DNA of 64,000 bases from assembly GCA_963678705.1 (NCBI GenBank), contig OY783212.1, forward strand, positions 17,794,001 to 17,858,000. The letters run 5' to 3'. This document shows positions 1-64,000 of this stretch, piece by piece. The number at the start of each line of letters is the position of its first letter. Position 1 is the first letter of the stretch. The stretch comes from Panorpa germanica (lineage: Eukaryota; Arthropoda; Insecta; Mecoptera; Panorpidae). Under the pieces are notes generated by a model that saw nothing but the letters and a program-made list of their open reading frames with translations, did not search any database and was not told the DNA's origin. The translations under genes were made by a program, and so were the position numbers.

Positions 1-2795
1 ACAGAAAGCCTTGACAAATTAAGTGCCTCCGAAGTTGACAAAATTAAAAAAGAAACGGTTGAGAAAGTTACCAGTATAAGTGATAATGAAAATAACAAGC
101 CATCCATTGATGCAAAGGAAGAGAAAAATAAACATAATATACCGAAATATGAAGGAATAAAGAATAGAGCCAAACCGATAAGTGAGATCGTGTTGGAAAG
201 AAGCATTAGACCCGAAAAGAAACAAAGTATAGTTTTGGTAACAAAAACTGTGAAAATTGCAGCTCCAACTCCTGAATCAGTAAGCCAACAGTGTGAGAGC
301 AACTCATTTACAGATAACATTCCAAATGCGAATATCGAAAAAAATGGTAACTCATCAACCGTTGATCAAAATCTCAAGTTAGAAAATAGTTCTAAGAAAG
401 CCTTAATTAACCCTAGTAAAGTAGATCTCACACTTCCAAAATCATCTGATATAAGTATTAAAACAAATATAAAAGAAAATAATAATTGCAACAATGGGAA
501 CATTGAAAAATCAGGAGAATCAATAACAGCAACAGAAACAAAGATTTCTGAAAATCCCGAAGTGCAAAAAAATGATTCGAATTTAAAGACTGCTCAAGCG
601 GGACCACTGGAATTAAATTTAGTAGATATTAAGTATAAGCCTCTAAATGATCTTGGAGAAGGTTTCCGTGCAGCTCATAGTCCTCCAGAACCAATAGCAG
701 GAGTTTCAAATTGGAACAAATTTCATGAGCATGCTTATGGGATAAGGTGAAACAAAATATCAATTATTACGTTATGATTGATTAAATAAAACAATAACGA
801 TATTCTGTTATTTTTTTTTATTCTAGCACTTCTCTGTATGAATACAATCCATTATTGAACGACCACGCAGGGCAACCTATAGCGGATTGTTATGGACTGG
901 TTGCCAGACCCCAAGGAGTCGCCATGGCGTTAGCTGATGGCGTTAATTGGGGTGAAGTCTATTATATTAATTGTATATGACTACTTTAATGATAATGTAT
1001 AAGCAAATATAATATATTCAGGAGAAGGATCGCGCCTGGCTGCTCGTTCCGCTGTTCATGGATGTCTGTCATACTTAAACACTGCCATTTTTGGACCTGG
1101 ACAAGGTAACTGTTACCCAAACACGTATTGCGATGGATTCGTTCCATTAAAAACACGATAAAATACAAATTAATTATATAAAATATGTACGTCCAATTCA
1201 TTTGACAGGTAATGCAGCTTCTAGTACCCAAGAAGTATTTGTAAGTTTGCTTAGAAGTTTTTGGGAAGCGCACGCATGCATTATTGAAGTTGGTGGCGCA
1301 TTAACAACACTCTCTGCAGCAGTTGTGTTGCCTTTAAATGGGAAAGGTATAAATAATTTAATTTCCTAAATGTAGAAAATGATGGGTTGTTTTTTATATA
1401 TATTATTGAAAACTATTCAGATTCTGGTCGGTCCGTTGTCTGCACCTGTAATGTAGGAGATTCTCTGATTTACGTTTATTCAAAAAAATTTGGAGTCAGA
1501 GAAATTACACAAGGTAAATATAAATCAAGTCAATTATCTATGTTAAAACTGTTTAAATGTTAAATAACGCTATGGTTTTTCTGTCAGGATCACATGATAT
1601 CAACTCAATGCGTGATATGAGAGATGCACTCGGTGCTCTAGGTCCTGTCCATGGTAATTCATATTTTATTTTAAATATTTTAATAAATTCATATTTTCGT
1701 ACAAATTTGGGAAATTGTAATGTGATAAATATTACAGGTACTAGCCCTGAATTAAATAATTTAACACTTTCACTGACAATGGTCGATAATGGAGATATAG
1801 TGTTCTTAACATCGGATGGGGTTAGCGATAATTTTGATCCAGTCGTCGGGCGATTCGCAGAGCCGTATCGGATTCGTGAAGCTAAACAAGAAGTAACAAC
1901 CTCAGATAAGAAATTAAAAAACGCAGAACCAAACCTGCCTACTGGAAAAAAATCAACGAAAACTGATTCAAATAGTAGCAAAAATCGGCCAAGTATTAAC
2001 GCTAAATCAAATAAAATTGAGCCAAATTTGAATCCACATAAACGAACTTCTACTCCACGTCTAAGTAGTGATTTAACTCAGAAATCGCACGGTCAGAGAA
2101 GAGACTCAAATACTTCACGCAGTGGTGCGCCACCAAAACAAAAATCAACAAATTCAAAAACGACTACGCCTGAAGTTGATGCAACAAAACCAACACGTCC
2201 AGTGCGGAATTACTCTGGGAAACATACTGTAGAGGCTCAGGCACCTGCGACAGACTCACGGCCTAAATTTTTACGGTCTCACACTTCATTTGAAGGCAGA
2301 TCAAAGTCTAATGTTGCTTCTAAAACGGAAAGTCATAATCCTGGTTTCTATCGATCGTTTTCTGGATCTGGTGTTGAATATAAACCTCGGAAACCTATTC
2401 CCATTCCGCGATCCAAACAAGGACTTCCTCTGGTGACCGGTATTCAACGACATGATTTGACATTACTGAGGATTGCGGATTTATTAAATTATGGAATAAA
2501 TGGTACTTTAAAACCGTGTAATAACGCAAAGTCTTTATGCAATTTATTAATTGATTTTGTTAAAATGATTACAACTTGCAAACGTAAAATGTTAGAAGAA
2601 AATGAGTTATATTACTCCGAGAAAAATGGTGTTTTAGTTGAACTAACGAAATCTCAACAGCGGTCAAAGCGAAAGGAATGCATTGAACGTGAAATATTTA
2701 AATCTTTACCTGGAAAACTCGACCACGCAACTGTTGTTGCGTTCACCGTTGGAGTCGATCTCAACCTCGATGTTTTCTGCGAAACTAATCTCTAA
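1..2795 (+). CDS. PP2C-like phosphatase domain protein (CG9801-like), 5' end outside window
   Basis: Exons read as 1-746, 827-951, 1022-1105, 1209-1346, 1421-1513, 1588-1653 and 1738-2795. They join in frame to 769 residues plus a stop; the frame is open at base 1, so the start lies upstream. The first ~250 residues are Lys/Asn/Ser-rich and look disordered. A PP2C-like fold follows: an ADGVNWGEGSRLAARSA stretch (first metal-binding Asp), a CNVGDSLIYV strand pair, and an FLTSDGVSDNF motif (later metal Asp). A ~230-residue Ser/Arg/Lys-rich insert (from about 1880 to 2400) separates this from a conserved helical C-terminus. The layout recalls Drosophila 'PP2C-like domain-containing protein CG9801' (recalled, not searched). 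The key Asp residues are present, so Mn/Mg-dependent Ser/Thr phosphatase activity is possible but unproven. The substrate is unknown. Confidence 0.85.
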
Positions 2796-4462
2796 ATGTA
2801 CATAAATAGTTTTATTTATATATTTTATTTTATTGTGTGTAACACTATACAAGCAGCTTTATATATTATGTTTAAAAACAAATAGATACATACTCATATA
2901 TTTTACTCAATATGATTCCGATTCTGTACAAAACTGTACAAATTGATATTGCACTCCATATTTTTTTTAATATATCATTTATACACTTTGTTTTTATATT
3001 GATATTTATAAATAATATCGTCAGCTCAATGCTATAAAATAATTAGCTTATTATTTGTATAATCAAGGATTTTGATAAATTTATTTCAATTTTTGAACAA
3101 CAGTACAATTTTTCTAGTTTTGGGAAAATTACATCTTGATTATTGCATATATATATATATTTCTTATAAGCGTTGTAATCTGTTGCAGAATATGATGTTT
3201 AGAGATTTAATTTTATTATCTGTAATCACACTTTTAATTGGTTAGTATATTATGATTCATTTAAAAAATAATGAATATTTGATGCAAATTATTTCTAAAT
3301 ATTCCCTGCAGTTTAAGACTAAGCCAATTACCCAATGTCTTTTATCATTTTTTTCTAAATGTATTTATAGCATAGTGGCGACGATTTTTAAAAAAGAACA
3401 AGTTTTCAAATATACTGCTCAGTAAATAATTATCTGGTATTCCAGCTTACTTAAATGTATTGTTTGTATGTACAGAAATTGGCAAATGCAATAATAATAG
3501 GACCAAATGTGATTTTGTTTGTTTTATTGAAGTAGTTATAGATTATGTTATGGCTAACTTCGCTGTAGTCACTGGATACAAATGAATTTGACTTTTAGAC
3601 GAAAGAAAGGACTGCACCCAGTAAACATTTTGGAGTAAATTCGACTTAATTTCTATTACATATCATGAATTTTTTGTCTGGAACGTGTTCGTTTTCTATT
3701 CAGTCGTTCATAGGAAAGGTCCTTTTTATGAGCTACAGACATTGCAACGACAGTTCACTGCTGAATTAAAAGCGGAGTAGGTTTATGATTTATGACCGGA
3801 TAATAAAAATATACCCATGTGGGAAAGAAACAGAAATACTTAATGAATGATGTTGGAAAAAGAAAGAATATTATTATGAAAAACTAACACAAAATCTGTG
3901 ACAGGTAGAGAACTTGTAAAGCGTTAGAATAGAATTGTACGAGTGACTCGAACTTCACCAAATTGTTTACTGGGCACCGACTTTCAACAGTTTTCAGATT
4001 GTGCACCAATCCTACGTTATATTACGTTTACGATATTTGCCTTCTGCATTGTTTTCGACTGATGAATTCAATGAAAAATAATAAAATGTAATTTATTTTT
4101 CAAATGCAATAAACTAGGTCACAAAATGTTTGTTTGGAGTAACTAACTAACCGTTACAGGGTTTAGCGACGGTAAAGTAATCACAAAATATTTGAAGGTG
4201 ATTTTAAAACTTTTTATTATTTTGATATTTAGCCCTAATAATAACAATTACTTAGGAGTACATCATTTAAAAAAAATTACATCAAATATGTGATAATTTG
4301 TTAAAAAAATAAATATTAGCATAAAATTAAGTTACTACAGATATAAAATAATGTTCAATTATCTCGTCACTATCATTATAAAACACTTTTACTTCGTTTC
4401 ACGTTTATCCACGTCTCTTACGAAATCATTTTGTCATTAACTATTTTCGAGTAGAAATTTTT
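2796..4462. other. Intergenic AT-rich DNA
   Basis: No convincing coding exon was seen on either strand. The first few hundred bases should be the 3' UTR of the PP2C-like gene. A MITE-like element sits at 3618-3973. Confidence 0.5.
3618..3973. mobile_element. 356-bp MITE with CCAGTAAAC ends and GCAC target duplication
   Basis: The element starts CCAGTAAACATTTTGG and ends with the inverse, CCAAATTGTTTACTGG. It is flanked on both sides by the 4-mer GCAC (3614-3617 and 3974-3977), as expected of a target-site duplication. It has no coding capacity, so it is a non-autonomous DNA transposon. A second, shorter and diverged copy lies at 51511-51753; internal sequence around a cagtcgttcata motif is shared with it in opposite orientation. 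The superfamily is not assigned. Confidence 0.65.
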
Positions 4463-5325
4463 CTATTCGCACTTCCTTTTTTTGTTATTTGCAATTAATG
4501 AGATTTCTCCTTTATCTTCACAACCACGTGTTTCTATGTCTTGAAAAATCTTTTTCTTTTCGAAAGCTTCCGTTTTGAAACATTCCGGATTGTCGTCCAA
4601 ATTTTTTAAACATTTTTTGCATATAGTAGAGGGAAGCCCGTCATTCTCTTTCACCTAAATTTTATTCAATAAAAACTTTAATATTTGAAACATGTAAAAA
4701 GTGGTATATGTATATTTATAAATAATTTTTATGTATTATAAAATGTAATATTTGTTTATATTTTAAAATAGCAAGAAGGCTGAATAAGCCAAAGCTTAAT
4801 AAATAAAAAAAAGAAAAAGTGGTTCATCGAGGTTGCAACTGAAATCTTATAAAGAAATTCAAAACTATTAAGCTCCAAAATATCCAACAAAAAAATTAAT
4901 TAAATGGTTCACAAGATTAACGTATCAAGTTTTTGGAATTTATTTTACATACTAATAAATCAATAATTAATAATTCAGCAATAATTTGCTTCTTGGATTT
5001 AAATATTAAAAATTAAATACATAAATATTAAGCCGAAACTTACTAGTATTATTTAATGTAATATATATTACCAATAACGTAACCGTTTTTTTGCTTACCA
5101 AGATATAACATACTTTCATAAAATTATCAAATAAAACTTTAAATTCGTAGTACATACCTTCATATCATCACGTGAGAAAAGCATGTTAATCCTATTCCTT
5201 ATTGATATTTCAGAATTACTCTCATTTGAATCTTTACAAAATATATTAAATTGCTCTGTATTTTTACAACAAAACCGACACATTTTATGTAATACAATTG
5301 ATAATAGTTTATTTAGAGTTTCCAT
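4463..5325 (-). CDS. ZAD (zinc-finger-associated domain) protein without visible C2H2 fingers
   Basis: Two exons on the minus strand: 5325-5158, donor AAG|gtatgt, phase 0; and 4654-4463, acceptor ttag|GTG. Spliced product 119 residues. Residues ~14-19 carry MCRFCC and ~67-70 carry CKKC, the C-x2-C ... C-x2-C spacing of the arthropod ZAD zinc-binding dimerisation domain. The tail is short and basic (NNKKRKCE). ZAD proteins are normally transcription factors with several C2H2 fingers after the domain, but here a stop follows directly. It could be a ZAD-only protein acting as a dimerisation partner, a truncated gene copy, or an isoform whose finger exons were not recognised downstream of 4463. 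Confidence 0.7.
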
Positions 5326-6441
5326 TATTTACAGGATTATTAACTATATTATAATTTAATTTATATATGAGATTTTCACGAGCGCTATTTTAAAATTATA
5401 ATTATGTCGTTTAAAAATATACCTCACAGATCAGTTTTTATTCACAGATGACAATAACAGAAATGTTTAAAACCAAAGTAAATTCAAATTTTAACAATGA
5501 ATTATGAATCAACAATTGAATGAAAATAATTTACAATAGAATGCCTTATTTTGAAATGATAAATTCTTCAATTGAGAAACATAATTGAACGGTATGATAA
5601 TAATAGTCGACACAGAAATAATTAGCATTAACTATATTCCAATTGATAATTGCGTATTGTTTTTACTTCAATGGAAAAGTTTATATATTCAAATTTAAAT
5701 AAAGAAATATGTCGTCAGGTTGTAACCAATTTATCATAAAGAAAACATAAAAAAATGATTGATAAGTTTGGGTAGTAATGGAAGGCGTTTATGTAGTCTT
5801 TGAAGAGCAACAAATTTTCTGTTTATTAGCAGTAGCTCTCAAATCAGATACGATGTTAACATGATTACTGCAGACATTGCGCCTGATCTGAATGCTACTA
5901 CTAATACACTGAAAGTTCGTCAACTGTAACTGCTTCTTTTATAATTACTGTTGAATATATGACGCAATTGGTTGAAGTCTAAGCTATTAAATCTAAGCGA
6001 TTAAATCGTCGCTGCGCGTGGTCAAGATGGTTAAAACGACGATAGGTCGTTCCGTTGGTGCGGTTTAAAATTCTGACCAACCGTGTTGTAGACGGGATAG
6101 AAGGTGTGCGAACGTCGAGACCGTTAAGCATATATAAGCGTAAGCCAACGTAGAATAAACATCCTAACACAAACAACTTCAATATTTTTGTACTCAACAA
6201 ATACCATGCAACATAATAATAATTAATTTGCAGTAGATGGCAATAGTCATGAATTTTTATTTTTAAATAATCATACATAATTTTCTTTTAATTAAATAAA
6301 TTTCTAATGTTCAGTAACTTTGTTTTAATAAAGTAATTTATTATTATGCATATTTATATGTACACAAAACTTACCATATTTTAAGAATTAACCCTTAACA
6401 AGGCAAATATTGGGTAACCCTACTTACTAATAATACAACAT

Positions 6442-6541
6442 AATTCTGTCCCGTTTTATCAACAATGAATTTCACCTTCAATTGTACCTAACAATATTAC
6501 ATATTACTCATTACAGGAATATTTTTTAACGGGACAGAATT
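6442..6541. repeat. Small inverted repeat (14-bp arms)
   Basis: AATTCTGTCCCGTT at 6442-6455 is repeated in inverse at 6528-6541. Both outer flanks also contain AACATAA-like sequence, interrupted in one arm. Possibly a remnant of a short MITE; no target duplication recognised. Confidence 0.4.
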
Positions 6542-7318
6542 GTTGTTATGTTTGTTTATTTAAAATTAATGATTACCGTATAAAATGCAAAATGCAAAAT
6601 GCATACACTCATTTATATTTATATATATATTCTTTATATTACATTTTGTTTGAATTGTTTTTTATTAATTTCTGAACACAAGAAAACTCCAAATTTATTA
6701 ACTTCCTAGAAATGAAAAGTAATAAAAAACAATTCCTTCTTATTAAAGAAAAATCTCAAAGAGATTAACAGTTTTATTAAATTTACCAGAATTATTTATA
6801 AATCGGTAAATTAATTTGATTAAAAGTAAAATTTGATAAATAATTTCACTAAAAAAGTGTTTTTAAAATACTAAATTGTAATTGCATTTATGAAATTTAT
6901 TTTACAAAGAATTTGATAATACTTTAATAACATTAATTTTAAAAAAATATTATATTTATAAATTAAGTCAAAAAAATTTAATAATAAACATTTTATCTAA
7001 TAGTACAATATATTTTTCATATACCGTTCTAATAGTGCAACTTCCGTTTAAATATATTTAAGATAAAAATAACAATATTTTAAGTTTCTAAATGGCAAAA
7101 ATCTGCAGAAAATAGATTTCGTGTCACATATACAACGTAGACGTAAAGATCTAACATTCTGGTATCAACCTCTCCAATTTTTACAAAAAGTGCCTGTGAC
7201 ACCCCAGTGAACATCGTCGTGACCTTCAATTTCATAAGAACATCATAACAACACTTATCTAACGTAAACAGATAAATATGTCATGTAAAAACATTATAAA
7301 CTGTGTATAATACTTAGA

Positions 7319-7436
7319 ATCGGTTGCTGTACTCATAGTTATGCCATCCTTGTAGCAGAAACTTAATCGTCCGAATGATTTACCGTTATTTCTCTTTCGA
7401 TTAACTATTGCGATAACAATGAGTACAGCAACCGAC
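7319..7436. repeat. 118-bp inverted-repeat element (about 22-bp arms)
   Basis: TCGGTTGCTGTACTCAT followed by tGTTA-like bases at the left (from 7320) is mirrored by ATGAGTACAGCAACCGA at the right (to about 7435), with one mismatch over about 22 bp. It has no coding capacity. It looks like a miniature DNA transposon or a stable hairpin; target duplication unclear. Confidence 0.5.
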
Positions 7437-10274
7437 ACTTGTTAGAAACTTATAAAAGTTATGTTTTATTATTTTATTTTAAATCTGAATACTTTATATT
7501 GTTCATCGAAGTATCAGGTTGGTACTATTATGTTAGGTCACCATTGGGTCTGTTTTTAAGCTAGTTTTCTAACACGTAAATTTGTAAGGAATAGATAATT
7601 GGATTATATGTATTTCCACGGCAAACATCCGTCCTATCGTTGGTAGATTACTTATACACTATTTTCAATTCCCGTACATAAAAATCAACCAAGAAATTAT
7701 TTTTACCAATTTTTAAACTATTCAAAATTTGGAATCGTTTCCGTTCTTTGTTTTTATTTTGATGAATCCCCATTGATACCATTTCTTGTTTCGAAAGTTG
7801 TATAGATGTATTACAATGTAAAGAAGTTAAATCGTATATAAAATTGTATTAGATTTTAATTTTCTAATTTGGATTTTCACACAATATTTATAACTACAAT
7901 TTAATATACAATTATCAAAATTCCTTAAATAAAACTGTTTAGTTTTTAACTGTGCTCTATAAATTTTGAAACATGAATAAAATAATTCAAAAAATATAAA
8001 ATTTATTAAAAACACTTGCTGATTTCATTGTATTAAATACATATCTTAAAATTTTCTCTTGAGTTAATTTATTAGAAACAAGTGATAATAAGACAAGAAA
8101 ATATTTCAAAAACGCTTTTCATTAAAGAAAAAAAATCATATGGTGTTATATAAAATTTAAATGCAAAAATAAAAATGTTCTTCATGCTAAAAAAAATATA
8201 ATTTTAAGTAAGCGTAATTGGGCTTTATTAAGTTGATGGATTTTGTAATATTTTGCAATAACATAAGAAACAATTTAATTTTAATATATACATGTTATGA
8301 AAAAGAATTCTAAACAGTTATTAATATAATAAATAGATTGTTACTAAATTATATACTTAAAAAATACAAATCATTATAAAAGTAATTATTTAAATGGTAA
8401 ATTATGATTGACAAAAACTGATTGCCGAAAATTGTTGGGCCTACAATATGACTATATTAAAAGATCATATTTTATTGTTTTAATATAATTTGTATTTACA
8501 TTGTGTATGGTTCTATCAATAACGAAATTATCAAATATGTGACTAGTATGATATTTTACATACTACCCCCAAGTCGTCATTGAACTCAATATTATTATGT
8601 CATACAAAAATTGTGATAAAAGAAGAAATGTATTCTTAGATATATTTGGCTTCAACGAATAAAATTTCATGAGTAAAATATATTGTAAATGTAATTTATA
8701 TAAATTTTAGAATACTTTCTTTCAATTCTTCATAGAGGTTATTAGAGAACTAAAACCAAACGATATCACAAATATTAACTATACATATTCTAGTCCCTTT
8801 TAAATTAAATTACTCATCTAAACTTCTAAAGCATAATAAATATGAACTGTTTAAGAAACAAATGTAATATATGTTTCGAAAATAATCAGTTTTCTTAAAA
8901 ATTACATGTAAAACTTGGTAATTGAATATGTGAATAGAATATAACAATTAAAAATGCTGTCTGCAAAAGTAGCACAATCACAAGACACTTTACATAATAT
9001 CAAATTTAGTACAAGATAAAAGAACCATCGATACTACAGATTCATAATTTTCACACATTCAGTCTTCGAATTCCAAGAACAGACAATCTTATATGAAAAT
9101 ATCTATTTAACGAGCAAACTATTAAAAATAACTAATTTAACAAAATATTCAGTTTAATAAATAATATTTAACCTAATAAATTAATAATTGTAGACAAAGA
9201 AATACAAAATATGTTAAGTATTCAAATGCTTATTATATTAATTCATAAAAACTCCTCACAATAAAGATTGTGCTAAAAAAATGTTATCATCGATATAAAT
9301 AATTTGATATTTCCAAAAATTTAATAGGTTAATTATTAAAATTAGATATGAGACAGCTTAAAAATACCAAAGCTTCATGTTCAAATATTTGACTTTTTTA
9401 TTTCAATTTTAATATATTTAACATAATACATTTTTTATTTGACAAAATTTATTATTAGTAGTCTAAAATGAAAAAATAATTCATAGACTAAAAAATAATA
9501 AACCTTCAATACAATATTTACATATTTCCAAAAATACCTATAAAAAAATCATTTAATTGCAAAACTCTATTAAAAAATATATTTTAACTACAAATATTTA
9601 TTGAACATCATTTTTAAATTGAATCTATAAACTTCAGATTGAAAAATTTGAAATAAATTTAGAAACTTAATTTTGTTCTCAATTATTAATAGTAGAATTG
9701 TCATAGATTATTGAAACAAATCAATATACTATCTATACAAACTATAAAAAGCTACACGATGTTATACGGATCATTACATTATTAATATTGTACTACATGT
9801 ACATGGTAAAGGCAAATCTTAAAAAAGTATTAAAAAAATATCTAATTTGAAAATGACTCATCTAAAAAAAAAAAAGGTATATCAAAAACAAAAAAGGTAA
9901 ATGTATATCAAAAATCAAACAAGATTATTAAAAAAGAAAATATTACTTGTTTAAATATTTTTATTTGCCAATTATAAAATATTTCTAGAAAAAGGAATAA
10001 TAAACACAAAATATCTCAAATATATAAACTTAGTTACTTGCAGGTAAATGATTTTTTTAATAATAATTTTTAAGAATAAAAAAAATGAACTTCAACAATG
10101 ATTAATAACAAAACACTATACAAACAATTGTCTCCATAGAAATAAAGCTTCTTTTTCATATCTTTGAAGAAATCTCCGCCACATTTTCTTAAAAAATCCT
10201 ATTCTTAAAGATATAAATAGGCTAGATCCAGTAACTAGGTAGCAAACTGCGTCCCTTTTTAAATACATCATATA

Positions 10275-10355
10275 TGTTATATATAAATATATATAAAATT
10301 ATATATGAATATATATATAAAATTATATATGAATATATATATAAAATTATATATA
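10275..10355. repeat. AT-only minisatellite, about 24-bp unit, three copies
   Basis: The motif ATATATATAAAATTATATGA (abbreviated) recurs three times in tandem with minor changes. It is simple low-complexity DNA. Confidence 0.7.
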
Positions 10356-10543
10356 TTATGAATTAATCACTAAATATTTCATAATAGGATTTCTTTGCAA
10401 AGCTAAACATATATTTCATTTTTCTTATTCTTCAAAAAAAAGTATTCTTGTTTAAAAAGTATTAGAAATATTATTCCTGAACTCCTTACCACTTAAAACT
10501 GAAAAGGCTTTTAAGTTCCATTTTCTTCAAATAATTCATTTTC

Positions 10544-13500
10544 CTATGTTTTTGATTGTTCCTGTACAGCAACTGTTTCACTGCAAGATTGACGTGAATT
10601 CAAAGGCGTAGATCGTTTCGTTTGTGTTAGAGGACTGGCCTGTAAAATATAAACCCGCTTACAAATATGTTGCAAGAAACTAATTTCTGATCATTTAGCA
10701 TGATATTTACCTGATCTGATATGGAAGTTTTGGTTAGAGAATTACTTAAGGCAGCAACCACTGCATCGCTGCAACCACAAATTATTTTTAAGAAGTTATT
10801 ATTTATATCTACACATTAAAGAGTGATTAGTATACTCTTGCTTTTTATACAAATGAATTGAAATGTTTACCTTTGTTCAGTTAAGGTACCAGCATCGATA
10901 TTTTCAGTAACTTTATCACTAGAAATAATTACATTTGGTACACTGGGAACTCTTTGGTCATAGATATCATCCATTCTTATTTGACCAAACATATCGACTC
11001 GTTCCCTAGTATCACGGTGATCATTTGTAACTTGCTGATTTGATGATGTAGAAGGCTGATCATTAACAGATGTAACCTGTTGCATAGCCTGATTAAATGT
11101 AGGAGGTGGACATGAAGAATCTGTCGGCTGGCTTTTACTTTGTTGACTACTTGTGGTAGGTTGACTGGTTTGTTGTTCCTCACTTTGTTCTGTTTCTTGT
11201 TCGCTACATTCTTCTGGTTCCTAAATATAAAATATAAAACAAATGAAAGTGTCCTATTATAATAATTAGCTTTCCAAAATAATATTGACATTACCTCTGT
11301 TGGACACAATTCAAAAGCTCTTTGAAGTGTAGCTCTAGCAGACGGTGACCTTTCTAAAAAGTATCCGCTAGTAGAATCATTACTATGTGCAGGCGGACTC
11401 CATGTATTATAACTATATCCACCACTGCCAGGATAACGCTAAAATAACCAGATATAACATTAAATTAAGCTTTAATATATTAGGTGCGTACTAATTTTAT
11501 TAGATTTACCCTATCTAATTCATCTTGTAACCATTCCGCAGCATTAGCCCATCTCCTAGACAATTCTGCGTTTGTGTGAAGCATACTCAAAGCTACTCTA
11601 GACCTGGTGAATAATGACACAAGGCACTTTATGCAATGGTAACCTCTTTTTTGATAGTGTGTTTTTGAACGTTGAATTGTATCCAGTAATCCTTCACGTT
11701 CTTCTTGTACACCTGTTAATTATTAGAATTATTATTAAAGTAATAATTAAAAATAATAATGTAAGACATCGATTCTTTTTCTTAATGAATAAGAGTAGGT
11801 AAGCAGGCCCAAATATATCAAGATATTAATAAATAAATCAGAAATATTATAAATTAAAATTCATAGAAATATTATAAATTACACAAAACCTAAACGCGAT
11901 TGTATAAATGATTCACAATTTTTTAGAAAAACATAATATTAAAAACTATTCTTATTATTTTGAAACGTAATATCTTCGTCTACATATTACTATTTTTAAA
12001 ACTATTATCGAATATATGTAGAATACCTGATATTATTTCGGGAGGAAACGTTTGTTGATTAAACCACTGAGATATTGAGCCTCCTAAATATTTGTTAGTA
12101 ATGTTAATAATATTAGTATATGAGTTTCAGAAAACTACAGGTGATATTATAAACATATTACCCATAATGGCGTTGTGAATCCTATGACTTTGCCAAGAAT
12201 CCTCAATAAGTAGAAGCCCTAAAAGAAGTTCCGTGTGGTGTCGCAACTCATGGCAATAAGCGTACGCCACCTTTGTTGAAAGAAAAAATTGTTACTGCCT
12301 GAGTAAAATTACCTGTAAATAACTTAGTAGCACTATAAAATTATATCGAACCTGCCAAAGTAACTCTGTAAGAACAGCTCTTGAAAAATGCGGATTTTCC
12401 CAACTGCAGAATTGTAATAATCTAATTCCGTCATCAACTAAACTTGAATCTTCTATTAATTTTTTCAAGTAACTAAAATTGTACAAAATCAAAATGTGTT
12501 ATTGTAATAATTCAAAATAATTAATGAAATATGTTTAACGTAACATAAGCCTGTTTTGAAACTTTTTAAAAACAACTTTCTGTATGGCGTTCTCTATTAG
12601 GAAAATTTCTTTTCTAACTCTTAGTACATAACAATACATTGTCTTCAATGAACCACAATAAAAAGAATCAAAGTTAAGTACCAAAAGAACACAAAAATAA
12701 CAGTGCAATAAAGACATTTTCTCCTAAAATAAAACATAGTTTAATTTCTATACCATAATTTACAATGAAAGCAGTTTCATTAAGTCGATTTTAAAAAGAA
12801 ACAAAATAGTTAAATATAAAGACTTAAATTACCTATTCCTTCCAAATAAAATGTCAGCTGCCGGTGAAGGTAATTGGCCTATAGGCTCTGTAGTTTCTCC
12901 GTAAGGGTTTGGTAATGTAGGCACACCTTGAGAAGCAGCGGAACTTTGTGTTCTACTAGAAACATCACAACAGCGCACTAAAATTGACACCACCTAAACA
13001 AATAAAATATATAAATAACTTCGTAAATTTTGAAAAGGAATTTATATATAGTCTAAATCATGATAGTTCGGCGGCGACTTATACTTAAAAGAGGTTATAA
13101 AAGCGTTTCGCTTATTCGTTTCTATATACATTATAGAAAAATAAGTGAGTAAGTGCCTTTTAGTTATATCGGCAGTTATACCCCACAACTTATTTTATGT
13201 AGGAATCGCCGCCGAACTCTCGTAATTTGAACTATATTTATGTTAGGCTATACCTGATGTAATTTTGTTAATTCTGGATATTGGTATTTTATTGCAGGTC
13301 CTGGTCCTTCGTCTAATGCCACTTGCATAAAAGTTGCAGGAACATTTAACTGTAACACAACATTTAAATTTAAAGTTATTCAATAAAAAAGTATATAATT
13401 AATTATTGTGACATTGAAATAATAATAAACTTACTTTTAGAAGTTGTGCCCTTTCGGGAAGACCTAATGCACAATACATATGAAACAAAGTAAAGTAATG

Positions 13501-16500
13501 AGGAAGATGTTTTCCGTGTTCACTAACGTCATTATGCAGCAATGACAAAACAGATAAAAGAATTTGTTCACTCAAAGTATTTCCTTCAAGGCCTGTAATT
13601 AAACATAAATTATACTTTCGTTGTTTTAACACGGTATTAAATTACTTGAATGACAAAATTACCTTGAATCGGATCATCCGCTTGTGAGAAATGAGCCAGA
13701 AACACAATTATTTTCATAAAAGCTGATCTTACTTCTGCAGAAGGAGCAGCTAGTAAATATTCTGCAATCCTGTGTCTACTTTCCAATAAACCATGCCATG
13801 CAAACCACGCACGAACTTTGCTAGAAAGTCTCAAATGTTGACATAAAGCATCGTACCTATAAAAAAAAAGAACATTGAAATAAAATTCAAAATAAATATT
13901 TTTTTCATAAACTTAAAAAAAATGTTTTCCTCTAATCTAGCGAAGCAAAAATAAACCTACCAATCACTAGCTGCACCGCGCAGTGTTTTTTTTGTTCTCA
14001 AACCAGAATGAAACAAGAATCTTGTAGCAAGTTGAATAGAGAGTAACGACAATTCTTCCGTTTGTGGTGTCTGTAATTGGAGTATGCCATTTAATAACAA
14101 TTCCTATCTTTGAACATTCTTCTTTTTGTTAATAACTCACCAATTTATCTCTCTGTGCATTACAAGCTACAAGTTTCCTAATAAAAGAAAAATACTCTGT
14201 ACAATACATATTCCTAGAGTGCAAAAACCTTATGTTTTGTATTCTAACACTGCGTTCAATTGCTTGCGGCATTACTAGTACTCCATGACCACTTTCAGCT
14301 AACAATAAAAATATTGGAAATTATTTAAGTATATTTCAAAATACGTTCCGTAATTTTATCTCTAATTGCAATAACATACCGAGTGAAAGTTGCTCCACAC
14401 ATTGTTGCGATGAAGGAATTGGTTGATCAGTTCTAGTATAAAATAACATATATGCATTCCACCATCTCTTTTGTCTTCGATATTGCATTCTTTTTAACAT
14501 GTGATCGAAAACTTCACCCATATAATCGCCACCAAAGCACTGAGCTTTCATTTCTTCATCTTCATCCATTTTACATTCGGAAACTTCACCATCGTCAAAC
14601 TTATACCACAAACCACTTTCCCTGTAATAAATAATTGAATGTGTCGTGTTTTCAAATAATTTTTATATTTGATTTGACCATTCTCAGATTTTCAATATTA
14701 CCTTTGTAATATATAGCTGTAATAGTGTCCTCCTGACGCCTGGCCAGAATGAACAACAATTCCAGTTAATTGATATTTTGTCTCAGGAGTTAAATTAGAT
14801 TTTTTGGTTGAAGCGGTTACATTAGTGGAATCATTTGAATTTTGATTTAAGAATGAATTAGGATCAGGTTCATCTTCTCCTTCAATATCAATTACTTCTC
14901 CTTCCATTCTTGCTAAGCCGGATACTGGAATTAATATGCTATTTATAAAAACAACAAAATTCTTTAAATTGAAAAGCCATTTAAACCATTAATACCTGTA
15001 TATGGCTCCATATCAAGTTCTCTAGGAAATTCAAAATAGTCATTGAACTTAATAGCACATACTCTCTCAAAATCATACTCAAATCGTTTAAGTTGAATAG
15101 TTAATACTGGGGGAAGTTTTCTAACACAAAGACGTTTTACTGTCACTACCTATAAGAAAAATAGATTAATAAACACAAGTTATTTTACAAAATGAATTTG
15201 GTTTGTATTTGACTGACTTTTTTGTCACATTTATCACAGTGGTAAGCATCAGCCCCCTCAAGTAATTCGCCTTTCACGTATTGTTCAAGAGAATCAGCCA
15301 AAGAACTATGATTTCGAATATCTACACTAATTACACTAAACGGTTCTTCTTTGGAATATCTGTAACATATTTATAGTTAAGATTGATATAATCGTTTTGT
15401 GAGGGAATTCTAATTGTTTTCATTGTTAATTTTGTTAATATATACCTATGCGGGCACCCTCGACATATTTTTTGATCACTATATGATCCACCTAAAGTAC
15501 TCCCCATTAACTGAGGATGTCCTAGTCCTTTTAAGCCTTCATCCAAGCTCTCTACAAGTGACATAAAAAATTCTACAGCATCTTGTTGTTCTCGTAGATT
15601 GACAGGCTCTCCTTGTAATTTAAAATGACTCCACAATCCTCTTGGAACATAATACTGCAAGTGACTGTGCGCCAAATGTGCAAAGATGGCTTGCACATGT
15701 TTCAAAATACCTACATGGTAATTTGTTCTTTCTGTGGTATTATCTACATGTCCTAACGAATTCTACAAAAATAAGAAATAAAACGTAAAAATATGTAGTA
15801 TACAACTGTCTATATGACAAAAAATATAGATTGATTAACACACTTCTTCTTTCTCTTCTCCGCTAAAATCTTCTGAATTATCTGTAACTGCTCCCGAAGC
15901 ACTAAGTAACCCTATTCTAATAGTTTGTACCATGTATAATTGTTGCAGAACACTATTCATATAACAAGTTGCACCAGCATTCTTTAATCCACAAAAAGAT
16001 TGGCTAGGACGAGGCCCAACAGGTGGCATATACTCCCAGTCCCGCAGCGGTTCTGTATCTGAATATTATAGAAACATTTTATTAAGTACACTACTCTTTA
16101 CTTTTTATTTTAAAAATAGAAAAATACCTGAGTAAAACATATTAGTCAACATGGTAACAAGTTCTCTCATATTCCTCGCTGAACCGTTACATAAAGCTAC
16201 TAATAATTCGCAAGCGGCAGCAACGGTTTGAGGAGACCTGCATACAGGCGCTGGTACATTTCCCCACGGAGTAGAGTTATCAAGTTGTGCACCACGTGCC
16301 AACTCTAAATGAAGTTTAGAAGCAGGAAATAGAAAATCTTCTACTAATTCCTTAATTAGAAAAATAGCAGATGCTTCACCGCAACCTAGTTCTGATTTAT
16401 CATCCGGAGGTAAAAATGATAGTAACTCTTTTGCTAGGCCTAAATGACCTTCTAGCAAGGCTTCGTGAACCTGAATACATTATCATAAAAGTAAATAAAT

Positions 16501-19500
16501 ATAATGAAGTGTTAAAATATTAATGTACTCTATTAAATAATTATACCTGAGTATCTCCAGTCTTAGAAACATTATGTTTAACTACTTTAAGCCATGTGAT
16601 TTCTTGAGATAATAATTGCGGTGCCAAGTTTAACGGCCAATTTGAGTTATAGGCGTAATTTAAAAGACGACACAATAACTAAAATTAATAACGATTTCAA
16701 GATGAGGATACATAAATAAAGTAAATTTGTCATTAATAGCTATTATAAAGAACTTACGGTAAAGTACTCCTGACTCTGACTAGCATATTGTTGAACCAAA
16801 GTATCTAAAGAATGAATTAATAATCCAGTTATAAATTCCAGTGGTCTCCTATCAGCAGCGCACCAAGTGGAAATTAATAGTAGTTGTTCCGCAGCAGCTA
16901 CACGTACTTGTCGTGCTTTTGAGACGAGCACTAAATTTGTTATAAAATCCGACCAAAAGGTCTCCCTCACTAAACTTTCATGTGCCGATGGATTTAAAAC
17001 CATGCTCATTGTTAAAACTTCTAGAGCTTCCTTGCACACTGAAAACAAAAACTTATACGTGTTTCATAAAGAAAAAAATTAAACAATTGTATAAAATCAT
17101 TTGATATAGCTAAGTTTATTTTACTAATCAGAAAAACATAAACGTAATACAGCTAACTAATTGTATAAATACGTATTGTATACGTGTTGTATTAAATTTC
17201 TATAAAATGATATGATTAGATTTTAGAGAATCATGTGTAAAAGTTTGAATAAAACGAGAATGTAAAATACGTGAATATAAAGAACGAAACAAAAGTGATA
17301 AAAGAATATAAAGTCACCTGCTATATCCTGCGCATCTGGTAAAGAATTTTCAAGACCTAAATCATTTCCCCCAGACAATAGTTGTAAAGATCCTGTGCTA
17401 GCAGCCCAAGCCATCCGTACTACATTCCTAATAGTGGCAATATCCGGTAGTTGCCATTTTAAAGCACTAGCAAATAAATTTCTGCAATGTTCACCATCAC
17501 TGTCGGCCATTAACATCTACAATAAACAGTTTTGAATATCTAAAATATTAATTCTAGCATATATTATAAATTAATTACATCAAAACATTGGCTAAATCTT
17601 CTATTTACCTGATCGGCTAAACCCTGTGCTAATTTTGTAGCTACAGTCCTCAGAAGCTGTTCAGATTGTTGACTAGGTACAGAGTGTAACGCTTGTTTCA
17701 GTACTGCTACATGTGATCTATTATACATATTATATTAATTAGGTTATTTCTTGTATGTCAATAGAATTTTAAAAATAAATTGATTTTCTTACTTTTCATG
17801 TCTTGTTACACCTTGAACAAGACCATCTGGGTGTACTTGTGCTGGTTCATCACCAACTCGTGCCAAAACGCTACCCACAACACCAAGGAAAAATTTCGTA
17901 AGGCGTAGTAAACATAAGTACGCACATCTATAAAAATATAAATTGTTAGAAGCCGTAATGTAGGATGTTTATTTATTTATTTCTTGTTAACTAACCTTTT
18001 CATATGAGTATCGCCCATAGGCATAAAATTATTTTTTGTAAGTAATTCAACTATAATATGTGCAACCCCAGATCGCACCCATGCTTGTTGGGTTTCATAT
18101 GCAACATCTCCCATCGGTTCCAGCGACGGCAGTAAGACAGCATGTAAAACTTCTAAATTATATAAAACTTGTGCTGGGGTATTTGTAAAGAACATTTCTT
18201 CAACAGTTGGTTGCTCATCAAACTCATGAGTCGCTATTTCAATTCCACATAGGGCTTGCAATTTATAAACCTAAAATTTTTCATTTATGAAATTCACTGA
18301 GGTTTTCTTGAATTAATGTTTCAATTTCCTTTACCGTTAACTGATCTGGTGGAATTAAATGAAGTAATGTTCTAGCAGAATCTCTTAAAGAACCGTGTCC
18401 TAAGCTAACACCTAATTGCATAAGTTGCATAAAGAAAACTGAATATAATGATTTCTTAGATATCAGAACTCCGGGTAAATTAGCTTCTGCTTCTGGTCTC
18501 GGTTGATCAGGACCAGGTCGTGGAGGAGATCCAGTGCTACTATCACTAGAACTATCTGGAGAACTAGCCATTCCAGCACCAGCTTGCGATAATTTTCCGG
18601 TTAATACCTACAACATATATTAGTGATATTAACTGAAATTGTCAAATTTTCCATGAATGGTAATAGATTGCAGGGATAACACATTTTAATTTTGAATAAC
18701 CATATTTTCAATGGATCGTTCAGACTTTCAAATCAGGTAATAACAATCAAATTTATAAAAATATGACATCTCTTACCATTTTATCTCTAATAGGAGTTTG
18801 CAAAATGATCTGTCGGTCATCTGTAACGTCTAATGGTTCACCATTCATAAATAATTCTAATTTGACTGTTGACGATGAAGCTTTGATTCTATAAAAAGTT
18901 ATCTTGTTAAGAAAAAATTAAGAATACAAAGAAGAACTGATCTTATCACTTACTAACCTTCGCAAAACCTGCCTTCTTAAAGATGACAATGTATCATTAC
19001 TATGTGTAAAGACCTCCACGTCATCTACAGGCCTTCCTGGACTTTGAAATCGAACTAGTAACGTCATGTGTTTTCCCCTACATGCCCTAAAAATTTTAAT
19101 AATGTAATAGTTATACTAAAGTATTTTAAATAATTAGTTCAGAAACCTTTGCAGTGGTAATATTCTTCGTTCACCAACAAAAGTTTGATCACATTGGGTA
19201 AGATATTCTTGTAAAACTTTTATCACTCTGCACATTCTCTCAGCTTCTTGTTGAATTTTTAGATTAACGACATGTTTATCTTCGGTTTTTCCTACAAAAT
19301 AATTCAATTAGCTCTGAATTTCTAAAGTCACTACAATGATGTTGGAGAAATGGATTTATCCATTTAGGGAATAATTTGATGGGGACCACAAATTATAAAA
19401 ACAGGCAATAATTGTCCAGGAATATAGTTGCCAGGAAGAAGACGTAATTGAAAAGGTCAAAAATGGGATGCAGCGCCAAATAGATGTAATAACATACCCG

Positions 19501-22500
19501 GTTCATCAGGAATACTAGTTAATAATGCAACGGTGTCGTAATGTGTTCTCAGTCTTTCGCAACACTCTCCAATAAACGATATATGATATTCTGCTTGTGA
19601 CGCTTGCAATCTTGGACCGAGAGCTGTGGTCACTTCCTTTAACAATTCTATTGCTCTAAATGCAATATCCTCACCACTACATGTTATAACCTGTAATAAA
19701 TTAATGTATAAGAAATAATATATTGCTATATAAAAAAAAAATTAAAACAAACTTACTCTCCATAAATAATCTGAACCAATAAGTTCTACGTCATCAAGAA
19801 CAAATCCCCTACGTTTGGTTTTAAGCTTCCCTTCTTTTGAATTCACAGCCTTAAAAAAACGTTCGAAACACCTGAAAATTACATTTTGGTATTAGTTTAG
19901 TTTCAAATATAACTTATCAAACATAATGTCAAAGTTTATACTAAATACTAACTTAATTCCACTTTCCGTTAGCAATGTAGGTTCCAACTGAAGTAAATTA
20001 TTTTCGAAGAAATCCCTGTTTATGCCCGGATCTAAATCTGGTTCCTCTCCCATGAGTTTTCCAAACCATCGAAAACAAGCCTCTCGATCAGACGGAAATA
20101 CTGCCCCCTCTGCCAGGCATTGCCATATCTGTTTGGCCTTTAAATATTATAACACGTTCATATGATATTTGGAAATTTTTTGTATAGCTTCTTTAAATTA
20201 CGAAAGATAAGTAGATAATATGTAGAAATGTTTAACATGAAGTGCGGCAATCACCAGCAATACATGCATTTATTTTTAATTAAATAATTCACCGAACAAA
20301 TATGATCATGAAATAAAGAAACGGTAAAATCTTGATTTCCATTAATTAGGATTACTATTCTCTAAGAAAACTACTTCTCTTGAGTATAAAGAAGCTATGA
20401 ACATCGGAGTATACTTGAAAAAATCATAAATACAGAAATAAAAACCTCATATTAAGTGAATTTTAAAATAAATTTCAGCATATAACAATATTCATAAGAA
20501 ATTAAAATAAATTCAAAAAATAATCTAAAATAAAAAATAGTATGCATTAAAAGCGTTCAAAAAAATTGATACTAAAAACTTATGAGTGGATTAATAATTC
20601 GTTTACGCAAGCGTTACAATTTATTTCTGATATTTGAGACTCTCAAGATTATGCTCCTACTTTAAATATCATAAAAAGATATTACCTGATCTGCACATAA
20701 CCACAATTGTCCATCTTTAAGTAAAAATCGGAGAAAATTCAATCTTTCTTGCAATTGCTGAGGATGAGGATATCGCCCATCCGGAACTAATCTATTTGGG
20801 TCTAGATTGGGTTGTTCTAAAAAATAAATGTTCATATAGATATATGTATATATATTCATGCCTTGTTAATCTTTATTTTCAATGCACAATATTTACCTTT
20901 TGATAATGCCCGAACTCTCTCCATATAACCAGTCAAACTGTTAGTAACTAAAATAACAAGACTATGCTGATTTTGTAGTCGTTCTATTACTTCTTGCCTG
21001 TGAAGTGTTTGATGCTGTCTAGATGCATGATTATTAGAATTCGGACTGGGTTCGTATAGACAACAAATTTCACGAATAAGTTTTAAAGCAGGTAACGCCC
21101 ATTGATCGCCTAATTTTAGTTCATCGACACACCTAAAATTTAATTAAACAATATTTATTTAAGCAACACAAATTTACTTAACATAGATGTACATATATTA
21201 AATCTTACTTATCAAGCCACACAGTTTTTTGTGCATCTCTTTCTTGTGAACAACTATAATCAAGAATTTTGACATGAGCAGACAACGCTTGATCTAATAC
21301 CTCAGGTAAGACTTCATCTGAATGCGCTAGTGTCCAAAATAACGTAAGAACCTGAAATAGATCAATCACAAATGTGTTTGGATGTCTTTTCAATTATTCT
21401 TATATAAATGTTTATTTATTTGTTTACCTTATGAGCCATCACTCCATCCTTATCGTCCTCAGCTAATCTCCTTATAAGCTCAAGTAATCGTTCTCTTTGT
21501 TTCTTGTTTGCTGTAGTCCAACTTGACTATGGAAGATATTTTTTATTATTAATAGGACACAGATAAGAAATATAAATCAGTATTTCTTTTTATGAAATCT
21601 ACCTGGAAGCATTCAAATAAATGATCTAGTTGTTCTGCACTAAAATCCCAAGCTAATTTTGCAAGCAAATCATGAACATTTTTCACTATTGCTTCATGTT
21701 TTCCTGCCTGAGCACTCCAGACTGCATCCAAATCCGATAACGTCAAACTATGCTCCTTAATTAAAAATCTAAGAATTTTTTCCAATTTTTCTACATATTG
21801 TGGTTGATGTAAAGAATCTCGTAGGACAATATCTAAAACGTTATTTTCCTTGATCCATTTCTAAAACAAATATAAAATTTTAATGCTTAGACGTATATTC
21901 TATAATTATAAGTATTTGTATAAGAAATTGAACAATTTATTTGTAGCATTACACCTTACCGCCATTTTATCTGCTGACAACCAATCCAAATCATCTTCGC
22001 TTGCATGAGCTCTATGAGGGTAATATGACACTGCCCCTAATACTTTATTAATTTCGTTCAAAGCATTCATTTTCCCATTGAAACTAGAAATTTGTAGTAG
22101 CCTAAGTATCATTTTTAACCTAAACATCTCCAATTCTAAAAATTGTAAGTGAAATTCATTATTTTAGATAGGATAATCACAAAAAAAAGATTATTCAACT
22201 CCAGGTAATCGATAATTAAAATGAATTTCACCTTTAACCAGTCCATCATGTTTATTCAGTCTACTAGCTAAGTTTCTTGCTGCTCGCACAATTCCCCCAA
22301 CAGAATCATTTTTACTTTCTGGTTTCGCTTCTCTTTTTAATTCCTCGTCGGATAGCGATTCCAAAATACTAGGCACTAATTCCTATAAAAGATATGATTA
22401 AAAAATATAACAGGAAAAAAATATTAGCTATCAATTTAAGCATGGTATTTGTGTTATCTACACTCTAAAAAATATTGGTCGAAAAAATACTTTAGACGCT

Positions 22501-24066
22501 TTTTTCTTAAACTAAGGCTGCATTGCGAAAAAGAATAGTGCGGAAGTAAAGCCGTACGAATGTGATTTTCTTTCACAGTGTGGTGGTTCTAATCTAAGAA
22601 AGATTCGTCCAAAGCATTTTTTCGATGAATTTTTTTTACAGTGTATTTATCTTTACTTACCAATACAGGCATTATATATTTAGTAATAGTTGGAACTGTT
22701 AACATTTCGTAACACTGTCCAAATGGTTTTAACAAGGCATGAACAACGGGTAAAGACAATCTTGAGCTTTCGATGGATGAATTCATTGTTCCGGAAGTAG
22801 AACCTGCTTTATCCGAAACACTAGTTTTATCTGATGCAGATTTACTATTATTAGAGCCAGTCATTGCATTATCAGCAAGAATTGCATTATTAATACATTG
22901 TACAGAACTGGTGCTGCTTTCATCATTACTCTTACTATTTGCTTGAGGAGAATTAAATGTTGATTTAGTACTATTAGAAAAATCACTCGTTGTCACTAAC
23001 AGTTGTTCACTGGAATTATTTTTATTTATTGATGGGTTGATTAAGTTAGCGCCGCTTCGAAAACGTTCTAAAAGTGCATCAAATCCACCCATTTGCCCAA
23101 ATCTGTAAATTAAAAGTAACAAATTATGCATTTAAATAAAGTTAATCTTCAAGTAACAAGTTCATTTTGAACAAAACAAAAAATATTGAATCTGGATTAA
23201 TGTGAATGGCTTACTTATTTATGAGATCAACAAGCCACCCCCGAGGATTTCTTGGATCTCCACATGGCCTGGCGAATATTTCAATTCCAGGTTCATCAGG
23301 TGGTGCTCCAGTTACATTTATTGAAACAACGGACCCAATTTGCGAGGGGACCGTCTCACTAGCTCGAGAAGCGTTGAATGTGTGAAACCTAAATAAAAAA
23401 ACAAATTAAATAAAAATATGTACATTTGGGCATGGTTTTGCGTATTATCATTTCCAACTCACTTATTATTAGGATTAAGCACCATAGACAATAAATCTAA
23501 CAACGGAAACCAATCATGCGGCATTTTAATAACACATAATTCTAATAATTTTATGCACGATTGTAAAATACAATGATGAATATTATATTTCCAACTGTTG
23601 ACCGCTTCATCAGTCAAAATTTTCGTGAACGACACAGTTAAGCCCTCACGGAAAAATCGCTGGCAATGCTCAGATTCGATATCCCGACCTATTGAAAAAT
23701 AAAATTCAGTAAAAATTATTCAATATAATAAATAAGCTGAATATAAACGATAATATATCCAATCAATTGTACCTGCTTTGCACAAATCTATCGCAGCTTT
23801 TAATAGACATTCAAGCTCCTGGTCTGGCAATACAGGAACCACCCATCGAGGATTTGAAATCTTTTCGTCTAAAATTATTAACTTTCCAACAGGGAACGTA
23901 TCTGGTGTACAAGGCGATGCAGGTGAAATACTAAAATATATTTTAACATTTGGTTAGCAAAAAAAAAGGAGATAGTAATTGTATAATAAATTGAAACCTA
24001 CCTTTCGATCTCGTTAGGAGGTTCCTCGAGGGGCTCCCCCGCGCGCCCTCTGGTGGCTATAGTCAT
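10544..24066 (-). CDS. faf: Ubiquitin carboxyl-terminal hydrolase, fat facets / USP9X orthologue
   Basis: Very large gene of roughly 30 exons on the minus strand. It starts at ATG 24066 (exon 24066-24002) and ends at TAG 10546-10544 (last exon 10639-10544). The product is of the order of 2,500 residues, as in USP9X. It is collinear with USP9X as I remember it: PRWVVPVLP near the N-terminus, [37 protein letters not shown], a ubiquitin-like segment with its [14 protein letters not shown] linker (~18.5-19.3 kb), then the USP domain. The catalytic Cys box [13 protein letters not shown] has Cys at 15964-15966. The zinc ribbon has CRGCPHRY and CDKCDKK. The His box is [14 protein letters not shown], with His at 14725-14727. 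So the enzyme should be an active cysteine protease removing ubiquitin from substrates. In flies faf acts in endocytosis of Notch ligand with epsin (established knowledge). The N-terminal part has a Ser/Asn-rich insert. Confidence 0.95.
13065..13218. mobile_element. 154-bp MITE-like element in a fat facets intron
   Basis: The 13-bp ends AGTTCGGCGGCGA (13065-13077) and TCGCCGCCGAACT (13206-13218) are perfect inverse complements. They are unusually GC-rich compared with the AT-rich intron, and there is no ORF. Target duplication not clear. Confidence 0.5.
22461..22643. mobile_element. 183-bp MITE with TA target duplication (mariner-like) in a fat facets intron
   Basis: The left end CACTCTAAAAAATATTGGTC and the right end, read inversely CACTGTAAAAAAAATTCATC, continue to match for about 38 bp (TCGAAAAAATRCTTTRGACG). 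The element is flanked by TA on each side (22459-22460 and 22644-22645). TA duplication plus CACT-type ends suggest a Tc1/mariner-like non-autonomous element. Splice sites of the surrounding exons are untouched. Confidence 0.6.
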
Positions 24067-25002
24067 GTTGACGGCCGGTACTATTTCTATTTAAATACAC
24101 AGCTATCACATTCTCTAGAACAAAAATGTCCCTTACTATAAAATGCGATATCATTTAACTTGATAAATTATCACTTTTTAGAAGTATGTTATTTAAAAAA
24201 TATTACATACATGCAACGAAAAAAAAACAAAAATCATTCAAGAATTCATACCAAATGTAGATATACATATATTTCAATTGGAATCTACTAAAAATGCATT
24301 CGCGTAATAATTTTTTTAAATGTATTGGTACTTAATAAATTTCATTGACTGCACCCAGTTCTTCATTATATTTATCTCTTTTAGCGTTTCTGTCAAATAA
24401 TAAAAATTTATTGCATCCAAGGAATTATATACCCACCCCAATATAAAAACTAAGCATCATTGTGAAATCATCGTGCGTACATTTAAGTTACTGTCATTTC
24501 AATTACGAAACAGAGTGCCTTGATGTGTTAAATTATGTCAACACACACCTACGGCCTCTTCGAACAAGAAAACTTCTCTAGAATACTGAAAATATTTAGC
24601 ATACTAAAAATTGATTCATTGCCAGGACAATCAAAATGACAGTTGTCATACACGCCCTAATACATTTGTAGCTTCATTAACCCTAGAAATACTAAAATAT
24701 TTCAGGTACAATAAATCAAAGGCAACAAAATAACCATTAGCCAAAAAAAAAATTAAATGCCTATATTAGATATATTTTCATGACATTGTTTCTTAAAAAA
24801 ATGTATATGAAAGAAGAAAAACTCTTACCAATTTTAACTTCTCATGAACACCTTTTCCTTTGGTTTGATTAAATACAAAACACTTTAGTTACACAATATT
24901 ATATTCATGTAATATATTACAAAAATTATTTTATAAATAATAACTAAAAATTAGAATTTATGACAAATTTTCGATGTATTAAAAATCAGCCGGCCAGACA
25001 AG
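24067..25002. promoter_or_regulatory. Probable 5' UTR/promoter region of fat facets, possibly shared with a divergent + strand gene
   Basis: This 936-bp stretch lies between the fat facets start codon (minus) and an AAGATGGCGGC start-like motif at 24999-25009 (plus). No coding exon was seen in it. No TATA box or initiator could be assigned with confidence. Confidence 0.35.
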
Positions 25003-25191
25003 ATGGCGGCTAACAGAAATGAATCGCAACACAAGGATCGGCAGGAAATAAACATCCCCAAAGGATTACGCGAAATGTTGGTCGTAGAACAGTCATATGT
25101 ATTTTATAAAAAATATTTTAGGTTTTCACTAACCTTCTTAATAAATTATATGATGTTTTTTGCGTATTTATTATTAATTTTGCAAATTTAG
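25003..25191 (+). CDS. Candidate small protein or first coding exon, unknown function
   Basis: ATG at 25003 sits in AAGATGGCGGCTAAC, resembling the YY1/Pho element often found over animal start codons. The frame begins MAANRNESQHKDRQ, then INIPKGLREML. Two readings are possible. In one, a spliced first exon ends near 25098 before a gtattt donor, with exons I could not find downstream. In the other, a 62-residue single-exon protein has a polar N-terminus and a hydrophobic C-terminal tail (FSLTFLINYMMFFAYLLLIL), as in a tail-anchored microprotein. AT-rich intron sequence often translates into such hydrophobic residues, so the second reading is weak. The IPKGLREML piece faintly recalls RIIa/SPA17-like N-termini, which is speculation. 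Confidence 0.35.
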   Translation: MAANRNESQHKDRQEINIPKGLREMLVVEQSYVFYKKYFRFSLTFLINYMMFFAYLLLILQI

Positions 25192-27010
25192 TAATCGTTT
25201 GACGTACGGTTTGGGATATGGCGTATTGGCCTTCGAAACCTAACCAATATCTTAGCAGCCTATTGCACAAAGTTATTAGACACTGAACTTAACTTTTAAA
25301 CTTTTAAAAGATCAGAAGTCATGTGTGGGCTATTTTACAAAAATAATCTATATTCTGTTAACTCTTAAGCACTCTTAAGGTTATTATATGTAACTTAACT
25401 TACCAATTACTATTAACAAATATATAATTTTATGTAAAAGTACATTTTATATATCAGTAACACATTTTATATCTCTCAACTATATTCCCTTATAAAAACA
25501 CACGTGACTGGTCAAAGTCATACATAACTACATAGAAATAATATGTTTCGGTAAGGAAATATTGGAAATAGCTAATACTAAATTTACCTGTAAGTTACCT
25601 CTAAACATTTCTGCTGCCTACTTTTTGCATTATTTTATTTAAACTACAACTAGAGACACGACTGCCTTAAGACAGTCTGGCTAGTTGGTAGTGGCCATGG
25701 GAACATAGTATGAAAACTCGCATCCATTTCGGTAATTTTATTGTTAAATTACCTGCTAAATATCTCTAACCTAATTGTTACGTAAATTTCACATTTGACA
25801 ATATTTTCTTCTGATAGGTGGTCAGAGAACAAAACAATCAGATTCCATTCTTTCCAGTTTAAATTTGTGCAGATTTCATTGTATCCAGTGTAATTTAGCA
25901 ACTATTCCATGTACTGTAAATTTGGCAATGCCGAATTAATTTGGAGCACTTGATGTGTACATATTTTTTAAGTAGTATGCAATTGTATAGTTTTAACAAA
26001 GCTTAATAAATAGTAAATTATTGAAAATTACATATAATTTGTGTTCTAGGTGGTTCTAGCCAGTTCTAGCTAAGGTAATTACTACAGGTGATTTTTCCTA
26101 GAATTGCTAACGTTAACATGGCAACAGTGTAAACACACCATGGCGCCATGTGCGTAAATGCTCTTTTTGTCGCTACTGGCCACTTTGTACATTCCAAAAT
26201 AGACCCAGTTTGACAGATATATCAGTCAGTTAGATAACTTTAAAAAAAATAGTGTTATGTCATTCTAATTCCATGACATTCTATCACATTCTATGAGAAA
26301 CATTGAATATTTCGCTGTTCATAATTTAATTTCATAAGATTTTTTAATAAAAGTTGTGACGTAATTAATATGACTTGCGATAAATATATAGTGTCAAGTT
26401 TTTTCACATATATATGTAACTGGTTTTAAAAGATATTATTCATTTAAACATCTAGTGTTGAACATTCAATATATAGGAATACCAAACAAATTGATTTTAT
26501 TTTAATTATACATTACAATTAAGGTAATACAATTTTCTGGTGCTTATTAAGTGTTCCTTTCAGTTTTTTTTTTAAATAGAATTATTTAACTTATTGTTTT
26601 ATTAATTTGTGGGTATTGTTTTATATAAAAGTTAATTAGTGTTTATTATGTGGAAACGTACATATGTTTATTATGTGATTAATATTAATACATTTTAATT
26701 TTGAAACATAAACATGTTGACAACATGTAATATAAATATTTTATTATGAAGTATGTTTATAACCTCACTTGTTTCTGTCGGTCAATAGAAAATTTTTGGT
26801 ATTGATGTATTCCTATTGATACTTTTAAGAGAAAATGTATACGTAATAAGAAATAAAAAATGGAAATACAATACATAACGCTAAATTTATTTGATTTTGA
26901 CATAAATTTAATAGTGCCGATATGTAACATAAACTACTTATGAAGTGATACCAAATTAATTTATAACATTTAAAAATCATGTAGCTTAAACACGGAAGAT
27001 CTACTTTGAA
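25192..27010. other. Intergenic region upstream of Gclc
   Basis: No supportable exon on either strand. The last part (~26.9-27.01 kb) should include the Gclc 5' UTR. Downstream exons of the 25.0-kb candidate might be here but were not recognised. Confidence 0.4.
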
Positions 27011-30000
27011 ATGGGTTTATTGACAGAAGGAAGTCCTTTATCTTGGGAAGAAACAAAGAAATTATCACAGCATGTACGACAACATGGTGTTCGGCAATTT
27101 ATAAACTTGTATAAGCGTTTGCGAGATCGCCAAGGAGATGTACTAAAATGGGGAGATGAAGTACGTAAGAAACAGTTTATTGTTTAAAGTTACAACATTA
27201 TGCTAATTTTACATGAACTATAAAGAAATATCATTTCATTATTTGCGCATGACTTTTAATAAATGTAGACAGTAGATTTCTTTAAACTAAAGTTTATTAG
27301 AAGTTATCAGATGATTAGATTAGAAGACTTATGTATGGAGCTTACGCAAATCGTTTCTATTACATTTAGTATTAATTAATAAAATAAATTACAACTTCAA
27401 TCACTACTGACATTCTAATTGCTACGTGTGTATGAAGATTAAAAATGTAGGAAGAGTTATTGCGAAACGGAATATTTTGTTTTGCAATAATGTCATTATA
27501 CAAATAACAATTCATTTACCATAAATTATATTGTGATAAGACTAGAAATAATTTGAATATTATTAAAAATATGTATTGAGTGATTCTAATTATATGTTTG
27601 TTATAATGTTCCTTTAAAACATTTTTCAGGTTGAATACATTATTGTCAAATTCGATGATGAAAAAGAAACTGCTAAAGTATCTTTACGGGCACAAGAAGT
27701 GTTGGCAAAATTAAACGAAAAGGAGGCATCAGATCCGAAAGGTATATAAAAGCCATTTATTAATTATGTACATATATAATCGTTCACTAATTAGGCAGCG
27801 GTGTAGTTCACACATATATGAGTCCACAACACCATAAATATATCCAACATAGTATGGAAAATAGGCCGATGTTAAATAAATTAAATTTAAAAAAATAATT
27901 TGTATAAACCTTAAGACAGTATGTCTGTCGTGGGTACATTATAAAATTGACGATAAATTTTAGTTAACCTCGTATCTCATCGTTATCTTAAAATAGCACG
28001 TTATGAGGGTGGTATTTTATAAATACTATTTAATGCTATCAGGTGTAAAAAGTCTATGGCGTCCAGAATATGGGGCATATATGATTGAGGGAACTCCAGG
28101 TAAGCCATATGGAGGTCTACTTGCTCATTTTAATGTCGTGGAAGCAAATATGAAATACAGAAGGGAAGAAGCGGGTAGCTTGTTACCACCCGGTGAAGTT
28201 TTAATGTCTCTAACCAGTTTTCCTAGGTATGTTCATCTTGAACAAATATAATTGTAGATGCATTAATAACTATATGTATATTGTATTTATATAATATTTT
28301 TTTTAGATTGGGTTGTCATAATTTTGCGGAACCAGATTGTAAGCCAACACCTGATAGTGAAGAAGGTGCTTCTAGGTCATTATTTTTCCCCGACGAAGTT
28401 ATCTTTCCAGGACATCCTAGATTTAAAACATTGACTCGAAATATTAGGCAAAGACGTGGTGAAAAGGTTGCAATCAATTTGCCAGGTAAATAAACAATAT
28501 TTTATTTATCGTATACTCTCTCAAGTGTTTTTATATAATGTTTGTGATGTGTACAATACGATTAATTAGCTGATATGGTTCTGGGTATTAGATAATGTTT
28601 AATATTTATAAATCATTATCATATTTGCTAATATTTATTCTGATCTTATGTTAGTATTCAGGGATAAGAATACCGTTATACCAGTTGATGATAGTTATAA
28701 ATTCTCCCCTCGTGCCTTAAAAGATAACGTATACATGGACGCAATGGGATTTGGCATGGGCTGCTGTTGTCTTCAACTTACATTTCAAGCTTGTAATATT
28801 AATGAAGCTAGAACTTTGTACGACCAATTAACTCCATTATGTCCTATTATGGTAATTACATAAATTTTAATTATGCACAGTTTTAGGCAATTAACATTAA
28901 TTAAACAATTAAAATAAAAACGCTGAACAATTATTACTAAAGTATTGCAATTATATTTATGATATATAATTTTTGTAGTTAAGAAAAATATGTTTTAGTT
29001 GGCACTTACAGCAGCCTCGCCCGTACATCGTGGCTTCTTAACAGACGTGGATTGCCGATGGAATGTAATTTCTGCTAGTGTTGATTGTCGCACCGCAGAA
29101 GAACGTGGTGAGAAACCACTTGTAAATGATAAATTTAGAATAAACAAATCAAGATATGATTCAATAGACTCATATTTATCTCCACAGGGAGAAAAGTAAG
29201 TTTTTATCAATATTGAAGTTGTAAGGTGAAACAGAAATTATTTATAAAGTTTTTATTTTATATTTAGGTATAATGATGTACCATTGATCTATGATCAAGC
29301 CATATATGAAGAATTAAGAAATGCAGATATTGATCATCTTTTATCACAACATATAGCACATCTTTTTATTCGTGATTCTGTTTCATTATTTACCGAAAAG
29401 GTTCATCAAAATGATGAGGAGGATACTGATCACTTTGAGGTAGTTTGAATTAGTTTCTTGTACTTGTATTTATTTTTTCCAAGGCCAATTTACACTTTCT
29501 AACATTTAATTGTTAGTTATATTTACTGTAAAAAAAAATTCCGTATGTTACTATACATAAAATATTGTTGCACAGAACATTCAGTCGACCAACTGGCAGA
29601 CCATGCGTTTCAAACCTCCTCCTCCACAATCGTCTATTGGGTGGCGAGTAGAATTTCGACCATGCGAATTACAATTGACAGACTTCGAGAATGCAGCACT
29701 TGTATGCTTTGTAGTGCTCCTAACTCGAGTTATATTGAGCTACCAACTTAATTTTATCATTCCTATTAGTAAAGTAAGATATGATGTGATTTTAATTATA
29801 TATATATGGCCTATAACTCACATACAGTGCATTGTATAAATAACTAAATCTCAGGTGGACGAGAATATGCAGAATGCTCAGAAGCGAGATGCATGTCGCC
29901 AAGGTAAATTCTGGTTCCGTCGTGATATTAGTGGAAAGAAAGCGGATGCTACTAACGATAAATGTGAAGCAAATGACAATGAAGAAGGAGCAACTTGTTT

Positions 30001-31022
30001 AGATGAAGCAGAATATGAGGAGATGACTGTAGATCAAATTATTAATGGCAAAGTGAGAATTTACAATGCTAAAAGATAATTGTTTGTTTCATGTTTAAGG
30101 TGAAACTATACTTGGCCATTTTTTCTAGCGAAATATAGATGGCGATACTATACAGCAGGTTAAATATTATCAAAAAAACCATGTTTTTTAGGTTTAAATC
30201 GTTTTATGTAAGTAACTATAAACGCGAATCAAAATCTAAAGCTGCAATTAGTTATACGAATAACGTATCTACATTTTAAGCTTCTAAGCCATCTAAAAAT
30301 TGAAATTTAACTAGAAAATATAGTTATATTAATTTTCAAAACTTATTTTTGCGGTTCCAACTCATTAAAAGTCAGTGGAAGAAAACTTAAAATGTAGATA
30401 CGTTATTCATCTAACTAATTTCAGCTTTAGATTTTGATTCGCGTTTACAGTTACTTACATAAAACGATTTAAACATAGAAAAATATGTTTTCTTTTGATA
30501 ATACTTAACCATCGCCATCTATATTGCAGATCTGAAAATGGGCAAGTATCGTTTCACCTTAAGTTAATATATTATAATATTTAATATTTTGTAGGGTTCA
30601 TTCCCTGGACTGGTCCCTCTAATTCATAGTTACCTAAATAGTATGGATGTCGATGCAGATACACATTGTTCAATTCAACAATATTTACGTCTCATTCAGC
30701 AACGTGCTTCTGGAGAATTGTTAACTACTGCTTCTTGGATTAGACAACAAGTGACAAGTCATCCAGAGTACAAGTAAGTTATTTTATTAATATTAGTACA
30801 ACATATAAACAATATAATGTAAAATTAATTCATTTTTGCAGAAGTGATTCCGTTGTCACAGAAAAAATAAATTACGATCTATTGAAAACTGCGCAATCAA
30901 TTATCAACGGTGAACAACCATGTGTAGAACTATTAGGTAATTGCGTAATATCAAAAACAAAAGAAACCATTCCTGAAGCATTGATGAAGCAAATGAGTAT
31001 AACAGAAGAGTGCTGCCCCTAA
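27011..31022 (+). CDS. Gclc: Glutamate-cysteine ligase catalytic subunit
   Basis: Eleven exons: 27011-27160, 27630-27741, 28043-28226, 28307-28485, 28655-28851, 28999-29195, 29268-29439, 29576-29773, 29855-30052, 30595-30773 and 30842-31022. All junctions are GT-AG and in frame. It catalyses ATP-dependent joining of glutamate and cysteine, the rate-limiting first step of glutathione synthesis, in the cytosol. The protein is collinear with animal [20 protein letters not shown] start, [64 protein letters not shown]-like [41 protein letters not shown] and INGKGSFPGL. The residues recognised as active-site or metal-binding blocks in the family are present, and the length is normal. Oddity: intron 9 carries a foldback MITE. 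Confidence 0.97.
27796..27890 (+). mobile_element. SINE 3' fragment in Gclc intron 2
   Basis: TTAGGCAGCGGTGTAGTTCA, a CACATATATGAGTC stretch, and AAATAGGCCGATGTTAAATA match the 3' half of the SINE at 51880-52146 (compared with its reverse complement). The tRNA-like head is missing, typical of a 5'-truncated insertion. Confidence 0.5.
30099..30558. mobile_element. 460-bp TTAA-flanked foldback MITE (piggyBac-type target site) in Gclc intron 9
   Basis: The element starts GGTGAAACTATACTTG and ends with the inverse of GGTGAAACGATACTTG. It is flanked on both sides by TTAA (30095-30098 and 30559-30562). The arms match over about 190-200 bp (shared blocks include AAATCGTTTTATGTAAGTAA and ATAACGTATCTACATTTTAA), leaving a short unpaired centre. 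There is no ORF. TTAA duplication is the hallmark of piggyBac-superfamily insertion. A truncated copy lies at 53352-53633. Confidence 0.75.
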
Positions 31023-31108
31023 TAAGGAAACAAAATAGTTAAGAACACGAATTTTAAAGTTAAGCCAATATACATTAACATAGGTAGTGTATATATTATA
31101 TATATTTA

Positions 31109-31114
31109 AATAAA
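31109..31114 (+). terminator. Probable polyadenylation signal of Gclc
   Basis: AATAAA lies 87 bp after the Gclc stop codon in AT-rich 3' sequence. Confidence 0.5.
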
Positions 31115-33171
31115 TAATTGTTTATAAAACGTTATCATTAGCTACAAGCAATTTTTTAGGTTTTTATCATTTTGCTAAATATATATATTTCTCTACTTTA
31201 TTAGATATTAATCTGTATTATGATCCAAAATTGTTTAAAATGAAAATTAAAACAATGGTTGAATATTTTTGTCACAAAACTTAATGCAGTGAATATTGAT
31301 ATGAAGTTTTGAACATATTTTCACATAAGAATTATTAGATATTTCACTTCAATTAAAATTTTAGAAGTAAATAAAAGTAACGATAAATATTCAAGCAACA
31401 TTACCATTTTTCAATTTAACCAATAATTATAAACTAGGAGTAATTAATATAGAATATGTTTAAATAACTTGAATATTTATCGTTATTTATTAACTGAGTG
31501 TATACTTAATGTACATTAATTTTCACAAAAAAAAAAACATAAATATTCATCACATCAGTTTGTGAAAACAGTACATTAATCACATTATTTCAATTAACAA
31601 ATAATATTTGTGATATGTTTCGTTTTGAATGAATACAGATTATTTTAATTTAATTAATATTTCATATTATTTTTAATATATTCATTATTCTACCAGTTAA
31701 ATTTAATTTACAAACGTAGCATTTACTTAATATTTATGTATCATTGCTTTAAATGTAAATTATATGTAAATGCTACATTATTTCTGGTTGCTTTATGAAT
31801 TGTAGTCTAATTATATTTCAATTGCATTTGTAGTTCAAAAACATATATTAGGTTATATAAATATAATAACATTTTTACATAGTCCGAACCATAAATGGTA
31901 AAATTATCCGTTAAACACAAAACATGGATATTACTTTAAATACATATAATATTTTACTTTGCTTAAACGTGAGGTTTAAACAATGCCTTTAACCCAGTGA
32001 AGTTCGGCGATTTATTTTTAAACTTCAAGTCGTATTATTTGTGTTATATTCATTTTGAAAGTATAACTGAAAATAACAACGACAGTAATAATTATTACAG
32101 ATACATTACTGTATTACAAGATATTGAATTTAAATTTGCAGATCACTTTTTGAATGTTTGTTTCACGAGGTTCATATTTTTAATAATTGTTGTTTTTAAG
32201 GTACACTACTTGTAATACACGTGTTTGTAATGTCACAGTTTTGATATAAATATGAGTTAAAGTAAAACAATTTTAACATCCGATTATTTCAAGAAAATAT
32301 ATAAATTTCGATTGGGAAAGTGAAAGTTACAATATTCATTTAATTTCGCACTTCCACATAATTTACTACTTAATTTCAATGTTAATATATATTAATTTGC
32401 TTAGCAAAACACGTAATAAAACAAATTTAAAATGTTTGCTGCCTTACCATTCCAGATAATTTGATTTAATTATGTTTATCATTTACTGTTACCTAGTAGA
32501 TAGTAATGCATTAGTTGTATATACTTGCCTGTGCTTGTTAACCTGTTTTATAAAATATATTTGTACTATTGTACTTAACAAAAGAAATTAACAATTATTG
32601 TTATAAAAAATATATATGTTCACAATATATTATAATTAAGAAAAATATATATATATACAAACAAATTAATTTTTATTTTGATGTAAAATGATTGTAGTGT
32701 TGAATTTAAAAAATGTCGTAACTTAATTTATGAATGTAATGTTTGGGAGGAATGTAACATATGTAACAAAACAATTAACATACAGCAGCCTATACTAAGT
32801 AAACAGTAAGACTACTAGTACTAGTTTCTACTAATTAATAAATAACATTAATAAGAAACTAATTATTTAAAAAAATAAAATTAGTGCCATCTATTAAAGA
32901 GTAGCGTCAAAACATAAACAGTTCCTCATTTGCACAACAGATGGCGATCCTATTAAAACGCCTGGATATACTGCAACTACAATAACACCACTTTCTAACT
33001 TGCATTTAAAATCCACAAAATATACAATATTTTTGATCATTTTAAGAATAAATTATTCAATTTCTTTTTGCTTATTTTAAATTTATATGCATTATTTAAA
33101 ATTTCTAAGCCTCAATCTACTAACAAAGAAAATTAACTTATTAATTAATTAATTCCTTAACATATATTCAT
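31115..33171. other. AT-rich intergenic DNA without genes
   Basis: Very AT-rich with many short A/T runs. The only open frame (31997-32215) has no domain and AT-noise composition. Confidence 0.5.
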
Positions 33172-34023
33172 GCAGTTACGTTCATTATGCTCTAAAATAA
33201 ATAAATATTTAATTACATTTTAAATAATTACGCATGTCTGTCGTTTATGCGACCTTTTTTAATTCATGAACATTTCTTTCTAAAACTGAAATATTTATAT
33301 TTTTGAAAAATGGTTTATGTTTGCTGACGCTGCTTCTATTGCTTATTTCAAAATTAAAAACTATTTTCATTATATATTTATATTACAGTTTAATTCCAAT
33401 TTAAAAGACTACTAGCGACATCTATTTACGTAACTATAAACTATAAAGAGAGGTTATTTGTGTTGCCTAAAAGTCAGGCGTTTAAGTTGCCACAAATATA
33501 ATTATTTTACGTAAATATTAATTTTTTAAAAAGCGAAAAGAAAAACTAAATTCTCTGCAATTCCTCGAGATGATAAAAGGTTATAAAACTCTTGTTAAAA
33601 ACGATGGAAATGTTAAATTTTTAATTTTAGCAGAAACTAAATTTGGTTCACTTCTTCGAGATTATAGAAGGTTATACTCTTGTTAAAAACGATGGAAATG
33701 TTGAATTTTTAAACTTTGACAAAAATTTCTGTCTTTGATATGTAACAAGAGCATAACCTTATTAAAAATAATAAAACTATTGAATTTATTAAATATACAT
33801 TACCATATAAATATTTTTGTTTAAATCCAATTAACAAAACATCTAGCGACATCTATTTATGTAATTATAAACTATAATGAGAGGTTATTATTGTTGCCTA
33901 AAACTCAGGCGTCGAAGTTTCTACAAATTTAATTATTTTATGTAAATTTTAAGGCAAAGCATTAATATATAATATAACCATTGAAAATTACAATTTATAA
34001 TACAATTTACATGTATATTTTTT

Positions 34024-35103
34024 GATGCAGTCGCCAGGCTTTAAGTTAAAGAACTGCTTCATTACATTTTAAATATCCACGCGTTTCTGGCTTTTATGCG
34101 ACCTTTTTTAAATTCATGGACTTTCTTTTCTAAAACTTTTTTTGGATTTCTTGAAATTTTTTGATGCAATTATGTTCGCCAGGCCTTAAGTTAAAGAACT
34201 GCTTCATTACATTTTAAATATCCACGCGTTTCTGGCTTTTATGCGACCTTTTTTAAATTCATGAACTTTTTTTTCTAAAACTTTTTCTGGATTTCTTGAA
34301 ATTTTTTGATGCAATTATGTTCGTTAGGCTTTAAAATAAAAAACTGCTTCATTACATTTTAAATATCTACGCGATTCTGACTTTTATGCGACCTTTTTTA
34401 AATTCATGGACTTTTCTTTCTAAAAATTTTTTTTGGATTTCTTCAAATTTTTTGATGCAGTTATGTTCGCTAGGCTTTAAATTAAAGAACTGCTTCATTA
34501 CATTTTAAATATCTTCGTAGTTCTGACTTTTATGCGACCTTTTTTAAATTCATGGACTTTTTTTCTAAAAATTTTTTTTGGATTTCTTGAAATTTTTTGA
34601 TGCAGTTATGTTCGCTAGGCTTTAAATTAAAAAACTGCTTTATTACATTTGAAATATCTACGCGATTCTGGCTTTTCTGCGACCTTTTTTAAATGCATGG
34701 ACTTTTTATTCTAAAAATGTTTTTTGGATTTCTTCAAATTTTTTGATGCAGTTATGTTCGCTAGGCTTTAAATTAAAGAACTGCTTCATTAGATTTTAAA
34801 TATCTTCGCAGTTCTGACTTTTAAGCGACCTTTTTTAAATTCATGGAATTTTTTTTCTTAAAATTTTTTTTGGATTTCTTAAAAATTTTTGATGCAGTTA
34901 TGTTCGCTAGGCTTTAAATTAAAAAACTGCTTTATTACATTTGAAATATCTACGCGATTCTGGCTTTTATGCGACCTTTTTTAAATGCATGGACTTTTTT
35001 TTCTAAAAATTTTTTTTGGATTTCTTCAAATTTTTTGATGCAGTTATGTTCGCTAGGCTTTAAAATAAAAAACTGCTTCATTACATTTTAAATATCTACG
35101 CAG
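34024..35103 (+). repeat. Left arm: tandem array of the 146-bp unit, direct orientation
   Basis: Unit starts (at GATGCA) are at 34024, 34163, 34308, 34454, 34599, 34745, 34891 and 35037. Spacing is 139, 145, 146, 145, 146, 146 and 146 bp; the eighth copy is cut at 35103. Conserved blocks are TATGCGACCTTTTTTAAATT, GGATTTCTTGAAATTTTTTG and AACTGCTTCATTACATTTTA. Confidence 0.9.
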
Positions 35104-35587
35104 AAACTCAAAAAATTGCATTGCTCTTAAAATCATAAAAGTGAACCTTTTCATCATTTTTAACAAGATTATAGTCTTCTTTCATTGCATGCTCCGATGA
35201 AGAGATTTAATTTATTGATATATCAAGAACTAAAATACTTAATTAAAAATGAATTATAAATTTGAAATCAGCATTCAAAATTAAGTTAAAATCCGTTATA
35301 AAAATAATACTTTTTTTTTTAATTTTTTTGAAAAGTAAGAAGAGTATAGTCTTCTTACTTTTCATAAAAATTGTTTGACTTTTTATGCCGATATCTCGTA
35401 ATCCAAAAGACTTATCTAAAACTTAATTACAAATTTGAAATGAGCATTCAAAATTATATAAAAAACCATTATAAAAATAACATATTTTCTTCTTCAGTTT
35501 TTCAATGAAAGAAGACTATAATCTTGTTAAAAATGATGAAAAGGTTCACTTTTATGATTTTAAGAGCAATGCATTTTTTTGAGTTTC
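35104..35587. repeat. Palindromic centre of the repeat locus
   Basis: About 85 bp at 35104-35187 (from AAACTCAAAAAATTGCATTG to TAGTCTTCTTTCATTG) recur as a near-perfect inverse at 35503-35587. Between them lie a 14-bp-stem hairpin, GAAAAGTAAGAAGA with a 6-base loop and TCTTCTTACTTTTC, around 35330-35365, and two direct copies of an AAATTTGAAATSAGCATTCA block. The whole is a nested foldback. Confidence 0.85.
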
Positions 35588-36317
35588 TGCGTAGATATTT
35601 AAAATGTAATGAAGCAGTTCTTTAACTTAAAGCCTGGCGAACATAACTGCATCAAAAAATTTCAAGAAATCCAAAAAAAAATTTTTAGAGAAAAAAGTCC
35701 ATGAATTTAAAAAAGGTCGCATAAAAGGCAGAAACGCGTAGATATTTAAAATGTAATGAAGCAGTTTTTTATTTTAAAGCCTGGCGAACATAACTGCATC
35801 AAAAACTTTCAAGAAATCCAAAAAAAAAAATTTAGAAAAAAAAGTCCATGAATTTAAAAAAGGTCGCATAAAAGTCAGAATCGCGTAGATATTTAAAATG
35901 TAATGAAGCAGTTTTTTATTTTAAAGCCTAACGAACATAACTGCATCAAAATATTTCAAGAAATCCAAAAAAAGTTTTTAGAAAAAAAAGTCCATGAATT
36001 TACAAAAGGTCGCATAAAAGTCAGAAACGCGTAGATATTTAAAATGTAATGAAGCAGTTTTTTAATTTAAAGCCTAGCGAACATAACTGCATCAAAAAAT
36101 TTTAAAAAATCAAAAAAAAATTTTTAGAAAAAAAAGTCCATGAATTTGAAAAAGGTCGCATAAAAGCCAGAAACGCGTAGATATTTAAAATGTAATGAAG
36201 CAGTTCTTTAACTTAAAGCCTGGCGAACATAACTGCATCAAAAAATTTCAAGAAATCCAAAAAAAAAATTTAGAAAAAAAAGTCCATGAATTTAAAAAAG
36301 GTCGCATAAGTCAGAAT
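35588..36317 (-). repeat. Right arm: tandem array of the 146-bp unit, inverted orientation
   Basis: The unit ends at CTGCATC fall at 35653, 35800, 35947, 36093 and 36239, spacing 146-147 bp. The last copy breaks off near 36317 after GGTCGCATAA. It has fewer copies than the left arm, so the palindrome is asymmetric. Confidence 0.9.
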
Positions 36318-37000
36318 TTCATTTAGAATTTATAATACAATTATAATACAATTTAGAATACAAGTCATTTCATCGAGATGTTAGAAGGTTATACTCTTGT
36401 TAAAAACGATGAATTTTTAAACTTAAAAAAAATACAAATTTCTTTGTCTTTGAGATGTAACAAGAGTATAACCTTCTTAAAAATAATAAAACTATTGAAT
36501 TTATTAATTATACATTACCATATAAATATTTTTGTTTAATTACAATTATCAAAACTACTAGTGACATCTATTTATGTAACGATAAACTATAATGAGAGGT
36601 TATTATTGTTGCCTGAAATTCAGGCGTCGAAGTTTCTACAAATTTAATTATTTTATGTAAATTTTAAGGAAAAGCTGTAATATATAATATAACCATTTTA
36701 AACTACAATTTCTGCACCTCTTCGAGATGATAGAAGGTTATACTCTTGTTAAAAACGATGGAAATGTTGAATTTTTAAACTTTGACAAAAATTTCTGTCT
36801 TTGAGATGTAACAAGAGCATAACCTTATTAAAAATAATAAAACTATTGAATTTATTAAATATACATTACCATATAAATATTTTTGTTTAAATCCAATTAA
36901 CAAAACATCTAGCGACATCTATTTATGTAATTATAAACTATAATGAGAGGTTATTATTGTTGCCTACAATTCAGGCGTCGAAGTTTCTACAAATTTAATT

Positions 37001-37284
37001 TTTTTTTTTTTTTTTAATATAGTTTCTCGGGCTTCATAGGCACGTAGCCTTTTATCGCCCCTTATATATTCTGCTTTTTCTTATACTTTGTATCCCGATA
37101 ACAAGAATGATCTATTCATGGCTACTGCTGTTATAAATTTCGGTTTCTCAATCAAAAAGACGGTGTTAACAGGAAGCGTCTGCGAAGTCTGTAGCACCGC
37201 CCGTTGGAGTCCATTTCTTGCCATTGCTGTATTTTTACATTGCCACAGAATGTGGTCAGGGTCTGCCTCTTCTTCACCACATAA
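37001..37284 (-). mobile_element. 5'-truncated non-LTR retrotransposon (LINE) 3' end inside the repeat locus
   Basis: A run of T (37001-37015) is the antisense poly(A) tail. The insertion is flanked by the 10-bp duplication AAATTTAATT (36991-37000 and 37285-37294) and splits a family-B repeat. Read on the minus strand, it encodes CGEEEADPDHILWQC, the cysteine/histidine motif found near the C-terminus of reverse transcriptase ORFs of several LINE clades, followed by a short tail and a stop. The copy is a dead fragment. Confidence 0.8.
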
Positions 37285-38345
37285 AAATTTAATTATTTTA
37301 TGTAAATTTTAAGGCAAAGCATTAATATATAATATAACCATTGAAAATTACAATTTCTGCACCTCTTTGAAATTATAGAAGGTTATACTCTTGTTAAAAA
37401 CGATGAAAATGTTGAATTTTCAATTTTTGTAAAAATCAAATTTTCTGCATTTCTTCGAGATGATAGAAGGTAATACTCTTGTTAAAAACGATGGAAATGT
37501 TAAATTTTTAATTTTTGTAAATACTAAATTTTCTTCATTATTTGAGATTATAGAAGGTTATAATCTGGTCAAAAACGATGAAAATGTTAAATTTTTAATT
37601 TTTGTAAATACTAAATTTTCTTCATTTCTTCGAGATGATAAAAGGTTTATACTCTTGTTAAAAGCGATGGAAATGTAAAATTTTTAATTTTAGCAAAAAC
37701 TAAATTTTCTTCACTTCTTCGAGATGATAGAAGGTTATACTCTTCCTTAAAACTATGAAATGTAACATTTGTAAACTTTAACTAAGATCTCTTAGCAGAT
37801 CTCTATTTTTGAAAAGAAAGAGGCATATAACCTTCCTAAAAATAATGAGAATGTTGTAATTACTAAATTTACATTAACATATAATTATTCTAGTTTAAAT
37901 TAAATCCAATTAACAAAAACTACTAGCGACATCTATTTATGTAATATTATACTATAATGAGAGGTTATTTGTGTTGCCTATAATTCAGGCGTTCAAGTTG
38001 CCATAAAATAATTATTTTATACCAATATTAAGAGAAACAATACTAAAACTATTTAAAACTAAATTCTCTTCATTTCTTCGTGATGATAGAAGATTATACT
38101 CTTTTTAAAACGATGGAAATGTTAAATTTCTAATTTTTGCAAAAACGAAATTCTCTTTATTTCTTCGAGATAATAAAAGGTTATACTCTTGTTAAAAACG
38201 ATAGAAATGTTAAATTTTAAATTTTAGCAAAAACTAAAGTCGCTTAACACCTGAATAATAGGCAACACAAATAACCTGTCATTTTAGTTATACGAATAGA
38301 TGTCGTTAGTAGTTTTGTTTATTGGTTTTAAACTAAAATATTTAT

Positions 38346-39262
38346 ACATGCTAATTAAATTTAGTAAAATTCAATATTTTCGTTATTTTTAAGAAGGTCT
38401 TGTTACATATCAAAGACAAAGAAATTTGTATTTTTGTTAGAGTTCAAAAGTTCAACATTTCCAACGTTTCTAACAACGTTCTATCATTTATAGAACATAA
38501 TCCAGAATGCAATTAAACATTTTATACTTTTATCATCCGCTTCAAATAACAGGAACTACTTATTGCAAAATGATAACGACGTAGTTAAAATTTAACAATA
38601 AAACTATAATAGATAGCAAAACTTTTTATTTAAGAAAACACAATCACACCAAACTTTTAAAAGTTCTTTTTATTAATTGACATAGCATTTGTTCGTTACT
38701 ATGGACTTTCTATATAAACCAGTTCTTCTTAGTTTCAAATGTGATAAAAGCAATTGATAAGAAAAATGTGCCTAATTATTCTAATTATTTACTTAACATA
38801 ATTGTTCAAATTTGAGTTACGTATACGAATATTTATATATACAGTTAGCATATTAAGTTTCTCTTTTATAATAAAATTTTGGTCAAGTAATAAAAATATG
38901 GATAACTTTAACATATATTCTATTTTATAAAAATTTAACGGTAAAAAATTAACAACATCAGTATTTATTCTTATTGAAATACACATTCGGTGGTCACTTT
39001 GACTAGGGCAATTGGCTTATTTGGAGCTACTTTTTTTAGCACAAACTAAGAATACATATTTGAAAAGATCAAAATCATGCTAAAGACGAACTCCTTCATA
39101 CTAACAAAATAGCTGCATGTAATCCTTCCAGCCCACTAACATTTTTTAAAATCACCACAAAATATTTATAATCAACTTAGTAACTAGAAAATAACTTCAA
39201 AGACATAATTTAGGAAATACGTATCACATGGTATTAAAGTTGTTTTATATGACTTGCATAAA
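38346..39262. other. AT-rich spacer, presumed 3' flank of UXS1
   Basis: No exon recognised. The stretch nearest 39262 is probably UXS1 3' UTR. The minus-strand open frame 38789-38986 is AT noise. Confidence 0.4.
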
Positions 39263-41816
39263 TCATTTCGTTGGCAGAACAAGTTGTTGTATTTCCGGAG
39301 AAAAAATATTTCTGTGCGAGTGGCTGGATCGTAATAGTTCCTTTTTAAAGTAAGCCACTGTTTTTTGCAAGCCGTCTCGTAAAGACACCTGAAAATATCA
39401 CATTTATATAGTATATACCATTATATTGACTTATTTAGTAACCCGCTAAACACAGTTATGTTTATTTACATAAAAATATTACTTTCCGATTAAGTTACCT
39501 AATAAAATATATATTTTATAATTAAAAAAGAAAGGTACCTTTTTATGCCAAATTATGTATGTAACATTTATGTTTTGTGTTTAGCGGGAATAATTATAAA
39601 AAAAGAATTACTTTAGGCGACCAGTTCAAAAATTTTCGTGCTCGTGTTATATCTGGTTTTCGTCTCTGGGGGTCATCCTCAACTGCAGCCATTTGTCGTA
39701 CTTCGCTCCGCCCTCCAACACTTAATTTTATAATAGTAGCAAATTCTTAAATGGAACAATTAAAACATTAATATTTTACCAATCAGCTGTGAATAAAATT
39801 ACAAACTGTGTTAACCTTCTATTGTATGTTCAACTGGATTGCCAATATTCACGGGTTGAGTATAATCCGAGCTCATTAGGGCCACTAATCCATCGACTAA
39901 GTCTGTTACATATTGAAAAGATCTGGTTTGGCTTCCGTTTCCATATATCTATAAAGTAATAACATTATAATCGATATGTTATGTTTATTACTACAACTGG
40001 TTAATTTGTAATATCTCATAACATATTTATTAAAAGAAAAAATTACCGTAATAGTTTCGTTCTGCAAAGCTTGAAGAATAAAATTAGATACGACCCGACC
40101 ATCATTCATATGCATTCTAGGTCCATAAGTATTAAAAATTCTTGCAACACGAACTTTCACCTTTTCTTGTTTAGCATAAGCATAGCTTAAAGTTTCTGCC
40201 ACTCGTTTTCCTTCATCGTAACAAGCTCGAGGACCTGAGATATTTTACATATTTTAAGACTGACAACACAACATCGGTTCTTGTACTACTTGAACTATAA
40301 AATTAAACTATTAACAATCAAATAATATTGACTATTTACCAATAGGATTGACGTGTCCCCAGTAAGTTTCCGGTTGCGGGTGAACTTCAGGATCTCCATA
40401 AACTTCGGAAGTACTGGCGATTAGGACTTTAGCGCCAACTCTTTTTGCAAGACCTTAAAAGCCAATATTTTAAATATATGTTCTAGCTCTGATGATTTTA
40501 CGCCAAAAGTTTCGTTTCAGCTTATGTTCAAAAAGGAGAGATACAAATAAAGCGCAGTGTCAGGTATCGCCATCTGTGAGTGGATGAATATTACGGTGTC
40601 TTCTGCATATTTGAGACAACCATTTGGAAATACTCATTTCAGGCAGTCGGGAGTTACCCCCAGTTACCCATCTCATAGAAGGAGAATTAGAATGATTACA
40701 TTATGGTGATTGGATGGAATATAATATCATTTTCCAGACAAAATTTCCGGCTATTATAATAAAGGCATCGAAATGTCGTTTTCTTTCTATCTCACGTGAA
40801 AAATCGTTACTACCTCGCCTCTTACAACAATATTACTTACCCAACATATTTATTGTTCCGACAGTATTGGTTTTAATTGTCTTAACTGGATTATACATAT
40901 AATGTGGAGGACTAGCTGGACTTGCTAAATGATATATTTCATCAACTTCTATGAACAAAGGATTAACTATATCATGATGGATTAATTCAAAGTTTTCGTG
41001 GCCTAACCAGTGTTCAACATTTCGTTTACGTCCTGTGAAGAAGTTGTCGACAACAATTACCTATGAATATTAAAGTTTATTACAATAGCTGTCTTCTTTG
41101 TCATAAGAACATTTAAATAAAACGAATTTTATACTTCGTGTCCCTGCATCATAAGAACATCAACTAAGTGTGAACCCACAAAACCTGCTCCTCCAGTTAT
41201 CTAAAAATAAACGTTGATTATAGAAATTGTACTAATGATTGATAAAATTAATTAAATTTTGTATCACCGACATTATAAGGTAAACGATAAGATTCATAAG
41301 GGTATAGTAAGTAAATCATTACAAAATATTCTTTTGTTTATTTACAACGTAAATTTTTGCACTTACAAGAATTCTTTTTCTTGCTCTATAGTTTAGAAAT
41401 TGAACATCTGGATGTTTTTTTGGTATCCGTGATTCTAGTTCTAGTAATTTGCCCTCCAATTCCTTTATACGTCTTTTTGCTTCATTAATATCATTTATAG
41501 TTGAGTCTTGATCTTCACCATTATTATTTTCAATGACCTTTGCATCGTAATCTATTTTTTCAACACTTTGAGCAGCATTCTCGAAATACTCTGGTAATTT
41601 TTTTAAATCATGTCTAATAGAATCTTCACTTTTAAAAGGTTCTTGTGATTCCGTGTTGGCCAAACTTTTATATACACCTATTACTATAAATAAAGAAAAA
41701 TTACTTAATTATGCAAATTATAATCAATTTAATCTTCAACAAAATTATAACCAACCTAAAATTATACATATTCCTGTTAACAATATATTTCTCATTTTCT
41801 TGCGCCAGAACAACAT
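39263..41816 (-). CDS. UXS1: UDP-glucuronic acid decarboxylase (UDP-xylose synthase)
   Basis: Nine exons on the minus strand: 41816-41756, 41683-41367, 41200-41135, 41060-40841, 40453-40340, 40234-40047, 39948-39816, 39745-39612 and 39388-39263. They sum to 452 residues, all GT-AG. The enzyme converts UDP-glucuronate to UDP-xylose in the Golgi/ER lumen for proteoglycan linker synthesis. The N-terminus [13 protein letters not shown] plus a hydrophobic run to ~residue 25 is a type II membrane anchor, followed by a coiled stem. The Rossmann NAD motif GGAGFVG begins at ~residue 129. [22 protein letters not shown] and the catalytic Tyr-Lys pair in YDEGK follow, then [20 protein letters not shown]. 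It resembles human UXS1 along its length and should be active. Confidence 0.96.
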
Positions 41817-42423
41817 GCTTGCATCATTTGTAATTTAATTATTTTACATCTAATTTGAAAACGCATTGGATTTTACTAAGGAATATTTTTGTAGAATATA
41901 AATAAAAAACAAATATTTTGAAAATCCGGATAAGTAATTAATAAGATATTTACTATGAATTTGCGGAAATAAGTTTTAACATATTGTTGCTTTCACATAA
42001 TTATTTAACTCAAATAAATTGCAATTAAGTAACGAAGCACGTTTCTATATTTTTATTGTTTTATTTTGTTTAAAAAATAATGCAGAAATAAGAATTACTC
42101 ATTTTGTATTTGTGATATTTGACATTGACATTTAAGCATTTAAAATGTTTACATTCAAAATGGTTTACTCTCTGATCCTTACCAGAGATAATAATGTGTA
42201 CATCCTGATTTTACAAATTCTGAAATATTTTAATTATGTGGTTTGTGGTTATGTGCTGTTGTTTCTGTTTGCGGCTTTTTATCTTAGAAACTAAAATTGA
42301 CTAAAATATAATTTTAATTGATTGACTATAATTATTTAGCGAGTTTATATTCAAAGGTTTTTATAAGGTGTTACAGTTATACACATCCTAACATTTTATC
42401 TGTTAATTTATATAAAAGGAAAA
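41817..42423. promoter_or_regulatory. Divergent promoter region between UXS1 and the BCD1 gene
   Basis: Only 607 bp separate the two opposite-strand start codons, so both 5' UTRs and promoters must fit here. No coding sequence was seen, and no specific core-promoter element was identified. Confidence 0.5.
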
Positions 42424-43596
42424 ATGTCAAGTGGCAGGTAAATTTGTATATTAATAATTAATATATCTATCATTAGTATATATTTTTATAAGCTTATAAA
42501 TTTGTAAATTACAGATTAGCAAGTTGTGAAGTATGTGCTGTTAACGACGCAAAGTACACTTGCCCAAAATGTGAGGTTAAGACTTGTTGTTTGAAATGTG
42601 TAAATATTCATAAGAAAGAACTAGAATGCGATGGAGTAAGGGACCGAACCAAATATATTCCCTTAGATAAATTTACGAACCTAGATTTACAGAGTGACGT
42701 AGCATTATTAGAAGATTGTTCCAAAACTCTACAGAGCTGGCAGAGAAACAGATCTAAACCTTACAGACACAATGATAGAGAACTCCCTTATGTAATTATA
42801 AAAATTAGTTGAATGCTTGCTAACACATATAACTGGATTTTAGTATTTACAAAATTCTATTCGATTCTAAACAAAATATTTATATTTTCAGCATTTACAG
42901 AACTTGAAATTAGCAGCATCTAGCCGTAAAACGAAACTTCACTTGTTAACACAGAACTTTACAAGAAATAAAGAAAATACTACTTACTATGATGTGAAAA
43001 CACAAGTACTACACTGGAGAATAGAATGGGTTTTCCCAAATGCAGAAAATGTAAAATTTGTTGACCAGAGATGTAACGAAAATTTGAAACTTTCAAAGCT
43101 AATAAATAAATATTTAGATCCAAATGAAGAATCTTTTCATAAGAAAGATTCCTTAATCTTTTACCAAGCAGCTGGTTTAAGTGGGATTAGAATATTGTTA
43201 AAGGCAGAGCGTATTAAAAACTGCAGCAAAAAGTATTATGAGTTGGACGCGGGATTAACTTTAAAGGAAAATTTAGCAGGAAAAAATATAATAGAATATC
43301 CTACTATATTAATAACATTTAGAAATCAACCCGGTACTTATGAATTAGCAGATTCTGGTAAGTTTTGTAATAAATTTTGTCATATTTTATTTCATTATTT
43401 AATCATTTTTAAATTTACAGATGATGAAGAAATGGAGGTAGATGATGACAATTTAAAGGATGAGGGAAACAAACGTAAAGCAGATGATAAGACTTTGATA
43501 AAAGAAAAGCCAGCAAAAAAACCGAAATCGCTTTTATTTATATCTGAATATTCAGATGGAGAATTGGAAACATCAGAAGAATCCGAGCATGATTGA
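42424..43596 (+). CDS. Znhit6: Box C/D snoRNA protein 1 (HIT zinc finger, BCD1/ZNHIT6)
   Basis: Four exons: 42424-42437 (14 nt), 42515-42791, 42892-43357 and 43421-43596; 310 residues. An HIT-type zinc finger follows the short first exon: CEVCAVNDAKYTCPKC then CCLKC and the HKKELEC end. The central part (DVALLEDCSKTLQ, later KTQVLHWRIEWVFPNA) matches the BCD1 family. The C-terminus is acidic and Lys-rich (KEKPAKKPK, then ESEHD). BCD1 proteins assist assembly of box C/D snoRNPs in the nucleus, together with the NOP58/R2TP machinery (family knowledge). The tiny first coding exon is supported by the ATG, the gtaaat donor and frame continuity. Confidence 0.9.
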
Positions 43597-44153
43597 AAAC
43601 TTTATTAATATGAATATGTAAATAAGATAAATTTTTGTATATTGTATAGTAACACATAATAAATAACTAATGTAAAAAATGTGTTTCTCAATCAAGAATA
43701 GCATTTTAGAATGTGCATTTCAAGTTTTTCTTTTATTGTTCAGATGCGAAAAATTATTAATAAATCACCAGTATATGGTTTTCCAGTTTCATTTCTTTTT
43801 AACTGTTTATTGTCAACGATTATAATATATTCTCTGTTTGTGGCAAAATATATATTTCGGTTTTTTTAGAAAGTTTCAGGAAAGATTATTTTAAATTTAT
43901 TTTCCGACAGCATGGTTTAATAATAATTTTTGAAATAGTGCGCGTACATTTTGTAGAAAGTTTACATCCAGTATCAGATAATTATTTTCTTTCCTGTGTC
44001 TTTCCACTTTACAAATGGAAAGTGTAATCTGAATGATCTGTCAGTGTCATTTCATTTTTATATTTAAGAACTCTCAAAATATAAATTTTTATGTAGAAAT
44101 ATTATAAATTGCACTATGTATTAACAATATATATTCTTATTTTTGTTCATAAA

Positions 44154-46570
44154 ATGTTTGGTGGTAAATTATCTGATGATGATGACGATATTTTCTCGCC
44201 TAAAGCAAGGTTAGAATCAGTTAGGGGCGGTTTTAAGTTCAATTTAATTTAAATTAATTATTTTTTATATAAGAAAATAACATGTACTTGTTTCACCTTT
44301 ACAGTTCCAACTTAGCAAACTTATTTGGCATATCCATGCAATCCAATGAAGATAAAGAAAACCCATCTCTAATTTATACTGCTCCCAAGCAATCAACAAA
44401 AAATCCCCAGTTGGCGGCACAAAGATCGGATACAGCAGCTCAACAAAAGGCACCTCAGAGCTCAATAGTTCTTGCTAAACGAGTCCATTGTTATAAATTG
44501 TTAGTACATAGTTTAAAGCATGTGCTGAAATAAATATGAAAGAGTATCAAATTGATTTTAAATAACATTTTGAGAACTAAATAATTATTACTTATCTGTA
44601 TTCTAAAAACTAACAACATTTTTCATGTATATGTTTACTATTTAATACTTATTATAATAATAATGTTCCTGTTTTTAATTTTCAGTGAAAATAACAAATA
44701 TTTATCGCGAGGTCTTCATGGGTTGGCAATAATAGAAGATTCCAATCAAAAAAGAAAATTTGTGATATACAAAGACAAGCAAAACATAATATGTTCCACT
44801 CAAATAATAAAAACATTAACGATAAAAATCCCTGATGGAAAATATTGTCACTTTAGTGATGACATGCAAATTAATTGGTCTATATTATTTGAAAGCAATG
44901 ATGACTTAAACGCATTCCTCAATGAATTGCGAAAGTCAAATGTAAATATTGAAATTAAGAATATTACTGAATGTAAGAGTGATGGAGATGGGGATGCTGT
45001 TACGTCTGCAGTGCTGGAGCTAAAATCAGACACTATTTCTGATACTATTGAAAACACATCTGTGAAAAATGTTGAGGAAGTCCATATTGCAAAATCAAAT
45101 GATGCAACTAAAGAAAAAATAATATCGTTAATGGAGAAAATGGGTCAGTCAAAATTATTACCCAAATTGCCATCAACAACAGATGTTTCTGATTCATCGG
45201 ATACAGAAAGTATTCACAATAAAAAACCTACACGAAAATGTGTGAAACCGGTTGTAAGTCAACGAAAAAGTGACTCGTTTAAAAATGATATGAAGCCTAT
45301 TGTAAATACCAGCAGTGCAGTACCAGCCTTAGTTAATCAAAATAATGTTCAATATGCACTAATAAATGGTCAACTGGTACCAATTTTACAACCAAATCAA
45401 CCATTTTTATCAAATACAAATACAAATATATTACCAAATACTCCTTTCGATCATCAGATGGTAATGTCTTCTTATGGGATGCAGCAACAAATGTATCAGC
45501 CTGTTCAGTCTTCTCCTGATATGAACATTTTTCTAGCAGAAAATCGAACTCACAATTCTGAGGTTAGAATGAATATTACAAAATTAGAACAAAAATTGGA
45601 AAAAGTATTGGAAAAAATTGAATATATTAAAGTTAGCCCTGAGAATATTAAAAGACCAATTCCTAAAGAAAGAAGTATGAATAAGGAACAACCCCAAGGG
45701 ACAAATTTTGAGAGTAATGAAATACTTATTAGACAAATTCAAATTTTAGAGAATGAAAATAAAGTCTTGCAAGAAAAATTGGATAGTTATGAGATGTATG
45801 AAACCGATGAAACTAATATAAAATTACAAAATTACGAACAAAAAATTATGCTTTTAGAAAAAACACTTGCCGAATTAGAAAAATCTAATGAAATTGAAAT
45901 GCTGAAGAAGCAAAATGAATATAGTTTCAAAATAAAAAACTTGGAAGAAGTAATTGCCGATTTGAATAATAAATTGATTGATTTCGAGATGTTGAGCGAT
46001 AAAATCCAATCCTTAGAAAGAGATAATCAGGAATATATTTCAAGAATATCTGAGTATGAAGAAAGAGTTCAAGAATTAAGTGGAGAACTGCAGAATGAAG
46101 TTAGTCTTAGCAACGAAAAATCTGGTACACTGGAATCAATTGATGAATCCACATCCCAATCCCAATCCCAAATATCAGAATATGAGAGTCAAATATCTGA
46201 CTTGAAAATTCGACTTCGTGAAACTCAGACCTCGTGTTCTCATTTAAATAGGAGTGTAGCGATATTTGAAGCTACTCTTAAATCTGTAATGAATTCAGTC
46301 TACCAAACATTAAATGACTCATTTTCTAAATTTAAATGCCACCCCGAAATGATGCCATTATTGAAAGAAACTATTAGAACAGCGACTCGAGAAGCGCTGG
46401 TTAATTTTAAAACAGATTTTGTTGCAGAGAACTGTACGTCACAAACTGATAACGCGGCAGAAAGAGGAATATCTATAAATAAAGCATGTCAGAATCCTGT
46501 TACATTAAGAAGAACTGGAAAAAGAGAAACTGATTCTGGGCCATATTTACCTCCATATGATGGCATTTAG
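44154..46570 (+). CDS. Fkbp15: FKBP15/WAFL-like protein lacking the FKBP domain
   Basis: Three exons: 44154-44209, 44305-44499 and 44686-46570; 711 residues. The N-terminus MFGGKLSDDDDDIFSPKA, then SNLANLFGI, matches FKBP15, as does the WH1-like domain (~residues 60-160), with CYKF, LSRGLHGLAI and INWSILFES. In vertebrate FKBP15 an FKBP-type prolyl isomerase domain comes next. Here the chain goes straight into an acidic, Ser/Thr-rich and then Gln/Asn-rich linker (ALINGQLVPIL, QQQMYQP) and a long coiled coil (~residues 310-570, heptad-like Leu/Ile/Glu/Lys). FKBP15 acts in early-endosome movement and actin binding (family knowledge). A role in endosome transport is inferred; isomerase activity is not expected. 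Confidence 0.8.
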
Positions 46571-46979
46571 TGAACTGGAAAAGATAAGAGTGTTCGATGA
46601 TAAGAATGCTGAACTTTTTTATGTGGATAAGATAGATATATATGTATATAAAATATAAAGAATTTTATTGAAAATAAAAATATTTATAAAATGAATGTAA
46701 AAGTTTTTCAAAACAGTTTTAATAATACAGGAGTTTTGTCTTTTTTACATCAAATGTCTTTTTATGAAGCACATTGGTAAATATAATAAAGATTACTTTA
46801 AAAGTATATTTTTTGTTATTTTAATTCGTACAAAAAATATAAAATGGTAGTAGGTATTAGAATCTAAATTATTAACAATCATAATAATAACAGCGGTTTT
46901 TTTTTATAGAAATTTTAGTTTAAATTGTAACATTAACTAATACATTTTAGACAACGATGAGATCTCCGATCTTGTTTGC

Positions 46980-49900
46980 CTAAGGTGCACAAACAGTATT
47001 CGTAACTGCGTTAGCAATTGTTGTTTTCATAATTCGATAGTTTACTAAATCAGGGTTCAAGGACGAATACAGGAACTCAGGCATCCTGTCCGACAAGACC
47101 CAAAGATTATCCTCATCGTCAGTCTGCAAATATTAAAAGTATTAGAGTTTGGTGGAGGTAATATTATTTCTCTCACCCTCAAAATTAGAGCTACATTTTA
47201 TTTCTTTTATATTTTATAAACGGATAGAAAAACCAATTCTAGAAATATGAAATTTAATTTCAAGAAGTATCAAATTTTTCGTGATTTCATGACGAAAGAA
47301 TGCTTCTTAAGAACCATGAAAAATGTGGATTTTTTCTCTTTAAGAAACAATATTTGATTTGATTATAAATCATTATTGCGCCTTCACTTTCTTGATTTAC
47401 ATTAATACTGATACCTTTAAATCGTTAGGAAAAACTAAACGTTCATTGTCAACAGCTACGACTCCCTGATTTTCTGCTGTATATGGTTTTGCTGAATTCC
47501 AACAATTCACACCGTCTTTGTTTACCTAAAAAACATTTTTATTTTTAAGTTAACATTTAAAAGTTGTGTGTATGATGTATTGTGTGTTGCTGTCGGTCCA
47601 GGCGTGTTGTGTTGTGCCAATCATAATGTATCTTATATAAAAATACTTCAATTTCTTTAGTACTTACTTGACTGTAAAAGAGAACACCTGTCTTTAAGTC
47701 CATAAAACTTGCCGTACTTTGACTTTGTTCTCCTCTGTCACCAACCAACTGAAAATAAAATGGGTAATAATTTATAATGCGTTTTTTGACTTATAAGCAT
47801 ATATCAACTTTATAATATTTAGTACAACTGAAAAAACACATTGCATTTTGGTGTCAAAGAGTATGCTTTTAAAAATGTTAAAAAGAAAAATGCGTCGGCC
47901 GGTAGACTGGTTTCTAGATTGAAGGTTCGATTTTTATCCTACATGTTATTATAGTAGACATTTGCAGGGGTAAACAGATTATATTCATGCCAAGTGTAAA
48001 AGAACTTATTTACAAAATAAAGTTATTAGAAAGAAGGTTAAAAAAACTTGCCTTGAATTCATGAATAGACGCATTGCTCATGGAATATGTTTCATTTTGC
48101 AACACTTTAGTGGATACTTTAAATTCTTTGGTACTCGACAAAGCATGGAAATATGCATCTCGGAATCTGTAAGGAGTAACATTTCATTAATTTTATAATA
48201 CGACGAATGTAAAGCCGCGTAGTCACTAAAAAAACATTTTCTTATCGTTATCGTTACCTAAAACTTACTAAGCTACTTAGCTAACATTTATAAAAATTAG
48301 GTTGTGAACTTCTCTACTATTAAGAACACTAGCAATAATGCATACAGTACGCCTCCACTAAGTAAGTACGAACAACAAATTAAAAAATTTAAAAAGGCGG
48401 TATTTACCCTTCTGTATCAAACGGTGATAAAGCCATCCCAAATATTCCATCGGACATGTGGAAATTAATTCCTCCAATTGAATATGCTCCAGCAAGAGGA
48501 TCAAAGTAGAAATAATTGTGCTTTATTCTCCAAGATTTGTTGTTTCTAAACGAATAAACCACAAGACCATAAGCTCCCAGGTCTGGAAGGTAGGCAAACG
48601 CATCTCCGCACTTGTCCTTTGAAGTATCAACAATCTGCAATAGAATTGAAAACGAAACTACTCTTTATTCCATTCATCAGACTTACTTGTAATGGGCTTG
48701 TGTCCTATGTCTTAATTTCTATAAAAGTGTACTATATATTGATAAAGTGGGTTACTAGAACCTCAAATGTTCAATTATTTTTTAATAACTCCTTATATGT
48801 TAAGAGATATTAACAATTAAAAAAGTCATTTTGTCTCTTTAATTATTAAACGGATTCAACGTTGTACACATTCCAAGTGCATGTGACATCACAATCCTTG
48901 TGCAAGGTTTGTATGTATATATATGTATTTATATATCAAAATATCAAATATTATTTACAGCTATTTCAAGGAACAATAAAATTTCAATATTATGTCTGCC
49001 TTAGCAGGGTTAAATAAAATAAAAACTTATTATTCTTTCATTTGACATGATTGTTTGACTACCAACAGCTACAAAACATTACCACAGCACTGACCTACTC
49101 AACAAATAACTGACGTTAAAATGCATTTCACGTCATACAAATATGGCCGACCATTTCTAGCGCTAAAACTACAATTCAAACTTTTAATTGCTATATCTCC
49201 GTCAATATTTAGATATTTAATAAAATAGACACGCCAATACACATTTATTAACATCAATTTCAATCAACAATTGAAAAATCGACCACTAAAAAATGAGGAC
49301 ACAAGCCCATTCAATGTAATTTAATTTCATAGAAAAGTTTTGATTCTTTTACAAAAATATACGTAAAATAATTGTAGATTCTTTCATATAGTAAATATAT
49401 ATGTTTTGGACTTAGAGGGATACTTACAATGTTGGCAAAAAATGAGTCTTCTTTAACATGAGAATATTTCAATGGATATCTCCTAATTAGTTTATCAGTG
49501 GTTAAATCAAAAATCACAATTGCGGGCTGGGCGATTGGAACTTCATCACCTATTAAAAAATCATTTAAGTTAGTTGGCTGTTCTCATCTTATAGTTTTAC
49601 TATTATCAAACTTATTTCTTACCTAAGACGTTATCGAGGCCTGTATCCATTACCCAAAGTCTGTCACACTCATCAACACGGACTCTAAAAGTTGACACAA
49701 TCGCAGATTCGTCCAATAGATCCCAATCCTCGAAGCTGGAGTTGTCATGTTCTTCTTGTGATTTATCTTGCTCAGCGAAATCGTTGATCTCCTCTCCTGG
49801 AGGATACAACAAAGTGTTGGATTCCCAAGACGGGTATGGTATCAATACGGGTGACTTATTTGTATCATCAGTTTTAATGTAATTCAACGATGAAGCTACT

Positions 49901-50199
49901 CCTACCTTCCATCTAAAATGTTAATAAATCGTTTTAATCGCTTCTATTTTCGTTAATATTGGTACACATACAGATCCTTACCTTGGTACAGTGATAAATA
50001 ATCTTTTAGATGGTGTATGAACATCTAACCCAAGAGGAAGATTATTCGCTGGAATGAATTGCTTAGATTTTAGTGCTGCTTCCTTGGTTTCAGGTGAAGG
50101 CCACTGATAATCGATCTGCTTCCAATTGAAAGCTTCTTCAAGTGTTGCACAATATATCACAGACAAAAGTGTGGTATATACTACCACGGAACAAAACAT
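46980..50199 (-). CDS. Yellow/MRJP-family secreted protein, copy 1 (downstream)
   Basis: Eight exons on the minus strand: 50199-49982, 49912-49623, 49549-49428, 48634-48408, 48166-48052, 47748-47668, 47525-47415 and 47123-46980; 435 residues. It has an N-terminal signal peptide (MFCSVVVYTTLLSVIYCA). Yellow-family motifs are NNLPLGLDVHTPSKRLFITV, STFRVRVDECDRLWVMDTG, DAFAYLPDLGAYGLVVYSF, DGIFGMALSPFD and DEDNLWVLSDRMP. The fold is a six-bladed propeller; family members act in cuticle pigmentation, melanin chemistry or other secreted roles. The subfamily (b, c, d, ...) could not be decided. Exon 5 ends AAG|gcaagt, a GC donor, where its paralogue has GT. Intron 3 hosts a 621-bp TIR element. Confidence 0.93.
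47890..48000 (+). other. Possible tRNA-derived SINE scrap in yellow copy 1 intron 5
   Basis: GGCCGGTAGACTGG followed by GAAGGTTCGATTTTTATCC resembles a decayed A-box/B-box pair. No second copy was seen in the window. Confidence 0.2.
48691..49311. mobile_element. 621-bp TIR element, copy A (full length), in yellow copy 1 intron 3
   Basis: The ends are AATGGGCTTGTGTCCT (48691-48706) and its perfect inverse AGGACACAAGCCCATT (49296-49311). There is no coding capacity. It shares long stretches with copies at 53699-53896 (internally deleted), 59474-59985 (inverted, diverged) and 63446 to the window end. Shared blocks include TATATATTGATAAAGTGGGT and TAGCGCTAAAACTACAATTC. Target duplication not resolved; superfamily unknown. 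Confidence 0.75.
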
Positions 50200-50842
50200 G
50201 TTTCTAGAAAAAATTTAACTATATTACCTCAGAAACAGAATATCTAAATACCGTCAATGCAACTTCAGTAGCGTTCTGTTAACAACCTGATTTGCTTTTT
50301 GGTTACACGTTTAAAAACACCGAGAATTGCGCTTTTTAATGTTAATGTAATGTTGTAAAATGCGAAATAAAAAGTATAATATGATTGGTACTTCCGGTTG
50401 TTGTACCTATTTAATTTTAATTGAATTTGACACAATTTAAAGGTTATTTATTCATTCAGAAAGACAAGGTCATTATCGAATTACTACATCCGCAGCGAAT
50501 TCAGCTGACATTCATATTTCTATTTTTTAAACTCTTTTATTTTTTTGTTATTTTAGTAATAGAAGCACTCAGGAGTACTTTTAAAATACTGCTTTAATAA
50601 CTTGTATCCTTGAAATAATAAAAATAAGTTTTTGTGACCAATTTTACTGCTTTTTGAAATATAAATCTGTTCTTTCGCGTATTGGCATACTCATAAAACT
50701 TCTTAGTTTAATTTATTTAACGTCAGCCTATTTGTAACCACCAAGAGCAGACCCATTAAAATATAATTACCAACATATTAAACAAGTGTTAATTCAAATT
50801 AATCCACAAGATCAATCTATAAGTACTTATTATATTCACCTT

Positions 50843-50890
50843 TCAGCTTAGACAGTTTGCAGTTGTTGCAGTCAGCTTCGCGATGGATCT
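50843..50890 (-). promoter_or_regulatory. Candidate noncoding first exon of yellow copy 1
   Basis: On the minus strand a sequence ending GCTGAAAG is followed by gtgaat, a plausible donor. The ATG exon is preceded by a ttctag acceptor 4 bases before the start, which implies a 5' UTR intron. Exon extent and start site are guesses. Confidence 0.3.
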
Positions 50891-51510
50891 GCTACTGTCG
50901 AGAGAGCAATTATGTAGAATTCTACAAAGAGTGTTGCCAATTACCTTACGTAAACAAATATAATACATATCATTAAATACCTATTATTGTTTTTTTTTAA
51001 GATACGTGTGATTGGTTGTTTTCATTGTTTGAATTCTTAAAGCCTGCGCTGTAGATACGACACCTGACCTTTGTATTTTTCTGACTAATTATCTAATTGT
51101 ACACTTGTCAGAAAAATGTTAACATCACGTGTTTTTTTTGCAGCCAGTGCCGTCTCGTTCATGGAGTGAGAGGAGGAGCAGACAGAGGAGTTCTGTAATG
51201 AATAGAATTCATTTACAGACTTTGTTACAGTATCTACATTACTGATGTGGTAATTGCTTGTAACGGTTATTGTGTTTATCTTTTACATTTATTTCTTGTC
51301 AATTGTCGTGTCTTTTTATCTTGTCAACTAAATCAAAATTTGAATGCTTAAATTTCACTAGGGGTCGTCCATAAATTACTTGGCTCGTAGAAAGGTACGC
51401 AGGGCTACGTGGAAGGGGAACTTAGTGTGAATCTACGTAGTTTTTGTCATTTATATTATTTGACACAATTAATAGATTTCCCCCTTTTTTTTAAAAAAAG
51501 AATGAATTCC

Positions 51511-51753
51511 CAGTAAACAATTTGGAAAAGTGTCCCTTTTTGTGACGTTACAATCACTATTTCACTTCAATTATAGTTCGCATCAACTTTATCTTCATTT
51601 GTATTCCGACAGATGGAGTGGTTTTGCCATTTGCAGCCGACAAAATAGACATTTCATATGAACGACTGTCAGAAACTGAACTATAAATGAACTATTTCAT
51701 GACAAAAAAGTCATGCGCATCTGCAATATGATGCCTCCAAAATGTTTACTAGG
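51511..51753. mobile_element. Second copy of the CCAGTAAAC-end MITE
   Basis: Left end CCAGTAAACAATTTGG, right end CCAAAATGTTTACTAGG. The internal TTCATATGAACGACTG block is the inverse of CAGTCGTTCATAGGAA in the copy at 3618-3973. It is shorter and diverged. Confidence 0.55.
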
Positions 51754-51879
51754 TTACCTTTTTTTTAGCTCTCTTGAACATGAAAAAAATAACAAACTAC
51801 GTTCACTGGGATGGGGCTCATGGTAAAAACTACTTTAGTATACCAAAATGGAGCTATAACTCCCATATACATTTTTCTA

Positions 51880-52146
51880 AAATATATTTATTGAATGTCG
51901 GCCTATTTCCAATGTTGGGTTCTATCACCGATGACCTTCTATTATATCTACAGTGTTATGGTACCGTTGCCTCGTATATGTGTACTACACAACTGCCTAA
52001 TAAGCTTATGATATTTGTGAGTTCTCTCACATCATCAATTAAAGTTTGACAACAACCAAACCCAGATAATATAGCTCTGGCCCGGGGATCGAACCCGAAG
52101 ACATAGCAATCAGCGTCAAGCATCAATGCTTTCGCTCACTGTGTCG
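51880..52146 (-). mobile_element. tRNA-derived SINE, near full length
   Basis: Read on the minus strand, it starts CGACACAGTGAGCGAAAGC, has the B-box-like TTCGGGTTCGATCCCCGGG, then a tRNA-unrelated body ending AATAGGCCGACATTCAATAA. Related pieces are at 27796-27890 and 58397-58440 (body) and 63361-63445 (head), so this is a dispersed family. Confidence 0.6.
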
Positions 52147-52543
52147 TCGTTCTTTCTTTTATAAAGTGTCAGTTTCATTTTTCCTGTTTAATTTAATTTT
52201 ATACACGGGTTCTCTTGAAAGCTACATATTCATTGGTTTTGCCATAATAGCCAATGTTAGTTATTTTTTAATATAATCTTAGGATGAAAAACCTTTTGTT
52301 GATACGCTTATTACAATTATGTAGGGAAACACATTTCGTGATTTTTATTATTTTTATTTAATAAAATTATAAAGTATAATTAAAATATAATTAACATCTA
52401 GGTAAGTTGGTAGGTATAGTGTAGTCATTAAATGAAAAGCACTCGTGTTGCCGTCGAAAACCAAAGCTCAATTAAAAGTCACTGAAATTCTTCACTGATA
52501 AGTGTATTGTAGTTAGTTCGTGCACTGCGCCCCGCCTAATGAT

Positions 52544-55500
52544 TTAAGCAGCGCACACTGTGTTGGCGATGGCGTCCGCTACTTTAACCTTCAAGATATG
52601 GAAGTTGTCCAACTCCTGGTCTAGTGAACCGAAGATAAATTGCGGCATTTTGTCGGATAATAGCCAGAGATTGTCTTCGTCATCCACCTGCAAGTAAAAA
52701 TTTATGTTATCGTCTATGTAATTAGTTTTATCAAGATTTAAGAAATGTTTTATAGATAATCAGTACCTTCAGATCGTTGGTGAAGACCAGAAGCTTGTGA
52801 TCAACGGATACGACTCCTTGGGTCTCCACAGAGTATGGCTTTGCAGTGTTCCAGCAATTGACTGCATCTTTGTTGACCTAAAGGAATGTAAAATGAAATA
52901 TAACAGATATATACACGTGTTTCTTTTTTAACTTTGTATGTTTGATAACAATCTAGGTTTGGCGTGCTACCCCTAACACAGGAGCTTAATATTTCTTTTT
53001 GTTTCAATCGTTGTTTAATTTGAAAATTGAACATTTCAATGTATGAATATTTTTGTAATCATCTATTCATTTATATAAATAAAGAGGGGACTCTATTATT
53101 TTCAAAGGCATCGGTGGTGTAATGGTCAGCATAGTTGCCACTGGGTTCGATTCCCAGGTAACGCACTAGTATAAAGTTTACAAAATTATATTTTTACATT
53201 TAACACATTTGGTTGAATTGTTTCTTTATCATAGGCTGAAGGCGTAAGCTCGGTTAGTATCTAAACTGCCTAAAAGCCTAAAAAAGGTCATTCATTTTCA
53301 ACCCGAAAATTGTTATAAAATTTATGACAAACCCTTAGAAATGTTACCAGTCATATAAAAGTTGGAATTTAACTAGAAAATATAACAATATTCATTTTAA
53401 AAACTTATTTTTGCGGTTCCAACTCATTAAAAGTCAGTGGAAGAAAGCTTAAAATGTAGATACGTTATTCATCTAACTAATTGCAGCTTTAGATTTTGAT
53501 TCGCGTTTATAGTTACTTACATAAAACGATTTAAACATAAAAAAAATATGTTTTTTTTTGATAATATTTCACCTGCTGTATAATATCGCCATCTATATTT
53601 TGCGAATCAAAAATGACCAAGTATCGTTTTCCCTTAATGGGAATTATTATAAACGTATAAATATTATATATTGTGCCTCACAGAACCCCTTTTTATTAAT
53701 GGTTTGTCTCCTATGTCTTAATTTCTATAAAAGTGTACTATATATTGATAAAGTGGGTTACTAGAACCTCAAATGTTCAATTATTTTTTAATAACTCCTT
53801 ATATGTTAGGAGATATTAACAATTAAAAAAGTCGTTTTGTCGTTGTACACATTCCAAGTGCATGTGACATCACAATCCTTGTGACACAAGCCCATTTAGC
53901 AATAAGAAAACTTCGGATTGAACATTGGCTAAGTCCGCTACTGTTACTGACGCATTTTCTAAATATATCTTGGAAATAATAAGGTCTGTGACTAATTTGA
54001 AATGACAATGAATGGAACTAGATATTGATGTGTACATATGAGTAAATTGATCCTTCACTCACGCGATCGATTCCCCGCAAGTAAAAAAGAAAATAATATG
54101 TTATTAATGTCTGCATACCTGTGTGTAAAAAAGTACTCCTGTTTTTGGGTCTACAAAACTTGCAGAACTCTGAGTGCGTTCTCCTCTGTCGCCAACAAGC
54201 TAAAATGTTTAAATAAATAAAATAATTTTGACTAATGAGTCACGTCTAATGTTATCATTAATTGACTTACTGAAAATTCATGGAAAGCTTCTGGGCTTTG
54301 GCAATAAGTCTCATTTTGTAAGACTTTGGTGTTCACCTTGAACTCCTTGGTGCTGGATAAAGCGTGGAAATAAGCGGTACGATAGCTAAAATACAAATTA
54401 GGAAAATTATATTGTGCTAAGTTTTAAATATTGGAATCAATAAGAAAATTTAGTTTCGATTTATTATACCCTTCATTATCAAATGGCGAAAGAGCAACTC
54501 CAAAGATTCCATCAGTCCACTGGAATCTCACGCCTCCAACATTGTATTCTCCAGCAAGAGGTTCAAAGTAGAAATAGTTATGCTTGACTCTCCATGATTT
54601 GTCTTGTTTGAAGGAGTAAACTACAAGGCCATATGCTCCAAGGTCAGGAACGTAAGCGAAGGCATCGTCGCATTTGTCCTTTTTGGTATCAACAACCTGT
54701 TAACATAATGTTTACATTAAAAATTAGTTATAAATATATTATGTAATTGTTACATTTGTTTTTATATAGTACAGAGTAGTGTTGTAATATGTGTACATAC
54801 CACATTAGCGAAAAATGAGTCTTCTTTGATATCTGAGTCTTGGAAAGAGAACCTCCTGATAAGTCTATCAGTTTTAAGGTCAAATATAACAATGGCTGGT
54901 TTGGCGATTTGACGAGGATTTCCTGGAAAGATGATTCAAAAATAATTTTTATCCTTATAATTGATTTTTTGATGACAAATAACCCCTACCCAAAATATCA
55001 GCCAGACCAGTATCCAAAACCCAAAGTCTGTCGCATTCATCCACGCGAATTCTGAAAGTAGAAATGATGGTAGCGTTGTCAGCCAATTGTCCATCTTCTT
55101 GTTTAGCTTTAGGTGCACCGGCGCGACCATGAGCATCTTCTGGCACATCTCCTATATTAGTTGCACTGACATCACCATCAGAAGGACTGTCTCCTTCTGG
55201 AAGAGTGTTTGTTTCCCAACTTGGGTAGGGAATTAATTCAGGAGACTTGTTGCCACCATCGAGTTTGACGTAATTTAGAGATGATGCTACTCCAGCCTTC
55301 CATCTAAATATAATAATAAATCGATCATTACGAATACTGCAGAAGCACGAGTATTTCGTTTGTTAGCAAAAAATATTTGTTGCATAATTTAAAGAAAGTT
55401 GTTGGCTGACCTATGCCAAGATAACAGTAAATGAGTATTATTAACGTTAAAAATAAATTTACACCTGTCAAAGAGTTAAAACAGGTTTAAACAGTGTTTA

Positions 55501-55812
55501 TTATCTTTTTATGAGTATATATAGCCATATATAATGAAAAGTACATACAAATGTAGGTTTTCTCATAAAGGACAAATATTTCTGGAGAGCGACAAACCTT
55601 GGTACTGTGATGAATAATCTTTTGGAAGCGGTGTGTACATCAAGACCAAGAGGTAAATTGTTAGCAGGGATAAATTGTTTTGACTTAATTGCAGCATCTT
55701 TAGCTTCTGGTGAAGGCCATTGGAAATCCAACTGCTTCCAAGAGAACGCGTCTTCAAGAGTTGCAGCGCATGCCACGGCCACGATGGTGGCCACCACAAT
55801 CAGACGGAGCAT
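52544..55812 (-). CDS. Yellow/MRJP-family secreted protein, copy 2 (upstream)
   Basis: Eight exons on the minus strand: 55812-55598, 55303-54990, 54922-54801, 54696-54470, 54385-54271, 54199-54119, 52877-52767 and 52687-52544; 442 residues. Signal peptide MLRLIVVATIVAVACA. It shares the motifs and most of the sequence of the neighbouring copy (NNLPLGLDVHTASKRLFITV, RIRVDECDRLWVLDTG, PDLGAYGLVVYSF). Exons 3 to 8 have exactly the same lengths (122, 227, 115, 81, 111 and 144 nt), showing a tandem duplication. The copies differ mainly in an acidic loop in exon 2, 24 nt longer here. All introns are GT-AG. Intron 6 (1.24 kb) holds three repeat remnants. Function as for the family; subfamily not decided. 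Confidence 0.94.
53108..53165 (+). pseudogene. tRNA-Gly(UCC)-like pseudogene lacking the anticodon arm
   Basis: GCATCGGTGGTGTAATGGTC then AGCATAGTTGCC matches the 5' half of insect tRNA-Gly(UCC). It then jumps to CTGGGTTCGATTCCCAG, a perfect T arm, and ends GTAACGCA. About 15 bases covering the anticodon stem-loop are missing and the 3' acceptor strand mispairs. A box (TGGTGTAATGG) and B box (GGTTCGATTCC) are intact. It cannot be a decoding tRNA. Confidence 0.7.
53352..53633. mobile_element. Truncated copy of the TTAA foldback MITE in yellow copy 2 intron 6
   Basis: From about 53352 to 53633 it matches the right half of the element at 30099-30558 (AAACTTATTTTTGCGGTTCC, ATGTAGATACGTTATTCATC, TTACTTACATAAAACGATTT). 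It ends at TTAA (53634-53637), the same target tetranucleotide. The left arm is missing. Confidence 0.7.
53699..53896. mobile_element. TIR element copy B, internally deleted (198 bp)
   Basis: Starts AATGGTTTGTCTCCTATG and ends GACACAAGCCCATT. The first ~120 bp match copy A; the interior is then lost up to near the right end. Confidence 0.65.
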
Positions 55813-56960
55813 GATACTTTAAAACAAAAAAAAATATTGCTAATAATTCGTTTTTTGTAATGCAACAAATTTATTATTCTATTAGCAACTAACCGGCCGG
55901 TAACACAGATACGTTTTTTCTTCTGGAGCGGTTTCCGGCCGGTGACATACATTTCTCATAATTGTATATAATTAAATATACCTTTTACAAAAGATAATTT
56001 AACGGTATTGTCTATTATTCTCTCAATTAATATTTAAATTCATTACTAACAAAAAAATTGAAATTTAATTTTTCAATTTGATTATGATTTTGAGTCTAAT
56101 TAATAATCAATGGTTTTTAAGAAGATATAGTTTAATAAACAATTCAAAATAAAAGGATGATTGTTATTGTGTTCAAGTTACAGTCAGAAAAAAGGTTAAA
56201 AGAGTGCACATGTGACAGTGTTTTCGAGAAAACAACAACGCTAAAAAAGAATAGATAACGGCGACAAAACAAAACATTTTGTTTACCGAAATTTTCACAT
56301 GAACGGAATTGTAAACAAGAACAAAACATTATTTTTAATTAATTTGATTAATCGAAAACAATAATTTCGGTAGGGGTTTTATATCCCATTCTTGAGAAAC
56401 TAAATCCAGTGAAAATGATTCTGAATGATGATCCTGACTTAAACTTATTATATTGTCTTTATAAAATTGACAGACGTTAGTAGTAGGGTTATGATTTCTA
56501 TTATAATAAAGAAAAAGGTTTTTTCTTACCGGTATTTCATTATATTACACAAAAACATAAAGGTTTTTTGAATGAATAACAAAAAGACAGAAGAAATAAA
56601 ATCCGATTTGCTGAATAAATTCTGCTCTAAATTCAAATATTAAAAAATAACATCTATTTCTTTTACAGTAAAGAATAAAAACCTTTAGTATTGGTTAGTT
56701 TATAATTAATTCAAAGCACAAAATCATAAAGTATTAATGATAGGTTTATAGTAACGTATAGCACTTGAACTTAGCTACAAATGATATTAATTAAGCAAAA
56801 GGTCTGGATAACCACAAAATAAAAGTACATTAGCTTATCAATCTACAAATAAGTAATGAAATATTGCGTGAAGTACTTACCTATAATATATGTACCTTAC
56901 GCCTTCACAGTCGATGTCGAACTGTTTGTTGATTCTGTTCCACCGGTCCTTTTGTTGACT
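55813..56960 (-). promoter_or_regulatory. 5' region of yellow copy 2 with candidate noncoding first exon near 56881-56950
   Basis: The coding start is preceded by a gttttaaag acceptor at about 55817, implying a 5' UTR intron. A matching donor TATAG|gtaagt lies at 56881 after a GC-richer stretch (ACAGTTCGACATCGACTGTG). Within the intron, two CCGGCCGG boxes occur at 55893-55942. The exon start was not determined. Confidence 0.4.
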
Positions 56961-58396
56961 TCATGGGCCGGCGCGCTTTAGAATGCCTAACGCAAAATGT
57001 ATGTATGTCGAGTATACAAATTTAAATGACCATGTGTCAAAGTACAAACCATGCAGAAAGTTAATTATTAGCAAAATTAAAGAAAAAACCCGCGGATGAC
57101 GTAGGGGAATCTTATCTATTCGTAATTATTATTTATTTGTAAACATATTATTTACATCTTTAGGTTATAATAGATTCAATAATGTTTTTAAACCTTTCCG
57201 AGTGAACTTTAAAATATAAATCATTATTTATATAAAAATCATTAAGTCATATTCACTTCTTAAAACTAAATTCTACAAAGGGCATCAACAGGTTATTTGC
57301 ACCGAGGTCTCGCTTATGAATATAGCTAGCACTGTTGATTGAATACATTGATTTCAAGATACAGGTATTGCAGGCAATAATTTTGTTAAGAAACACAAAT
57401 TACTGATAGAAAGTATTCGTTCGCTTGATCAACAAGAAGCTGCCGGGCTGTATCTCAACGTTGGATCTCAAGTCATGGTCATTCAACGGCTATGAAGCAA
57501 TTAGCTTTGTAAATATTATTATTGCTTGTACGCTATTGATCGGTTCGACGATATTTATATATATGTAAATGTACATGTTTTAGTTAAATAAACATTATTG
57601 GCCAGCTCGTATTGGTAAGACGCCAAGATGGTATTCTGCATTGTCTTTCTGTTGTGGCATATAATATATAATTACCAATTGTTTTCTTGTAAACTGATCT
57701 TTTCCACGAATCGTACAAATGTTAATTTTAACAAGTACTGCAAATACTGGAATTTAATTAAATTATTTAAATAATTCTGGCTAGTTTTTTAAAGGTACGC
57801 AGTTGTTTAACAGTACCGCACCAGTTTACAGTTGCTTCCATGAATAACTTTTGGAGGTGCGTCTGGTTTTTTCTATTCATGTATTTTAAATAACAATTTT
57901 GCTGTCTTCGACGAGTTATTCCAAGTACCTTAGAAATGTTTAATATAAATTTAAATATCCAATATCAATGTCAATTCAATGATTTCTTTTAGATTACAAA
58001 TAGACATGTAATTTTATTTGCATAATAATTAGGAGCTGGGTAATTTCCACTTGTCTTATAAATAAATAATTATAAGAAGGCAATAATAATGTTGTATTAT
58101 TCTATGTAATTCAATATACATATCAATTCAATACTGTATAACTAGCCATTGTTATTTTTATTATTTAATGGATGTTTTTAAACGTTATTAGATTTTCGTC
58201 TAATCTATGACGGTTAAAATACTTAAGGTTCAGACAGCTCAGACTTTTTCAGTAGAGTGTATTGGAATTGTTTCGCATAAACACACTTTACCATGAAAGG
58301 AAGTTTATACTTAAATGTTTATCAATCTAATGTTTTTTAGGTTTGGTTATTTGGTGGTAAATTGATTATATTATTAAATGAAATCATAGATTTCTT

Positions 58397-58440
58397 AGGC
58401 GACGGTGTAGCTCACATATACGTCATCTCGATATCATAAT
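58397..58440 (+). mobile_element. SINE body fragment
   Basis: TTAGGCGACGGTGTAGCTCA then CATATACGTC matches the body of the SINE at 51880-52146 (reverse complement) and the fragment at 27796. Confidence 0.4.
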
Positions 58441-59473
58441 AATTGCTGAAAATTACAGCAGTCCGTCTGTAATAGGAGGAAGAGTAAATAGGAGTAGTAT
58501 AAATTTGTTAAAATGTTACAGCCGGTCTAGTGTAGTAATTAAAAGTCTAGAATAATAAAATAACTTTATTTATTATTGTATTAGAAATTAGTTAAGTCTG
58601 AGAATAGTGTAATGCTTGTGCAATTGTATAAAAAGCAAAAATATTTTGAACACTATCTGAATTGTGTCATATCTTATATCATTATTACTTTATTATTTTT
58701 ATATTATATTTCAATAACCTTTATATATTATTCTATCAACATGTAATAATTTTTTTCGTGTCCATGAAATAAAAAAGAAATAAAAAATTTGAGCGATTGA
58801 AACAGGTTTCTGCATAAATTAACATATATCTAATAATAATAAATAAGGTAATTTAGAAATTCGTAAGAATCCGGAAGTAATTTCTTATGCAACTCACTAT
58901 AACAATACTTGTAATACAAATATTTATTATCTTTGCAAGTAATTGCGGCAATTATGACCTCACGTGGATCTATAGGTCTAAGAAGCTGCATCTGCAGTCA
59001 CGATTGATGAGCACGATTGGTAAGAAATTATACAATTAATTATACAAGGTATATGCATCTATTGTTCTGCGAGAAATGATTATTAGTCAAGGACTAGTAG
59101 TGTCAGGTAAAAGGTTGCAATATATATTGCTTGTGGTCGTGCAATTCGTTTCTCTACTTCAATTCGAATTTCTTATGAATTGTAACGTGAAAAATAAAAG
59201 TCTGCTGGACTACAAAGTCACTTAAAGTCTAGAAAACGAAATACGACCGAAGTTTTGGTTGGAACTGAATCTTTTTAATGATTAAATCATGCATTGATAA
59301 ATGTTCACTCGTTCTATAAAATAATTTCTTAATTTATTCACATTTTCTATAAATTTACATGAATTTGTTAAGTCTAGCTAATAATCGGGAACTCTATCTT
59401 AATGTGTCACTTTTGAAACTAGAATTTACCGCCCCTTTCATATCAATACCCCTCACCTCTCCTCCTAATTCGA

Positions 59474-59985
59474 GATGTTAATAAATAAATATTGGCGTTT
59501 TTATTTTAATAAATATCTAAATGTTGATGGAGATATAGCAATTAAAATTTGAATTGTAGTTTTAGCGCTAGAAATGGTCGGCCATTTTTATGACGTAACA
59601 TGCCGCACTATAAAGGGATAGGTCAGTTAATTGATATATGTGTTAAATATGCTATCTCTTCTACACGTTTCCCTACACAACACACAAGACATTATAATAA
59701 TAAGACACTCCTATATAATATAAGACAATACGGATAGACTTAGGCTAGGCACCTTATGTTAGGTCAAGATACAATGTAATTAATATTAAGTAATACCATT
59801 TGACAAATAAAATATCTTTGAACTTGAACTTGAACTTGAAATCTCTTCTACGGTCTGTTTTGTTTTCTATACCGTTGGATCCCTTTAATAATTATAGGAA
59901 AAAGTTACAATTTTAATTGTTAATATCACCTAAAATATAGCGAGTTATTAAAAAATAATTGAACATTTGAGGTGCTGGTTTATCA
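59474..59985 (-). mobile_element. TIR element copy D, inverted, diverged, with nested insertion
   Basis: Reverse-oriented blocks such as AATATCTAAATGTTGATGGA, GTTTTAGCGCTAGAAATGGT and AAATAATTGAACATTTGAGG correspond to copy A. Both terminal repeats are eroded. A 176-bp retroposed sequence interrupts it at 59665-59840. Confidence 0.55.
59665..59840 (+). mobile_element. 176-bp retroposed insert with (TTGAAC)n tail and 11-bp target duplication
   Basis: Flanked by ATCTCTTCTAC at 59654-59664 and 59841-59851. The 3' end reads AAATAAAATATC then TTGAACTTGAACTTGAACTTGAA, a tandem hexamer tail typical of some non-LTR elements and their SINE partners. It has no coding sequence, so it is a SINE or a 5'-truncated LINE 3' end. 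Confidence 0.7.
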
Positions 59986-61838
59986 ATTGTTCTTCAATTT
60001 GTTAATATTGTTATTTTTCATAAATACAACTTCACTTTATACATCATGGAGCCATTATATTCCGTGCGTCACTGGTTTCACGCGTTACAGATTATAATCT
60101 GGAGATTAGTTTAATTGTTCTACCAATAATTCGGAGCCACAGGTGCCTCTAACTAATGATTGATCGGATTTACCCTTCATAATTCAAATTTAATACCAAA
60201 GTTAATATTCATTGATTGACTGATATGTCCTTCAAATAAATTAACGCTTAATTTAGCCGGGGGCATCAAAATACAGGAATAATCATTTTAATTACATTTC
60301 TGCTATAATCTTATAACTTTCTGTTATGTTAAAATACTTTGCATCGAAGCATGGACGTCAGCAGAGGTAAAACCTATAACAGTATAGATTGGTAACAGGG
60401 AATTCCTGGCCAAAAACAATTCAAGATTAATTTGCATGCCAACTAATGCTGCCGATTTTATAATTCACTGTATTTTTGAAACCAAGCATGAAATAGTGTC
60501 GTTTCGTACCGTTGATTTTAAATGAACGTGTTCTAACATCATTAGCGAATGGTCTTGACCTTCAAGTCAATGAAATAGAAGTCGAGGAGTTGTAAAACGA
60601 ACGTCTGCACGCCATCTCCATCGACATGCTACGGTCTGTGTGCTCATAGGTTACTCTTCTTGCCATGACTTGTGAATGAACTTATGTCAAAATAGAAATT
60701 AAATGTTTTTGTAATTATTTCAAAGTCACTTGAACAAAAACTGTTACTTCAGGTCAATATCAACTACTTCGTGAACTTATGACTTAGTTAAATGTTGCGA
60801 GAAAAGAAAATGTTGTAATTTTTTATACCTAGGCTATAGCAAGTTATATTTTGACAAAGTACTTGTGGATTTTGTTGGAGAAACTAATTGCGTGAATTCG
60901 ACGTATCTTTTCAAAATACAGTGATGAGTGAAAGAGAGGGTAATACAAAACGTACGAGCTAATACGTACTAATACGAGCTAATACGAGCGTAGCAACACT
61001 GATACATTTAATTGGAAATATACATTACACTTTACTAGAATATGCACAGCTTAAAGAAATAGGACAGAAAATTATTGTCAAATTATAATTAATGAATATT
61101 CGGTTTTATTTTAAATTTCGCGCTGTTAGACAAATATAAAACGCTAACTGTTTGACAGCTATGAAGTAAGAACTATATGGTTTAAAAAATGAATAGTGAG
61201 AATTCGTTAATCATATGATGATAATTTTGCGGAGACAATATGCAAATTTCTGGGTATTTTTGACCACTATAAATCGTGCTTTTGCATAATATTACGAGTA
61301 AATGAGCTACATTGGTCACGTGAAAACCACACTATGATTTCTATATTCCAACACAACATTTCGAGCAACAACTACAGCAGCAGAGTGGTTGCAGTGTAAG
61401 AGGGTTGAAGGGGTGACTAGATACTACTGACTTTCTGCTCTAACTTTTGCTTCTTGACAATAAATAATATTAGACCTATTGGGTCATTGCTAGTTAATAT
61501 CGTATTTTGCAAGTATCAGTGTTACCACACAAGATGATACAAGAACGTTAGGCAATACTTAAGCCCGCAAAAATTCAACTTTTCCTTTTTTCATTTTTTT
61601 TAAATTTATTTATATTATTGTAAAACATATTAAGTTTATTGTGTGAAAATTTGAAGTCGATTGGCATAAAACTATAGGAGATATAAGGTTTTAAGTCTTC
61701 ACCTCTCTGGTCTGGTTTCGTGTTACTTTGAAACTTTTAAATGCGGTTTCTCACACATAGCTTTTTCAGAGTCTAGCTTAAAATTTACTGGACCGATTCT
61801 TTTGAAATTTTGCACACTCTTTCTTTACATAAATGCCG

Positions 61839-61996
61839 AGGTAACGCTGTTGAGTTGTTTTTAATTTTTTAATTTTAACGTATTTTAAAATAACAAAGTT
61901 TCTGATTTTTTTCATGAAAAATCGATATTTTGACTATTAAGTGTTGTAAAAATTTGAAAAAATCAATAAAAAATAAAAAACTCGACAGCGTTACCT
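61839..61996. repeat. Inverted repeat, about 32-bp arms
   Basis: AGGTAACGCTGTTGAGTTG at 61839 is mirrored by AACTCGACAGCGTTACCT ending at 61996, with A/T-rich continuation of the arms. Possible MITE or stem-loop. Confidence 0.5.
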
Positions 61997-62173
61997 GCAG
62001 AAACTTATCAACTAATGAAATCATTTTGGTTTTTCGATTTCAGAAAATCCAGTTATGAGTGGCACCGCAATGTTATTTTTATTTGTGACGTCTGCGGAGA
62101 TTCGCTGTCAATGCTTCATTTCTTGATATTTATTTATGAAAATTTCACAAACTATTCTTTAAATGTTATTTTA

Positions 62174-62506
62174 TCATGTAGTAATTATAGAAATAATTAT
62201 ATATTAACTGTGTCGTCAAAACATATTATCGAAAATATGCTTTGTTTTTATCATTTTGACCTTGACCTTCAGACCTAAGAGCTAAAGAAAAGTAATTTGA
62301 GGCTAGTAGATACAAATAATCTTGCGTCCTGTATTAACTACCACCCCAGGCCCTCATATTGAGTACCGCCACAGCCCCAATTAGTCTCTAGTTATCTCTA
62401 GTTAGGTCTGAAGGTCAAGGTCAAAACTATAAAAACAAAGCATATTTTCGATAATGTTTTTTGATGACACAGTTAATATATAATTATTTCTATAATTACT
62501 ACATGA
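62174..62506. repeat. Long inverted repeat, about 104-bp arms with a 125-bp spacer
   Basis: 62174-62277 and 62403-62506 are inverse copies at about 95 percent identity by eye (blocks TAGAAATAATTATATATTAA, CGAAAATATGCTTTGTTTTT, TTTTGACCTTGACCTTCAGA). Transcription would give a strong hairpin. Confidence 0.8.
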
Positions 62507-63028
62507 TGTTATAGTAATAGTTACTTAAAATGTTGAACCATTTTTTCGAAAATCATGTAAGAGCTATAGTTACACTCGTTTCTGTCAGTTACCATTAATA
62601 GCGATTAAAAGATTATTTTTTAACCAACAACAGCTTCCACATGAAATCATTGTATTGCAACATACGAATTAGGTCACTCAGGTAACAAAGTGTTGTCAAC
62701 AATAAAAGTTCGTGTTTAATACATGGATTAATCTGTATTTGCCAACTGTAGCTCATTGTTGATAATTAACAATAAGTATTCAACAGCGTACTCCATTCAC
62801 CATCGGTCCATCAGCGTCGTTCACTTCGTTTTGTTGTAGCCTGTCATCTGTCATTTGTCGGGTTCGTCCATTCACAACGCGGCGGCCGTCGGATGTTTGC
62901 ATTGAAGCTAATAACAGTCATTGTCTCCGTTTTGTATTTTTACATAATTTTTTCTTTACAATTTCGTAATACAATTGATATCCGATGTCGACGTTTAATG
63001 ATTCGATGGCGGTGTTATTTTTCTGCTT

Positions 63029-63090
63029 ATGTGGATGACCTTTTGCTTTCCATGCGCTGGTGCACCGACTGAAGTCAAGGATGAATACAG
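63029..63090 (+). CDS. Candidate first coding exon of a gene running out of the window
   Basis: ATG at 63029 opens MWMTFCFPCAGAPTEVKDEY and ends at an AG|gtttca donor. It follows a locally GC-rich stretch (ACGCGGCGGCCGTCGG near 62880) that could be a promoter or 5' UTR. The hydrophobic start with AGA could be a short signal peptide. No partner exon was found before 64000, so this is weak. Confidence 0.25.
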
Positions 63091-63360
63091 GTTTCATTTT
63101 TACTTGTATTTGACACGTTTATACTTTTTAGTTATTTATTATATTGCGACGATATTTATAAGTTTTTTTGTGATATAATTTATAATGCTGCTCATGTTAT
63201 TAATTATTTTATTTATGTCAAATATTGAAAGCTTGCTATAATCGATTATTCGGAATACGCTATCCGCCATAAGCGTCTGTAGAGTGCAAAATAGGGCAGT
63301 TAGCATTCTCCTGAGAACTACACAGAATTTGTGACAAATTTACACTAGATTATATTTAGA

Positions 63361-63445
63361 AAATATGTATCTGGTTCGGAAATCGAACACGAAGACACAG
63401 CAGTCAGCGCATAGCTCCAATGCTCTCGCTCACTGTGTCGTCACG
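63361..63445 (-). mobile_element. SINE head fragment abutting TIR element copy C
   Basis: On the minus strand the GACACAGTGAGCGAGAGC start and the GTGTTCGATTTCCG B-box-like block match the head of the SINE at 51880-52146. It is cut directly by copy C of the TIR element. Confidence 0.5.
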
Positions 63446-64000
63446 AATGGGCTTGTGTCCTATGTCTTAATTTCTATAAAAGTGTACTATATATTGATAA
63501 AGTGGGTTACTAGAACCTCAAATGTTCAATTATTTTTTAATAACTCCTTATATGTTACGAGATGTTAACAATTAAAAAAGTCATTTTGTCTCTTTAGTTG
63601 TTAAAGGTGCATGTGACATCACAATCCTTGTGTAAGGTTACCAACCGTACAGATCATAAATCTCTGCTATATGTATTTATATATCAAAATATCAAATATT
63701 ATTTACAGCTATTTCAAGGAACAATAAAATTTCAATATTATGTCTGCCTTAGCAAGCTTAAATAAAATAAAAACTTATTATTCTTTGACTTGACTTGATT
63801 ATGTCGACTACCAACAGCTACAATACATTACCGCAGCACTGACCTAATCAACAAATAACTGACGTATACAATGCATTTCACGTCATACAAATGGCCGATA
63901 TTTCTAGCGCTAAAACTACAATTCAAATTTTTAATTGCTATATCTCCGTCAACATTTAGATATTTAATAAAATAGACACGCCAATACACATTTTTTAACA
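63446..64000. mobile_element. TIR element copy C, right end beyond window
   Basis: Starts AATGGGCTTGTGTCCTATG and follows copy A closely to the window end (AGCTATTTCAAGGAACAATA, ACAACTAATAACTGACGT-like, TAGACACGCCAATACACATT). It is the best match to copy A. Confidence 0.75.

Follow-up and report, generated by a model that had tools for sequence, protein, structure and literature searches.

A palindromic tandem-repeat locus of Panorpa germanica as the probable body of a non-autonomous Helitron family joined to a satellite

The window analysed here, a 64,000-nucleotide stretch of Panorpa germanica DNA, contains a block in which two arrays of the same repeat unit face each other across a foldback centre and are themselves bordered by further repeats. 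The question raised by this locus is what produced such an arrangement, for which the first-pass annotation had considered a foldback transposon, a very large non-autonomous terminal-inverted-repeat (TIR) element or a small transposon-seeded satellite. We propose that the palindrome is very probably the internal body of a non-autonomous Helitron family, and that a core devoid of Helitron ends became fused to a satellite and was multiplied mainly on C9.

Architecture of the palindromic block

The 146-bp unit (A) occupies positions 34019 to 36341, where tandem-repeat analysis delimited a direct array at 34031 to 35101 (period 146; 7.4 copies) and an inverted array at 35589 to 36316 (5.0 copies) on either side of the foldback centre (Table 1), thus bearing out the head-to-head arrays of an approximately 146-bp unit that had been described from the sequence. 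Two arm pairs, 34558 to 35036 with 35802 to 36280 (479 nt) and 34995 to 35187 with 35503 to 35695 (193 nt), are 90% and 94% complementary, respectively, and alignment of the whole arms yielded 86.6% identity over 1008 columns with a score of 719, versus 72 or less in 20 base shuffles. If transcribed, such long, near-complementary arms would form double-stranded RNA, and the inverted repeat might accordingly be kept as a source of transcripts which feed small-RNA silencing; the widely varying array sizes observed among related loci argue against this explanation, which we regard as very unlikely.

Table 1. Features of the palindromic block and its surroundings (positions in the window)
Feature	Position	Strand	Details
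Single degenerate A unit, left edge	33167..33285	+	82% to A reference
Left satellite segment	33405..33985	+	D 33405-33502, B 33542-33628, B 33634-33718, E 33725-33833, D 33834-33933, K 33930-33985; related units elsewhere in genome
Left fusion junction, K to first A unit	33986..34018	+	Best 40 of 142 candidates scored: 11 of 12 listed crossing matches on C9, one on C3
Left arm	34019..35101	+	70-bp part unit and 7 full 146-bp A units, direct
Foldback centre	35102..35588	.	F 35102-35216, G 35217-35390, 85-nt spacer, inverted F′ 35476-35588
Right arm	35589..36341	-	Inverted; 70-bp part unit, 4 full A units, 1 truncated A unit
Right fusion junction, truncated A unit to B	36309..36366	+	Best 40 of 268 candidates scored: 10 of 11 listed crossing matches on C9, one on C3
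Right satellite segment	36366..36999	+	B, E, D, K then B, E, D; period 351
Inserted R fragment	37010..37282	.	Downstream of T run, flanked by AAATTTAAT repeats
K, five B, E, D, two B units	37290..38225	+	
Inverted D-E-B copy, right edge	38247..38507	-	Inverted D 38247-38318, then inverted E and B up to 38507

The palindrome is flanked by 88-bp B units (11 direct and one inverted) and by D (five direct and one inverted), E and K units. The terminal inverted copies of a "family B", which that annotation left undefined, are present if D is meant, given its direct copy at the left and its inverted copy at the right (Table 1), and are confined to the right end if the 88-bp B unit is meant. Furthermore, the repeat families are not fully independent of one another, since F, the arm of the foldback, is related to B in inverted orientation (z 8.9). 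The inserted R fragment, which by eye resembles the 3′ part of a putative non-LTR retrotransposon, separates a D unit from a K unit and was also matched in four other loci (L012, L018, L021 and L022). Rfam at gathering thresholds returned no matches within the window, and a Pfam search of four window frames returned only BCD1 (42904 to 43596), which is unrelated to the palindromic block.

Helitron ends and insertion sites of core copies

Searching the genome for these repeats, as had been proposed at the outset, recovered at least 453 matches to the core (40 of 1494 candidates scored) on many chromosomes, in addition to matches to B on C14 and to B-E-D on C21. Opposed A arrays around a centre were present at 25 of 25 loci (the window, L009 to L028 and L039 to L042, those chosen first being the best matches to the window and hence a non-random sample), with rearranged centres in L022 and L040 and an interruption in L042, while A unit numbers and flanks differed from locus to locus. 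Palindromes misassemble readily, and a collapsed or misjoined assembly is an obvious concern for a single such locus; however, the recurrence of opposed arrays at all 25 loci, with differing unit numbers and flanks, renders an assembly accident very improbable.

Young copies of the core extend from a 5′ TC to a 3′ CTAG and are inserted between A and T, with no target duplication in either L028 or L040, the pair of copies with simple flanks read on both sides. The ten best 3′ ends (98 to 99%) finish at ...CCGAACAGCTAG, and the DNA beyond them is unrelated. All 17 distinct 3′ flanks, taken from ends with at most three mismatches, had T as their first base, and T likewise followed CTAG at all 13 independent 3′ junctions, a smaller number reached by setting aside one junction from a different Helitron family and treating four at a common site as one. 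At the 5′ end, A preceded TC at four of five distinct sites, a count from which the truncated end of L037 and a duplicate internal to L040 were omitted; at the exception, L041, G|TC directly follows the CTAG of another Helitron. L034 is flanked on its 3′ side by a B unit, into which it entered at an A|T step. Bounded copies measured 4,426, 3,639 and 4,753 bp, and their layout comprises the 5′ end TCCTATATTATAATGTTCC, approximately 300 to 900 bp, the direct A array, the foldback, the inverted A array, approximately 230 bp and CTAG. A 3′ hairpin of 19 nt, located 12 nt from the end, is predicted by RNA rules (8-bp stem, including G-T pairs); as DNA it is weak (-2.4 kcal/mol; z +0.72; matched or bettered by 155 of 200 shuffles), and the hairpin of a sister end, also as DNA, has a z of -1.75.

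Because young copies bear canonical Helitron ends, the core is most readily explained as the body of a non-autonomous Helitron family and not as a TIR element. The TC and CTAG ends of bounded young copies differ from each other, and L028 and L040 lack the 7- to 10-bp target duplication of foldback and TIR elements; the earlier suggestion of a very large non-autonomous TIR element is consequently not upheld. The window copy itself possesses neither Helitron end: no 5′ end within three mismatches was detected in the window, and its only match to the 3′ motif, at 23362, lies outside the palindromic block.

A foldback or hAT-like inverted-repeat transposon, whose arms would form part of long terminal repeats and which would be moved by a cut-and-paste transposase, was our first hypothesis, based on L020, in which the inverted ends CAGTGGCGGCCTTAG and CAGAGGCGGTCTTTG are alike at 12 of 15 positions. 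The flanks of this locus, TACGCCAG and TACTCCAG, match at seven of eight bases, representing an imperfect 8-bp duplication (chance approximately 0.0017 for one pair), and a 3′ flank common to L010, L014, L015 and L017 leads to a hAT-like end in L010 and, in decayed form, in L017. This hypothesis was dropped as the main reading, and is now considered unlikely, because young copies are without hAT-like ends and finish at CTAG|T in unrelated DNA; moreover, a two-sided duplication, itself imperfect, was apparent at one locus only. In L015, the Helitron 5′ TC is situated within the hAT-like end and CTAG within the common flank, an arrangement that would be expected from a Helitron jump into a hAT-like element. 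A foldback transposon, as put forward in the first-pass annotation, does not, therefore, describe the basic nature of the core; some of the older copies are embedded in an element whose inverted ends are hAT-like, so that a TIR element may secondarily have transported part of the copies, and the seven-of-eight duplication at L020 is attributed to such a hAT-like carrier.

If the A arrays and the F-G-F′ foldback between them do constitute a Helitron body which inserts between A and T, its copying would presumably be performed by the Rep/helicase of autonomous Helitrons in the same genome. The Rep-domain profile Helitron_like_N produced at least 150 matches (150 of 893 candidates scored) and none in the 14 control genomes; a PIF1 helicase frame lies approximately 2 kb past one such match. 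Although Rep/helicase genes are abundant, no autonomous element with the ends of the core was found, and the one Rep/helicase Helitron whose end was read has only CAGCTAG in common at the 3′ end.

Array turnover, satellite fusion and bias towards C9

Local turnover of the A unit is strong, as the nearest relative was found in the same locus for 195 of 431 A units across all loci, and the window units WL1 and WL3 are each other's nearest (0.979). Stand-alone B matches, moreover, recur at 88-bp steps over C14:7560228-7565283, and B-E-D matches cover C21:1027259-1036678, such that, by match positions only, the monomers of both B and B-E-D also occur in longer stand-alone tandem arrays, as is expected of a satellite. 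The local turnover and the 88-bp-step B arrays would suit purely local satellite evolution, in which tandem duplication and inversion in place operated with no transposon; bounded insertions of the core on many chromosomes contradict a local origin, as does the finding that, for nine of the 11 A units of the window, the most similar unit belongs to a different locus, and this reading is accordingly given little credence, a local origin being possible for the outer B-E-D-K part. Under the preferred Helitron interpretation, the A arrays lengthen and shorten, and this behaviour, coupled with the detection of the core centre in both orientations, suggests recombination between the arms.

The window copy belongs to a set with common fusion junctions to the B-E-D-K satellite, and among the scored matches those which cross either junction are concentrated on C9 (Table 1), which represents 4.1% of the assembly. 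As these junctions are common to the set, we propose a single event by which a core without Helitron ends was joined into a satellite consisting of the 88-bp B unit together with units E, D and K, the window harbouring one such hybrid. The hybrid would subsequently have been amplified, in tandem at L010 and L009 and to scattered sites mainly on C9, and may have spread without fixed termini through unequal exchange, ectopic recombination or circular DNA. Whole-segment duplication of C9 was rejected as a route of spread, since the masked flanks of nine C9 loci have little in common outside repeats, with the exception of a different repeat that L012 and L016 have in common and of some short matches. 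The C9-centred hybrid looks like a small, still-forming satellite, and the initial idea that a transposon had seeded a small satellite is supported. The C9 hybrids may be arranged as a series, from a bounded transposon, via loss of its ends and joining to another repeat, to a higher-order unit arranged in tandem, which illustrates how a chromosome-biased satellite may begin.

Helitrons are thought to move via a single-stranded or circular intermediate, and a long internal inverted repeat should snap back in the single-stranded state, so that the family would provide a natural test of Rep/helicase against hairpins. A tentative, and on balance doubtful, extension is that this rolling-circle family has a long snap-back palindrome as its body, the foldback being made or maintained by single-strand snap-back and template switching, and that its cores feed the chromosome-biased hybrid satellite. 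Were this the case, Helitron replication would be tied directly to the birth of palindromes and the formation of new satellites.

Comparison with known systems

Long, internally repetitive inverted arms and variable structure are characteristic of FB-type foldback elements, which are cut-and-paste elements with terminal inverted repeats. Galileo resembles the core in its long, internally repetitive inverted arms and structural variability, but is likewise a cut-and-paste element with terminal inverted repeats, which young core copies do not have. Tetris of Drosophila virilis, as described in PMC4079207, has inverted arms of approximately 220-bp tandem repeats of variable copy number, from which longer satellite arrays are derived; it differs in possessing terminal inverted repeats with flanking domains and 8- to 10-bp target duplications, whereas the arms described here are internal to TC...CTAG and no duplication was seen in the two copies read.

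Canonical Helitrons are described, in PMC4067079, as having a 5′ TC, a 3′ CTRR, insertion between A and T with no target duplication, and a 3′ palindrome of 16 to 20 nt located approximately 11 nt from the 3′ end. Young core copies agree with this description in their TC and CTAG ends, A|T insertion and lack of a visible duplication, and Rep and PIF1 helicase frames are abundant in the host genome; they depart from it in a body formed by a palindrome of tandem arrays (approximately 3 to 4 kb in bounded copies), in a 3′ hairpin that is weak as DNA and in that no autonomous copy carrying such ends came to light. Helentron-type elements with central satellite repeats include Cg_HINE of the Pacific oyster (PMC7492417), the satellites associated with Helitrons in oyster (PMC8268682) and DINE-1 (PMC4067079); these are, like the core, non-autonomous rolling-circle elements which carry and scatter short tandem arrays, and in oyster, too, related repeats are also free-standing (PMC7492417, PMC8268682). 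Cg_HINE, as presented there, differs in that its central repeats lie between two end modules and TT sites are favoured (PMC7492417), in contrast to the two opposed arrays around a foldback and the A|T insertion reported here; the term "head-to-head" has no occurrence in the main text of that paper. No Helitron with a palindromic tandem-array body appeared among the titles and abstract openings listed for open-licence PMC papers on the searched terms. Satellite repeats in Helitron-family elements are thus already known from Drosophila and oyster, and what is new in the present family is its palindromic body and its C9-biased fusion.

Palindromic core in the window and across the genome

The first-pass annotation had described a composite palindromic satellite locus, and its head-to-head arrays of an approximately 146-bp unit, A, are borne out in the window, where they surround a foldback centre (F-G-F') to form what we term the core; 88-bp units (B) form several arrays in the same block, beside the satellite units E, D and K. 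The two A arms pair across hundreds of bases (90-94%), and their whole-arm alignment (1008 columns, 86.6% identity) scored 719, whereas none of 20 base shuffles exceeded 72. Because of the unit order, D copies stand in opposite orientations at the start and end of the block, one degenerate A unit preceding on the left. The inserted fragment R, comprising a T run and AAATTTAAT direct repeats, resembles, by eye, the end of a non-LTR retrotransposon and has matches in four other loci (L012, L018, L021 and L022).

Positions, lengths and unit orders of features in the window (bare coordinates) and at other loci
Feature	Location	Orientation or length	Details
A array	34031-35101	direct	146-bp units, 7.4 copies
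A array	35589-36316	inverted	5.0 copies
Unit order, left part			A, D, B B E D K, seven A + part unit, F G F', inverted A units
Unit order, right part			B E D K, B E D, R, K, five B, E D, B B, inverted D E B
Fragment R	37010-37282		
Open frame	42904-43596		BCD1 domain, E 1.4e-42
B-E-D array	C21:1,027,259-1,036,678		from match positions alone
B array	C14:7,560,228-7,565,283		88-bp steps; from match positions alone
Bounded copy	L040	4,426 bp	
Bounded copy	L041	3,639 bp	
Bounded copy	L028	4,753 bp	
Related Helitron sequence	L041 1-1862; L037 1628-2427		abuts core element head-to-tail
Flanking repeat of core	L026 2088-2861 / 7016-7789	direct, 774 bp	99.4% identity
Left fusion junction pair	C9:17378563/17380840	opposite	2-3 kb apart
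Left fusion junction pair	C9:4335659/4338761	opposite	2-3 kb apart

A genome-wide search (464.2 Mb, 249 contigs, of which C9, which carries the window at 17,794,001-17,858,000, comprises 19.18 Mb) found the core to recur, a 2-kb query from the centre giving 453 matches (40 of 1494 candidates scored). Twenty-five loci were read, namely the window, the 20 higher-scoring of 37 further clusters grouped by eye among the matches listed, and four picked by their 3' ends; opposed A arrays around a centre were present in all 25, the centre being rearranged in L022 and L040, and L042 being interrupted. An assembly accident is not a likely source of the palindrome. The arms comprise 2 to 24 full A units in single-core loci where they are countable from the centre, the right arm of L022 being uncountable. 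Among loci with recognisable ends, the centre faces one way in eight (L014, L017, L020, L027, L028, L039, L041 and L042) and the other way in four (L015, L021, L023 and L026), a soft count because the centre is partly self-similar. Sequence that, by eye, encodes acyl-CoA desaturase exons lies beside the core in L015 (approximately 7700-8900; C9 near 1.945 Mb).

Across 431 full A units, mean identity was 0.921 within loci versus 0.898 between loci. The nearest relative lay in the same locus for 195 units, far above a random draw over 25 loci, and nine of the 11 window units were closest to units at other loci, the remaining two being closest to each other; A units are therefore shaped by both local turnover and whole-array inheritance.

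Helitron ends and their machinery

Copies on other chromosomes have flanks unlike those of the window copy. When the 127-bp 3' end was searched (344 candidate places, 40 scored), the ten best ends stopped abruptly at ...CCGAACAGCTAG, followed by unrelated DNA. With ends within three mismatches counted at all loci, and with more strongly degraded ends (L023, for example) falling outside the count, T was the first base in 17 of 17 distinct 3' flanks, and at 13 of 13 independent sites once L011 (another Helitron family) was dropped and four flanks of one site were counted once. The 5' end starts TCCTATATTATAATGTTCC, and an A stands directly before it in four of the five distinct sites (the internal duplicate of L040 and the truncated end of L037 left out); at the fifth, L041, the element start directly abuts the CTAG of another Helitron. 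The 124-bp 5' end gave 957 candidates (40 scored) and is, therefore, probably common to a wider family. At locus L034 a B unit forms the 3' flank, entered at an A|T step. The ends and target of the bounded copies are those described for canonical Helitrons (PMC4067079). The neighbouring Helitron in L041 and L037 has a clean CGTCGC-TT-GCGACG 3' hairpin and a similar 5' region.

Two observations count against the Helitron reading: the 3' hairpin of the core family is weak as DNA (z +0.72), although a sister end scores better (z -1.75), and autonomous elements carrying the family's ends were not found. Helitron machinery is nonetheless present in the genome, with very many Rep-domain frames: of 893 candidates for the profile Helitron_like_N, 150 were scored, yielding 150 matches, and there was no match in any of 14 control genomes. 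By our own count, 25 of the 150 places listed have an open frame of 1,119 residues, with scores nearly identical to one another, pointing to a recent amplification burst by an autonomous Helitron. One such frame, at C20:3.03 Mb, has a PIF1 helicase frame nearby, together with a Helitron 3' end, ...GGGTCAGCTAG|T, of which only the last seven bases are common with the core family. The core family is best regarded as a genuine family of non-autonomous Helitrons that occurs genome-wide and whose body is a palindromic satellite. The A units resemble the Helitron 3' region (approximately 61-75%), pointing to an origin of the A array in end-adjacent sequence.

A nested episode is also indicated. In L020, inverted ends resembling CAGTGGCGGCCTTAG (12 of 15 bases alike) form the boundaries, and their flanks TACGCCAG and TACTCCAG match at seven of eight bases (chance approximately 0.0017 for one pair); the element with these ends is putatively hAT-like. 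Loci L010, L014, L015 and L017 have one 3' flank in common, which leads to a CAGTGGCGGCCTTAG-like end in L010 and, decayed, in L017, and in L015 the Helitron TC sits within a left end of the same kind. The simplest account is a Helitron inside a hAT-like carrier: the Helitron would have jumped into the hAT-like element, which would afterwards have carried it along.

Fusion with the B-E-D-K satellite

The B-E-D units gave 233 matches (40 of 374 candidates scored), the best on C9. The window copy has neither Helitron end, its core being joined to K at a left fusion and to B at a right fusion. For the left fusion, a 131-bp query gave 58 matches (40 of 142 candidates scored), and among the matches listed 12 crossed the junction, 11 of them on C9 and the other on C3; the right fusion gave at least 232 (40 of 268 scored), with 11 crossing among those listed, ten on C9 and one on C3. 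Nine of the 21 loci first read are such hybrids, all nine on C9, and L018 and L019 show a second kind of junction. The common fusion junctions point to a single origin for the main hybrid kind. F and B are inverted relatives (score 33, z 8.9; none of 100 shuffles exceeded 20), a similarity that the fusion may have exploited.

Core and B-E-D-K occur twice in tandem in L010, and L009 contains two cores plus a partial third, an arrangement that represents the beginning of a higher-order repeat. Because the hybrids' outer edges vary by locus and the masked flanks are mostly unrelated, they do not seem to have spread as a unit with fixed ends would; the Helitron 3' end follows the B unit that closes the L010 hybrid, and thus at least this one may have been carried by a Helitron. 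The paired opposite junctions on C9 are possibly mirror-image hybrids, which would form a palindrome of higher order. Overall, the C9-biased hybrid satellite appears to have formed from the Helitron family with the palindromic body.

Relation to known elements

Among the titles and abstract starts of open-licence PMC papers listed, none described the foldback body or the hybrid series. The kind to which the core family belongs is already known, Helitron-family elements carrying satellite repeats having been described (PMC7492417, PMC8268682); Tetris is the foldback analogue of the core family (PMC4079207).
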